Shown here in pieces: positions 1 to 46,562 of a stretch of 46,562 bases of DNA. The translations under genes were made by a program, and so were the position numbers. Location of the stretch: contig JASHOF010000046.1 in the NCBI GenBank assembly GCA_030041255.1, forward strand, positions 1 to 46,562, read 5' to 3'. Positions within the stretch are counted from its first letter, which is position 1; every line of letters begins with the position of its first letter. Under the pieces are notes generated by a model. The model searched no databases and was not told the origin of the DNA. It saw only the letters and a list, made by a program, of their open reading frames with translations. This stretch comes from Acetobacteraceae bacterium. Lineage in GTDB: Bacteria > Pseudomonadota > Alphaproteobacteria > Acetobacterales > Acetobacteraceae.

Positions 1-1937
1 ATGCGAAAGCCCTCGGTCTGCACGAAGCTCCTGAGCTCGTTGATGGCTTCCTCGAAATCGCGGATCGGAGCGAGGCGGGCGGCGAGCGCGTGCAGAGGAT
101 CGGCCGTCGCTTCCTGGCGTGCCTCGGCTGGCTCGAGCAAGCCTTCGAGCGCCAGCGGATTGCGCTCCAGATGCTCGGCGAGCGAGGGCGCCGCGCCAAG
201 CACGGCGGCGATCCGGCCGAGCAGCGCCGGGTGGCGCTGGAAGAGGGAGAGAATTTGCACGCCCGAGGGCAGCCGGGAAAGGAAGGCATCGAAGCGGGCG
301 AGCGCTGCATCGGGGGCGCGCTGGCGGCCCAACGCGGCGAGGATTTGCGGGAGCAACCGGAGCAGGAGGGCCCGCGCACGCTCCGAGCGGATGGCTCGCA
401 GCCGGCCGGTCTGCCAGCCCTGCACGAACGAGGCGGCGGCGGGGGGATTGGCGAAACCGGCCTTGGCCATCGCCTCCAGCGCAGCCGGCGGCAACTCCTT
501 CACGCCACGGAGATCGAGCGCCTCCGGCAGCGCCTCGGTTTCGTGCTTCGGCTCGAACATCTCGCGATAGCGGGCCTCGACCCGTTGCAGGTGAGACAGC
601 AGATTCCGCGCGAAGTGCTCCTCCCCGGCCCCACCCATGAAGGTTGCGAAACGAGCCACACCTTGAGCGCTCCCGGGAAGGCTATGGGTCTGCCGGTCTG
701 CCACCATTTGCAGCCGATGCTCGACCGTGCGGAGGAAGCGATAGGAAGCGGCGAGGCCCGAGGCAGTGCGCGGCGGAAGCAGCCCGGCACGCGCCAGCAG
801 CGGCAGCGCGGCCAGGGTCGCCGGCACGCGCAGGCCCGGGTCCCTTCCGCCCCAGATGAGCTGGAGCGTCTGCACGATGAACTCGATCTCGCGGATGCCG
901 CCCGCGCCGAGTTTCAGATTGTGCCCGGCAAGGCGGCCGAATGGGCCATCCGCCGGCGCGGGCTTGAGCGCCGCCGCCGCGGCGACGCGCGCGTCGATGC
1001 GCCGGCGCATCGCATGGATGTCGTCGATGGCGGCGAAATCGAGATAGCGGCGCCAGACGAAGGGGCGAATCTCTTCCAGGAACTCGGCGCCGAGAGCAAG
1101 ATCGCCGGCGACCGGGCGCGCCTTGAGCATCGCCGCGCGTTCCCAGTTCTGCGCCATGCCTTCATAGTAGGCGAGCGCGGCGGGGAGCGAGACGGCTGGC
1201 GGCGTTGCAGCCGGATCAGGGCGGAGGCGCAGATCAATCCGGAACACGTAGCCGTTCGGATCACGCGCCTCCATCAGCGAGGCGAGATCGCGTGCCAGGC
1301 GCGCGTGCACCGCACCGGGAACGGCCTCGCCGCGGGTGCGGGCGGGATCGAACAGCAGGACGAGATCGACATCGCTCGAATAGTTGAGCTCGCGCGCGCC
1401 GAGCTTACCCATGCCGAGGGCGACGAAACCGCACGCACGGTCTGGTGCCGCGGGATCGGGGAGCACGATCTCGCCGGCGCGGTGCAAGGCAAGGAGAAGA
1501 TGGCGCGTGGCGAGCCCGAGCGCCTGCTCGGCGAGAGTCGAAAGCGCGGCGCAAACACGTTCGAGCTTCCAGGTGCCGCCGATATCGGCGATCGCGGTGA
1601 CGAGTGCGACCTGCCGCTTGGCCTGGCGGAGAAGGCCGGCGAGGCGCGGGCGGGCAATGGAAGGGTCGGCGGCGGCGAGCGGAGCGAGCGCGGCGGCGAA
1701 CGCGGCCTCTGGCCCGCTTTCAACGAACAGGCGAAATGCCGCCGGCTCGCGGAGCGCGAGATCGGAAAGATACGGGCTGTTGCCTCCGAGGGCGGCGAGC
1801 AGCGACTGCACGTCGGGACGGGAGGCGAGCCGGGCCTCGGCGCGGCCGAGCGCGGCGAAGCGCTCGATGAGGCGGTCGCGTGCGCCCGCATCGGCGGGCG
1901 GCGGCCAGTGCTCCGGGAGGTGGAAGGAAGGCGGCAT
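1..1937 (-). CDS. glnE: Bifunctional glutamine synthetase adenylyltransferase/deadenylase, partial (C-terminus outside window)
   Basis: Adds AMP to, and removes it from, a tyrosine of glutamine synthetase, so it sets cytoplasmic ammonia assimilation in response to PII protein. Reading leftwards from ATG 1937 gives 645 codons before the window edge; full GlnE proteins are roughly 950-1000 residues, so about a third is missing. The nucleotidyltransferase signature GMGKLGARELNYSSDVDL lies at residues 175-192, followed by LLFDPARTRGEAV. Further on, KLGAGGIREIEFIVQTLQL marks the helical domain after the first catalytic domain. The part seen is therefore the N-terminal deadenylase half plus the linker region. 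No good Shine-Dalgarno precedes ATG 1937 and no in-frame start lies close upstream. The start codon is 17 bp from that of the divergent AsmA-like gene. Identity is secure; the exact start less so. Confidence 0.93.
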   Translation of the reverse strand, partial: MPPSFHLPEHWPPPADAGARDRLIERFAALGRAEARLASRPDVQSLLAALGGNSPYLSDLALREPAAFRLFVESGPEAAFAAALAPLAAADPSIARPRLAGLLRQAKRQVALVTAIADIGGTWKLERVCAALSTLAEQALGLATRHLLLALHRAGEIVLPDPAAPDRACGFVALGMGKLGARELNYSSDVDLVLLFDPARTRGEAVPGAVHARLARDLASLMEARDPNGYVFRIDLRLRPDPAATPPAVSLPAALAYYEGMAQNWERAAMLKARPVAGDLALGAEFLEEIRPFVWRRYLDFAAIDDIHAMRRRIDARVAAAAALKPAPADGPFGRLAGHNLKLGAGGIREIEFIVQTLQLIWGGRDPGLRVPATLAALPLLARAGLLPPRTASGLAASYRFLRTVEHRLQMVADRQTHSLPGSAQGVARFATFMGGAGEEHFARNLLSHLQRVEARYREMFEPKHETEALPEALDLRGVKELPPAALEAMAKAGFANPPAAASFVQGWQTGRLRAIRSERARALLLRLLPQILAALGRQRAPDAALARFDAFLSRLPSGVQILSLFQRHPALLGRIAAVLGAAPSLAEHLERNPLALEGLLEPAEARQEATADPLHALAARLAPIRDFEEAINELRSFVQTEGFR

Positions 1938-1954
1938 GTGCGGACACGCTCGCC

Positions 1955-4900
1955 ATGCTGAAGCGCTCCGGTCAAGTCGCTCGTTGGCTGCTGCACCTGG
2001 CCGGGGAGATCGTGCTCGGCGTCCTGCTCGTTGTGCTGGTGGCGATCGGAGTGCTCGCCTGGCGGCTGGCCGAGGGGCCGATCGACCTCGGATTCCTTGT
2101 CCCGCGGCTGAGTGCGGCACTGGCAGGACGTCCGGGCGGCGTGCAGGTGCAGGTTGCGGCGGCGTCGCTGGCCTGGGAAGGGTTCCGGGCGGGAATCGAG
2201 AGCCCGCTCGATCTGGTGCTCGCCGATGCCGTCCTGACCAGTGGCGACGGTTCCGGGCGGGTGACGATACCCCGCGCAGAAGTCTCGCTCTCCGTGCCGG
2301 CCTTGCTGCTTGGGCGCATCGTGCCGCGGCGGATCGTCATCGAGGCGCCGCGCCTGCACCTCGTGCTTGGCAAGACCGGCGGACTTCAGCTCTCGTTCGG
2401 GGAGCGTCGTGCGGCGGCCGCACCATCACCTGGAACGGCACGGCTCGCAGGCGAGGTTCTCGATCAGCTTGCTGCCCCACCCGGGAACGATCGAGGCGAG
2501 GCCGCCGAGCGATTCCCGGCGCTGAGCGAGCTTTCGACGCTGGCGATTCGCGACGCCGATCTGACCGTGGTCGATCAGGAGCTGGGCGTCACCTGGTTCA
2601 CGCCCGCCGCCGGGATCAGGCTCGAGCGCGGCCCGCACGGCGGGCTTTCGGGCCAGGCGCAGATGGAACTGACGTTGAAAGACCATCCGGCGGTCCTTTC
2701 CGTGAAGGCGGAACTCAAGGCCCATCGAAGCCTGAACATCGTGGCGCATCTCGCGGCCGTGCGGCCTTCGGAACTCGCCGCCCTGGCGCCGGGCCTCGGG
2801 CCGCTGGCAGCGGTGGATGCGCCGGTCAACCTCGACCTCGATCTCGCGTTCGGGGCCAATCTGGAGCTGCAGAATGCGCGGCTGGAGGCTGATGCGGGCG
2901 CCGGCCGGGTGGCATTCGGCGGCGACAGCGTGCCAATAGAGAGCGGGGTGCTGGAGATTGCCTCGGCCGGAGAGGATGCGCTGACCGTTGAGCGCGCGAC
3001 GCTCCACCTTGCCGGGCCCGAAGGCAAAACCGGCCCGATCCTGAGTGGCAGCGGTTCGGCCTTCCGCGATGCCGACGGCGTCTGGCAGGGTGATCTCGCC
3101 TTTGCCGTGGATGCCGTGCCGATGGCGGATCTCGGCCGCTACTGGCCGCCCGCTATCGCCCCCGCCGCCAGGCAGTGGGTGACCGAGAACGTTACGGGCG
3201 GCGTGGCCGAAAAAGCGCGGGCGGCGGTGCGCTTTGCCTTTTCGCGACGCGACGATGCGCTGGTGCTGGAGAGCGCATACGGCGTGGTTCCGGCGAGCGG
3301 GCTCGTCGTGCACTGGCTCAGGCCGATCCCGCCGCTGACCGACGGAACCGCCACGCTGTCGATCGAAGGTCCCGATGCGATTTCGATTGCGGTGCAGCAC
3401 GCATCGGAAGGCCGCCTGCAAGTCAACGAAGGGACCGTCAGAATCACCCGGCTCGAAGCGCAGAACCAGACCGCGGCGATCACGGCACCGATCTCCGGGC
3501 CGCTGCAGGATGTGCTGACACTGCTGGCGCAACCCCGGCTCGGGCTTCTCTCGCGCCATCCGCTGCCCGTTTCGAAGGTCGAAGGCCACGCCGACGCTAT
3601 CATTACGATTTCGTTTCCACTGCTCACGAAGGTGACCATGGACCAGGTGGCGGTGCGTGCGAAATCGACACTGAGCGAGGTGCGGCTTGGAGATGTCGCC
3701 GGCGGATTCGACCTTGCCGCAGGCACCTTCAGCCTCGACGCCGATAACGACGGAATGGAGCTCGCGGGTTCGGGCGCGCTCGCCGGCGTTTCGACGCGCC
3801 TTCGCTACTCGATGGATTTTCGCACCGGTCCGCAAGCGGAGGTCAACCAGCGGCTGGCAGCGGATGCGACCGTCACGGCAGCGGAACTCGCCGGGCACGG
3901 AATCTTCGATGCGACCGGGGTGATCGACGGCCCGGTCGCCCTGGCGGCAGAACTGGCGATCGCGCGCAATGGTACGACCAGGGTGACGCTGGGTGCCGGC
4001 CTGACGCAAGCACTGCTCCGCATCGAGCCGCTCGGCTTCGTGAAGCCGCCGGGCGTGGACGCAAGGGCGAGCGCCGAGGTTACTCTCGCCGGGCAGCGGA
4101 TCGAAGCCATCGATCGTTTCGCTTTGAACGGAACGGGGATTTCGCTCGCCGGCTCGGCGAGCTTTGCGGACGGACGGCCGAGCTTCATCCGTATCGATCG
4201 AGCACGGCTCGGGCGCACCGATGCGAGCGGGTCGGTGCGCTTTCCCGCGCCTGGGCAGCCGGTGGCGATTGTTCTCGAAGGCCCCGTGCTCGATCTTTCC
4301 GCCAGGTTCGGCCACGCGGCCCCCGCCAACAGTGCGGCCGGCCCAGCCAGCAAGCCTGCGGGGAAGGGGCTGCCGTGGGTGCTCGACGCACGGTTCGGCC
4401 GCGTCCTGCTCGCGAATGGACGAACGCTCACCGATTGCGTGCTCAGGGCACAAAGCGACGGAATGATCATGACGGGCGCGAATCTTGGAGGAAGCCTGGG
4501 CCAGGGCGAGCCGCTCTCGCTCGCCCTCGCCCGCGAGGGGCCCGGGAGGGCGCTCTCGATCACGACCGCCGACGCGGGAGATCTGCTGGCGGCCCTCGAC
4601 ATCACGGACAGGATGCACGGCGGCGCGCTTTCACTGTCGGCGCACTATGACGATTCTGCCGCCGGGCGGCCGCTCGCCGGCACGGCCAATATCTCCAACT
4701 TCCGCGTCAAGGATGCGCCGGCGCTCGGGAAGGTTCTGCAGGCCATGACGCTCTATGGGCTGGTGGACGTTATGTCCGGTCCGGGACTTGCTTTTTCCGA
4801 AGCGGTGCTGCCGTTCGAGTTCACCGACGATGCCGTGACTTTGAAGGAGGCGCGGGCTTTCAGCTCCTCGCTTGGACTGACCGCCGATGGAACCATCGAT

Positions 4901-5134
4901 CTTGCCGCTGAGACCGCCAGGCTTTCCGGCACCGTCGTGCCCGCCTATTTCTTCAACTCCCTGCTCGGAAGAATCCCCCTGATCGGGCGATTGTTCAGCC
5001 CGGAGAAGGGCAGTGGCCTGTTCGCGGCCACCTACCGCATCGAGGGCCCGCTCGCCGACCCGACGGTCGCGGTCAATCCGCTGGCCGCCCTTACTCCCGG
5101 TTTCCTGCGCGGGCTGTTCCAGATCTTCGATTAG
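1955..5134 (+). CDS. AsmA-like / DUF3971 (YhdP-type) envelope protein
   Basis: A 1059-residue protein with one N-terminal membrane anchor (about residues 14-36, LAGEIVLGVLLVVLVAIGV) and a long region of repeated beta-strand character. The C-terminal stretch (FSEAVLPFEFTDDAVTLKEA, then GLTADGTIDLAAETARLSGTVVPAYFFNSLLGRIPLIGRLF) is the hallmark AsmA-like C-terminal region of the YhdP/TamB/AsmA superfamily. Family members span the periplasm and help move phospholipid to the outer membrane; that role here is inferred from family. I chose ATG 1955 because it places the hydrophobic anchor at the N-terminus. An upstream in-frame ATG at 1880 would add 25 residues encoded antisense to glnE and lacks support. 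The gene ends at 5134, convergent with the beta-lactamase-fold gene. Confidence 0.85.
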   Translation: MLKRSGQVARWLLHLAGEIVLGVLLVVLVAIGVLAWRLAEGPIDLGFLVPRLSAALAGRPGGVQVQVAAASLAWEGFRAGIESPLDLVLADAVLTSGDGSGRVTIPRAEVSLSVPALLLGRIVPRRIVIEAPRLHLVLGKTGGLQLSFGERRAAAAPSPGTARLAGEVLDQLAAPPGNDRGEAAERFPALSELSTLAIRDADLTVVDQELGVTWFTPAAGIRLERGPHGGLSGQAQMELTLKDHPAVLSVKAELKAHRSLNIVAHLAAVRPSELAALAPGLGPLAAVDAPVNLDLDLAFGANLELQNARLEADAGAGRVAFGGDSVPIESGVLEIASAGEDALTVERATLHLAGPEGKTGPILSGSGSAFRDADGVWQGDLAFAVDAVPMADLGRYWPPAIAPAARQWVTENVTGGVAEKARAAVRFAFSRRDDALVLESAYGVVPASGLVVHWLRPIPPLTDGTATLSIEGPDAISIAVQHASEGRLQVNEGTVRITRLEAQNQTAAITAPISGPLQDVLTLLAQPRLGLLSRHPLPVSKVEGHADAIITISFPLLTKVTMDQVAVRAKSTLSEVRLGDVAGGFDLAAGTFSLDADNDGMELAGSGALAGVSTRLRYSMDFRTGPQAEVNQRLAADATVTAAELAGHGIFDATGVIDGPVALAAELAIARNGTTRVTLGAGLTQALLRIEPLGFVKPPGVDARASAEVTLAGQRIEAIDRFALNGTGISLAGSASFADGRPSFIRIDRARLGRTDASGSVRFPAPGQPVAIVLEGPVLDLSARFGHAAPANSAAGPASKPAGKGLPWVLDARFGRVLLANGRTLTDCVLRAQSDGMIMTGANLGGSLGQGEPLSLALAREGPGRALSITTADAGDLLAALDITDRMHGGALSLSAHYDDSAAGRPLAGTANISNFRVKDAPALGKVLQAMTLYGLVDVMSGPGLAFSEAVLPFEFTDDAVTLKEARAFSSSLGLTADGTIDLAAETARLSGTVVPAYFFNSLLGRIPLIGRLFSPEKGSGLFAATYRIEGPLADPTVAVNPLAALTPGFLRGLFQIFD

Positions 5135-5152
5135 AACGGATCGCGCTTGACT

Positions 5153-5256
5153 GGAATCGCGGAGCGATCCCAAGGGGACCATGGGAGCGCGTGAATCCGC
5201 TCGGTCAGACAAAGGAGAGCGTGTTCAGTCAACCTGAACACGCTCTGGAACGTGAA
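5153..5256 (-). repeat. Intergenic hairpin element, copy A (type I)
   Basis: Lies between two convergent genes. It carries a perfect 12-bp inverted repeat (GAGCGTGTTCAG at 5217-5228, CTGAACACGCTC at 5234-5245, 5-nt loop), a linker GAATCCGCTCGGTCAGAC at 5193-5210, and a second hairpin at 5153-5171 (GGAATCGC, loop gga, GCGATCCC). The linker is an exact 18-bp reverse complement of 38917-38934. The large hairpin faces the 3' end of the minus-strand hydrolase gene. No T-run follows, so it is not a canonical intrinsic terminator, although it may block transcription from either side or protect mRNA ends. Confidence 0.8.
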
Positions 5257-5337
5257 GGCTCGAGGCAGGATCTCCAGACAGCGTGGATCGCACTCTCGAA
5301 CCGATGAAGCCGGGGCCTGGCTGCGCCGGCCGGCCGG

Positions 5338-6717
5338 TTACCTCGAGGGGCTCGTGCCTCCCGCACTCGCCTCGCCGCCGCCGGGGCCGGCCTGCGGCGA
5401 CGGATTGACCGCCGCCGGCCCGGAGGCCGGATGCTTCACCGTCTGCGGCTCGAGAACGCGCAAAACCGCTTCATAAAGACCAGCGATGTGGTTGTTGGCG
5501 GTGGCGCTGTTCTGGGCGATGACCACGATCATGTCGTCCCCCGCACGGCGGGCCCACAGGACCTCGTAGCCGAACGTCTCGCCTTCGTAGGCCCAGAGCG
5601 GGTTTCCGGTCAGGTCAAGCCAGTCCTGGCCGATGCCCAGCGAGTAGCCCTGCGGATCGGCCGGCGAGGTCGCCGCGATCGGCCGCCCCGAAGCCTGCGA
5701 GACGAGCGCGAACAACTCGGCTTTCTGGCGCGGCGGCAGCAGCGTGTCGCCGAACAGCGCCCTGATCCAGCGGGCCACGTCGGGCAGGCTGGCGATGATG
5801 CCGCCATCGCCCCTGGTGTTCGATTGGTTGATGGTCTTCACGTCCTGCCCGAGCAGTGCGTCGAGCGGCCATTCGGCGCATGGCGGGGCGACCTTCGCGA
5901 TGCTTCTGCACAGGGATTGTCCCGCGTACCCGCTGGCCATGTGAGCGAGCACCCGGGCCGGCGGCACCTTTGGCTCGTAATATGCCGTGTGCAATCCCAG
6001 CGGCTCGAACAGCCGCGTCCTGAGTGCATCGGCGAACGACATGCCGCCGGCCTTTTCGATGATCATCGCGGCCAGCACGTAGTTGGTGTTGATATACCGC
6101 CAGGGCCGCCCGGCAGCAGCCGTGCCGGGATAGGAATAGCCCACCAGTTGCTCGGTCGTGAATGTCCGGTGGATGTCCGCGACCAGGTCCTTCTGATAGG
6201 CCTTGCTCAACGCGTACTCGGCGGTACGGGCCGCCGTCATGTTGAGCAACTGCTCGATGGTGACCGACGACCATGCCGGATACTGCGGCAGCCACTTGCC
6301 GAGCGTATCGTGGATACTCAGTTTGCCCGCCGCCTCGAGCTCAAGCATCAGCACCGCCGTGAAGCTCTTGGTGATGCTGCCGATCTGGAACAGCGTGTCG
6401 GGGCAGATCGGCCGCCCATGCTGAAACGAGGTACTGCCGCTCGCGACATCGAAAGTCGCCCCGCCGGCTGACAGGCTTACATGCAGGCTGACGCCGGAGA
6501 AACCGTCCGCCCGCTGGTGCCGGGCGCGGTAGGCATCGAGCGCCTGCTGCAAGGCGGGGTAGCGAGGATCGCTGTGGCTGGCGGCAAGCCGGTCTTGCAG
6601 GTTGGAGCACTGGGCCTCGACCGGGTGCGTGCTCGTAAAGGCCACGCCGAGGATCACCGCGGCAAGGCCGACGGCTCGCCCGACAAACGATGATTTCGTT
6701 TGCATTCCGGCCGACAT
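5338..6717 (-). CDS. Secreted serine hydrolase of the beta-lactamase (class C/PBP-like) family
   Basis: A 459-residue protein starting at ATG 6717, which has a strong GGGAAAGG Shine-Dalgarno. An N-terminal hydrophobic stretch (VGRAVGLAAVILGVAFTSTH) followed by VEAQ is a signal peptide, so the enzyme is probably periplasmic or exported. The active-site S-x-x-K is in GSITKSFTAVLMLELE and the Y-x-N motif is probably in WRYINTNYVLAAMII; both belong to the Pfam Beta-lactamase family, which includes esterases, D-Ala-D-Ala peptidases and class C enzymes. The usual C-terminal H/K-x-G motif is not obvious; GETFGYE occupies that place. This argues for an esterase or peptidase role rather than antibiotic hydrolysis. 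An ATG at 6705 is an alternative start. The last 30 residues are Pro/Gly/Ala-rich. Substrate unknown. Confidence 0.85.
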   Translation of the reverse strand: MSAGMQTKSSFVGRAVGLAAVILGVAFTSTHPVEAQCSNLQDRLAASHSDPRYPALQQALDAYRARHQRADGFSGVSLHVSLSAGGATFDVASGSTSFQHGRPICPDTLFQIGSITKSFTAVLMLELEAAGKLSIHDTLGKWLPQYPAWSSVTIEQLLNMTAARTAEYALSKAYQKDLVADIHRTFTTEQLVGYSYPGTAAAGRPWRYINTNYVLAAMIIEKAGGMSFADALRTRLFEPLGLHTAYYEPKVPPARVLAHMASGYAGQSLCRSIAKVAPPCAEWPLDALLGQDVKTINQSNTRGDGGIIASLPDVARWIRALFGDTLLPPRQKAELFALVSQASGRPIAATSPADPQGYSLGIGQDWLDLTGNPLWAYEGETFGYEVLWARRAGDDMIVVIAQNSATANNHIAGLYEAVLRVLEPQTVKHPASGPAAVNPSPQAGPGGGEASAGGTSPSR

Positions 6718-6839
6718 AGCGCCTTTCCCGATGGCGCGCCAGCCACAGCCCGCCCCTTGACGTAACCCCTTGCCTCCCGGATCAGTTGCGCTGCGCCTTG
6801 CAGCGGGAGTTCGACGTGGACGAAGAGAGGGATCGGTAT

Positions 6840-7514
6840 GTGATCGCGCCGCCTCGGGTCGTGGCAATTCCGGTGGAGGGAGGCGGTTTGTTTCCTGTCC
6901 GCCGTGTTTTCTGCGTCGGCCGGAACTACGCCGAACATACCCGCGAGATGGGCGGGGATCCGGGCCGTGAGCCGCCTTTCTTCTTCATGAAGCCCGCCGA
7001 TGCGCTGCTTTCGCGCGGCGCCGACATGCCCTATCCGCCGGCAACGAGGGAGCTGCACCACGAAACGGAACTGGTCGCCGCGATCGGAACCGGTGGCGCC
7101 GACATTTCGCAGAGCGAGGCGCCGAAGCATGTCTTTGGCTACGCGGCCGGGCTCGACATGACCAGGCGCGACCTGCAGGGCGCGGCGAAGAAAGAAGGCA
7201 AGCCATGGGACATGGGCAAGGGCTTCGATTTCTCTGCCCCGATCGGCATGCTCATCGCGTCCGCCCGGATCGGGCACCCCTCACGTGGCAGGATTGCTCT
7301 TCGTGTCAATGGCGCGCTGCGCCAGGAGGCGGATCTCGCCCAGATGATCTGGAGCATCCCCGAGATGATCGCCCAGCTCTCCGCCCTGGTGCGGCTCGCT
7401 GCAGGCGATCTCATCTTCACCGGGACGCCGGCAGGCGTGGCCGCCGTCGAGCGCGGCGATCGACTCGACGGCGAAATTGAAGGCGTGGGCAGCGTGCGGA
7501 CGAAGATCGTCTGA
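6840..7514 (+). CDS. Fumarylacetoacetate hydrolase family protein
   Basis: A 224-residue enzyme of the FAH superfamily, a fold used for metal-dependent C-C hydrolysis or decarboxylation of acylpyruvates and related keto acids. Visible signatures are VFCVGRNYAEHTREMG, the metal-ligand stretch HHETELVAAIG, FGYAAGLDMTRRDLQ, and GDLIFTGTPAGVAAVERGD near the C-terminus. I chose GTG 6840 because GAGAGGG lies about 8 nt upstream and the product then begins like the short FAH proteins. A TTG at 6786 would add 18 residues without a ribosome site. Its TGA overlaps the ATG of exonuclease III (TGATG), so the two are translationally coupled. Specific substrate unknown. Confidence 0.88.
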   Translation: MIAPPRVVAIPVEGGGLFPVRRVFCVGRNYAEHTREMGGDPGREPPFFFMKPADALLSRGADMPYPPATRELHHETELVAAIGTGGADISQSEAPKHVFGYAAGLDMTRRDLQGAAKKEGKPWDMGKGFDFSAPIGMLIASARIGHPSRGRIALRVNGALRQEADLAQMIWSIPEMIAQLSALVRLAAGDLIFTGTPAGVAAVERGDRLDGEIEGVGSVRTKIV

Positions 7515-8329
7515 TGGCGCGGCACCGGCGGTCGCTCCGCATCGCTACCTGGAACATCAATTCGCTGAGGCTGCGCCAGAGCCAGCTTGCTTCCCTCGTC
7601 GAAGCGCTCGAGCCGGACATCCTTTGCCTGCAGGAAACCAAGGTGCCGGACGAGGCGTTTCCGGAGCTTCTGCCGGGGGCGCTCGGGTTTTCGCATTTCT
7701 TCCGGCGTGGCATGAAAAGCTATAACGGCGTTGCCGTTCTCTCGCGCATTCCGATCCAGGCCGTGAACGCGCCCACGTGGTGCGGCAGGCAGGATTGCCG
7801 GCATCTCGCCGTTCTACTCGAGCTGCCGGGCGGGCCGGTCGAGCTGCACAATTTTTATGTTCCTGCCGGGGGCGATGAGCCGGACCCCGGGAAGAACGAG
7901 AAGTTCGCTCACAAGCTCGCCTTCCTTGCCGAGGCACGCACATACTTCGCCGGTCGCAGCAACATGGCGCGCACGGTGCTGGCGGGCGATCTCAACGTCG
8001 CACCGCTCGAGAGCGATGTCTGGAGCCATCGGCAGCTCCTGGATGTGGTGAGCCACACACCTGTCGAGACGAAGGCCCTTTCCGCCTGGCTTGGCACCGG
8101 CTTCACCGACGCGGTGCGGCATTTCGTTCCCGAGCCGGAAAAGGTCTTCACCTGGTGGTCTTATCGCAACCGCGACTGGCGTCTTTCCGATCGTGGGCGG
8201 CGGCTCGATCACATCTGGGTTTCCGATGACCTCGCAGGCGCGCTCGTGCGGCAGGAGGTGTTCAAGGACGCACGCGACTGGGAACTCGCGTCGGATCATG
8301 TGCCGGTGGTCGTGGAATTGAAGATCTGA
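7514..8329 (+). CDS. xthA: Exodeoxyribonuclease III
   Basis: DNA repair enzyme of the exonuclease III/APE1 family: cleaves DNA 5' of abasic sites and degrades one strand 3' to 5'. At 271 residues it has normal length. Family motifs are intact: LRIATWNINSLRLRQ at the N-terminus, CLQETK with the metal-binding Glu41, LHNFYVPAGG, LAGDLNVAP (Asp159, Asn161), RLDHIWVSDDL, and the closing SDHVPVVVEL with the catalytic His. It is coupled by TGATG overlaps to the FAH gene upstream and to the CoA transferase downstream, an odd setting for a repair gene. Expression is probably from the FAH promoter. Confidence 0.94.
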   Translation: MARHRRSLRIATWNINSLRLRQSQLASLVEALEPDILCLQETKVPDEAFPELLPGALGFSHFFRRGMKSYNGVAVLSRIPIQAVNAPTWCGRQDCRHLAVLLELPGGPVELHNFYVPAGGDEPDPGKNEKFAHKLAFLAEARTYFAGRSNMARTVLAGDLNVAPLESDVWSHRQLLDVVSHTPVETKALSAWLGTGFTDAVRHFVPEPEKVFTWWSYRNRDWRLSDRGRRLDHIWVSDDLAGALVRQEVFKDARDWELASDHVPVVVELKI

Positions 8330-9711
8330 TGCCTGCCGCGGCGCTGGCGGCGATCTGGCGCGAAGCCGGGCTTCCCGAGGCGGCGCTTTCGGCGATCGGG
8401 TTCAGCGGCAGGGATCCGGTACTGCCGTCGAGCTTTGCCGTCGGCACGGCGGCGGCGGCGAGCATCGGCGCTGCCGCGCTGGCGGCGGCGGCGCTTCTGC
8501 AGAGCCGCGGCGGTAGAGCCACGAACGTTTCCGTGGCACTCCGGGATGCTGCACTCGAATTCCGCTCCGAACGCTATCTGCGCATCGACGGCCAGGCACC
8601 GCCATCCCTCTGGGACGCGATCGCCGGCCTCTACCGTGCGGCGGACGGATGGGTACGGCTGCATACCAACTTTCCGCATCATCGTGACGGCGTGCTGAAG
8701 CTGCTCGCCTGCGCGCCTGAGCGGAGCGCCGTCGACCAGGCGCTTGCGAAGTGGAAGGCGGGCGCGTTTGACCAGGGAGCGACCGCGGCCGGCCTCGCCG
8801 TCGCCGGGCTCCGCTCCTTCGCGGAGTGGGACCAGAGCCCGGAGGGAAGGGCTGTCGGGCAGGAGAAGCTGGTTGCGATCGAACGGATTGGCGAGGCGCC
8901 GGCGCCACCGTTGCCGCGCGCACGAGCGCCGCTTTCCGGAGTGCGCGTGCTCGACCTGACGCGCGTGATCGCCGGGCCGGTGGCCGGGCGCACGCTCGCA
9001 CGCTACGGCGCGGAAGTGTTGCATGTCAGCGCGCCACATCTGCCACAGATGCCGCCGCTGGTCGTCGATACGGGCCGCGGCAAACTCTCGACCTTCCTCG
9101 ATCTTCGCCAGCAAATGGCGGCCGAGACGCTGCGCGGCCTGCTCGGGAGGGCAGATGTGCTGCTGCAATCCTATCGGCCGGGCGCGCTGAGCCGGCTTGG
9201 CTTCGGCGCCGAGGACGCAGCACGGATCCGCCCGGGCATCATCTACGCGAGCCTTTCCGCTTATGGGTTCAGCGGCCCCTGGGCCGGGCGGCGCGGCTTC
9301 GACAGCCTGGTGCAGACGGCGAGCGGCTTCAACCAGGCCGAGGCGGAGGCGGCCGCGGAAGAGAAGCCAAAGCCGCTGCCGGCCCAGGCGCTCGACCATG
9401 GATCCGGGCAATTGCTCGCGTTCGGCATCATCGCCGCCCTCGTTCGCCGGGCAACCGAGGGCGGAAGCTGGCACGTCAAGGTATCGCTGGCACGTACCGG
9501 GCTCTGGCTCCGCTCGCTCGGCCGGATCGCGGAGGGGTTTCGCTGCCCGGACCCGGGCGCGGAGGAGATCGCCGATCGGCTCGAAGAGGTTGCCTCGGGT
9601 TTCGGTCCGCTGACCGTGGTGCGTCCGGCGGCTGAATTTTCCGCCATCCGGTTGCCGCCGATGCGGCCCGCGATGCCGCTTGGCAGCCACCCGCCGCGGT
9701 TCCCGGCCTGA
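8329..9711 (+). CDS. CoA transferase, CaiB/BaiF (class III) family, with extra N-terminal half
   Basis: A 460-residue protein. Class III CoA transferase signatures start near residue 203: LSGVRVLDLTRVIAGPVAGR, then YGAEVLHV, LLQSYRPGALSRLGFG, YASLSAYGFSGPW and GFDSLVQTASGF. Asp325 in the last motif corresponds to the residue that carries the acyl-anhydride intermediate in this family. The first 200 residues have degenerate CoA-transferase character (RYLRIDGQAPPSLWDAIAGLYRAADGWVRLHTNFPHH), consistent with a pseudo-domain fused in front. Class III enzymes move CoA between carboxylic acids. Together with the FAH-family gene this suggests organic-acid catabolism, but the substrate is not readable. 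The start overlaps the xthA stop (TGATG). Confidence 0.85.
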   Translation: MPAAALAAIWREAGLPEAALSAIGFSGRDPVLPSSFAVGTAAAASIGAAALAAAALLQSRGGRATNVSVALRDAALEFRSERYLRIDGQAPPSLWDAIAGLYRAADGWVRLHTNFPHHRDGVLKLLACAPERSAVDQALAKWKAGAFDQGATAAGLAVAGLRSFAEWDQSPEGRAVGQEKLVAIERIGEAPAPPLPRARAPLSGVRVLDLTRVIAGPVAGRTLARYGAEVLHVSAPHLPQMPPLVVDTGRGKLSTFLDLRQQMAAETLRGLLGRADVLLQSYRPGALSRLGFGAEDAARIRPGIIYASLSAYGFSGPWAGRRGFDSLVQTASGFNQAEAEAAAEEKPKPLPAQALDHGSGQLLAFGIIAALVRRATEGGSWHVKVSLARTGLWLRSLGRIAEGFRCPDPGAEEIADRLEEVASGFGPLTVVRPAAEFSAIRLPPMRPAMPLGSHPPRFPA

Positions 9712-9805
9712 CCGCGCCTGACGCGACAACGGCGTCGGCTCTGGCCTCGGCCCTTTCGGGAGGCTAGAAACACGGCGAGAAATGCTTTTCCGGGAGGCTC
9801 TTCAT

Positions 9806-10849
9806 ATGCAGAGAAGCAGGGTTTCGTCGCCCCGGTCGCGCCCGGGTCTGAGCCGCCGCGCGGTGCTGGCAACGGGCCTGGCAGCCGGCAGCGGACTCGC
9901 ATTGCCGGCGATTGCCGCGCCGCCGCTTGTTCTCAAAATCTCGCACCAGTTCCCGGCCTATACCGACTTCCGGGATGTGCTGGCACGGAAGTTCGCCAGC
10001 GAGGTCGAAAAAGAGACCAATGGGGCGCTGAAATTCCAAATCTATCCCGGGGCGTCTCTGTTCAAGCCGTATCAGCAGTTCGACGCGATGGCGAACGGCG
10101 CGCTCGACATGTCGGTCTATCCACTTGCCTATTCCGGCGGCAAGCTGCCGGAAACCAACCTGACCCTGATGCCGGCGCTGATCGAGAACTACCAGCAGGC
10201 CTATGGCTGGGAGGATGCACCGATCGGCAAGTGGCTGGTGAACTACCTGCAGGATCATGGCGCCATGCTGATCACGCCGATCTGGCAGGCGGGAGGTGTG
10301 GCCTCGCGCGACAAGCCGATCCTGGTTCCGGCCGATCTCAAGGGACTGAAGACGCGCGGGGCCGGAAAGATGATCGAGTTGATGCTGCAGGCCGCTGGCG
10401 GCTCGATCTCCACCTTCCCATCGACCGAAACCTACAATGCGATGCGCTCGGGTGTCGTGGATGCGCTCTGGACCTCGAGCGCCTCCCTGATGAGCTTCCG
10501 CCTCCAGGAGGTGGCCAAGGACGTGACGACGGCGCGGAAATGGACGTTCTGGTACATGTTCGAGCCGTTCCTGATGTCGAAGGATACCTACGACAAGCTG
10601 ACCCCGGCGCAGCAGCAGATCGTGGCGAAAGTCGGCCGCTCGTTGCAGAGCTTTGCGCTCTCGGCCTGCAAGTCGGACGATGCGAAGGTCGCCGTCGTGT
10701 TCGGCAAGGCGGGCGATCATGTCTACGACATGGACAAACAGCAGTTCGAGGAATGGAAGAAGCTTGCCGAGCAAAGCGCGTGGAAGGATTTCGCCGCGCA
10801 AGTAAAGGACGGGCAGAAGCTGCTTGACATGGCGCAAGCGGTGGCATGA
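9806..10849 (+). CDS. dctP: TRAP transporter periplasmic substrate-binding protein (DctP family)
   Basis: A 347-residue solute receptor for a Na+- or H+-coupled TRAP transporter that usually takes organic acids. The N-terminus LSRRAVLATGLAAGSGLALPAIAA is a twin-arginine-type signal peptide (Arg17-Arg18), so export is probably by Tat. The mature part begins LVLKISHQFPAYTDFRD and contains KFQIYPGASLFKPYQQFDAM and LKGLKTRGAGKMIELMLQAAGG, the DctP-family ligand-domain pattern including the conserved Arg. ATG 9806 has a GGGAGG ribosome site 8 nt upstream; an earlier in-frame ATG at 9782 does not. First gene of a three-gene operon with ATGA coupling to dctQ. Ligand unknown. Confidence 0.92.
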   Translation: MQRSRVSSPRSRPGLSRRAVLATGLAAGSGLALPAIAAPPLVLKISHQFPAYTDFRDVLARKFASEVEKETNGALKFQIYPGASLFKPYQQFDAMANGALDMSVYPLAYSGGKLPETNLTLMPALIENYQQAYGWEDAPIGKWLVNYLQDHGAMLITPIWQAGGVASRDKPILVPADLKGLKTRGAGKMIELMLQAAGGSISTFPSTETYNAMRSGVVDALWTSSASLMSFRLQEVAKDVTTARKWTFWYMFEPFLMSKDTYDKLTPAQQQIVAKVGRSLQSFALSACKSDDAKVAVVFGKAGDHVYDMDKQQFEEWKKLAEQSAWKDFAAQVKDGQKLLDMAQAVA

Positions 10850-11421
10850 TCGAAAGTGCGGGCGGGGCTCAGGCCCCGCCATCGCGCGACCCGCCAGGGC
10901 GCGCGCCCTGGCATCTCTTCAGCACCGCCGTCAAGAAGATCAACCTCCTCACCGGGTTGATCGCCGGGATTCTCATCATCGCGTCTGCTGCCATCATCAC
11001 CAACGAAGTGATCTGGCGCTACTATCTCCGTCGCCCGCATACCTGGAACCTGGAGCTCAATATCTTTCTTCTGATCGGGGCGACCTTCCTCGCCGCCAAT
11101 TACGCGCAGATGCGGCGCGCGCATGTCGGCACCGAGGTGCTGCAGGCCTTGATGCCGGAGCGCTGGAACCGCCGGCGCATCCTGGGCGGCGACATTCTCT
11201 CGCTGTTGCTCTGCGCGTTCATGGCGGTCAAGGTGCTGCAATATGACTGGCAGGCATGGAGCAAGAACTGGCGCACCGATTCGACCTGGGCGCCGCCACT
11301 CTGGATTCCCTATACGTTGATCGGCGTCGGCCTGGTGCTGATCTCGCTCGAATACATCGTGCAGATCACCGAGCAGATAGCCGGCCCCGGGCGGCAGAGG
11401 GAGCCCGATGAGCCCGGGTGA
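10846..11421 (+). CDS. dctQ: TRAP transporter small permease (DctQ family)
   Basis: A 191-residue inner-membrane protein with four predicted membrane helices (about residues 33-57, 67-87, 105-127 and 142-168), the standard DctQ layout. Motifs such as NEVIWRYYLRRPHTWNLELN, then FLLIGATFLAANYAQMRRAHVG, match the family, in which the first loop contacts the receptor and the large permease. It overlaps dctP by ATGA and dctM by 14 bp, so the three are made together as one transporter complex. Confidence 0.92.
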   Translation: MIESAGGAQAPPSRDPPGRAPWHLFSTAVKKINLLTGLIAGILIIASAAIITNEVIWRYYLRRPHTWNLELNIFLLIGATFLAANYAQMRRAHVGTEVLQALMPERWNRRRILGGDILSLLLCAFMAVKVLQYDWQAWSKNWRTDSTWAPPLWIPYTLIGVGLVLISLEYIVQITEQIAGPGRQREPDEPG

Positions 11422-12796
11422 GCTCGGCATCCTTTTCGTCGTCGTCGCGCTGGTCCTGCTGCTGTCGGGCATGCCGGTTGCATTCGCACTCGGTGGCGTC
11501 TCGGTCGGGTTCATGCTGGGCTTCATGCCGCCGGCGAATCTCGGCCAGCTTGCCGAGACGCTGTATGAAGGCATGGACAATTTCACGCTGCTGGCGATTC
11601 CGCTGTTCATGCTGATGGGGATCGCGATCGGCCGGACGCGGGCGGCGGCGGATCTCTACGAATCGATCTATCGATGGACATACAAGCTGCCCGGCGGACT
11701 TGGCGTCGCCAACGTCATCGGCTGCGCGATCTTCGCCTCGATGTGCGGCTCGAGCACGGCGACCTCGGCGGCGATCGGCGCCATGGGCATCCCGGAAATG
11801 CGCAAGCGCGGCTACCCGCAGGGCTTTGCCGGCGCGCTGATCGCCTGCGGCGGCACGCTCGGCATCCTCTTCCCGCCTTCCGTCACGCTGATCCTTTATG
11901 GCATCGTCGCCGAGCAGTCGATCGGGCAGCTTTTCCTGGCCGGGGTCGCGCCCGGCGTCCTGCTGGCCACGCTGTTCGCGCTCTGGGTGATCGCGATCTC
12001 CTTCCGCCGGGGACGCAACAGCCAGCGCCTCGGCCTCGCCCGGGGCGGCGGCTCGGTCGGCGCTGCGATCGCTGCCGGACCGGCGGAAGGAAAAAGCGAA
12101 GCGATCGCGATCGAGCACTTCACCTGGCACGATCGCGTGGAATCGCTGCCGCGGCTGCTGCCGTTCTTCAGCATCATCTTCATCGTGATGATTGCGCTTT
12201 ACGGCGGCTTCGCCACACCCTCGGAGGTATCCGGCGTCGGCGCCTTCGCGACCCTGGTGATGGTGGTGATCGTCTATCGCTGCTATCACTGGCGGGAGGT
12301 CCGCAGCATCGTGCTCGGCACCTCGGAGTACGCCTCGATGATCATGATGATCATCGCGATGGCGTTCCTGTTCAGCTACGTGATGAGCTACCTCTACATC
12401 ACCCAGAGCACAACCCAGTGGCTGGTCGGGCTGAAGATGCCGGACTGGGAATTCCTGTTCTGGATCGACGTCCTCATCATCGTGATGGGCTTTTTCCTGC
12501 CTCCTGTCGCGATCGTGCTGATGATCACGCCGATCATCCTGCCGGGCCTCCTCGCGCGCGGCTTCGATCCGATCTGGTTCGGGGTGAACATGAGCCTGGT
12601 GATGGAGACCGGGCTGATCCATCCGCCTGTCGGCCTCAATCTCTTCGTCATCCAGGGGATCGCGCCGGATATCGGATTGAAAGAGCTGATGCTGGCCGTG
12701 CTGCCGTTCCTCCTCATCATCATCGCGTTCGTGGTCGCGTTTTCCGTCTTTCCGGAGATCGCATTGTTCCTGCCGAGCCTCGTCTTCCGCCATTGA
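11408..12796 (+). CDS. dctM: TRAP transporter large permease (DctM family)
   Basis: A 462-residue, very hydrophobic protein that forms the transport channel. Family motifs include LLSGMPVAFALGGVSVGF near the N-terminus, MDNFTLLAIPLFMLMGIAIG, CGSSTATSAAIGAMGIPEM (the conserved substrate/ion-binding loop), CGGTLGILFPPSVTLILYG, and near the C-terminus GLIHPPVGLNLFVIQGIAPD. A longer hydrophilic loop around residues 197-237 (RRGRNSQRLG onward) sits between membrane segments. Its start lies inside the end of dctQ. A GC-rich 16-bp palindrome (12806-12821) lies just downstream but lacks a T-run. Confidence 0.94.
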   Translation: MSPGELGILFVVVALVLLLSGMPVAFALGGVSVGFMLGFMPPANLGQLAETLYEGMDNFTLLAIPLFMLMGIAIGRTRAAADLYESIYRWTYKLPGGLGVANVIGCAIFASMCGSSTATSAAIGAMGIPEMRKRGYPQGFAGALIACGGTLGILFPPSVTLILYGIVAEQSIGQLFLAGVAPGVLLATLFALWVIAISFRRGRNSQRLGLARGGGSVGAAIAAGPAEGKSEAIAIEHFTWHDRVESLPRLLPFFSIIFIVMIALYGGFATPSEVSGVGAFATLVMVVIVYRCYHWREVRSIVLGTSEYASMIMMIIAMAFLFSYVMSYLYITQSTTQWLVGLKMPDWEFLFWIDVLIIVMGFFLPPVAIVLMITPIILPGLLARGFDPIWFGVNMSLVMETGLIHPPVGLNLFVIQGIAPDIGLKELMLAVLPFLLIIIAFVVAFSVFPEIALFLPSLVFRH

Positions 12797-12908
12797 CGGC
12801 CCGGGCCGCCCGGCCGGGCGGCGAGCCCCGGCGCGAGCAGCCGGTCCGTTACGTCTCCTCCGTTACGTCTTCATTGCAAAGACCGCTCGCATTGCGTTAG
12901 CATCCGGC
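12797..12908 (+). promoter_or_regulatory. Upstream region of the lipid-processing cluster with a 12-bp direct repeat
   Basis: The gap between dctM and the alpha/beta hydrolase holds two exact copies of TCCGTTACGTCT at 12845-12856 and 12859-12870, spaced 14 bp start to start. They are followed by a weak promoter-like pair, TTGCAA (12875-12880) and TTAGCA 17 bp further on. Direct repeats of this size in front of an operon are often activator or repressor sites. That reading is inference; no regulator gene is adjacent. Confidence 0.35.
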
Positions 12909-13964
12909 ATGATGGCGGATCATTCCGACCTGGGCGAGGTCGAAGAGACCGTGGTGCCGTTCGATGCGGAGGACGGCATGCCCCTCAATCTGGTCCACCT
13001 CCGCGGCCCGCGCACTGCCTCACGCGGGCCGGTATTGGTGGTGCACGGCGCGGGAGTAAGGGCCAACCTGTTCCGCCCGCCGACCGAAACCACCATCGTG
13101 GCCGCCCTGATCGCGCATGGCTACGACGTCTGGCTCGAGAACTGGCGCGCCAGCATCGATCTGCCGCCCACTCCCTGGACACTCGACAAGGCCGCCCTGT
13201 ACGATCATCCACGAGCGGTCGAAACGATCGTTGCCGCAACCGGTGCGGATAAGATCAAGGCGGTCATCCACTGCCAGGGTTCCACCAGCTTCATGATGTC
13301 GGCCGTGGCCGGACTGGTGCCGCAGGTCACGACCATCGTATCCAATGCGGTCTCACTGCATCCGCAGATCCCCGCGATCACGCACGCCAAATTTCGCCTG
13401 GCGCTGCCCGTGCTCAGCCGGTTGCTGGATTATCTCGACCCGCAATGGGGAATCGAGGCGCCGACCACGATCGCGAAGCTGATCACCGCCTGGGTCAAAG
13501 CGACTCATCATGAATGCCACAATACGGTTTGCCGGCTGGTGAGCTTCACCTACGGCGTCGGATACCCGACCCTCTGGAGCCACGCCAACCTGAATCCTGA
13601 GACGCATGCCTGGATCAGGCATGAATTCGCCAAGGTACCGGTAAGCTTCTTTCGCCAGATCTACCGGTGCGTGCTGGCCGGCCACCTGGTTGCCGTCGAC
13701 GGCCTGCCCGGGCTTCCGGCTCGCTTCGGTGTCGACCCACCGCGCACCGACGCCCGGTTCGCATTCTTCGCCGGCCAGAACAACCGTTGCTTCCTGCCGG
13801 AAAGCCAGCAGGCGACCTTCGCCTGGTTCGACCGGCACCGCCCGCGGTACCACACGATGCACATGCTGCCGGATTACGGGCACCTCGACGTGTTCATCGG
13901 CAGGGACGCCGCCCGCGACGTCTTCCCCTTGATGATCGAAGAACTCGACAAGGAGTGGGCCTGA
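12909..13964 (+). CDS. Alpha/beta hydrolase with a cysteine nucleophile, GMC-oxidoreductase-associated type
   Basis: A 351-residue alpha/beta-fold enzyme. The oxyanion strand is VLVVHGAGVRANLF, and GYDVWLENWRASIDL follows. The nucleophile elbow reads VIHCQGST, so Cys122 stands where most members have Ser. The acid/His end is GQNNRCFLPESQQATFAWF and LPDYGHLDVFIGRDAARDVFP. The patterns VCRLVSFTYG and LNPETHAWIRHEF are, as I recall, typical of the hydrolase domain fused to cholesterol-oxidase-like GMC oxidoreductases in other bacteria. Here it is a stand-alone gene, first in an eight-gene cluster that includes a separate GMC oxidoreductase. No signal peptide, so probably cytoplasmic. An acyl ester or thioester substrate is likely by family. 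The stop overlaps the next start (TGATG). Confidence 0.85.
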   Translation: MMADHSDLGEVEETVVPFDAEDGMPLNLVHLRGPRTASRGPVLVVHGAGVRANLFRPPTETTIVAALIAHGYDVWLENWRASIDLPPTPWTLDKAALYDHPRAVETIVAATGADKIKAVIHCQGSTSFMMSAVAGLVPQVTTIVSNAVSLHPQIPAITHAKFRLALPVLSRLLDYLDPQWGIEAPTTIAKLITAWVKATHHECHNTVCRLVSFTYGVGYPTLWSHANLNPETHAWIRHEFAKVPVSFFRQIYRCVLAGHLVAVDGLPGLPARFGVDPPRTDARFAFFAGQNNRCFLPESQQATFAWFDRHRPRYHTMHMLPDYGHLDVFIGRDAARDVFPLMIEELDKEWA

Positions 13965-14860
13965 TGGTGCAGCCGGGACGGATCAGCCGACTGGCCGGCC
14001 GCTATGCGCTGGTCGATGACATTCCGTTCCGGATGCCGGTCCGGGGGATCAGATCATCGACCATCCTGGCTGCCTTCCCCTGCGATCCGGTCAAGGCGCG
14101 CGTGCTGCTGGCCAGCAGCGAGGTGCATCCGTTCGTGCTCTGGAACAAGGCGCTGCTGCTGGTGACCGTGGTCGATTACCGCGACACCAATATCGGCAAG
14201 TATATCGAGTTCAGCATCGCCCTTGCCTGCACCCACGGTGCGCGGCCGGCGCCGAGGCTGCTGCCGGTGCTGGCGCGCGGCCTCTACGGCTTTGGCCAGT
14301 GGGTTTACGACCTGCCTGTCAGCACCGAGATTTCGGTGAAGGGCGGCAAGGGCATCTGGGGCATGCCGAAGCACCAGGCCAATCTCAACTACATCGAGGG
14401 CAAGGAATCCGTCAGCAGCCAGTATGACCTCGATGGCCGGCTTGGCGTCTTCTTCGAGGTCAAGCGGCCACGCTCGATCTGGCTGCCGGCCAGCACCAGC
14501 GCGGTGAATTACTGCGCGTTCCGCGGAATGCTGATGAAGTCCACCATCTATTTCTCCGGCCGGGCGGGGTTCAGCCTGTTCCGCAAGGGTGCGGCGCGGC
14601 TCGTGATCGGCGATGTGCCGCGCGTGCAGGTGCTGAAGACGATCGGCCTCGAACCCGACCCGATCGCCACGCTCTATATGCCGGAAGTCAACGGCGTCCT
14701 GGATGATCATTGCGAAAGCTGGTTCTGCACCTATGAGCAGCCGCCGGCCTCACCGCCCGAGGGACTGGAAAGCGTCGTCAACCTCGGCGAAAGCCAGCAA
14801 TGGCTGCCGCCGCCCTCCGCGCCGGTGCCGGGACGCGCACGGCAGAGCGCGCTGACATGA
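13964..14860 (+). CDS. Acetoacetate decarboxylase family protein
   Basis: A 298-residue protein with the acetoacetate-decarboxylase (ADC) fold signature: VYDLPVSTEISVKGGKGIWG followed by MPKHQANLNY. In characterised ADC the first Lys of a Lys-Lys pair forms the Schiff base and the second lowers its pKa. Here the equivalent pair is Lys136-His137, so the second lysine is missing. The fold may therefore do a different Schiff-base reaction or a cyclase/dehydratase-like job, as several ADC-superfamily members do. Coupled by TGATG to the hydrolase before it and by ATGA to the small gene after it. No membrane segment or signal peptide. Family assignment is good; function is open. Confidence 0.8.
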   Translation: MVQPGRISRLAGRYALVDDIPFRMPVRGIRSSTILAAFPCDPVKARVLLASSEVHPFVLWNKALLLVTVVDYRDTNIGKYIEFSIALACTHGARPAPRLLPVLARGLYGFGQWVYDLPVSTEISVKGGKGIWGMPKHQANLNYIEGKESVSSQYDLDGRLGVFFEVKRPRSIWLPASTSAVNYCAFRGMLMKSTIYFSGRAGFSLFRKGAARLVIGDVPRVQVLKTIGLEPDPIATLYMPEVNGVLDDHCESWFCTYEQPPASPPEGLESVVNLGESQQWLPPPSAPVPGRARQSALT

Positions 14861-15078
14861 GCCCCTGGCCGGAAGTACTCGACGCCGCGCCGCCGATCCT
14901 CTGCTGCTCGATGGATTTCGGCACCGGCTGGTCGATGGGTCTGTTCTCGTTCCCCGTCCGCCCACAGATCACGGTCGAAAACGACGACCTGCCGTTCGTG
15001 CCCAAGGTCACGGCGGCAACGACATTCTTCACCTGGATGACGCTGGTGATGATGGCGCGCGCCGGGGCCGCGATATGA
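14857..15078 (+). CDS. Small uncharacterised protein (73 aa)
   Basis: Not recognised. It starts at ATG 14857, overlapping the ADC stop by ATGA, and ends by ATGA overlap with the next gene; this double coupling is the main support that it is real. The sequence is mildly hydrophobic, with Cys-Cys at residues 14-15 (PPILCCSMDFGTGW), aromatic residues in the middle and a C-terminal hydrophobic stretch (TAATTFFTWMTLVMMARAGA) that could be a single membrane helix. It might be a small partner of the four-helix membrane protein that follows. Confidence 0.7.
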   Translation: MSPWPEVLDAAPPILCCSMDFGTGWSMGLFSFPVRPQITVENDDLPFVPKVTAATTFFTWMTLVMMARAGAAI

Positions 15079-15464
15079 GAAGGGGCGTGCTGTTCTGGGT
15101 GGTGGTGGCGATCGCCGCCATCACGGTGTGCACCGGCTGCGTGCAAATCCTGGTTCCGGCGCCGATCCTCAGCGTGCTCTCGGCCGGCCGATCGCCGACG
15201 GCGTTGCATCTGTTCGGCCTCGTCGGCATGTTCATGGCCCTCTTCGGGGGCGCCCTGCTGCATGGCCTGTTTGCCCATCGGCCCAATCCGGTGGTGATCC
15301 TGTGGGCCGGGCTGCAGAAATTCGGCGCCGTGGCAGGAGTTGGAATCGGAGTGCTGCACGGCATCTTCGCCCCGCTGGCGCTCCTCGTCACCCTCTTCGA
15401 TTTCGTCTCCGGCGTGCTGATCCTGGCGTACCTGCCCCACGCGCGCGACCTCGAGGGCTCGTGA
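15075..15464 (+). CDS. Small integral membrane protein (129 aa, four helices)
   Basis: Not recognised. Four hydrophobic segments are clear: about residues 5-30 (WVVVAIAAITVCTGCVQILV), 43-66, 72-90 and 93-121. The loops are short and the C-terminus polar. ATG 15075 overlaps the preceding stop (ATGA) and its TGA overlaps the next ATG (TGATG). Four-helix proteins of this size are often scaffold or accessory subunits. In this cluster it would be the obvious anchor for soluble lipid-acting enzymes, which is inference. Confidence 0.75.
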   Translation: MRRGVLFWVVVAIAAITVCTGCVQILVPAPILSVLSAGRSPTALHLFGLVGMFMALFGGALLHGLFAHRPNPVVILWAGLQKFGAVAGVGIGVLHGIFAPLALLVTLFDFVSGVLILAYLPHARDLEGS

Positions 15465-15820
15465 TGCCTTTGCCGGCGCGGGTGTTCTTCTATGGCTACA
15501 CATGGATGCTGCCCGGTGCGGGCGGCTCCGGCATTCTGATCGCGCCCTGGGAACTGCCGCACGTCTTTTCCGTCAATCGGTCGGCGATGGCGCCGCAGTC
15601 GGCGGCGACGCTGCTCGCGCAGTGCCGGTTTCTCAAATCGATGGAGTTCGCCTTCAGCCTGTTCCGCCGGGTGTACCGGCAGCGAATCCGGGCCGGCGGA
15701 ATGGCGCGGCTGATCTCGCTTGCGGTGGACGGCGTGCCGCACCGGGCATTCCTGATTTCTGCCGGACCGGAGCCGATCTCCGGGGTCCTGACAGGGCGGC
15801 AACCATTGAGGCCGGCATGA
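15464..15820 (+). CDS. Small uncharacterised protein (118 aa)
   Basis: Not recognised. It starts at ATG 15464, coupled by TGATG to the membrane protein and by ATGA to the patatin-like gene. The sequence has an aromatic N-terminus (ARVFFYGYTWMLPGAGGSG), a basic middle (FRRVYRQRIRAGGMARL) and no clear membrane helix or signal peptide. A conserved neighbourhood with the ADC-fold gene and the lipase would be the best clue to its role. The protein is long enough, and its coupling tight enough, to be treated as real. Confidence 0.7.
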   Translation: MPLPARVFFYGYTWMLPGAGGSGILIAPWELPHVFSVNRSAMAPQSAATLLAQCRFLKSMEFAFSLFRRVYRQRIRAGGMARLISLAVDGVPHRAFLISAGPEPISGVLTGRQPLRPA

Positions 15821-17364
15821 CACACCCGACATTCCTTGCGCCGCCTGCCGGCTATGCGGGAGCGAAACGTTCGTTGATCCTGGCGGGCGGGGGGATGCGC
15901 GTCGCGTACCAGGCGGGGGTGTTGCAGGCGCTCGCGGAAGCCGGGCTCTCCTTCCATCATGCCGACGGCACTTCCGGAGGGACGATGAATCTCGCGATGC
16001 TGCTATCCGGTCTCGCGCCCTCCGAGATGGTGGAGCGCTGGCGCACTCTCGATCCCAGGGATTTCGCCGGATTCATGCCGCTCGCCGATTATCTGCGCGG
16101 CCCCAACCTGCCCGCGATGGGGAGTGCCGATGGCGTGGTGAACAAGGTGTTCCCGCATCTCGGCATCGATATTGCCCGGATCAACGAAGCTGCTGGCATG
16201 ACCGGCACGTTCAATCTGTGCAATTTCTCGCGCAAGACGCTGGAGACGATCGAGCATACGGCACTGAGCCTCGAATGGCTGGTCGCCGGCATTTCGCTTC
16301 CGATCTTCATGCCGGCGGTACGGAAAGGGGATGCGTTCTACACCGATGCGGTGTGGATCAAGGACGCCAACCTGATGGAAGCGGTGCGGCGCGGCGCCGA
16401 GGAAATCTGGCTCGTCTGGTGCATCGGCAATTCCGGCCGCTACCAGAATGGCGCCTTTCGCCAATACGTGCATATGATCGAGATGAGCGCCAACGGGGCG
16501 TTGTTCCAGGAGCTTGAACGGATTGCCGGGATCAATGCGCGGATCGAAGCCGGAGAGCCTGTCGGCGGACGGCAACGGCCGATCGTGCTGCACGTGATCC
16601 GGCCGGAATATCCGCTGCCACTCGACCCCGCCTATTTCTTTGGCCGCATCGACGGCGCGACGCTGATCGCGCTCGGCTACGAGGACGCCAAGTCCTACCT
16701 TGCCAGATGCCGGCCGGAAGGGCTGCCGTTGACCCCGGAGGTCACGCACATGCGCGATGAGACAATCGGGCTCACTTTCCGTGAAATGATGTCGGGCGGC
16801 TTCGCGCTGGGCGCGACGGATCCGGAAAGCGGCCGACAGAAGGGCCAGGCCGGGGGAACGACTCTTGCTCTGCACGCAAGCGTGATGATCCGGGACCTGG
16901 AGCGGTTCCTGACCGAGTCCGAGCATCCCGGGTCGCTTGCCGGCTCCATCGAGTTTGCGCCATTCGGCGGCACGATCATCGGCACCGGCGGCGTGTTCAA
17001 CCTGTTCAACCCGAGTGGTGAGCCCGGACTGAAAACCATGGTCTATGAACTCGGATTCCGGCACGCCGGCAAGCCCTACTACCTTGCCGGCCGCAAGCTG
17101 GTGCGGGAAAGCCCGGCCTTCGACGCCTGGACAGAGACGACGACACTTTATACCGTGTTGCACGAGGGCGAGGATGCGACCGGCCCGATCGCCGGGGCGG
17201 GGATTCTCTCGCTCGGCGTTGCAGACTTGATTCGCATGCTCGGCACGGTGAGCACGCCGGGAACGGACGATGCCGCACAATCGGCTGCAGCGATCGCCCG
17301 TTTCGGGAAATTCTTCCTCGGCCAGATGTGGAAAAGCTACGGCCCGCATCTGCGCGGCATTTAG
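15817..17364 (+). CDS. Patatin-like phospholipase with additional C-terminal domain
   Basis: A 515-residue protein. The patatin features are a glycine-rich oxyanion loop LILAGGGMRVAYQAGVLQAL and the nucleophile elbow GTSGG with Ser53. The partner Asp probably lies in YTDAVWIKDANL (Asp177), where the usual D-G-A/G is D-A-V. Residues from about 310 on form a second region: FGGTIIGTGGVFNLFNPSGE, then MVYELGFRHAGKPYYLAGRK and TTTLYTVLHEGED. I recall that pattern from the central part of fused GMC-oxidoreductase/hydrolase proteins in other bacteria. So a lipid acyl hydrolase is joined to what may be a lipid- or sterol-binding module. It starts at ATG 15817 inside the stop of the 118-aa gene. No signal peptide. 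Confidence 0.85.
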   Translation: MTHPTFLAPPAGYAGAKRSLILAGGGMRVAYQAGVLQALAEAGLSFHHADGTSGGTMNLAMLLSGLAPSEMVERWRTLDPRDFAGFMPLADYLRGPNLPAMGSADGVVNKVFPHLGIDIARINEAAGMTGTFNLCNFSRKTLETIEHTALSLEWLVAGISLPIFMPAVRKGDAFYTDAVWIKDANLMEAVRRGAEEIWLVWCIGNSGRYQNGAFRQYVHMIEMSANGALFQELERIAGINARIEAGEPVGGRQRPIVLHVIRPEYPLPLDPAYFFGRIDGATLIALGYEDAKSYLARCRPEGLPLTPEVTHMRDETIGLTFREMMSGGFALGATDPESGRQKGQAGGTTLALHASVMIRDLERFLTESEHPGSLAGSIEFAPFGGTIIGTGGVFNLFNPSGEPGLKTMVYELGFRHAGKPYYLAGRKLVRESPAFDAWTETTTLYTVLHEGEDATGPIAGAGILSLGVADLIRMLGTVSTPGTDDAAQSAAAIARFGKFFLGQMWKSYGPHLRGI

Positions 17365-17374
17365 CAAGCGCTCA

Positions 17375-18946
17375 ATGGACTTCGACGCCGTCATCATCGG
17401 CAGCGGATTCGGCGGCGCCGTCGCTGCCTGCCGCCTCGCCGAGGCCGGCGCACGCGTTCTGGTGCTGGAGCGCGGCCGGCGCTGGGACCGCTGCACGTAT
17501 CCGAGCGTCACCGGGAAGGACTGGTTCTGGAACGAGCGGGATCCCGTCCACCACAGTGGCTGGATCGACCTCCGCATGTTTCCGCATATGGCGGTGGCGC
17601 AGGGTGCCGCGGTTGGCGGCGGCTCCCTGATCTACGCGAATATCTCGGCGGTGCCGCCGGCCGACGTGTTCGCCGCCGGCTGGCCGCCGGAAATCACCTT
17701 CGAAGAGCTTCAGCCCCACTACGCGACCGTGGGGGCGACGATGAACGTTCAGCAGGTGCCGGACAATCAATGGACGCCGCGGATGCACCTGATGCACGAG
17801 GCAGCCGGGGCGATCGGGGCAGCCGACCGCTTCCGCCTGCTCGATCTCGCGGTGACCTTCGACCCGGGGTTCGATGTCAGCGCCTCCGATGCGCCCGCGA
17901 CCGGGCGCACCAGATGGCATACCAATGCACAGGGCGTGGCGCAGGGCACCTGCGTGCATTGCGGAAATTGCGACATCGGCTGCCCGGTCGATGCCAAGAA
18001 CACCCTGGACCGGAACTACCTTGCGCTGGCCGAAAAACGCGGCGCGGACGTGCGGCCGCTCAGCCTGGTGCGGGCCATCGAGCCGGAGGGCAGCGGATGG
18101 CGCGTTCGCTTCGAGCGGCTCGACAAAGAGGCCCGATCAGAGAGCGCGACGGGGGGGATCGTCGTCCTCGCCGCGGGTTCGCTCGGCTCGACCGAGCTCT
18201 TGCTGCGCTGCCGCGACACGCTGCGCACGCTGCCGAACGTGAGCCGACGACTGGGGCAACGGTGGAGCAGCAACGGCGACTTCCTGACCCCCGCGCTCTA
18301 TACGGGGCGGAAGCCGGAGCCGTCCAGCGGCCCGACGATCACCTGCGCAATCGAGTTCTTCGATCGCAGCCGCGATGGCCAGTCGTTCTGGATCCAGGAC
18401 GGCGGATTCCCGAATCTGCTCGCCGACCTCGCCGCTTCGGCCTCGGCTCAGCACCCGATCGGGCACACGCTGCTCGAATGGCTGCGCACGGAACTGCTGC
18501 GCCACGCGCCGCTCGACAATGTCATGCCATGGTTCGCCCAGGGCATCGATGCGGCGGACGGCGTGCTCCGCCTCGAACGGCGTTATGAAATCGCCGGCGA
18601 GTGGGAACTGACCCTGGAGTGGGATATCGCGGAATCGAAAAGGCTCTTCGATTCCATCGTCGATACCCACAAGGCCCTCTCGCGCGGGACCGGCGGGGTC
18701 CCGCTGGTGCCGCCAAGCTGGAGCCTGATGCACTATCTCATCACACCGCATCCGCTGGGCGGCTGCGGTATGGGAACCGGGCCAGAGAACGGCGTCGTCG
18801 ATCATCGCGGCGAGGTCTTCGGCTACCACAACCTTTTCGTGCTCGACGGCGCCATCGTGCCGCGCGCAGTCGGCGTCAACCCGTCGCGCACCATCGCCGC
18901 GCTCGCCGAGCGCGCGGCGCGGATGATCGCGGAGCGGCAAAGATGA
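17375..18946 (+). CDS. GMC family FAD-dependent oxidoreductase (cholesterol-oxidase-like) with a four-Cys motif
   Basis: A 523-residue flavoprotein. The N-terminal Rossmann motif is VIIGSGFGGAVAACRLAEAG (GxGxxG at residues 9-14), the GMC signature around GAAVGGGSLIYANI follows, and the C-terminal active-site region is HPLGGCGMG through VNPSRTIAALAERA. The closest style is the cholesterol-oxidase-like branch, which oxidises a secondary alcohol. Residues 193-203 read CVHCGNCDIGC followed by Pro, a CX2CX2CX3CP spacing like a 4Fe-4S ferredoxin; related GMC proteins carry similar cysteines and their role is unclear. It begins 10 bp after the patatin stop. No Tat or Sec signal, so cytoplasmic or membrane-associated. 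A sterol, hopanoid or other lipid alcohol is a plausible substrate, by inference. Confidence 0.88.
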   Translation: MDFDAVIIGSGFGGAVAACRLAEAGARVLVLERGRRWDRCTYPSVTGKDWFWNERDPVHHSGWIDLRMFPHMAVAQGAAVGGGSLIYANISAVPPADVFAAGWPPEITFEELQPHYATVGATMNVQQVPDNQWTPRMHLMHEAAGAIGAADRFRLLDLAVTFDPGFDVSASDAPATGRTRWHTNAQGVAQGTCVHCGNCDIGCPVDAKNTLDRNYLALAEKRGADVRPLSLVRAIEPEGSGWRVRFERLDKEARSESATGGIVVLAAGSLGSTELLLRCRDTLRTLPNVSRRLGQRWSSNGDFLTPALYTGRKPEPSSGPTITCAIEFFDRSRDGQSFWIQDGGFPNLLADLAASASAQHPIGHTLLEWLRTELLRHAPLDNVMPWFAQGIDAADGVLRLERRYEIAGEWELTLEWDIAESKRLFDSIVDTHKALSRGTGGVPLVPPSWSLMHYLITPHPLGGCGMGTGPENGVVDHRGEVFGYHNLFVLDGAIVPRAVGVNPSRTIAALAERAARMIAERQR

Positions 18947-18966
18947 CGATGATCGGAGGCTGACAC

Positions 18967-20304
18967 GTGGCACTCGATCTGAAGACATTCCGCAGCCCTG
19001 TCCTCTCGCTCTATCAATCCGCGATCGAATCCCTGGTCCGCTCGAAGCTTCCGCCCGGGGCGCCACGCCCGGGCCTCGGTAACGACATCGTCCGGGCGGC
19101 AACCGAGATCGCGAGTGCCCACGACAAGGCCGAAGCGGTGCCGGACCAGCCACCCGCCGGCATCGCCAGCGATGTCTGGCGGGCTGCCTGCCTTACCCAC
19201 GATTTCCTCGATGCCCGTTTCCATGGCAATAACGCCGCCGCCGCCGATATCGCCGCCGAGTTGCGAGACGGCCAGTTCGATCCTGGCTGGATCGAAACGC
19301 TGACCTCCTATGTCGGCTATTTCGGGCCGGACGGAAAGCTGCGCGAGCCGGACTATATCTGGCCCACGCCGGACATGAAGGTGCTCGCTTTCAAGCCAGG
19401 CTCGGTCGTTGCATTGCTCGGCGACTGGGGCACCGGCACCGAGGCAGCGGTCGAGATCGCGAAACAGATCGCAACCTTCAACCCGGATCTGCTCATCCAC
19501 CTCGGCGACATCTACTACTCGGGGACTCCGGACGAATGCCGGCGCAACTTCACCGAGATCCTGAACAGGACATTCAACCGCAGTACCGTGCCGATCTACA
19601 CGCTGGCCGGGAACCACGACATGTACTGCGGCGGCGTCGGCTATTACGGGCTTTTGAAAACCCTCAACCCGCTGCCGCTCGCCAGGCAGCCGGCGAGCTT
19701 CTTCTGTCTGCGCAGCACTGGCGGAGCATGGCAATTCATCGCCATGGACACCGGGCGGTTCGACCATGCACCGCTTGCGGAGCAGGACGTGCTGGTGCAG
19801 ATCGAGCCGAGAGAGCAGGCGTGGCTGGCAGAGCGCATTGCCGAATTTCCCGGCCGGACCATTCTGCTCTCGCACCACCAGTTCTTCTCGGCGTTCTCGG
19901 AAATCGGCAAGCCGGCTGCAGACGGTTCCTTGATCCCGTATAATCCAAACCTGCGGAAGACCTTCGCCGCCTTCAACGCAGCCGCGTCGCGAGGCAGGGG
20001 AAGCATTGCCGCGTGGTTCTGGGGTCACGAGCACACGTTGGGCATCTACAAACCCTATCTCGACCTCGAAAAGGGCCGATGCCTCGGCCATGGCGCGATT
20101 CCGGTGCTGATCGGTGTCGGCGATCACCCGCTTGCCAGGCTCGTCGATCCGCCGACGCTTCTCACCGGGCCGCCTGGCAGAGACGGCGAAGTCTATGCGC
20201 ACGGCTTCGCGATCCTGAGATTTGCGGAGAATGGCGCGTGCCAGGCGGAATATTACAACGATAACGAGCCGGGGCATGCCTTCTTCAGCGAAACGCTCGG
20301 CTGA
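18967..20304 (+). CDS. Calcineurin-like metallophosphoesterase
   Basis: A 445-residue protein starting at GTG 18967, with GGAGG about 8 nt upstream. The metallophosphoesterase motifs are complete: GDWGTG (Asp153), HLGDIYYSGTP (Asp181), LAGNHDMY (Asn216, His217), LLSHHQFFS and WFWGHEHTLGIY. They bind two metal ions for phosphomonoester or diester cleavage. The first 140 residues are a non-catalytic N-terminal region of unknown type. It is the last gene of the cluster, 20 bp after the GMC gene, and an intrinsic terminator follows at 20321-20341. The substrate is not evident; a phosphorylated lipid intermediate would fit the neighbours but is inference. Confidence 0.88.
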   Translation: MALDLKTFRSPVLSLYQSAIESLVRSKLPPGAPRPGLGNDIVRAATEIASAHDKAEAVPDQPPAGIASDVWRAACLTHDFLDARFHGNNAAAADIAAELRDGQFDPGWIETLTSYVGYFGPDGKLREPDYIWPTPDMKVLAFKPGSVVALLGDWGTGTEAAVEIAKQIATFNPDLLIHLGDIYYSGTPDECRRNFTEILNRTFNRSTVPIYTLAGNHDMYCGGVGYYGLLKTLNPLPLARQPASFFCLRSTGGAWQFIAMDTGRFDHAPLAEQDVLVQIEPREQAWLAERIAEFPGRTILLSHHQFFSAFSEIGKPAADGSLIPYNPNLRKTFAAFNAAASRGRGSIAAWFWGHEHTLGIYKPYLDLEKGRCLGHGAIPVLIGVGDHPLARLVDPPTLLTGPPGRDGEVYAHGFAILRFAENGACQAEYYNDNEPGHAFFSETLG

Positions 20305-20318
20305 GCGGGAGCGTCGGA

Positions 20319-21635
20319 TCAGGGACCGGCGGGTCCCTTTTCGATGCCGAGCAACGCGATCTTCGGTTCGGGCAGGGGCACCGGCGCCGGCAATGGGGGC
20401 GGCACCTGCCACTTGAGGCGGCCGACCATTCCGCAGTGGGAACAGACCGGCTGCCACTTCGGAGCCCGGCCGCCGCAGGCCGCGCAGCGCCACTCCGGAT
20501 CGGCTTCGGCGGTCGCTGCCGCATGCAGGGCCTCGCGCTCCGCCGCGTTGTCCTTGCCTTCGGCTTCGGCGCGCGCGATGCCAGCGATCAGCAGCCAGAG
20601 CCGCCGCCAGGCGATCCCCTCGGCACGGAGCGCCTCGGCATGCCGGCGCGCCTCGCCGGGAAGTCCGGCACCGAGCGCCGTCTCGGCGAGCAGGAAGCGA
20701 GACTCCGGATGGGCAGGATTACGTGCGGCCAGCCGCTGTGCGGCATTCACGCGCGCCATCGGGTCAGCCAGCGGTTCGAGAAGGAAACGGGCAAGATCGG
20801 GGTGCGGGGCCTCCGCCCAGGCGTTGCCGAGCACCGCTTCGGCGCGCCTTTCGCGCCCCGTTGCGCGCAGGCGGCGGGCCAATGCCAACGCGGCGGCCGG
20901 TAGAGAAGGATCGGCGGCGAGCGCCTCGCGGGCGAGCCTGAGGGCAGCCTTCGGATCCGTCTCTGCCTCGGCCGCCGCCGCGGCAAGGGCGGCCCGGGCA
21001 GGCGCATCGGCCAGCGCGAGTGCGCCGCGCCAGTCCTCCGTTTCGATGGCGATACGGCGCCGCTCGCGCCTGAGCCACGCACCACCGGGATGGGCCGCTT
21101 CGGCACGTCGCGCGAGGGCGGCCGCCTCGCCCCAATCCGCGTGCAGGATGGCCTCCCGCAGCAAGCCACGCAGCCCGAGGAAGGCGCTGTCCTTGCGCTC
21201 GGCAAGCAAGCGGAATGTCGCCTGCGCCTCATCGCTTCGCTCGCCGAGCCTGGCGGCCTCCGCCGCCAGCAGCAGCGTCTGCGGCGTGTCCCCCAACAGG
21301 CGGCGCGCGGCCTCGGCCTGCCGCCGCGCGGCGCCCGGTTCGCCTGCCGCAAGGGCGACCAGCGCGCGCGTCACCGCGCGGTCGCCTTGCCCGCGATGGC
21401 GGCCGGATCGCCAGAGCCGGAAGCGGCGAGGCAGGCGAAAAAGGGCACCGAGCAACCGCAACACGACATAGACGATGATCAGAACGATGATCAGCGCCAG
21501 CGCCGCGATGCTGGTCGGCGCCGCAATGCTCATGCTGCCGATCTCGACCGAAACGTGGCCCGGCAGGCTGGCCAGGCCGAAAGCAATGGCAAGCGCGAGC
21601 AGGCAGGCGAGAAGGAAAAGAAATATCCGACCCAT
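20319..21635 (-). CDS. hemY: HemY-type TPR membrane protein (heme biosynthesis operon)
   Basis: A 438-residue protein with two N-terminal membrane helices (about residues 2-22 and 41-64), then alpha-helical TPR-like repeats rich in Ala, Leu and Arg. Near the C-terminus it has a zinc-ribbon-like Cys set (CAACGGRAPKWQPVCSHCG), as in alphaproteobacterial HemY proteins. This is the HemY of COG3071, not protoporphyrinogen oxidase. It is thought to assist late heme or envelope functions, with no defined reaction. Its ATG 21635 shares a base with the stop of the mitofilin-like gene (TGATG). The last codons overlap the terminator hairpin of the convergent cluster. Confidence 0.85.
   Translation of the reverse strand: MGRIFLFLLACLLALAIAFGLASLPGHVSVEIGSMSIAAPTSIAALALIIVLIIVYVVLRLLGALFRLPRRFRLWRSGRHRGQGDRAVTRALVALAAGEPGAARRQAEAARRLLGDTPQTLLLAAEAARLGERSDEAQATFRLLAERKDSAFLGLRGLLREAILHADWGEAAALARRAEAAHPGGAWLRRERRRIAIETEDWRGALALADAPARAALAAAAAEAETDPKAALRLAREALAADPSLPAAALALARRLRATGRERRAEAVLGNAWAEAPHPDLARFLLEPLADPMARVNAAQRLAARNPAHPESRFLLAETALGAGLPGEARRHAEALRAEGIAWRRLWLLIAGIARAEAEGKDNAAEREALHAAATAEADPEWRCAACGGRAPKWQPVCSHCGMVGRLKWQVPPPLPAPVPLPEPKIALLGIEKGPAGP
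20321..20341 (+). terminator. Intrinsic terminator of the metallophosphoesterase cluster
   Basis: AGGGACC (20321-20327), a 4-nt loop, GGTCCCT (20332-20338), then a T-run through 20341. It sits 16 bp after the metallophosphoesterase stop and inside the final codons of convergent hemY. The stem codes for the Gly-Pro-Ala-Gly-Pro end of HemY on the other strand. Confidence 0.75.
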
Positions 21636-22594
21636 CAATCGGCGCCGATGAAACGCGCCATCGCTCTGTCGGCGGCCAGCAGCGCCTCGGCCTCGTCTTT
21701 CCATTTCTGCATGGGTGCGGCGAGCGGTGGCGGCAGGGAAGCAAGCGCTGCCACGGCGGCGCCAAGATTCCCGGCCTCCAGCGCGGCTTGCGCGCTCGCC
21801 AGCGCAGGCTCCGCAGGATTGCCGACGATGACTTTGTTGCCTTCACGCAACGTGAACAGCTCGCCGAGCCGAACCATCATGCGTTGCGCGAGCGGCTGCC
21901 CCGCCTCGGCCGGGCGGGCAGCAGCACGTTCGGCGTTTGCCGCTTCGGGAAATGCAAGCCTGAGCGCGGCAAGCGTGGGTGGGGCGACGGTCGCAAAGCG
22001 CGCCAGCGGAGGCGGAGCGCCCGGGAGATTGCCGAGTGGCCGCCCTTGCTCGAGGGCGAATGCGGCGGCCGCAAGGCGGGCGGTGCGCTCCATTCCGTCG
22101 ACCCGCTTTGCCAGTGCACCCAGCGATTTCTGGAGGCTGTCGAGACGCTCGGAGAGCGGGGCCAGGGAGGTTGCAAGCTCGGCCGCGGTGGGCGGCTCAG
22201 GCGCCGGTGGCGCCCGGCTCTCGAGCGCGGCCAGCCGCGCCTCGATCGGGCCGAGATCGGGCGGAGCAGGCCGCGCCGCGAGGGCCTGTTCCGAGGTCGC
22301 GAATTTCGTTTCTGTGGCAGCAAGATCTGCCAGCTTCGCCTGGCTCTCAGCGAGCCGGCGGGCGAGCTGGTCGATGCGGCCGTCCAGCGCTGCCAGGGCC
22401 GCTCTGTCCGGGGCGGGAGGCGTGCGCGGATAAAACCAGGCGAGCGCGATGGCGGCCGCCAGAACCAGGAATCCGAGCAGGCAAAACCACGCCAGCAGGG
22501 AGTGGCGCGGCCTCGGAGGAGGCTCGGACGGCGCCGGCGGGGGAATCTCGGGAATTTCCGACCCAGGCCCGGCGGCGGATTCGGCTTCGGTCAT
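21635..22594 (-). CDS. Mitofilin/Mic60-like inner-membrane protein
   Basis: A 319-residue protein: a Pro-rich cytoplasmic N-terminus (residues 14-28), a single membrane helix (about residues 33-55, AWFCLLGFLVLAAAIALAWF), a coiled coil of about 100 residues (GRIDQLARRLAESQAKLADL onward), and a C-terminal mitofilin-like helical domain. Alphaproteobacterial Mic60 homologues are encoded between hemD and hemY, exactly as here, and are linked to shaping of intracytoplasmic membranes. ATG 22594 overlaps the hemD stop by ATGA. The family call rests on architecture and synteny more than on sequence motifs. Confidence 0.75.
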   Translation of the reverse strand: MTEAESAAGPGSEIPEIPPPAPSEPPPRPRHSLLAWFCLLGFLVLAAAIALAWFYPRTPPAPDRAALAALDGRIDQLARRLAESQAKLADLAATETKFATSEQALAARPAPPDLGPIEARLAALESRAPPAPEPPTAAELATSLAPLSERLDSLQKSLGALAKRVDGMERTARLAAAAFALEQGRPLGNLPGAPPPLARFATVAPPTLAALRLAFPEAANAERAAARPAEAGQPLAQRMMVRLGELFTLREGNKVIVGNPAEPALASAQAALEAGNLGAAVAALASLPPPLAAPMQKWKDEAEALLAADRAMARFIGAD

Positions 22595-23322
22595 TCAAGC
22601 ATGGCGAGTACCGCCTCCTCCGTTGGCCGTAATGCGACACGGACGGAACGGAACGGCAAGGGGCGAAGCGCGCTCGCCACCGCGGGGCCGATCGCCACGG
22701 CAGCAACCGGCGCCAGCGCTGCGCTCAATCCGGCGGCGGCAACCAGCCGGGCGAACGCGGCAGCAGTCTCGCCCGAGAAAAAGAGGGCCGTCGCGATACG
22801 CCCTTCCGAGAGCGATGCGCGGGCAGAGTCGGGAAGGGTGGCAACCGGCCGGGCCGCATAGACGCTGCGGCGAATCACGGCGAATCCCTTGCCGCGCAGC
22901 GCCGCCGCCAGCTTTCCGCCCTGACGCGCTCCGGCCGCGAGCAGGAGCGGACCTGCCTTCGGCCGGCACGCACCGGCCACCAGCGCGGCCAGGGCAGCGG
23001 CGTCACCGGCAGCACTGGAGACCGAGCCGAAACCGAGCGCGCGCGCTTCGTCGGCGGTTGCGTCCCCCACCACGTAGAGCGGAGCCTCTCGATGCGCCGC
23101 TGCCAGGGCTGGCAGCGCATTGGCACTTGCCGCCAGGAGAGCCTGGAGGCGATGCGCCTCGGGCAATGATGGTTGCAGGTGGCGGATGCGCAGCAGCGGC
23201 GCCAGCACCGGGCTGAAACCACGCCGGAGGAGATGCGCTGCAGTGGCCGAGGCACCCGGCTCCGGGCGCGTGATCAGGACGGCGCCTGGCTCAGGCAAAG
23301 AGGTCGGCGGGGGAATCCGCAC
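22591..23322 (-). CDS. hemD: Uroporphyrinogen-III synthase
   Basis: Closes and inverts ring D of hydroxymethylbilane to give uroporphyrinogen III in tetrapyrrole synthesis. The 243-residue product has the usual poorly conserved but recognisable layout: VLITRPEPGASATAAHLLRRGF at the start, LYVVGDATADEARALGF in the middle and a C-terminal VAAVAIGPAVASALR. Its position directly after hemC supports the call. The start is taken as GTG 23322, overlapping the end of hemC by 32 bp. An in-frame TTG at 23298 is an alternative and neither has a strong ribosome site. Confidence 0.85.
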   Translation of the reverse strand: MRIPPPTSLPEPGAVLITRPEPGASATAAHLLRRGFSPVLAPLLRIRHLQPSLPEAHRLQALLAASANALPALAAAHREAPLYVVGDATADEARALGFGSVSSAAGDAAALAALVAGACRPKAGPLLLAAGARQGGKLAAALRGKGFAVIRRSVYAARPVATLPDSARASLSEGRIATALFFSGETAAAFARLVAAAGLSAALAPVAAVAIGPAVASALRPLPFRSVRVALRPTEEAVLAMLE

Positions 23323-24295
23323 GCAGGCTGAGCCCGAGTTCCGTGCCGATCCGCGCGGCCTCGCGAACCGGACCGCCCAAGCTCCTGCGCAGCAGGAAGG
23401 ACCCGTCGGCCCGCGCCACGAGGCCCGTCAATAACAGGCGGTCGACGGGCATCAGGCGTGCGTGCCCGCCGATCGGCGTGCGGCAGGAGCCACCCAGCGC
23501 TGCCAGCAACGCGCGTTCCGCCGCGGCGACGGCGGCTGCCTCCCGATCTTCTATCGCCGCCAGCAGCTCGCGAAGCTCCGCGTCGTCAGCACGCACGGTC
23601 ACGCCGATGATCCCCTGGCCGGCGGCCGGAACCATCGTCTCCTCATCCAGGGGCACGACAGTCGGCCCGCCAACCTCGAGCCGTCTCAGCCCGGCCAGCG
23701 CGAGCACGCCGGCAGCGCAGTCGCCGGCCCGGATCCGCGCCAGCCGCTTGCCGACATTGCCGCGCAGCGGCACGATGGAAAGATCGGGTCTTGCGTGCAG
23801 GAGTTGCGCCTGGCGACGCACTGAGGCAGTGCCGACCACGGTGCCAGGCTCGAGTGCTGCAAAGGGATCGTCAGGGCGCGGCAGGCCGCAGCCGGGCCCG
23901 AGGATCAGCGCGTCGCGCGCGTCCTCCCGTTTCAGCGTGCAGGCGAGGACGATGCCGGGCGGAAGGACGGTCTCCAAATCCTTGAGGCTGTGGACGGCGA
24001 AATCCACCCGCCCGTCCGCCAGAGCCTCGTGAATTTCTTTTGCAAACAACCCCTTGCCGCCGATTTCTGCAAGACGGAGATCCGGCACCCGATCGCCTGT
24101 GGTGGTGATCGGATGCTCCTCGAACACGTCGAGACTCCGCAGCACCGGGCAGAAATGCTGCAGGACGGAGAGGAACAGGCGCGTCTGGGCGAGCGCGAGC
24201 GGCGAGGCCCGCGTGCCGACCCGGAGCGGCAACTCGTGGAGGTGGGAGCGGACCTTGACCGCACCAGGCTGTTCCGGGGGCTTCAGCGCCGTCAT
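23291..24295 (-). CDS. hemC: Porphobilinogen deaminase (hydroxymethylbilane synthase)
   Basis: Polymerises four porphobilinogen units to hydroxymethylbilane in the cytoplasm. The 334-residue product has LRVGTRASPLALAQ, the substrate-binding VHSLKDLETVLPPG with catalytic Asp106, GTASVRRQAQLL, VPLRGNVGKRLARI, and the dipyrromethane-cofactor Cys271 in LGGSCRTPIGGHA. First gene of hemC-hemD-mitofilin-hemY on the minus strand, divergent from tsaD with a 38-bp gap that must hold both promoters or parts of them. Confidence 0.95.
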   Translation of the reverse strand: MTALKPPEQPGAVKVRSHLHELPLRVGTRASPLALAQTRLFLSVLQHFCPVLRSLDVFEEHPITTTGDRVPDLRLAEIGGKGLFAKEIHEALADGRVDFAVHSLKDLETVLPPGIVLACTLKREDARDALILGPGCGLPRPDDPFAALEPGTVVGTASVRRQAQLLHARPDLSIVPLRGNVGKRLARIRAGDCAAGVLALAGLRRLEVGGPTVVPLDEETMVPAAGQGIIGVTVRADDAELRELLAAIEDREAAAVAAAERALLAALGGSCRTPIGGHARLMPVDRLLLTGLVARADGSFLLRRSLGGPVREAARIGTELGLSLRADSPADLFA

Positions 24296-24333
24296 GAGCG
24301 TGTCCTAAAACCGCAGCCTCGGAAAGAAAAGGG

Positions 24334-25395
24334 ATGGCCCTGGATTCCCCCCCCGCCGGCCCGGTGCTCGGCATCGAAAGCTCCTGCGATGAGACCGCCG
24401 CGGCGGTGCTCGACGGAAGCGGCAAAGTGCTCGCGGAAAGGCTCATCAGCCAGCGCCGTGAGCACGCTCCCTATGGCGGGATCGTCCCGGAAATTGCCGC
24501 GCGCGCGCATCTGGCATATCTGCCCGACCTGGTGCGCGAGGCCATGGCCGAGGCCGGAGTGCGCTATGACGATCTCGCCGCTGTCGCGGCGACGGCCGGC
24601 CCGGGGCTGATCGGCGGGCTGATCGTCGGCAGCCAGGTCGCCAAAGGGATCGCACTCGCAGCCGGCTCCCGCTACCTCGCCATCAACCATCTCGAGGCGC
24701 ATGCCATGACCCCGCGCCTGCCCGGTGTCGGCTCTGCCGAGTTTCCCTACCTTCTGCTGCTCGTCTCCGGCGGGCACAGCCAGTGGGTGGCGGTTCAAGG
24801 GGTGGGAGACTACCAGCTTCTCGGGCAAACCATCGACGACGCCGCCGGCGAGGCGTTCGACAAGGTGGGAAAACTGCTCGGCCTGCCCTGGCCCGGCGGA
24901 CCCGCGCTCGAGCGGCTGGCAACCGGCGGCAATGCGGACCGCTTTCGTTTTCCCCGCCCGCTGGCGGGGCGTCCGGGCTGCGATTTCAGCTTCAGCGGGC
25001 TGAAAACGGCGGTGGCGCGGGAAATCGCGCGATTTCCCGAAGGGCCGCTGCCGCTCGCCGATGCCGCCGACATCGCCGCCTCTTTCCAGCGTGCCATGGG
25101 CGACGTGCTCGCGGACCGCGCCGGCCAGGCGATGGCGCTTTTCGCGCGTCTTCATCCTGAAGGGCGCCTCCTGGTCGCCGCGGGCGGGGTTGCCGCCAAC
25201 ATGGCGCTCCGTTCGGCGCTTGCTGGCGTTGCGGCCGGCAGCGGTTTTTCACTGTTCGCCCCACCCGTCCGGCTGTGCACCGACAACGCCGTGATGGTCG
25301 CCTGGGCCGGTATCGAGCGGCTGCGCCTCGGGAGGGCGAGCGGGCTCGATGCGCCTGCACGGCCGCGCTGGCCGCTCGAGGAGACGGCCGGGTGA
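24334..25395 (+). CDS. tsaD: tRNA N6-threonylcarbamoyladenosine transferase
   Basis: Transfers threonylcarbamoyl to A37 of ANN-decoding tRNAs, together with TsaB and TsaE (not in this window). The 353-residue protein starts VLGIESSCDETAAAVL and has GGIVPEIAARAH, the metal-binding NHLEAHAM (HxxxH at residues 119-123), LLLVSGGHSQWV, and a late VAAGGVAANMALR. Length and motifs are normal. ATG 24334 follows an A/G-rich AAGAAAAGGG. It is coupled to rlmJ by a GTGA overlap. Confidence 0.96.
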   Translation: MALDSPPAGPVLGIESSCDETAAAVLDGSGKVLAERLISQRREHAPYGGIVPEIAARAHLAYLPDLVREAMAEAGVRYDDLAAVAATAGPGLIGGLIVGSQVAKGIALAAGSRYLAINHLEAHAMTPRLPGVGSAEFPYLLLLVSGGHSQWVAVQGVGDYQLLGQTIDDAAGEAFDKVGKLLGLPWPGGPALERLATGGNADRFRFPRPLAGRPGCDFSFSGLKTAVAREIARFPEGPLPLADAADIAASFQRAMGDVLADRAGQAMALFARLHPEGRLLVAAGGVAANMALRSALAGVAAGSGFSLFAPPVRLCTDNAVMVAWAGIERLRLGRASGLDAPARPRWPLEETAG

Positions 25396-26225
25396 ATTAT
25401 CGCCACGCCTATCACGCCGGGAGTTTCGCGGATTGCCTCAAGCAGGCGCTGCTGACCTGGCTGGTTACTGTATTGCAACAAAAAGACCGGCCGATTTCCG
25501 TGCTCGACAGCCACGCCGGCGCCGGTGCGTACGACCTTGCCGGCCCGGAAGCCGAACGCACCGGCGAATGGCAGGAGGGGATCGGCCGCCTGCTGGCCGA
25601 TCCTCCCGTTGCGCTTGCCAACTACGTCGCGCTCGTGCGGGACATCATGGAGGAGCCGGCCGGAGTGTTCCCGGGTTCTGCCCTGCTCGTACGCCGCCTG
25701 CTGCGTCCTGCCGACCGGCTGATCTGCTGCGAGCTCAATCCTCAGGAATACGCTCTTCTGAAGGCCCGCTTCGCCGGAGATCGGCAGGTCGCCATCCATC
25801 TCCGTGACGGCTGGGAGGCGCTCAGGGGACTGCTGCCGACAGAGCCGCGGCGCGGCCTGGTGTTGATCGACCCTCCCTACGAGGCGCCCGGCGAACTCGA
25901 CCGCCTCGCCGAGGGCCTCGGCATTGCATATGCCCGCTTCCCGACCGGCGTTCTCGCGGCCTGGTACCCGATCAAGCATCGCGCACCGGTGCGTGCCTTT
26001 CACGAGTCACTCGCGGCGTTCCGGCTTCCCGACGTTGTGGCGGCCGAGCTTTATCTCCGGGAGCCCACGGATCCGGCGCGGCTGAACGGCGCCGGCTTGA
26101 TAGTGGTGAGGCCTCCTTACCAGTTCGGCCCTGCGGCGAGCGCCATCCTCGATGCGCTCGCCGAGCGGCTTGGCCGTGGCGAGTCCGGCGGCGGCGCCGC
26201 GCTGCTGCGCGTCACCGGTGGGTAA
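25392..26225 (+). CDS. rlmJ: 23S rRNA (adenine2030-N6)-methyltransferase
   Basis: Methylates A2030 of 23S rRNA using S-adenosylmethionine. The 277-residue protein begins MNYRHAYHAGSFADCLKQAL, the diagnostic RlmJ N-terminus, followed by VLDSHAGAGAYDL (cofactor binding), CCELNPQEY, and the catalytic DPPY at residues 160-163. The start is GTG 25392, overlapping the tsaD stop by GTGA. It overlaps gpsA by 8 bp. A housekeeping gene in a coupled trio. Confidence 0.93.
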   Translation: MNYRHAYHAGSFADCLKQALLTWLVTVLQQKDRPISVLDSHAGAGAYDLAGPEAERTGEWQEGIGRLLADPPVALANYVALVRDIMEEPAGVFPGSALLVRRLLRPADRLICCELNPQEYALLKARFAGDRQVAIHLRDGWEALRGLLPTEPRRGLVLIDPPYEAPGELDRLAEGLGIAYARFPTGVLAAWYPIKHRAPVRAFHESLAAFRLPDVVAAELYLREPTDPARLNGAGLIVVRPPYQFGPAASAILDALAERLGRGESGGGAALLRVTGG

Positions 26226-27189
26226 ACTCGGCATTGTCGGAGCCGGCGCGTGGGGTACTGCGCTGGCCTTGCTTGGTGCCCGCGCCGGCCATTTCGTATC
26301 GCTCTGGGCACGCGATCCGGCGCGGCGGGCGGAGATGCGAAAAACCCGCCGCAATCCACGGCTTCCCGGTGTTGCTCTCCCGCCTCAGGTCGTGCTCGCG
26401 GACGAGCCCTCTCTCGCCGCAGCGGAGGTGCTGCTGCTTGCCGTGCCGGTGCAGCATTTCCGCCCGGTCGCAACGACAATCGCCGCCGCCGGCCGCCCGC
26501 TCATCGTCGCTGCCAAGGGCATGGAAACGGCAACCGGGTTGCTGCCGCATGAAATTGCCGGTGCGCTCCATCCGGGAGCACCGCTGGCGGTGCTGAGCGG
26601 ACCGACCTTTGCCGCCGAGATCGCCGCGGGGCTGCCTGCGGCGGCCGTGCTCGCAGCCTCGGATCCCCGCCTGAGAGCCCATCTTGTGAGCCTGCTCTCC
26701 TCGTCCGCCTTCCGTCTCTACGGCAATGCGGATCCGCTCGGTGCCGCGATCGGCGGAGCCGCCAAGAACGTGATCGCGATTGCTGCCGGTGCGGTGATCG
26801 GCGCCGGCCTTGGCGAGAACGCGCGCGCCGCGGTGGTGACACGCGGAGTGGCGGAACTCGGCCGGCTGATCGCAGCGCTGGGCGGCAAGCCGGAAACCGG
26901 TTTCGGCCTTTCCGGCCTCGGTGATCTGGTGCTGACCTGCACCGGCCGGGCGAGCCGCAATTTTCGCTTTGGCGATGCCCTCGGCCGCGGCGCCGCGCCA
27001 GCCGATATACTCTCTCAACTCGAAGGAGTGGCCGAAGGCGCGAGCACGGCACCCGCACTTGCGGCGCGCGCCCGGGCCGCGGATTGCGAGGTGCCGCTGG
27101 CCGCCCTCGTCGCGGATCTTCTTGCCGGCAAAACGACTCTTCCCGCCGCAATGGAGGCGCTGCTGTCCCGCCCGCGGAAGGACGAGTAG
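26218..27189 (+). CDS. gpsA: Glycerol-3-phosphate dehydrogenase [NAD(P)+]
   Basis: Reduces dihydroxyacetone phosphate to sn-glycerol 3-phosphate, the backbone for phospholipids. The 323-residue protein begins KLGIVGAGAWGTALA (nucleotide-binding GAGAWG at residues 8-13) and has KTRRNPRLPGVALP, AAKGMETATG, LSGPTFAAEIA, the catalytic Lys183 in GAAKNVIAIAAG, and ETGFGLSGLGDLVLTC. The start is GTG 26218, inside the last codons of rlmJ; starting further upstream would add unrelated residues. It ends 8 bp before the convergent dehydratase gene, with no room for a separate terminator. Confidence 0.95.
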   Translation: MGKLGIVGAGAWGTALALLGARAGHFVSLWARDPARRAEMRKTRRNPRLPGVALPPQVVLADEPSLAAAEVLLLAVPVQHFRPVATTIAAAGRPLIVAAKGMETATGLLPHEIAGALHPGAPLAVLSGPTFAAEIAAGLPAAAVLAASDPRLRAHLVSLLSSSAFRLYGNADPLGAAIGGAAKNVIAIAAGAVIGAGLGENARAAVVTRGVAELGRLIAALGGKPETGFGLSGLGDLVLTCTGRASRNFRFGDALGRGAAPADILSQLEGVAEGASTAPALAARARAADCEVPLAALVADLLAGKTTLPAAMEALLSRPRKDE

Positions 27190-27197
27190 CGATCGGT

Positions 27198-28142
27198 TCA
27201 GCCGCCGAGTTGCACTTCGGCTGTGTTCGCACCGCACACCAGCACCGCGAGCTTCTCGTTCGCTCCTGGGCGGTAGCGGCCGGAGAGAACCGCGGCGAAG
27301 GCTGCCGCGCCACCGGGCTCCGTGGGGACGCGGAGCACTTCCCAAAGAGCAGCCTGCGCGTGGCGAATTTCGCCATCGGTGACCAGCCTCACCTCAGGGT
27401 CGATGAACGCCCTGGCGATCGGGAACATCAACTGCCCCACCTGGCGCGGCGCCAGGCTATCGACGGCAATGCCGCCGGCCGGTGCATCGACCGGCCGTCC
27501 GGCGGCGACGGCGCGCGCAAGCGTCGGTGCGCCGTCCGATTCCACGGCGACGACGCGGATCCGTCCCTGATACCAGGCGGCGATTCCGCCGATCAGCCCG
27601 CCACCCCCGACCGCCGCGAGGAGCGTTTCGATGGCGGGCGCGTCCGCTTCGAGCTCGAGCCCGATGCTCCCCTGGCCGAGCAGCGTCTCTCTCTGGTCGT
27701 AGGCATGCACGGCAAGGGCGCCGGTTTCAGCGATCCGCCGTTCGCTCGCCGCCAGTGCATCCGCATAGCGTTCGCCTCCGACGACCAGTTCCGCACCATA
27801 CGACCTGATCCGCGCCATCTTGGCAGGCGACGTGACGGCAGGAACGAAAATTGCCGCCGGCACGCCCAGTTTCTGGGCCGCGAAGGCAACCGCTGCACCA
27901 TGATTGCCGCCCGATGCCGCCACCACCCCGGCCGGCGGAATCTCCCGGCCCAGCAGATTGGCGAATGCGCCACGCGCCTTGAACGAGCCGGTGTGCTGCA
28001 GCGCCTCCAGCTTGAACAGGATCGGCGCGCCTTGCATCCCGAAATCCGCCGCCGCCACCTCGATGACGGGTGTGCGGCGGATATAGGGGCGGATCACTTT
28101 CTCGGTCGCGGCAATTCCTGCGCGGTCGATCGATGGCTCCAT
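27198..28142 (-). CDS. PLP-dependent threonine/serine dehydratase family protein
   Basis: A 314-residue fold-type II PLP enzyme. Motifs: FKLEALQHTGSFKARGAF with the PLP lysine Lys55, VVAASGGNHGAAVAFAAQKLG for phosphate and cofactor binding, and a Gly-rich AAVGGGGLIGGIAAW. Members deaminate threonine or serine to the keto acid, or racemise serine. No C-terminal ACT regulatory domain is present, so it is the short, probably catabolic or racemase-like type rather than biosynthetic IlvA. The start is ATG 28142, with GGAG about 10 nt upstream; a longer in-frame reading to 28337 lacks support. Confidence 0.88.
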   Translation of the reverse strand: MEPSIDRAGIAATEKVIRPYIRRTPVIEVAAADFGMQGAPILFKLEALQHTGSFKARGAFANLLGREIPPAGVVAASGGNHGAAVAFAAQKLGVPAAIFVPAVTSPAKMARIRSYGAELVVGGERYADALAASERRIAETGALAVHAYDQRETLLGQGSIGLELEADAPAIETLLAAVGGGGLIGGIAAWYQGRIRVVAVESDGAPTLARAVAAGRPVDAPAGGIAVDSLAPRQVGQLMFPIARAFIDPEVRLVTDGEIRHAQAALWEVLRVPTEPGGAAAFAAVLSGRYRPGANEKLAVLVCGANTAEVQLGG

Positions 28143-28458
28143 AGCATCACTCTCCGGGGCATCCGCCGGCTTGCCAAGCCACAATGGACCCGGCCCGGCA
28201 AGCTCCGGAAGATGGCGCCGGCCGCAGCACGCCGGACGGACAGCGGACGCCAGGCATAGATCCGGAAAGTGCTGCGGGGCGCGGGTCACAGAGAGCGGCC
28301 GTTGGTGCTCGCCGGCGGCCCCGGACCGGGCGCGCATTCGTCACTTGCGCGTAACACTCCGGCCCTGTACCAACCGGGGGCCAGCTCTACGGTTTCCTGC
28401 CGGTGCCCGATTCGGCAGGTGTCGTTCGTAGCGCCAAGCCGAGAGGAGTGTTGCAGCA
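28143..28458. other. Intergenic region between divergent dehydratase and OmpA-like genes
   Basis: About 316 bp of GC-rich sequence that should contain the promoters of both flanking genes. The only promoter-like pair I see on the plus strand is weak: TTGCGC at 28345-28350 and TACCAA at 28368-28373, 17 bp apart. No repeat, RNA gene or conserved motif was recognised. Confidence 0.5.
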
Positions 28459-29004
28459 ATGACAAACCGCCTTACGCACGCCGCCGCGCTGGTCTGCCTC
28501 GCGGCGCCCCTGGGGCTGTCTGCCTGCGGTGTTTCGCAGAGCGACTACGATGCGCTGAAGGCGCAGAACCAGCAGCTCTCGCAGCAGCTTGCTGCCGCCA
28601 ATGCGCAGATTGCCCGCCTGCAGGGAGCGATCAAGTACACCGTCAACAGCGACCTCCTGTTCCCCTCCGGCGGCTGGCAGATGTCCGACAGCGGGAAGCA
28701 GATCATTTCCAGGCTGGCACAGAAGTTGGCGCCGACCCAGCAGAACCACCTTCTGGTGAACGGGTACACCGACAACGTGCCGATCGGCCCGGCGCTGATG
28801 CAGCAGGGCATCACCTCGAACCAGGTTCTTTCACAGAAGCGGGCCGAGAACGTAATGCAGTTCCTGATCTCGCAGGGCGTGAACCCGAACCTCGTCTCGG
28901 CATATGGGCACGGCGAAGCCGACCCTGTCGCCTCCAACGCAACGGCGGAGGGGAGAGCGAAAAACCGCCGGGTCGTACTGGAGCTTGCCCCGGCCGGGAC
29001 CTGA
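28459..29004 (+). CDS. OmpA-family peptidoglycan-binding lipoprotein
   Basis: A 181-residue outer-membrane lipoprotein. The lipobox LSAC ends at Cys23, a short Gln/Ala-rich coiled coil (residues 29-55, NQQLSQQLAAANAQIARLQ) follows, and an OmpA C-terminal domain occupies residues 62-178. That domain has LVNGYTDNVPIG, QKRAENVMQFLISQGVNP and the closing GRAKNRRVVLEL, which contact diaminopimelate in peptidoglycan. It resembles MotB/Pal-type anchors in linking the outer membrane to the wall. ATG 28459 has a GAGAGGAG ribosome site upstream. It stands alone; the next gene is 300 bp away. Confidence 0.9.
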   Translation: MTNRLTHAAALVCLAAPLGLSACGVSQSDYDALKAQNQQLSQQLAAANAQIARLQGAIKYTVNSDLLFPSGGWQMSDSGKQIISRLAQKLAPTQQNHLLVNGYTDNVPIGPALMQQGITSNQVLSQKRAENVMQFLISQGVNPNLVSAYGHGEADPVASNATAEGRAKNRRVVLELAPAGT

Positions 29005-29304
29005 GCCGGACGCCGCCGTTCGAGCCGCTCGCGTCACCCCGGCGGGAGCGCCTGTCGTAGCCGTCGCTGCGGCGGCCGTGCGGGTACCGGTGGGTTGGTA
29101 GCGAATTCCGAATTTACGTGAGCCGGAACGTTCCCGCGTGCCTGATTTCGAGCGGAACGCGAATGTGCTAAAGGCGAGCGAAACGGAGCGCTTGCTCGTG
29201 ACCCTCCCTTTGCCACATTTCTGCCCGGCAGCCGCCGTGCCGCCTGGTGCTGGCGGCCGGGGCGCCAAAGGCGCTTCGTACCCGCAGTTCCTGCCGGGCG
29301 CCTG
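29005..29304. other. Intergenic region upstream of the pqi operon
   Basis: 300 bp with no supported gene. The part around 29095-29175 is less GC-rich (GAATTCCGAATTTACGTGAG) than the rest and is the likeliest promoter location. No clear -35/-10 pair, hairpin terminator or RNA gene is visible. Confidence 0.4.
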
Positions 29305-30990
29305 ATGCCCGAGTCACCAGCTCCGCTGCCATCCGCACGCGTCGAGAGACGGCGCCGTGTCTCTGCCATCTGGATCATCCCGGCGGTCACACTCGTGATC
29401 GCGATCTGGCTCGCCTGGAACACGCTGTCCAAGCGCGGGCCGTTGATCACCATCACGTTCGACAGCGCCGAGGGGTTGACCGCCGGCCAGTCGCAGGTCC
29501 GCTACAAGGACATCCCGCTCGGCACGGTCGAGAGCATCACACTCGCTCCAGACTACGGCCATGTCATCGTCGCCGCGCGAATGAACCGGAATGCGACACG
29601 GCTCCTGACCGACAAGGCGCGCTTCTGGGTGGTCAAGCCGCGGCTGTCGGCCGGGAATCTCTCGGGGTTCGAGACGATACTCTCCGGCTCCTATATCGCC
29701 ATCCTGCCCTCGACCCAACATGGCGAGGCGAGGCGCCACTTTACCGGCCTCGAGAATCCTCCCGTGCTGCAAACCAACATTCCTGGAAGGACCTTCCTCC
29801 TCCAGGCGGACCGCGTGGGGTCGCTCAATCCCGGCTCGCCGATCTTCTACCGCGGCCTCGATGTCGGCACCGTGCTCGGATGGGACCTCGGCCACATGGC
29901 GGAAAGCGTTACCGTGCATGCCTTCGTGCGTGCCCCGTTCGATGATTACGTGCACCGGAGTTCGCGCTTCTGGAATGCCTCGGGAGTGTCGCTCTCGCTC
30001 GGGGCCAGCGGTGTCCGGCTGAATGTCGAATCGCTCAGGGCGGTGCTGCTCGGCGGGATCGCCTTCGACACGCCGCCTGACGCCGGGAACACGCCGCTCG
30101 CCAGCGCGAACGAGACCTTCCCGCTCTATGCAGACCTCGAGGCCGCGAACTCGTCGCAGTACAGCCGGCATGTCGAGGCTGTCGCCTATTTTCCCGGTGC
30201 CGTCTCCGGACTCGCACCGGGCGCGCCGGTGACGATCCTCGGCATTCGCATCGGTGAGGTGACCTCGGTCGATCTCCGCTACAACCGCCAGAAGGACATG
30301 CTCGAGGTGCCGGTGCATTTCACCATCGAGCCGCAGCGGATCGCGCTCAGTGAAGCGATGGCGAAGCGGGGGCCGCTCGAGAACGCGCAGATCCTTGTCA
30401 ATCACGGGCTGCGCGCCCAGCTTGCGACCGCCAATCTTCTCACCGGCCAGCAGGAGATCGCGCTGGTGTTCGACCGCCATGCGCCGCCCGCCACCGTGAC
30501 CGTCGAGGATGGTGCGCTGGTCGTCCCCACCGCGCCCGGCGCTTTCAGCGGGATCACCCAGTCTGCCGCTGCCCTGCTCGACAAGATCAACCACATGCCA
30601 TTCCAGGAGATCGGCGATCATCTGAATGCAACCCTCGCCGCCCTGGACAAGCTTGCCAACAGCGCGGCGCTGCGCGACTCCCTGACCGCATTGAAGGCCA
30701 CCCTCGCGGATGCACAGAATGCCATCGGCAAGCTCGATCAGGGTGCCGGCCCGGCACTGGCGGGCCTGCCCGCCATTACGAACGATCTCAGGTCCCTGCT
30801 GGCCCGGACCAGCGTGCTGGTCGCCTCCGTCGAAACCAGCTATGGCGGCAATTCCAAATTCTACCGGGACCTCGACCGGTTGCTCCTGCAGACGAATGAC
30901 CTGATGCAATCGATCCGTGCCCTTTCCGATCTTCTGGCGCAACAGCCGAACGCGCTGATCCGCGGGCGCTCGGGGGGCCCGCAACAATGA
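29305..30990 (+). CDS. pqiB: PqiB-type intermembrane lipid transport protein (MCE domains)
   Basis: A 561-residue protein with one N-terminal membrane helix (about residues 20-40, SAIWIIPAVTLVIAIWLAW) and a large periplasmic part. It carries three MCE repeats, at about residues 45-135 (ITITFDSAEGLTAGQSQVRY), 160-230 (TFLLQADRVGSLNPGSPIFY) and 285-370 (VEAVAYFPGAVSGLAPGAPV), then a helical C-terminus. E. coli PqiB (about 546 residues, three MCE domains) forms a hexameric tube carrying lipids between the membranes. First gene of a B-C-A operon; ATGA overlap with pqiC. The cargo in this species is unknown. Confidence 0.92.
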   Translation: MPESPAPLPSARVERRRRVSAIWIIPAVTLVIAIWLAWNTLSKRGPLITITFDSAEGLTAGQSQVRYKDIPLGTVESITLAPDYGHVIVAARMNRNATRLLTDKARFWVVKPRLSAGNLSGFETILSGSYIAILPSTQHGEARRHFTGLENPPVLQTNIPGRTFLLQADRVGSLNPGSPIFYRGLDVGTVLGWDLGHMAESVTVHAFVRAPFDDYVHRSSRFWNASGVSLSLGASGVRLNVESLRAVLLGGIAFDTPPDAGNTPLASANETFPLYADLEAANSSQYSRHVEAVAYFPGAVSGLAPGAPVTILGIRIGEVTSVDLRYNRQKDMLEVPVHFTIEPQRIALSEAMAKRGPLENAQILVNHGLRAQLATANLLTGQQEIALVFDRHAPPATVTVEDGALVVPTAPGAFSGITQSAAALLDKINHMPFQEIGDHLNATLAALDKLANSAALRDSLTALKATLADAQNAIGKLDQGAGPALAGLPAITNDLRSLLARTSVLVASVETSYGGNSKFYRDLDRLLLQTNDLMQSIRALSDLLAQQPNALIRGRSGGPQQ

Positions 30991-31589
30991 GTATCCGGCC
31001 GCTCCGTTCCGTCCTCGCGTGGGCGGCACCCGGCCTGCTGGCGGCATCGCTGGTTTCCGCCTGCACCTCCCCGAAGCCCACGCTTTTTTCACTGGATCCG
31101 GTACCCGGACAAATGGTTGGCGCTCCTCATCGCGTCATCCTGGTGCGCGAGGTCAGCCTTGCCCGCTATCTCGACCGCTCGCCGATCGTGCATTCCGCGG
31201 CCGGCTACCGGCTCGATCTCTACGGCAATGACTGGTGGGGTGAATTGCCCGGACCGATGATCACGCGCGTGCTCGCGGCCGACCTGGCGAACCGCCTGCC
31301 GATGAGCACCGTGCTTTCGGAAACCGTGGCGATGACCGTGACACCTGATCTTTCGATCGAGGTTTCGGTCGAGAGCTTCGATGAAGATGCTTCCGGGGCT
31401 CTTGTTTTCACCGCTGCCTTTGCGCTGCCCGGGCCGCGCGGCACGCCCCCGCCGCAGACCTTCCGCACCTCCGTGGTGCCGCCCTCGCCCGACGTGACCG
31501 GGCAGGTGGCTGCGATGAGCCAGGCCCTCGGCCAATTCGCCGATGCGATTGCGCTCAGGATCGCAGCCACTCCGGGGGCGAGGAGGTAA
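30987..31589 (+). CDS. pqiC: PqiC-type outer-membrane lipoprotein (ABC-type transport auxiliary)
   Basis: A 200-residue lipoprotein: signal peptide with lipobox LVSAC ending at Cys26, then the auxiliary-component fold with TLFSLDPVPGQ, VILVREVSLARYLDRSPIV, YGNDWWGELPGPMITRVLAADL and a C-terminal helix (MSQALGQFADAIALRI). Family members sit on the inner face of the outer membrane and receive the PqiB tube. ATG 30987 overlaps the pqiB stop (ATGA). Confidence 0.9.
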   Translation: MSIRPLRSVLAWAAPGLLAASLVSACTSPKPTLFSLDPVPGQMVGAPHRVILVREVSLARYLDRSPIVHSAAGYRLDLYGNDWWGELPGPMITRVLAADLANRLPMSTVLSETVAMTVTPDLSIEVSVESFDEDASGALVFTAAFALPGPRGTPPPQTFRTSVVPPSPDVTGQVAAMSQALGQFADAIALRIAATPGARR

Positions 31590-31600
31590 CGGTCCCAACG

Positions 31601-32839
31601 GTGGCCGGCGACGAATCCTCGCTCCACGAGTGCCAGGGCTGCGGCCTGCAGCAATTCGTTCCTCCACTCGCGCCGCATACGCGGGCCCGCTGCGTCCGCT
31701 GCGGCACCGGCCTCAGAACCCGCCGCCGCAACACGATCGAACACTCGCTCGCGCTCGCCTTTGCGGCCCTGGTTCTGCTCATCGTCACTGCGACGACGAC
31801 GCTGATGCGGGTGGAGGCCAGCGGCATCGTGCATCTTGCCGACCTCATCGCGGGCCCGCAGGAGCTGGTGCGCCGCGGCATGTCGAGCCTCGCGCTCGCG
31901 GTCGTCTTCACGAGTCTCATCGCTCCTTCCGCCAAGCTGATTGGCACGATCTACGTGCTCGGCTCGCTTCAAACGGCGCGCCCGCCGCGGCATATCCGTC
32001 GCATTTTTCTGCTGGTCCGCCGCCTCACGCCGTGGTCGATGGCCGAGGTACTGCTGCTGGGCGCTTTCGTTGCCTACGTAAAGCTGCAGGCCCTGGTCAC
32101 GATCACGGCCGGCCCGGCCCTGATGGCGCTCCTGGCGCTCGCCTTCACCATGTTCTGGCTCGATTCCGAGCTTGATGCAGAAGATGTCTGGCAGGAGATG
32201 GAGCGCAAAGGCGTGGGCGACTTCGTGCCTGATGCCCGTCCCGGCGCGCTGGCCTGCCATGGCTGCGGCCTGGTCAGCCTGCCGCGGGATACCGAGCATC
32301 CGCGCTGCCCGCGCTGCGGTTCGGCATTGCACCGGCGCAAGCAGAACAGCATTGCGCGCACCTGGGCGCTGGTGATTGCCGCCGCTGTCCTTTACATCCC
32401 GGCCAACTACTATCCGGTCCTCACCGTGATCCAGCTCGGCTCGGGTGCACCGAGCACGATCCTGGGCGGCGTGATCGAACTGATCGACGCGCGGCAATGG
32501 CCGCTCGCCGCGCTGGTTTTCCTGGCCTCGCTGGCGATCCCGCTTCTCAAGCTGGCGGGCCTCGCCGCGATGCTGATCTGTATCCGGTTCGGCGTTGCGG
32601 GCTGGCTCCGGGAACGCACGCTTCTATTTTCCATCATCGAATTCATTGGCCGCTGGTCGATGATCGACATCTTCATGGAATCGCTGCTGGGTGCGCTGGT
32701 GCAGTTCGGCACCCTGGTGACGATCGACCCGGGAATCGGTGCGGTCGCCTTCTGTGGGGTCGTCTTTCTCACCATGTTTGCCGCCGAATCCTTCGATCCG
32801 CGCCTGATGTGGGATGTTCTCCGTCCGGCGCAGGCATGA
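31601..32839 (+). CDS. pqiA: PqiA-type inner-membrane protein
   Basis: A 412-residue integral membrane protein made of two similar halves. Each begins with a zinc-ribbon Cys set (Cys11, Cys14, Cys31, Cys34; and CHGCG...CPRCG around residues 219-239) followed by about four membrane helices. NSIARTWALVIAAAVLYIPA and GRWSMIDIFMESLLGALVQF are typical of PqiA. It likely loads or energises lipid for PqiB. The start is GTG 31601, 11 bp after pqiC, with AGGAGGTAA rather far upstream (about 14 nt). In E. coli the order is A-B-C; here it is B-C-A. Confidence 0.92.
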   Translation: MAGDESSLHECQGCGLQQFVPPLAPHTRARCVRCGTGLRTRRRNTIEHSLALAFAALVLLIVTATTTLMRVEASGIVHLADLIAGPQELVRRGMSSLALAVVFTSLIAPSAKLIGTIYVLGSLQTARPPRHIRRIFLLVRRLTPWSMAEVLLLGAFVAYVKLQALVTITAGPALMALLALAFTMFWLDSELDAEDVWQEMERKGVGDFVPDARPGALACHGCGLVSLPRDTEHPRCPRCGSALHRRKQNSIARTWALVIAAAVLYIPANYYPVLTVIQLGSGAPSTILGGVIELIDARQWPLAALVFLASLAIPLLKLAGLAAMLICIRFGVAGWLRERTLLFSIIEFIGRWSMIDIFMESLLGALVQFGTLVTIDPGIGAVAFCGVVFLTMFAAESFDPRLMWDVLRPAQA

Positions 32840-32954
32840 GCGACCACGATGTCGGGCGGCTTTCCCATCCCGTCTGCCTGGGCGGACGGTCGGGTTGCTT
32901 CCCAGCCGTGCAGCGCAGGCGGATCATTCTTCAAGGCAGACAAGGAGCGAGGAG

Positions 32955-33449
32955 ATGAGCCATCCGCATCCGCACGAAGAGATCGCACCGCACGCGGTGG
33001 ACTGGCGGCGCAATGGCGTGCGCGTCATCAAGGCGAACCAGCTCGACCCCAATACCGCGCAGACGCCCGGCATGAACCGCGCCGCTGCGATCAACGCCGC
33101 CCGCGTCGGCGCGCAGAAGATCTGGGCGGGTACCGTCACCATTCATCCCAACGCCAAGACCGGAGCCCACCACCACGGCGCGCTCGAGAGCGTGATCTAC
33201 GTCGTCCGCGGCAGGGCGCGCATGCGCTGGGGCGAGCGGCTGGAATTCGTTGCCGAGGCCGAGCCCGGGGATTTCATCTTCGTTCCCCCCTACGTGCCGC
33301 ACCAGGAGATCAATGCCAGCACCGACGAGCCGCTCGAGTGCGTGCTGGTCAGGAGCGACAACGAAGCGGTGGTGGTGAACCTCGATATCGAGCCGGTCGA
33401 GAAGCCGGAAGCAGTATTCTGGGTCGATCCGATTCATCGGCATCCCTGA
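32955..33449 (+). CDS. Cupin-domain protein
   Basis: A 164-residue single-domain cupin. The metal site is AHHHGALESVIYVVRGRARM (His72-His74, Glu78) with the second motif GDFIFVPPYVPHQE (His116), so a divalent metal is expected. Small cupins of this type include dioxygenases, isomerases and sensors; nothing here picks one. ATG 32955 follows an AAGGAGCGAGGAG ribosome site. It is 115 bp after pqiA and may have its own promoter. Convergent with the outer-membrane protein gene, with hairpin element copy B between them. Confidence 0.85.
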   Translation: MSHPHPHEEIAPHAVDWRRNGVRVIKANQLDPNTAQTPGMNRAAAINAARVGAQKIWAGTVTIHPNAKTGAHHHGALESVIYVVRGRARMRWGERLEFVAEAEPGDFIFVPPYVPHQEINASTDEPLECVLVRSDNEAVVVNLDIEPVEKPEAVFWVDPIHRHP

Positions 33450-33490
33450 CCGACCGGGGGATGCTAGCCCGCGATCGCCCGAGGCGGAAA

Positions 33491-33577
33491 CGTCGGAGGG
33501 CGTGAATCGCGGGCTCGAATAAAGCGCGAGACCCGTGTCGGGCTGTACAGTCAGCCCGACACGGGTCTAGAACGTGA
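33491..33577 (-). repeat. Intergenic hairpin element, copy B (type II)
   Basis: A perfect 16-bp inverted repeat: 33530-33545 (GACCCGTGTCGGGCTG) and 33552-33567, with a 6-nt loop. The outer base of the right arm is already the first base of the neighbouring gene's TAG stop codon. The distal box at 33491-33516, containing GAGGGCGTGAATCGCGGGC, is identical over 26 bp to 40035-40060. The flank GAACGTGAAGG at 33571-33581 also occurs beside copy A (5249-5259). Confidence 0.85.
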
Positions 33578-34373
33578 AGGTGGCGGCAAGGAACGGCCCG
33601 CTCAATGCCGTGCTCACGTTTAAAGCACTGCCGCTCCAATCGATGTGCAGGTGCCGATAGCCGGCGTGGAAGATGAGCCAGTCGTTGAAGCGGTAGTCGA
33701 GCATTCCCAATACCTGCCACGTCAGTTGCGAGCCGCCACCCGCGAAGTCCCCGAAATCGCCATAGGTCGTGAGCCCGATGCGGTTCGTAAGGTTCAGATG
33801 ATATCGCAGTCCGACCACCGGATCAGCCCATGCAGCGGAGGAACTTGCCGTGAACCCGGGGATGATGCCCGTATGAAAAGAGAGTTTCGTCCAGACCGAG
33901 ACCGTGCGGACACCGATGCCGATGTCGAGCCATTGTTCCTTCCGTTGCAGCACGCGGTACATCCCCATCTCGGTCGAGACGAACTGGGTGGTCTGAGCTG
34001 TGGCACCGGAAAACAGCGGTCCCGGGGTTGAGACAGGAGTCCTGAGCGAGACCACCATGAGGTCGGAGAGCAGGCTGACACGGCCGTTGTGCGCCTCCAG
34101 CGTTGCCATGAAGGGGATGTTGCTGAGATGGGTGAGCACATCCCCGAAATCGGCGGTGGCCGTCGTGGCCGGCCGGTCCGGATTGGGGGTGCTGATCGTC
34201 CCGCTGAGGCTTGTGGCCCAGAAGTAGGGCGTGATGGAGAACTCCCATCCGGACTTGCCCACGGCCTGGGCGCTTGCGCCCCTCGCGGCCGAGAGCGCGA
34301 CGGCGAAAACTGCAGCGGTCACGGCAAGGCGGCGCACTCGGGTGAACGGGCTGCCCCGTTTTGAAGAGATCAT
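33567..34373 (-). CDS. Outer-membrane beta-barrel-type protein, uncharacterised
   Basis: A 268-residue exported protein with a signal peptide (RRLAVTAAVFAVALSAARGASAQ), alternating beta-strand pattern, many aromatic residues and a C-terminal Phe (ATFTF), as in outer-membrane barrels. WEFSITPYFWATSLSGTIST near the mature N-terminus and later VGLRYHLNLTNRIGLTTYGD recall the outer-membrane proteins often encoded beside DUF1254 genes. Three ATGs lie close together at 34382, 34379 and 34373; I chose 34373 because AAAGG then falls 9 nt upstream. It is 86 bp downstream of the DUF1254 gene on the same strand. Its stop codon touches hairpin element copy B. Confidence 0.75.
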   Translation of the reverse strand: MISSKRGSPFTRVRRLAVTAAVFAVALSAARGASAQAVGKSGWEFSITPYFWATSLSGTISTPNPDRPATTATADFGDVLTHLSNIPFMATLEAHNGRVSLLSDLMVVSLRTPVSTPGPLFSGATAQTTQFVSTEMGMYRVLQRKEQWLDIGIGVRTVSVWTKLSFHTGIIPGFTASSSAAWADPVVGLRYHLNLTNRIGLTTYGDFGDFAGGGSQLTWQVLGMLDYRFNDWLIFHAGYRHLHIDWSGSALNVSTALSGPFLAATFTF

Positions 34374-34459
34374 CGCCATCATCCTTTCATTTCTATATCG
34401 TAACAAATAAGCTCGTGCTCGGGACGCATGGGGGCAGGTTCGGGCCTACGCGCGCGCGG

Positions 34460-35884
34460 TCAGGACCGGCGCTGCAGCGGCGGTGGCGCCCAGCGCCCGT
34501 TCAGCACCGAAGCGCCCGGCGCGTAGAGCCGCATCGTGAGCCCGAGGAGGCCTCCGCCCGGGGCGGGCAGCCAGTTCGCGCTCCGCTCCCGGCCGGGATC
34601 CGCGTGCTGGATGGAGAGGTCAAGCGAGCCGTCCGCGTTGTATTTCAGCGGATCGCGATTGCCGATTGCGAAACGGTTGATCGGGTTCGCAACCTGGAAT
34701 CCTTGTGCGTCATACATCGAGAGCGACCAGAAGGCACTCACCGGCGGCAGCGCATTTTTCTCGAAATGCAGCACGTATTTGTTTCCGCCCACTGGCGGCT
34801 TGCCGTCCGCATCCCTGAGGAGCAGGGGATAGACAGCGTCTTCGGGCTGATTCGCGGTGAGAAGAATCTGCGCGACCACCGCGCGCTTGAGATAGTCATC
34901 GCCGTAGACGCCCATCGTTTCCGTGTTCATCTGCCAGCCATTGACGATCCGCCCGAGCGTGGCCGCCCTCGCACGCATCGCACGCTGTCCCTCCGCAACG
35001 GAGCGCTCGAGCGCATCGTGAATGGTGGGTCCAAGCAGCTCCGGGCGGTAGCTCCGGCCGGGCACGATGCCGATGCGTTTCATCCTCTCGACAGTGGACC
35101 AGTCGGTGAAATGGGGCGGATTCGCGTTCATCAGCTCGGCCGCGTACCGGAAATAGGCGAACGCGGTCATGCGATCGACCTCCTCGCGCGGCGCCGGCGC
35201 ATCGAGGTGCAAGGGGGCCGAGATCGGCGCAGCCTGCGCAAGGGAACGCCCCCACGCCCGGAGCGGAGTGATCCTGTAGCCATCCTGGATCTTGTGCACC
35301 GGGGCATAATCCCCGGGCCCATTGGTCTCCGTGCGGCCGACGATCCACACCGCCGGGGTCGGGGCATCGATGCGTCCGACGCCCTCTGGCAAATGTCCGC
35401 GCCAGCCCGGCGGTACTACGGCGAAATGGCCCGCCTTCGTACCCGATGTGCGCCAGCCGGGGGCTGCGAACACATCGGTCCACATATCGAGCATCGGCAG
35501 AACGTAGTAGCGCCCGCCGGTATCAGGAACCGAGACCACCATCGGCCCTCCGGCAAGATCGAGCCAGGCGGTGGAATAGAGCGTATCGAAATTCGAGCGT
35601 ACCACGGCCTTGAAATCGGCCGGCGGGAATGTCCGCATATTGACGAAGTTGTTCGTGAGGCTGTTGCGGGTCGCCCCCGGCAACATGTTGGTCTGTTCTC
35701 GCGTGACACCCATGGTGACCAGCGGGTAGAGATAGAGATAGGCTTCTACGGCAATCTCGTTGGCCTCCTCGCTGCCGATATCCGCTTTTCCCTGCGCGCA
35801 TGCGATGCCGGGCGTACCCGTCGCAGCCGCGACGGTGGCGGAAGCGAGAAGCATCATCATGGAACGTCTTTCAATTGTGATCAC
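34460..35884 (-). CDS. DUF1254/DUF1214 domain exported protein
   Basis: A 474-residue protein with a signal peptide (RRSMMMLLASATVAAATGTP) and the two linked domains of this family. The DUF1254 part has EAYLYLYPLVTMGVTREQTN, NFVNMRTFPPADFKAVVRSN and DTLYSTAWLDLAGGPMVVSV; the DUF1214 part has FWSLSMYDAQGFQVANPINR. The biochemical role of the family is not established. The start is GTG 35884, overlapping the TetR stop by GTGA and preceded by AAAGGGAG 8 nt upstream, so it is made from the tetR transcript. It probably continues into the outer-membrane protein gene. Confidence 0.85.
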   Translation of the reverse strand: MITIERRSMMMLLASATVAAATGTPGIACAQGKADIGSEEANEIAVEAYLYLYPLVTMGVTREQTNMLPGATRNSLTNNFVNMRTFPPADFKAVVRSNFDTLYSTAWLDLAGGPMVVSVPDTGGRYYVLPMLDMWTDVFAAPGWRTSGTKAGHFAVVPPGWRGHLPEGVGRIDAPTPAVWIVGRTETNGPGDYAPVHKIQDGYRITPLRAWGRSLAQAAPISAPLHLDAPAPREEVDRMTAFAYFRYAAELMNANPPHFTDWSTVERMKRIGIVPGRSYRPELLGPTIHDALERSVAEGQRAMRARAATLGRIVNGWQMNTETMGVYGDDYLKRAVVAQILLTANQPEDAVYPLLLRDADGKPPVGGNKYVLHFEKNALPPVSAFWSLSMYDAQGFQVANPINRFAIGNRDPLKYNADGSLDLSIQHADPGRERSANWLPAPGGGLLGLTMRLYAPGASVLNGRWAPPPLQRRS

Positions 35885-36570
35885 CGCAAATCTCCCTTTC
35901 TTCTCCACGCCCGAATCGGGCGCCTGATACGAGCCGAGAAGGATCGCAGGCCCGCGACCTCGATCCCGATCACTCTCTCGATCATTTCTTCGACGGCGAA
36001 GCCGGGTCCGGCCACTCCATCGATGATCAGCATCGTGAGGCCATGCACGGCGGACCAGGCCGAGAGCGTGGCGAGCGCGATCGCCCGCTCGTCTTCGGCC
36101 GCAACGGCGAAGGTTCCCGCGCCGGCACCGCGCCTTATGATCCCTTGCAGCACCGCCCTGGCTTCGGCGCCGGCGGCGCGCGCCAGCATCGGCTGGGCCC
36201 CGCCTCCGGAGACGGAAAGTGCGGGGCCGAACATCAGCCGGTAGAGTGCCGGGTTCCCGATCCCGAGGAGCACATAGGCCTCTCCGCTCATGGCGAGCGC
36301 CGCCGCCATGTCGTCGATGCCGGCGATCGTCGCGAGAAGCCCCTCCCGCAGCCGCTCGAACCCCACGGCCGCGACCGCGTCGAGGAGATCCCGCTTTTCG
36401 GGGAAATGATTGTAGGGCGCGTTGTGGCTTACACCGGCCCGGCGCGCCACCTCCCTGAGGGAGAAAGTCCAGTCCTGTTCCTCGGTTACCAGCGCCAGTG
36501 CCGAATCGATCAAAGCGCGGCGGAGGTCGCCGTGGTGATAGGGAGGGCTGGCAGAGAGAAACTTGGGCAT
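35881..36570 (-). CDS. TetR/AcrR family transcriptional regulator
   Basis: A 229-residue regulator. The helix-turn-helix is at about residues 36-66 (FSLREVARRAGVSHNAPYNH, then FPEKRDLLDAV), and the C-terminal part is the variable ligand-binding domain of the TetR_C type with FERLREGLLATIAGIDDMAA. ATG 36570 is chosen because it lies just after the 46-bp palindrome at 36583-36628; starting further upstream at 36630 would put the operator inside the gene. It is probably autorepressing and also controls the divergent tautomerase side. Coupled by GTGA to the DUF1254 gene. Confidence 0.88.
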   Translation of the reverse strand: MPKFLSASPPYHHGDLRRALIDSALALVTEEQDWTFSLREVARRAGVSHNAPYNHFPEKRDLLDAVAAVGFERLREGLLATIAGIDDMAAALAMSGEAYVLLGIGNPALYRLMFGPALSVSGGGAQPMLARAAGAEARAVLQGIIRRGAGAGTFAVAAEDERAIALATLSAWSAVHGLTMLIIDGVAGPGFAVEEMIERVIGIEVAGLRSFSARIRRPIRAWRRKGDLR

Positions 36571-36582
36571 GATGGTTCCGCC

Positions 36583-36628
36583 GGTGTTGACAGTGACCAT
36601 ATAGTGGGATATGGGCAGTGTCAACACC
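36583..36628. promoter_or_regulatory. 46-bp palindromic operator with overlapping divergent promoters
   Basis: Left arm 36583-36602 and right arm 36609-36628 match at 18 of 20 positions, separated by 6 bp. The outer ten bases are exact (GGTGTTGACA and TGTCAACACC). Each arm contains TTGACA on its own strand: plus 36587-36592 with TATGGG 17 bp on, minus 36624-36619 with TATGGT 17 bp on. A repressor bound here would cover both -35 boxes at once. The adjacent TetR gene is the natural ligand for this site. Confidence 0.82.
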
Positions 36629-36701
36629 AAAGTTGAACGACCCGACAGCCCGTCGTCGGGCTGCGACCATCACCTTGGCGAGTGAACCTGGAGTGTCAGC
36701 G

Positions 36702-37253
36702 ATGCCGTATCTGCAACTGGATGTGCCGTTCCGCTACCCGCTTCCGGTGAAGCGCGACCTGGCTCGGCGTTTGGGCCGTCTGTACGCCGATATCATGCAA
36801 ACCACGCCCGATCTGGTCGATGTCTGCTTTCGTGAACTGAGCGAAGGGAGCCTCTGGCACTGTGGAGAGGACGAGCCTGTCCCTGCCGCCGTGCTTTCGT
36901 GTGAAATCCGTCGTGGGCGTCCGCCGCAGCAACGCGCGCTCCTCGGCCAAGCCCTGCTGGAGGCCTGCTCCGAGACCCTTGGACTCGATCCGACGCGGTT
37001 GACCATTGAATTCACCCAGCATGCCGGGGACGAGATTTATCGCAAGGCACTGGTCGACGGCGTTCTTCGCGGCGGCCTTGGCCGGGATTGGTCTCCGGAC
37101 GAAACGACGACTCCGCTGATGGAGTCGTTGAAGAGGGATGCGCAACGAGATGGCATTCCAGCGAATTTGCGGCAGGATCAAAAAGCCGACCGCGCGCACG
37201 CCCAAGCGACCGGACCCATAGACCGCTCAGCGGCGACGCCGCTTAGCAAGTGA
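36702..37253 (+). CDS. Tautomerase family protein with C-terminal extension
   Basis: A 183-residue protein starting Met-Pro (MPYLQLDVPF); after Met removal Pro would be the catalytic N-terminal base of the 4-oxalocrotonate tautomerase superfamily. LARRLGRLYADIMQTTPDLV followed by VCFREL and LTIEFTQHAGDEIYRKAL are consistent with the longer, cis-CaaD/MSAD-like members. The last 40 residues (KRDAQRDGIPANLRQDQKAD onward) look unstructured and charged. ATG 36702 has GGAG 10 nt upstream; the +1 of the palindrome promoter would fall about 80 bp ahead. First gene on the plus side of the operator. Confidence 0.75.
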   Translation: MPYLQLDVPFRYPLPVKRDLARRLGRLYADIMQTTPDLVDVCFRELSEGSLWHCGEDEPVPAAVLSCEIRRGRPPQQRALLGQALLEACSETLGLDPTRLTIEFTQHAGDEIYRKALVDGVLRGGLGRDWSPDETTTPLMESLKRDAQRDGIPANLRQDQKADRAHAQATGPIDRSAATPLSK

Positions 37254-37328
37254 TTCCTCGGAACACGGCGAAGCTGAAAAAGCCCGTGATGGGCCAGGCA
37301 CGATCCCGCAGCAGAGGACAAGCAAGCT

Positions 37329-38855
37329 ATGCAAGCGATCAGCACGGCACTTCCCCCCGACCATTTGCCTCCGCTCCCGCTCACGACATGGGAAAGGGCG
37401 ATCGTGAGTGCGCATCCCACCGCCACGTCCGAAAACCTGCTTCGGCCGGAACTACGGTCCATCCTGGACCGACAGCGGGCGGCGTTTGTGGCCGACATCA
37501 ACTCGGGCTGGAGAACGCGGAACGATCGACTGGCGCGTCTCGATCGGCTCATCGAGCGTCACGCTGACCACTTCTCCGCTTGCATTTCCGAGGATTACGG
37601 GCGGCGATCGGAGGTGGTCACGGCCTTGACCGAAATCGTGACGACGCGGGCGGCGACCCGCCATGCCCGCCGCCATCTCAGGCAATGGATGCGGCCTCGA
37701 CGGGTCGGCGTCGGTTGGGCGTTCCGGCCCGGCCGGGCCAAAATCGTTACCCAGCCGGTTGGTGTCGTCGGGATCATCGGGGCGTGGAACTTCCCGCTGC
37801 AGCTTGTGCTCAATCCGCTGGTGGGTGCGCTCGCGGCCGGCAACCGCGCGATGCTGAAGCCGTCCGAGATCACACCAAGATTTGCGGAGGCCTTGAAAGT
37901 CGCCGTCGCTGAATTCTTCAGCGAGGACGAGGTCGCGGTCGTCACCGGCGGCACCGAGGCCGGGGCCATTTTTGCATCGCTGCCGTTCGATCATCTCATC
38001 TTCACCGGGTCCATTGCCGTCGGCCGCCTCGTTGCTCAGGCGGCGGCGAGGAACCTGACACCGGTCACACTCGAACTGGGTGGGAAATCGCCGGCGCTCG
38101 TCGATGTTTCCGCGAATCTGGCGATCACGGCCAGGAGGCTGGTCTTTGGCAAGCTGCTGAACGCCGGGCAGATCTGCATCTCTCCCGATTATGCGCTCGT
38201 CCCACGCACGCTTGTTCCGGTCTTTCTCGATGCGGTGCATACGAGTGTTGCGAAACAGTATCCGTCAATTATCAGAAACCCGGACTATACCAGCATTGTC
38301 AATGATCGGCATTTCGAGCGAATCAAAAGGCTGATCGTGGACGCAGAGACCAAAGGCGCCCGGATCATTCAGTGGGTCCCGGCCGACGAATGCCCGTGTC
38401 CGGAGGGCGGAACCCGCATTCTGCCGCCTACCGTGATCGTAAACGCTACCAGCGAGATGGCGGTTATGCAGGAGGAAATCTTCGGCCCCGTCCTGCCGGT
38501 CATTCCTTATGACACGCGTGAGGAGGCGATCGCCTCCATCAACAAGCAGGACAGGCCGCTGGCGCTCTATTGGTTCGGCACCGACGATGGCGCCCGCGAT
38601 GAAATCCTCGCCAGAACCATCTCCGGTGGCGTCACAATCAATGACACGATCATGCACTCCGCGCCGGATACTCTGCCGTTCGGTGGTATCGGTCCGTCGG
38701 GAATTGGCCACTACCACGGCGAATACGGCTTTCGCGCTCTGTCGAAGGAGAAGCCTGTCTTCATGCAGTCGCGCTTCTCCACGGGCAGCATGTTGTATCC
38801 CCCTTATGGCCCGTTTGCGCGCCGCTTTCTCAGTGTCCTGAGCCGCTTCGCTTGA
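37329..38855 (+). CDS. Aldehyde dehydrogenase, coniferyl-aldehyde-dehydrogenase type
   Basis: A 508-residue NAD(P)-dependent aldehyde dehydrogenase. The active site is complete: GAWNFPLQLVLNPLVGALAA (Asn154), the general base Glu249 in LELGGKSPALV, and nucleophile Cys283 in NAGQICISPDY; the C-terminal EEIFGPVLPV and GGIGPSGIGHYHGEYGFRAL are present. The N-terminal RPELRSILDRQRAAFVADIN and overall order match the coniferyl-aldehyde dehydrogenase group, which oxidises aromatic or long-chain aldehydes. It is 75 bp after the tautomerase on the same strand and may share its promoter. Followed 28 bp later by hairpin element copy D. Confidence 0.88.
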   Translation: MQAISTALPPDHLPPLPLTTWERAIVSAHPTATSENLLRPELRSILDRQRAAFVADINSGWRTRNDRLARLDRLIERHADHFSACISEDYGRRSEVVTALTEIVTTRAATRHARRHLRQWMRPRRVGVGWAFRPGRAKIVTQPVGVVGIIGAWNFPLQLVLNPLVGALAAGNRAMLKPSEITPRFAEALKVAVAEFFSEDEVAVVTGGTEAGAIFASLPFDHLIFTGSIAVGRLVAQAAARNLTPVTLELGGKSPALVDVSANLAITARRLVFGKLLNAGQICISPDYALVPRTLVPVFLDAVHTSVAKQYPSIIRNPDYTSIVNDRHFERIKRLIVDAETKGARIIQWVPADECPCPEGGTRILPPTVIVNATSEMAVMQEEIFGPVLPVIPYDTREEAIASINKQDRPLALYWFGTDDGARDEILARTISGGVTINDTIMHSAPDTLPFGGIGPSGIGHYHGEYGFRALSKEKPVFMQSRFSTGSMLYPPYGPFARRFLSVLSRFA

Positions 38856-38882
38856 TACGATTTCTGGAACGACCGCGCCTGA

Positions 38883-38975
38883 AGCGTGTTCAGCTTGACC
38901 GAACACGCTCTCTCCTGTCTGACCGAGCGGATTCGCGTGCTTGCCTCTCCCCCGTGGGAATCGCGGAGCGATTCC
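38883..38975 (+). repeat. Intergenic hairpin element, copy D (type I, inverted relative to copy A)
   Basis: Right after the aldehyde dehydrogenase. A 9-bp stem AGCGTGTTC / GAACACGCT (38883-38891, 38901-38909), the linker GTCTGACCGAGCGGATTC at 38917-38934 (exact reverse complement of 5193-5210), and a perfect 8-bp hairpin GGAATCGC-gga-GCGATTCC at 38957-38975. As in the other copies the first hairpin faces the 3' end of the neighbouring gene. Confidence 0.8.
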
Positions 38976-39092
38976 AGGCGAGCACGATTCGCTTTAATGG
39001 ACCACGCGACATCGTCGGCCCGTCAACCGAGCGACCACTCCAAGCCGGAACGGGGCCAGCAATCCCGCTCCCTCAATCGCGAGAGACGTGAC

Positions 39093-39926
39093 ATGAATGG
39101 GACAAGACTTTCCCTCAGCGAGCGCCAGATTGACGCCGCCAACGCGTCGAACTTCATCGATTTCTTTACGACGCTCGGCGACGTGCCCGGCGCCGCAACC
39201 GAAACGGCCGATGGCTTCGCCCGCGTGACCGGGCCGGTGCCGCATCCTTTTTTCAACTTTGTCCACTCCTTCGACACGCACGCCTGCTCCGATGACCTGG
39301 CCGGAGCAGTCGACCGCGCGCTCGCGCCGTTTCGCGTGCGCAAATGCCCGATGATGTGGATCGTCTTCCCGGCGCTCGACCCCGTGAGCGATCGGCTCAT
39401 GACGTGCCTCGCGGCGGCGGGACTGCGGCTCTTCGCGGACTATCGGGGTATGGCAATCGATCTGGCCGCGGTCTCGGCCGGGTGGACGCCGCCAGGCGAT
39501 CTGTCAATTAAGCGCGTAGCCGACGGCGATACGATGCGTGCGTGGGTGGATGTTCAAGCCAGGTGTGACGGCGGTGCGCACGAGCGGATCAAGGAGGTTC
39601 GCGTGCAATACGCTTCGCTGCGCGGCTTCGATCGGGACGACCATCAGCAAACTTATCTGGCGTGGTACCAGGGCAAGCCGGTCGGCTGCTCGATCCTGCA
39701 TCTCGCGGCGGGCGTGGCCGGGGTCTATCAGGTTGCGACGTTGCCGGAGACCCGCCACCGCGGATTCGGCCGGGCGATGACCGTGCACGCCATGCTCGAA
39801 GGCAAGGCGCGCGGCTGTGATGTTGGCGTCCTCCACGCGACGCCAGCGGGAAAGGACCTCTATCGGTCGATCGGCTTCGTCGAGCGACCCCCGGTCAAGC
39901 TCTTCCTCGACTTGCCAGCCCGATAA
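39093..39926 (+). CDS. GNAT family N-acetyltransferase
   Basis: A 277-residue protein. The C-terminal GNAT domain has the acetyl-CoA-binding stretch VATLPETRHRGFGRAMTVHA (R-x-x-G-x-G/A) and LHATPAGKDLYRSIGFVE. The N-terminal half is a second, degenerate domain, as in two-domain GNAT proteins. ATG 39093 has GAGAG upstream. The acetylated substrate is unknown. It stands alone between element copies D and C, convergent with the reductase gene. Confidence 0.82.
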   Translation: MNGTRLSLSERQIDAANASNFIDFFTTLGDVPGAATETADGFARVTGPVPHPFFNFVHSFDTHACSDDLAGAVDRALAPFRVRKCPMMWIVFPALDPVSDRLMTCLAAAGLRLFADYRGMAIDLAAVSAGWTPPGDLSIKRVADGDTMRAWVDVQARCDGGAHERIKEVRVQYASLRGFDRDDHQQTYLAWYQGKPVGCSILHLAAGVAGVYQVATLPETRHRGFGRAMTVHAMLEGKARGCDVGVLHATPAGKDLYRSIGFVERPPVKLFLDLPAR

Positions 39927-40034
39927 TGATTTCAGCGTTATGCTCGTCAGAAGACGCGTCCCATAGATCGACGGCCGATGCCCAGATTTGACCAAGATGC
40001 GTCCGCACGCAAGTCCGATGAAGTGAGGTGGACC

Positions 40035-40113
40035 CGTCGGAGGGCGTGAATCGCGGGCTCAAACAATGTCCTGGACCCTTGTCGGACGGCCCAGTCAGAC
40101 CGACAAGGGTCTA
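40035..40113 (-). repeat. Intergenic hairpin element, copy C (type II)
   Basis: Shares 26 identical bases with copy B (40035-40060, including GAGGGCGTGAATCGCGGGC). Hairpin arms GACCCTTGTCGG (40074-40085) and CCGACAAGGGTC (40100-40111), 14-nt loop. As in copy B the last arm base is the first base of the neighbouring gene's TAG stop, giving GTCTAGA in both cases. No T-run. Confidence 0.85.
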
Positions 40114-41109
40114 GACCAGCTTGACGATCTGCTTGCCAAAATTTTTCCCCCGTAGCATCCCGAGGAACGCCTCGGGTGCGCTCGCCAGGCCGACCGCCAC
40201 GCTTTCGCGATACTTGAGCTTTCCGGAGGCCACCAGCCCGGCCAGTTCCTCGAGTGCCGTGGGCCAGTCATCCATGTGCTCGGAGACGATGAACCCTTGG
40301 AGCTTCAGCCGCGAGGTCAGGATCAGCCGCGGATTTGCCATGCTGAGCGGCGCACCGTCATAACCGGCAATGGCACCGCAGACGGCGACACGGCCATGCG
40401 GGTTCATCCGCTCCATCACCGCGTCCAGCACCGCGCCTCCGACATTGTCGAAATAGCAGTCGATCCCACCCGGCGCGGCGGCCGCGAGATCCGCGGCGAA
40501 GCTGGCGGAGCGATAGTCGACGCCCGCGTCGAAGCCGAGCTCCGCCACCAGGTAACGGCATTTTTCGAGCCCGCCGGCGATGCCCACGGCCCGGCATCCT
40601 TGCCGCCTGGCAAGCTGGCCGACGACGCTGCCGACGGCGCCGCTGGCGGCACTCACCGCGACGGTCTCACCGGGCTTTGATGCGCAGATCCGATGGAGCC
40701 CGTACCAGGCAGTGACGCCAGGCATTCCGACGACCCCGAGATAGGCCGAAAGCGGCACCTTGCCGGCATCGACCTTGCGCATGCCCTGGCCGTCGGAAGT
40801 GCCGTATTCCTGCCAGCCGAACATGGCGATGACCGTGTCCCCGGGAACCCAGGCCGGGTGGCGACTCTCCTCCACCACGCCGGCCGTGCCACCCTGCATC
40901 ACCTCGCCAAGTTTCTGCGCCGGCGCATAGGATTTGCGGTCGTCCATCCGCCCGCGCATGTAGGGATCGAGCGAGAGGAAATGGTTCCTGACCCGCACCT
41001 CTCCCTCCTTCAGCGCCGGCAGCGGCACCTCGATCAGGCGAAAGTTATCGACGGCGGCGTTCACCGCCGGGCGGCTTACGAGCAGGATCTGGTGGTTCAT
41101 CTTGGGCAT
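40111..41109 (-). CDS. NADP-dependent medium-chain oxidoreductase (leukotriene-B4-dehydrogenase-like)
   Basis: A 332-residue zinc-independent MDR enzyme that reduces enones or alkenals. Signatures: LSLDPYMRGRMDD, GMPGVTAWYGLHRICASKPG, the cofactor motif VSAASGAVGSVVGQLARRQG, then DCYFDNVGGAVLDAVMERMN and a C-terminal LRGKNFGKQIVKLV. All are typical of the CurA/YncB/PTGR group. ATG 41109 has GGAGG 7 nt upstream. Probably detoxifies reactive alpha,beta-unsaturated carbonyls. Monocistronic; the stop codon touches element copy C. Confidence 0.92.
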   Translation of the reverse strand: MPKMNHQILLVSRPAVNAAVDNFRLIEVPLPALKEGEVRVRNHFLSLDPYMRGRMDDRKSYAPAQKLGEVMQGGTAGVVEESRHPAWVPGDTVIAMFGWQEYGTSDGQGMRKVDAGKVPLSAYLGVVGMPGVTAWYGLHRICASKPGETVAVSAASGAVGSVVGQLARRQGCRAVGIAGGLEKCRYLVAELGFDAGVDYRSASFAADLAAAAPGGIDCYFDNVGGAVLDAVMERMNPHGRVAVCGAIAGYDGAPLSMANPRLILTSRLKLQGFIVSEHMDDWPTALEELAGLVASGKLKYRESVAVGLASAPEAFLGMLRGKNFGKQIVKLV

Positions 41110-41286
41110 CGTCGCGCCTCCAGGTTTCGGGCAAAATCGAGTGCTCCTCCACGGAGCAGCGGCACGGGCAAGCAGAGCATGCCGCCTCGCTGATGGGAAC
41201 CCTCCGCAGAACCCGCGCTCGACCTGGACAGCATTGCAAATTCCCCGATCCGCCCGGAAAATTCGCGCGCCCGAGGAGGCTCGCCA

Positions 41287-42777
41287 ATGCACATCCGCTT
41301 CACTATCCGCCTGCTCGCCCTGCTCTGTCTCGCGGTGCTGCTGCCGCGGGCAGAAGCGGCCACTCTGCCAGAGCCATCCCATAGAGCGCCGCGGGAGGCG
41401 CTGCCGCCACCGGCGGTCAGCCATCACGTTCTCACTCTTCCGGACCGCGCGCTCCATTTCACTGCGACGGCCGGGAGCATCCTTCTGCACAATGAGAACG
41501 GTTCGCCCGAAGCGGCGATTGCGTACCTCTCCTACACGCTCGACGGAGCGGATGCGGACACCCGCCCTGTCACCTTCGTCTTCAACGGCGGCCCCGGCGA
41601 AGCCTCGGCCTGGCTGCAACTCGGCGCGGTCGGCCCGTGGCGCATCGCCATGGCCGGACCTGGGGACCTCGAGAACGGCATTCCGTCCGCGGCCCCCCAT
41701 CTCCTTCCCAACGCCGACACCTGGCTCGATTTCACCGACCTCGTCTTCATCGACCCGGCGGGTACCGGCTACAGCCGCATCCTCGACCCTGGCCCGGCCG
41801 CCCGTGGCCGCCTCTGGTCGGTGAACGGAGATATTGCTTCTCTTGCCGAAGTCATTCGCCGCTGGCTCGAGCAGGCGGGACGGGCGGCATCGCCGAAATT
41901 CCTGCTTGGAGAAAGCTACGGCGGATTCCGCGTGCCGCGCCTGGCGCACGCGCTGGCGGAGGATCAGGGGATCGGCGTGCGCGGCCTGATCATGGTTTCG
42001 CCCGTCCTCGATTTCTCCGGCAGCTTCGCCTTCGATCCGCTCTACTGGGTCGAACGGCTGCCGAGCCTCGTCGCCGTCACCCGCGCAAAGCAAGGCCCCG
42101 TAACCCGGGCCACGCTTGCCGACGCCGAGGGTTACGCCGTCGGGGATTTCCTGCGTGACCAACTGGCCGGACCGCGCGATCCTGCCGCCCTGAGCCGCCT
42201 GGTGGCACGCGTTTCCGAGCTGACCGGGCTCGACGCTTCCGAGGTGCTGAGGGAAGACGGCAGTATCGATGTCCGGACTTTCCTCCGCGAGACGGCTCCC
42301 GGACGGATCGCCAGCATCTACGACGCCACCATCACTGATCCGGATGCAGCCCCGGCCAACCCCTGGTTCCCCGAGCCGGACCCGATCTTCCGCCTGACAC
42401 CGCCCTTCACGAGCGCCATGCTGATTCTGTATCGCCAGCGCCTGCACTGGCGGCCAGCGCCGCTCTATCGTCTCTTCAACCCCGCGGTCGAACGGCACTG
42501 GAATTGGGGACACGGCAGGGCCGCGCCCGAATCCGTCACCGCGCTCAGGGAGGACCTCGCCCTCGATCCTGCACTCCACGTGCTGATCGCGCATGGCCTG
42601 TTCGATCTCATCACGCCCTATTTCCGGACGGTGCTGATCCTCCGCCACCTGCCGGATATCGGCCCGGCGGACCGGGTGCGCCTGGTCACCTTCGAGGGCG
42701 GGCACATGTTCTACAGCCGGGATGCCTCTCGGGCCGCCTTCCGCGCGGACGCTCTCGCGCTCATCACCGGCAGGTGA
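41287..42777 (+). CDS. Secreted S10-family serine carboxypeptidase
   Basis: A 496-residue exported peptidase: signal peptide (IRLLALLCLAVLLPRAEAA), oxyanion loop FVFNGGPGEASAW (residues 98-110), nucleophile Ser210 in LLGESYGGFRVPRLA, catalytic Asp440 in HGLFDLITPYF and His473 in FEGGHMFYS. All S10 residues are in order, so it should be active, removing C-terminal residues in the periplasm at low pH as the family does. An ATG 41287 start with GAGGAGG about 8 nt upstream. The upstream 177 bp shared with the divergent reductase contains the promoters. Confidence 0.92.
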   Translation: MHIRFTIRLLALLCLAVLLPRAEAATLPEPSHRAPREALPPPAVSHHVLTLPDRALHFTATAGSILLHNENGSPEAAIAYLSYTLDGADADTRPVTFVFNGGPGEASAWLQLGAVGPWRIAMAGPGDLENGIPSAAPHLLPNADTWLDFTDLVFIDPAGTGYSRILDPGPAARGRLWSVNGDIASLAEVIRRWLEQAGRAASPKFLLGESYGGFRVPRLAHALAEDQGIGVRGLIMVSPVLDFSGSFAFDPLYWVERLPSLVAVTRAKQGPVTRATLADAEGYAVGDFLRDQLAGPRDPAALSRLVARVSELTGLDASEVLREDGSIDVRTFLRETAPGRIASIYDATITDPDAAPANPWFPEPDPIFRLTPPFTSAMLILYRQRLHWRPAPLYRLFNPAVERHWNWGHGRAAPESVTALREDLALDPALHVLIAHGLFDLITPYFRTVLILRHLPDIGPADRVRLVTFEGGHMFYSRDASRAAFRADALALITGR

Positions 42778-42842
42778 GCGACGGTTGCGCGGATTCCCCG
42801 TCTCTGGGAGAAACGGCTCTTCCCGAGGACGGCGCGCGAGCG

Positions 42843-44186
42843 ATGGAGCTTTATTTCCACAACAGTCTGAGCCGGCGGCGCGAACGCTTCGTCCCGCTCG
42901 ATCCTCTGCACGTGCGCGTCTATGTTTGCGGCCCGACCGTTTACGATCTGGCGCATGTCGGCAACGCGCGTCCGATCGTCGTGTTCGATGTCCTCGTGCG
43001 GCTGCTGCGGCACCTTTTTCCGCGCGTCACCTATGTGCGCAACATCACCGACGTTGACGACAAGATCATCGCCCGCGCCGCAGAGACCGGCGAGCCGATC
43101 TCCGCGCTGACCGCGCGCACGACCGCGGAGTTCGAGGCCGATATGGCCGCGCTCGGCGCGCTTCCGCCCGACATCGAACCCCGCGCGACCGGCCATATCG
43201 GCGAGATGATCACGCTGATCGAGCGGCTGATCGCGGGCGGGCACGCGTACCTGGCTGAAGGACACGTGCTTTTTTCGATCGCCAGCTTCGCGGCCTACGG
43301 GCGGCTTTCCGGGCGCTCGCGCGAAGACATGATTGCAGGCGCGCGCGTCGAGGTCGCACCCTACAAGCGCGACGCGGCTGATTTCGTGCTGTGGAAACCC
43401 TCCGCCGTGGATCAGCCAGGCTGGGAGAGTCCGTGGGGCCGCGGCCGTCCAGGCTGGCATATCGAGTGCAGCGCGATGTCCTGGCGGCATCTCGGCACCG
43501 ATTTCGATATCCATGGCGGGGGCGCCGACCTGATCTTTCCGCACCACGAGAATGAAATTGCGCAAAGCTGCTCGGCCTTTCCGGAAAGCCGTTTCGCTCG
43601 CGTCTGGCTGCATAACGGCATGCTGCGCGTGAACGGAGAGAAGATGGCGAAGAGCCTCGGCAACTTCCTGACCGTGCGCGATGCGCTTGCGGTTGCCCCC
43701 GGCGAAGCGGTGCGGCTTCTGCTCCTCAAGACACATTACCGTGCGGAGCTCGATTTTTCTTTGCCTGCGCTGGCCGAGGTGCGCCACGAGCTGGACCGGT
43801 TCTATCGGGCGCGCGCGCGCCACCCCAAGCCTGCAGAGCTGCCCGTCCCCGATTCCGTCACGGCCGCGCTGGCGGACGACCTCAACACACCGGCCGCCTT
43901 CGCCGCTCTCTATCCGCTCGCCGACCGGGCGCTTGGCGGGGATGCGGAGGCTGCGGGCAGCCTGGCGGCTGCCGGCGCATTGCTCGGCCTTTTTCAGGCC
44001 GAGCCCGCCGAATGGTTTCAGTCCGGTGGCGACCGTCCCAGGATCGAGGCCGCCATCGCGGCACGCAGCAAGGCGCGCCAGGCTCGAAACTTCGCCCAGG
44101 CGGATGCGATCCGTGCCGAGCTTGCGGCGCAGGGCATCCTGCTCGAGGACGGGCCAGGCGGCACGACCTGGCGGCACGCCTCATGA
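42843..44186 (+). CDS. cysS: Cysteinyl-tRNA synthetase
   Basis: Charges tRNA-Cys. The 447-residue class I synthetase has the zinc/substrate Cys29 in VYVCGPTVYDLAHVGNARP with the HIGH-type motif HVGN at residues 38-41, WHIECSAMSWRHLG, DLIFPHHENEIAQS, and the KMSKS-type motif KMAKS at residues 267-271. ATG 42843 matches the usual N-terminus (LYFHNSLSRRRERFVPLDP). It is 65 bp after the peptidase and coupled by ATGA to the RNA methyltransferase. Confidence 0.96.
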   Translation: MELYFHNSLSRRRERFVPLDPLHVRVYVCGPTVYDLAHVGNARPIVVFDVLVRLLRHLFPRVTYVRNITDVDDKIIARAAETGEPISALTARTTAEFEADMAALGALPPDIEPRATGHIGEMITLIERLIAGGHAYLAEGHVLFSIASFAAYGRLSGRSREDMIAGARVEVAPYKRDAADFVLWKPSAVDQPGWESPWGRGRPGWHIECSAMSWRHLGTDFDIHGGGADLIFPHHENEIAQSCSAFPESRFARVWLHNGMLRVNGEKMAKSLGNFLTVRDALAVAPGEAVRLLLLKTHYRAELDFSLPALAEVRHELDRFYRARARHPKPAELPVPDSVTAALADDLNTPAAFAALYPLADRALGGDAEAAGSLAAAGALLGLFQAEPAEWFQSGGDRPRIEAAIAARSKARQARNFAQADAIRAELAAQGILLEDGPGGTTWRHAS

Positions 44187-44986
44187 CCGGTCGCGACGGC
44201 GGCGCCGTGCTCGAAGCCGGGGCGCCCGGCCCGGCGGTGATACTGGTGCGCCCCCAGCTTGCGGAGAATATCGGAGCCGCGGCCCGGGCGATGGCCAATG
44301 GTGGCCTGTTGCATCTGCGCCTGGTCGCTCCGCGAGACGGCTGGCCGCAAGACAAGGCCTGGCGCACAGCCTCGGGTGCTGATCACATTCTCGATTCGGC
44401 ACGTCTTTTTCCTGATGTTGCGGCCGCCACGGCCGATCTCCGGCACGTCTTCGCGACGTGCCCGCGGCCGCGCCATGTCATCACGCCCGTTCTCACCGCG
44501 CGTGGCGCCGCCTGCGAGCTTCGTGCGATCGGTGGGCGCGGGCTCACAGCCGGCATTCTGTTCGGGCCCGAGCGTGCGGGGCTCGACGCAGAGGATCTCG
44601 CGCGCAGCGATGCGCTGGTGCGCTATCCCCTCAATCCGCGCTTCCCGTCGCTCAATCTTGCGCAGGCGGTGATGGTGATGGCCTATGAGTGGTGGCTTGC
44701 CGGCGATCCCGACATTCTCCCGCGCAGGATGATGACCAACGAGACGCGTGTCGCAACGAAAGCGGAGATCGAGAACTTTCTTTGTCACCTCCTGGCAGAG
44801 CTCGATGCCTCCGGCTTCCTGCGCAATGCGGAGAAGCGGCCGGGCATGGTGCGCAACATTCGTCATTTCTTTGCCCGCGGCGAGGTGACCGAGCAGGAAC
44901 TCGCTACCCTGCACGGCATCGTCACCGAGCTTTCCCGCGGCCGCCGAGAGCACGGCCGCTGTGTCTGGCCGATATTTCCCTGTTAG
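44183..44986 (+). CDS. TrmJ-like tRNA/rRNA 2'-O-methyltransferase (SPOUT fold)
   Basis: A 267-residue SPOUT methyltransferase. Motifs: VILVRPQLAENIGAAARAMA, LRLVAPRDGWP, and the knot region ILFGPERAGLDAEDLARSDA followed by PLNPRFPSLNLAQAVMVMAY. It methylates the ribose 2'-O of a tRNA wobble-loop nucleotide in the TrmJ group. A helical C-terminal extension (NFLCHLLAELDASGFLRNAE) is normal for TrmJ. ATG 44183 overlaps the cysS stop, so a tRNA synthetase and a tRNA modifier are made together. Confidence 0.9.
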   Translation: MTGRDGGAVLEAGAPGPAVILVRPQLAENIGAAARAMANGGLLHLRLVAPRDGWPQDKAWRTASGADHILDSARLFPDVAAATADLRHVFATCPRPRHVITPVLTARGAACELRAIGGRGLTAGILFGPERAGLDAEDLARSDALVRYPLNPRFPSLNLAQAVMVMAYEWWLAGDPDILPRRMMTNETRVATKAEIENFLCHLLAELDASGFLRNAEKRPGMVRNIRHFFARGEVTEQELATLHGIVTELSRGRREHGRCVWPIFPC

Positions 44987-45321
44987 CCCGAACTTTCATG
45001 GATGAATGATTCACACTCCCCCTGCCCCTCTCGCGGGCCGACGGCAGCCGGCCGGCCTCGCGCTGATGCGCGAAGGTCGGCCCCATGCTCTGCGCGCGGA
45101 TGATGACGCTCGAGCAGACTGGTGACGATCGGCCGGCGGAGTTCGGCGCCTCGCGTTGCCGGCGCTGCACCGGGGCACGGTTCCCCGGCCGCCTGCATCG
45201 CCTCGGCAACGTGCCGGTCCTGGCACATCAGGGCAATGGCGGCCTTGTGCTCGCCCATCTGGTAGAGCACGACCGCAGAATGACGCCGTTCGCAGCCGGC
45301 GTCGGACCACATGCCGCCGAG
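44987..45321. other. Non-coding or degenerate stretch before the IS110 remnant
   Basis: 335 bp with no supported gene. A minus-strand reading at about 45140-45300 (CERRHSAVVLYQMGEHKAAI) looks protein-like but has no start, ribosome site or recognised family. It could be a decayed gene end. Confidence 0.4.
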
Positions 45322-45628
45322 GCTGATGCCGAACCCAAGCTCGCCCGACGCCAGCAAATCCTCGCCAGCATCGTCGGGCTGGGCGCCCTGACCGCCCATC
45401 AGCTCATCGCCACCATGCCCGAACTGGGAACGCTCAATAACAAACAGGTCGCCTCCTTGGCCGCCTCGCACCACTCGCGCGTCAGTCAGGCCAGTGGAAA
45501 GGCCGAAGCTTCATTCGCGGCGGGAGAGCCAACGTCCGCCAAGCACTCTACATGCCGGCGCTCGTTGCCGCGCGCTTCAACCATCACCTCAAGGCCAAAT
45601 ACCGTCAGCTCATCGCCGCCGGCTCCAG
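45322..45628 (+). pseudogene. IS110-family transposase remnant (C-terminal part, frameshifted)
   Basis: The C-terminal transposase_20 region of IS110 enzymes is recognisable in two frames. The first ends with IVGLGALTAHQLIATMPELG and NKQVASLA, up to about 45462. After an apparent 1-nt deletion the reading continues as LAPLARQSGQWKGRSFIRGG, RANVRQALYMPALVAARFNH and HLKAKYRQLIAAG to about 45628. The N-terminal DEDD catalytic domain and the extreme C-terminus are absent, so the copy is dead. No flanking element ends were identified. Confidence 0.8.
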
Positions 45629-46189
45629 GGCGCGGTCGTTTGGTTGTCTAAAAATACGAGAATTATCACATCTAATTTATTGACTAATCCGTGAGTTCAC
45701 TATTCGACCGTAGATTTGCATATTTGGACGGCAGTGGTTGACCAGTCCTTTCTTTCTGAAACTCAATCACGCTGTTGTACTAAAAAATCAATCATGGTCT
45801 CGTATTTATGTCCCTGCCTCTAACTTTAAAACTTCTGTTGAGAATTGAGGTCCCGACGATCGCCTGGGCATTGTCAGGCATCCGGCGACATTTCAGAACT
45901 GTCGAGAGATTCCCCAGAGGCAGCAAATGCCTCGAGCCTAGGGGCGGGGATTTTACTTGCCTTTTTTGGCTAGCCGCTTCGGCCGGCGCCGGAGCGGCAT
46001 GCTGGCCGATTTCTTCCACGGGGCCCGGCGTCAAGGCGGCGGCATCAGCTGACCGTCGGCGCCGGGGCTTTGTCGCGCCGGCGAGTTGGCTGGTGACGGT
46101 CTAGCCGCCCGCCGTTTTGCGCTCGCAGCAATCTAACCCGCCGACGCGCGGGGTGCCCATTCCCTCATCCGATTGCAGGACAAAATCTC
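45629..46189. other. Non-coding region upstream of the glycine-rich gene, partly AT-rich
   Basis: About 560 bp without a supported gene. The stretch 45645-45850 is clearly more AT-rich than the rest of the window and has several TTGAC-like hexamers (for example near 45680 and 45738) without convincing partners. A hairpin with stem GAGGCA/TGCCTC (45917-45933), nested in CCCC (45912-45915) and GGGG (45941-45944), could form in the leader or end an upstream transcript. It resembles no riboswitch I know. Confidence 0.4.
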
Positions 46190-46562
46190 ATGAAACTCCG
46201 TACTTTCTTCCTGACGACCACCGCGGTGCTCGTATTGGCATCATCGCCGGCCTTAGCCGGGCACGGTGGCCAGGGGTCGCCCGGCGGCCATGGTGGTTAC
46301 GGTAGTCACAGTTCGTCTGCCGGAGTCGGCGGCAACGGCGGGTCCGGCGGAGTCGGCGGTCAGGGCGGCAACGGCGGGTCCGGTGGAGTCGGCGGTCAGG
46401 GCGGCCAGGGTGGCAGCGGCTCGTCCGGTCATCAGGGCGGCAACGGCGGGGTCGGCAGCCAGGGCGGCAACGGCGGGTCCGGTGGAGTCGGCGGTCAGGG
46501 CGGCCAGGGCGGTAACGGCGGCAACGGCTCGTCCGGTCACCAGGGCGGCAACGGCGGGGTCG
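46190..46562 (+). CDS. Secreted glycine-rich repeat protein, partial (runs off the right end)
   Basis: Starts at ATG 46190 with AGGA about 10 nt upstream; 124 codons are visible. Residues 1-23 form a signal peptide ending ALA ([19 protein letters not shown]). The rest is almost entirely Gly with Asn, Gln, Ser, Val and His in short motifs such as [17 protein letters not shown]. The reading stays open through the repeats, so it is a real exported protein rather than chance GC-rich sequence. Similar low-complexity Gly repeats occur in cell-surface, adhesin or structural proteins, but no specific function can be given. The C-terminus is outside the window. Confidence 0.8.
46361..46562 (+). repeat. 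Tandem 99-bp repeat within the glycine-rich gene
   Basis: A 50-bp block at 46361-46410 is repeated exactly at 46460-46509, an offset of 99 bp or 33 codons, and the following bases up to the window end are also similar. The unit is in frame, so the protein repeats as 33-residue blocks and copy number could vary between strains. Confidence 0.85.

Follow-up and report, generated by a model that had tools for sequence, protein, structure and literature searches.

A recurrent cluster of hydrolase, patatin and GMC oxidoreductase genes as a possible lipid-oxidation module

What joins a hydrolase, a patatin, a cholesterol-oxidase-like flavoenzyme, an acetoacetate-decarboxylase-fold protein, a metallophosphoesterase and three small proteins in one gene cluster, and on what might they act together? 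The question is raised by an ORF reading of the window (the 46,562-nucleotide stretch of an Acetobacteraceae bacterium analysed here), in which eight tightly packed genes lie on one strand at 12909-20304 (all coordinates below are on the + strand). The preliminary description reported five overlaps and two gaps between them, and the sequence bears this out: the hyd/adc and s4/s5 junctions are TGATG, ATGA junctions stand at 14857, 15075 and 15817, and the last two junctions are gaps of 10 and 20 bases; the motifs quoted in that description were also found. It had further closed the cluster with a terminator. A G+C-rich inverted repeat followed by a T-run does sit at the right place, 3′ of the cluster (20312..20341), but a scan found four terminator-like sites against a mean of 4.6 in shuffled sequence, and since such sites as a class are not above chance the call is good by position only.

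Products of the cluster

The first gene, hyd (12909..13964), encodes a 351-residue α/β hydrolase (Pfam Abhydrolase_1, 30.8 bits; cut-off 25.8) whose AlphaFold model (pLDDT 93.4) best matches lysosomal acid and gastric lipases (Z 31.9–32.7, rmsd 3.1–3.2 over 318–327 residues), with which it shares the fold, the HxQG elbow and the histidine of a C-terminal YxHLD motif. In contrast to these lipases, hyd has a cysteine, Cys122 (codon 13272-13274), in the elbow where the nucleophilic serine is expected, and an invariant Asn292 (94/94 rows) at the expected aspartate position, as placed by spacing and secondary structure. Position 122 is Cys in 91 of 94 rows and Gly in the other three; His325 is present in 93. 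These and the following residue counts are taken over the window and the matches in 90 loci, including duplicates, second copies and fused and plasmid relatives, and omit hits that contain stops or are shortened (gmc 5/80, PatC 3/95, adc 1/72, patatin 1/61, hyd 0/93).

The 298-residue product of adc (13964..14860) scores 37.3 bits against the acetoacetate decarboxylase profile PF06314 (cut-off 29.8). Lys136, in a PK motif, and Glu82 occur in 72/72 rows and would correspond to conserved residues of that family. Unlike the family, adc has His137 directly after the lysine (69/72 rows). A search of solved structures with adc alone gave no close or convincing relative, and its GGxxIWGxPK motif aligns with the decarboxylase chain 3c8w in a weak match (E 0.54), by which Lys136 is a candidate Schiff-base lysine.

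Three small genes follow, described at the outset as encoding three unknown small proteins, which needs correcting. The 129-residue product of s4 (15075..15464) is an intact membrane protein with three hydrophobic segments and strongly conserved residues in an alignment of 36 rows. The other two are shortened and have lost the hydrophobic segments of their relatives. The s3 product (14857..15078) has 73 residues and no hydrophobic segment, whereas five relatives examined have 150–183 residues and three segments each; it is related to the anthrone oxygenase family (PF08592, cut-off 27.3), which an Arthrobacter homologue matches at 27.5 bits, the homologue in locus L136 at 22.1 bits and that in L104 not at all. 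The DUF4345-like s5 product (15464..15820) has 118 residues and no hydrophobic segment, as against 134–140 residues and two or three segments in three relatives examined, and scores 19.1 bits, under the DUF4345 cut-off of 26.5, while the homologue in L112 scores 48.2. Judged by sequence, s3 and s5 look like decayed copies of membrane-protein genes, s3 being a remnant; in the sister genome s3, s5 and s4 are largely deleted.

Residues 1-300 of the next product, pat (15817..17364), form a patatin (PF01734, 63.4 bits; cut-off 27.7) with the GxSxG Ser/Asp dyad, Ser53 and Asp177 being present in 61/61 rows. This part resembles PlpD (Z 25), and the patatin fold and Ser-Asp dyad are common to PlpD, CapV and CapE; unlike these proteins, pat carries a further domain, which we call PatC, and stands in a metabolic-looking cluster. 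PatC (16765..17352) is a domain of about 200 residues, recognised from an AlphaFold model and from fusions, that has no Pfam or NCBIfam match and is predicted to form a β-barrel with a C-terminal helix. Its fold, read from the model of a longer chain, matches lipocalins and other barrels weakly (best Foldseek E ~3e-3, highest Z 10), so we call this unnamed barrel lipocalin-like only tentatively.

The 523-residue product of gmc (17375..18946) is a GMC flavoenzyme (GMC_oxred_C, PF05199, 58.7 bits, cut-off 24.6; GMC_oxred_N, PF00732, 40.1, cut-off 23) with the catalytic residues His459 and Asn502 in 76/76 rows. Its nearest solved sequences are cholesterol oxidases (PDB 1b4v), with which it has the FAD motif and the catalytic His/Asn pair in common. 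It differs from them in falling far short of the cholesterol oxidase equivalog NF058674 (276 bits; 850 required) and in bearing an Fe–S-type cysteine motif, C193-x5-C199-x3-C203 (17951..17983), whose three cysteines occur in 76/76 rows and the additional C196 in 61/76. The same x5/x3 spacing is found in the FAD/3Fe-4S glucose dehydrogenase of Burkholderia cepacia, also a GMC enzyme, whose cluster ligands are given as Cys212, Cys218 and Cys222 in an excerpt of PMC6719666, although the gmc sequence as a whole is closer to cholesterol oxidase. When the 47 residues that surround these cysteines were searched by themselves, Fe–S proteins such as ferredoxins appeared among the best 60 of 163 matches, which fits a candidate Fe–S site of either the 3Fe-4S or the 4Fe-4S type. 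The motif points to a dehydrogenase.

The last gene, mpe (18967..20304), encodes a calcineurin-like metallophosphoesterase of 445 residues (PF00149, 52.6 bits; cut-off 21.5).

Recurrence and fusion of the components

We picked loci by hyd alone, taking the best 80 of 187 confirmed relatives and removing two whose hyd duplicated that of another locus (L059, that of L058; L066, that of L064). The remaining 78 loci span at least nine phyla and retain near-copies (for example L086/L091 and L123/L124) and loci truncated by contig ends. Within the same-strand run around hyd, adc was found in 68 loci, PatC in 67, patatin in 57 and gmc in 54 (hyd, PatC and GMC together in 54), a phosphoesterase-type gene in 34, s4 in 31, s3 in 29 and s5 in 11. 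Many clusters have no s3-s5, no phosphoesterase, no patatin part or no adc, and in three loci the run contains neither adc nor patatin nor PatC: L073, which lies at a contig end, L099 and L121. Where at least 5 kb before and at least 8 kb after hyd were available (53 loci), adc was present in 46 and PatC in 48, with hyd, PatC and GMC in one run in 41 and anywhere in the locus in 47. Co-occurrence of the components, which the preliminary description had named as a check, is thereby supported, and because the same neighbours recur in loci picked by the hydrolase alone, the cluster goes beyond chance.

The phosphoesterase-type genes fall into seven sequence groups (by loci: A 1, B 21, C 4, D 3, E 2, F 1 and G 2). 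Representatives of A, D and F (Metallophos) and of G (PhoD) pass a Pfam cut-off, which covers seven loci only; two members of B reach 20.1 and 19.5 bits, short of the cut-off of 21.5, one of them being recorded as 'metallophosphoesterase', and C and E, without a Pfam match, were assigned from an SDxH-type motif.

Conservation of all eight genes across the Acetobacteraceae had been proposed as a test. All eight components do occur in unchanged order in a second genus, but the cluster is rare: the cluster-type hydrolase was found in three of 397 genomes, counting the one that the window comes from, and the fused type in two more. With any hyd relative (E 1e-20) in only 5/397, we reject family-wide conservation. 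A patatin search in 200 genomes of the family gave a match in 97, nearly all of the places listed being short patatin-core matches; among the matches listed, full-length ones came from G000, G058 and G139, and PatC-part matches from G120 and G026. A patatin scan of viral contigs found no relative.

The components are also joined to one another. In seven of seven proteins examined, of about 1,130–1,270 residues, GMC, PatC and hydrolase align collinearly in that order, which agrees with the earlier proposal that these parts correspond to one long cholesterol-oxidase-like protein. In the Azospirillum oryzae example, HUE56_RS04425 (WP_149201188.1, 1,143 aa), all three align in order along their lengths. 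By contrast, the window encodes them in three separate genes, with PatC on the patatin, and adds adc, s3-s5 and the phosphoesterase; fused-type hydrolases are ~27–34% identical to hyd, as against 55–66% for the hydrolases of other clusters. PatC elsewhere stands alone or is fused to GMC and hyd, and the arrangements found comprise separate genes, GMC-PatC, PatC-GMC, PatC-hydrolase, GMC-hydrolase and all three in one. The parts are collinear as proposed, but 'split version' is not supported as worded, the mixture of separate and fused arrangements giving no direction to the change. Across 89 loci (the 78 of the census, L039, L136 and nine others) we counted 46 patatin-PatC, 25 GMC-PatC, ten PatC-hyd, seven s4-patatin (all in Myxococcota) and four PatC-GMC fusions, and one each of adc-s3, GMC-hyd and GMC-phosphoesterase, the last being a confirmed gmc-mpe fusion from a different genus of the Acetobacteraceae. 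In these 89 loci s5 is the only component that never occurs in a fusion with another.

Substrate and proposed pathway

The cluster genes very probably encode one functional unit. The rival reading, that unrelated lipid enzymes were gathered in an island and have no joint function, would suit the patchy spread and the gain and loss of components, but is highly improbable given neighbours that recur in at least nine phyla and fusions between nearly all of them.

For the work done by this unit, the preliminary description proposed that a sterol, hopanoid or wax-like compound is oxidised and deacylated. A substrate of this kind made by the cell itself would accord with the cholesterol-oxidase likeness of gmc, the lysosomal acid lipase/cholesteryl ester hydrolase fold of hyd and a triterpene cyclase match in the window's own genome. 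We looked for markers in 32 author-selected carrier genomes (those of 29 loci, chiefly from isolates, together with G000, G058 and G249) and found a triterpene cyclase match in 18, PhaC (PhaC_N) in 15 and a wax synthase in six. Since a match to the squalene-hopene cyclase N domain is missing from 14/32 carriers and one to the wax synthase family from 26/32, such self-made lipids do not hold up as the general substrate; the gmc score so far below the NF058674 requirement and the lack of a nucleophilic serine in hyd speak against it too, and we consider it unlikely. Environmental sterols might still be the substrate. The squalene/phytoene synthase family was present in 29/32 carriers and in 153/200 genomes of a background sample of the phylum; this apparent excess was rejected, since Pseudomonadota carriers, with phylum assigned from names, gave 16/18 (Fisher p 0.38).

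PHA synthases use a cysteine nucleophile. Hydroxyalkanoate (PHA-like) metabolism, in which hyd would be a synthase-like acyltransferase, GMC would oxidise the hydroxy acid and ADC would decarboxylate the keto acid, could thus account for Cys122. By fold, hyd matches PhaC chains next best (Z 26), and there are weak PhaC profile hits. The acid-lipase folds nevertheless fit hyd better (Z 32–33) and PhaC_N is matched in only 15/32 carriers, leaving little probability for it. With markers missing from many of the 32 carriers, we reject a link to hopanoids, wax or PHA that would hold for the clusters in general.

No more probable than PHA-like metabolism is a role in bacterial conflict, with the cluster serving a conflict system as effector or accessory module. 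CapV and CapE, whose patatin fold pat shares, are CBASS effectors, and relatives of one CHAT protein occur in five of the 78 loci (L083, L093, L100, L109 and L115; Pfam-checked in L115 only), paired with a phosphoesterase in four of them; in L115, SIR2-TIR and STAND-like genes, the latter read from sequence, adjoin the cluster. However, the other 73 loci have no relative of that CHAT protein, and when hyd, adc, pat, gmc and mpe were compared with PADLOC models, the first four matched none and mpe matched PDC-S10 weakly (E 3.9e-4). A term search of the conflict-system paper PMC7159879 met neither GMC nor patatin.

On balance we favour a multi-enzyme module that acts on a hydrophobic alcohol or on esters of one and is probably associated with the membrane. 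This reading draws on observed clustering, fusions and conserved catalytic residues and on predicted folds; from these we infer the order of steps, the Fe–S cluster, what accepts the electrons and what kind of substrate is used. In the pathway that we propose, the phosphoesterase, the patatin and the Cys-type acid-lipase-like hydrolase would free or transfer phosphate or acyl groups, the substrate being held by the lipocalin-like PatC barrel, and the freed hydroxyl would be oxidised by the GMC flavoenzyme, with electrons passing to the Fe–S cluster and on to an electron carrier rather than directly to oxygen. The ADC-fold enzyme would then act on the carbonyl through a lysine Schiff base, for example in decarboxylation of a β-keto acid, and s4 would tie the patatin to the membrane. 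This order of reactions is somewhat doubtful. The substrate may also vary, since GMC partners form two groups by identity to the window's gmc, 54/76 rows at 25–40% and 22/76 (window and sister included) at 45% or more, with none at 40–45%. The fusions alone suggest that the products might form a complex; as they predict directly which proteins should bind one another, the pathway is testable.

Expression data from one relative fit the reading as a functional unit. According to an excerpt of PMC7409140, two 'AA3' genes of Roseithermus sacchariphilus RA, AWN76_007025 and AWN76_007050, are up-regulated on xylan, 1.88-fold and 2.70-fold. The cluster of that species (L063) reads gmc-hyd-adc-s3-s4-pat, and AWN76_007025 (GMC) and AWN76_007050 (patatin) would be its first and last genes. 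A patatin fitting the cluster is listed as GMC-type (AA3) in the CAZyme tables excerpted from PMC7409140 and PMC6087703, perhaps on account of PatC.

A literature search for this enzyme set found no description. Tentatively, the cluster may be a widely transferred, previously undescribed lipid-oxidation machine in which a new PatC barrel passes one substrate among a Cys-His-Asn acid-lipase-like acyltransferase, a patatin, an Fe–S GMC dehydrogenase, a phosphoesterase and an ADC-fold lysine enzyme, different lineages fusing different neighbours. The entry of such a patatin as AA3 shows a hazard for annotation, and the cluster supplies a context for the unnamed PatC domain. Carriers of the enzyme set include nitrifiers, methanotrophs, cyanobacteria, myxobacteria and actinomycetes, among others.

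Cluster architecture and fused counterparts

The cluster (12909-20304) comprises eight genes on one strand in the order hyd, adc, s3, s4, s5, pat, gmc and mpe, encoding an alpha/beta hydrolase, an ADC-fold protein, three small proteins, a patatin with a C-terminal domain (PatC), a GMC flavoenzyme and a metallophosphoesterase. The gene junctions given in the preliminary description were borne out on the window sequence. Upstream, a TRAP-type transporter gene (assigned by reading the sequence) ends 112 bases away; downstream, the end of an opposite-strand open frame lies 14 bases away.

The cluster had been read as a split version of a long GMC/hydrolase protein. We aligned its products with such proteins from a plasmid collection, family genomes and one genome contig. 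In all seven examined (L041 Bernardetia, L042 Azospirillum oryzae, L043 Leptospira, L044 Variovorax, L064 Paraburkholderia, and L048 and L049 from the window's own family) matches to gmc, then to pat residues ∼300-514 (PatC), then to hyd occurred in the same order, so that the main check on this reading, collinearity, was passed; the relation may have arisen by splitting or by fusion. E-values ranged from 4e-29 to 2e-46 for hyd and from 4e-12 to 1e-24 for PatC. In two loci (L106 and L120) adc and patatin are absent while hyd, PatC and gmc are present, the exact content of the fused proteins. PatC also occurs as a stand-alone protein (Pseudonocardia L045; L056 and L106). A second, divergent hydrolase copy occurs at L119 (12023-13009), L122 (4785-5765) and L048 (738-1940), lying within the cluster or fused gene or next to it.

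Across 89 loci, fusions joined patatin to PatC (46), GMC to PatC (25), PatC to hyd (10) and PatC to GMC (4), as well as s4 to patatin (7 loci, Myxococcota); s5 was the sole component with no fusion among these loci. Fusions of adc to s3, GMC to hyd and GMC to phosphoesterase were seen once each and could be assembly errors. The last of these is from another Acetobacteraceae genus (G249, locus L136), which has all eight components in the window's order, gmc and mpe sharing one reading frame.

Neighbourhood conservation and spread

A hyd scan of a genome-contig collection (84,980 species) gave 187 confirmed relatives; the best 80 were retained and two duplicates dropped, leaving 78 loci, picked by hyd alone, for tblastn. 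The same-strand run with hyd included adc in 68, PatC in 67, patatin in 57, gmc in 54, a phosphoesterase-type gene in 34, s4 in 31, s3 in 29 and s5 in 11; among the 53 long-flank loci alone, the counts were 46 for adc, 48 for PatC, 41 for gmc and 22 for phosphoesterase-type genes. Three of the 78 loci (L073, cut at a contig end, L099 and L121) count against this conservation, with neither adc nor patatin nor PatC in the run. The phosphoesterase-type genes fall into seven sequence groups, as if the activity rather than a particular gene were needed, but the commonest (group B, 21 loci) falls just short of the Pfam cut-off and a further two lack any Pfam match.

Several neighbours were seen at individual loci. 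A phosphoesterase-CHAT gene pair adjoins the cluster at L083 (15307-18952), L093 (15345-18919), L109 (15453-18925) and L115 (4083-7615), the last also having, 3' of gmc, one SIR2-TIR gene and another that reads as STAND-like from its sequence. In Nostocaceae a gene soon after pat joins GH1 and SBP_bac_3 solute-binding domains (L067, 13927-16131, the copy on which Pfam was run; related genes in L062, L068 and L070). A large Arthrobacter plasmid carries the operon hyd-adc-s3-s4-pat, with a phosphoesterase-type gene and a GMC-PatC fusion upstream (L039, 3661-12785).

By record title, the hyd tree spans at least nine phyla: Pseudomonadota, Actinomycetota, Myxococcota, Acidobacteriota, Cyanobacteriota, Nitrospirota, Bacteroidota, Chloroflexota and Rhodothermota. 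The hyd of an Armatimonadota contig is identical to a Nitrospirota hyd from the same study (L058 and L059, both metagenome-assembled), which may reflect mis-binning. In samples that include the window's genome, hyd relatives occur in five of 397 genomes of the family, cluster-type in three (the window's own, its sister G058 and G249), and in nine of 398 across the phylum. In a quick tree, two sequences from Acidimicrobiaceae (Actinomycetota) fall together with the window hyd and its sister (SH-aLRT 93, node not starred), a placement that hints at transfer.

Catalytic residues and predicted folds

The closest folds to the AlphaFold model of hyd (pLDDT 93.4) are those of gastric lipases and lysosomal acid lipases (Z 32-33), with PHA synthases at Z 26. 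The hyd elbow, between strand 116-121 and helix 122-133, bears Cys122 (91/94 aligned sequences); His325 (93/94) and Asn292 (94/94) are also conserved. Since its position follows strand 283-289, Asn292 probably replaces the usual Asp; Cys-His-Asn is a candidate triad.

In gmc, His459, Asn502, C193, C199 and C203 are present in 76/76 sequences. The three cysteines are spaced exactly as are the 3Fe-4S ligands Cys212/218/222 in the glucose dehydrogenase of B. cepacia (PMC6719666). Because C196 is also present in the window and in 61/76 sequences, a 4Fe-4S cluster would be possible in gmc. Invariant residues were likewise found in pat (Ser53 and Asp177, 61/61) and adc (Lys136, Glu82, Arg187, Asp247 and Asp248, 72/72).

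The pat model (pLDDT 90.4) places the patatin domain near PlpD (Z 25). PatC, which has no Pfam or NCBIfam match, is modelled from residue 319 on with eight strands and a closing helix (486-511). Its best Foldseek match is lipocalin-type prostaglandin D synthase (E about 3e-3) and structure alignment (VIA-align) returned various barrels (Z 6-10), weak matches that would suit a lipid-holding role.

Small proteins and substrate

By simple hydropathy scan, five s3 relatives (150-183 residues) have three hydrophobic segments and three s5 relatives (134-140 residues) two or three; the window copies (73 and 118 residues, respectively) have none and look decayed. The window's s4 is intact and highly conserved. 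In G058 (L046/L050) an internal deletion removed s4 entirely, together with the greater part of s3 and of s5; its hyd, adc, pat, gmc and mpe are still 93-97% identical to those of the window. Given the shortening in the window and the deletion in G058, the s3-s5 proteins look dispensable in this lineage. One s3-family member scores 27.5 bits against an anthrone oxygenase model (cut-off 27.3) and one s5-family member matches DUF4345 (48.2 bits).

In a study of Roseithermus sacchariphilus RA, two of eight 'auxiliary activity' genes were up on xylan, AWN76_007025 (GMC, 1.88) and AWN76_007050 (a patatin labelled AA3, 2.70), and were proposed to aid xylan breakdown (PMC7409140). We infer that these are gmc and pat of the cluster, since the tag spacing agrees with the order gmc-hyd-adc-s3-s4-pat in a different strain (L063).

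The proposed sterol, hopanoid or wax-like substrate was not clearly supported: among 32 hand-picked carrier genomes, triterpene cyclase was found in 18, PhaC in 15 and wax synthase in six, counts that argue against one self-made lipid class. Squalene/phytoene synthase occurred in 29 of the 32 and in 153 of 200 background genomes, and none of the four marker families is decisive for substrate. The genomes of L104, L106, L084, L095 and L097 each have two squalene/phytoene synthase-family matches and no squalene-hopene cyclase match.

Searches of the open-access literature turned up no account of a cluster of this kind. The original observation of the cluster is sound, and there is good support for its core inference that the genes make up one functional unit with kinship to the fused proteins; a complex of the products is putative. 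Because the GMC partners form two identity groups, substrates may differ between clusters.
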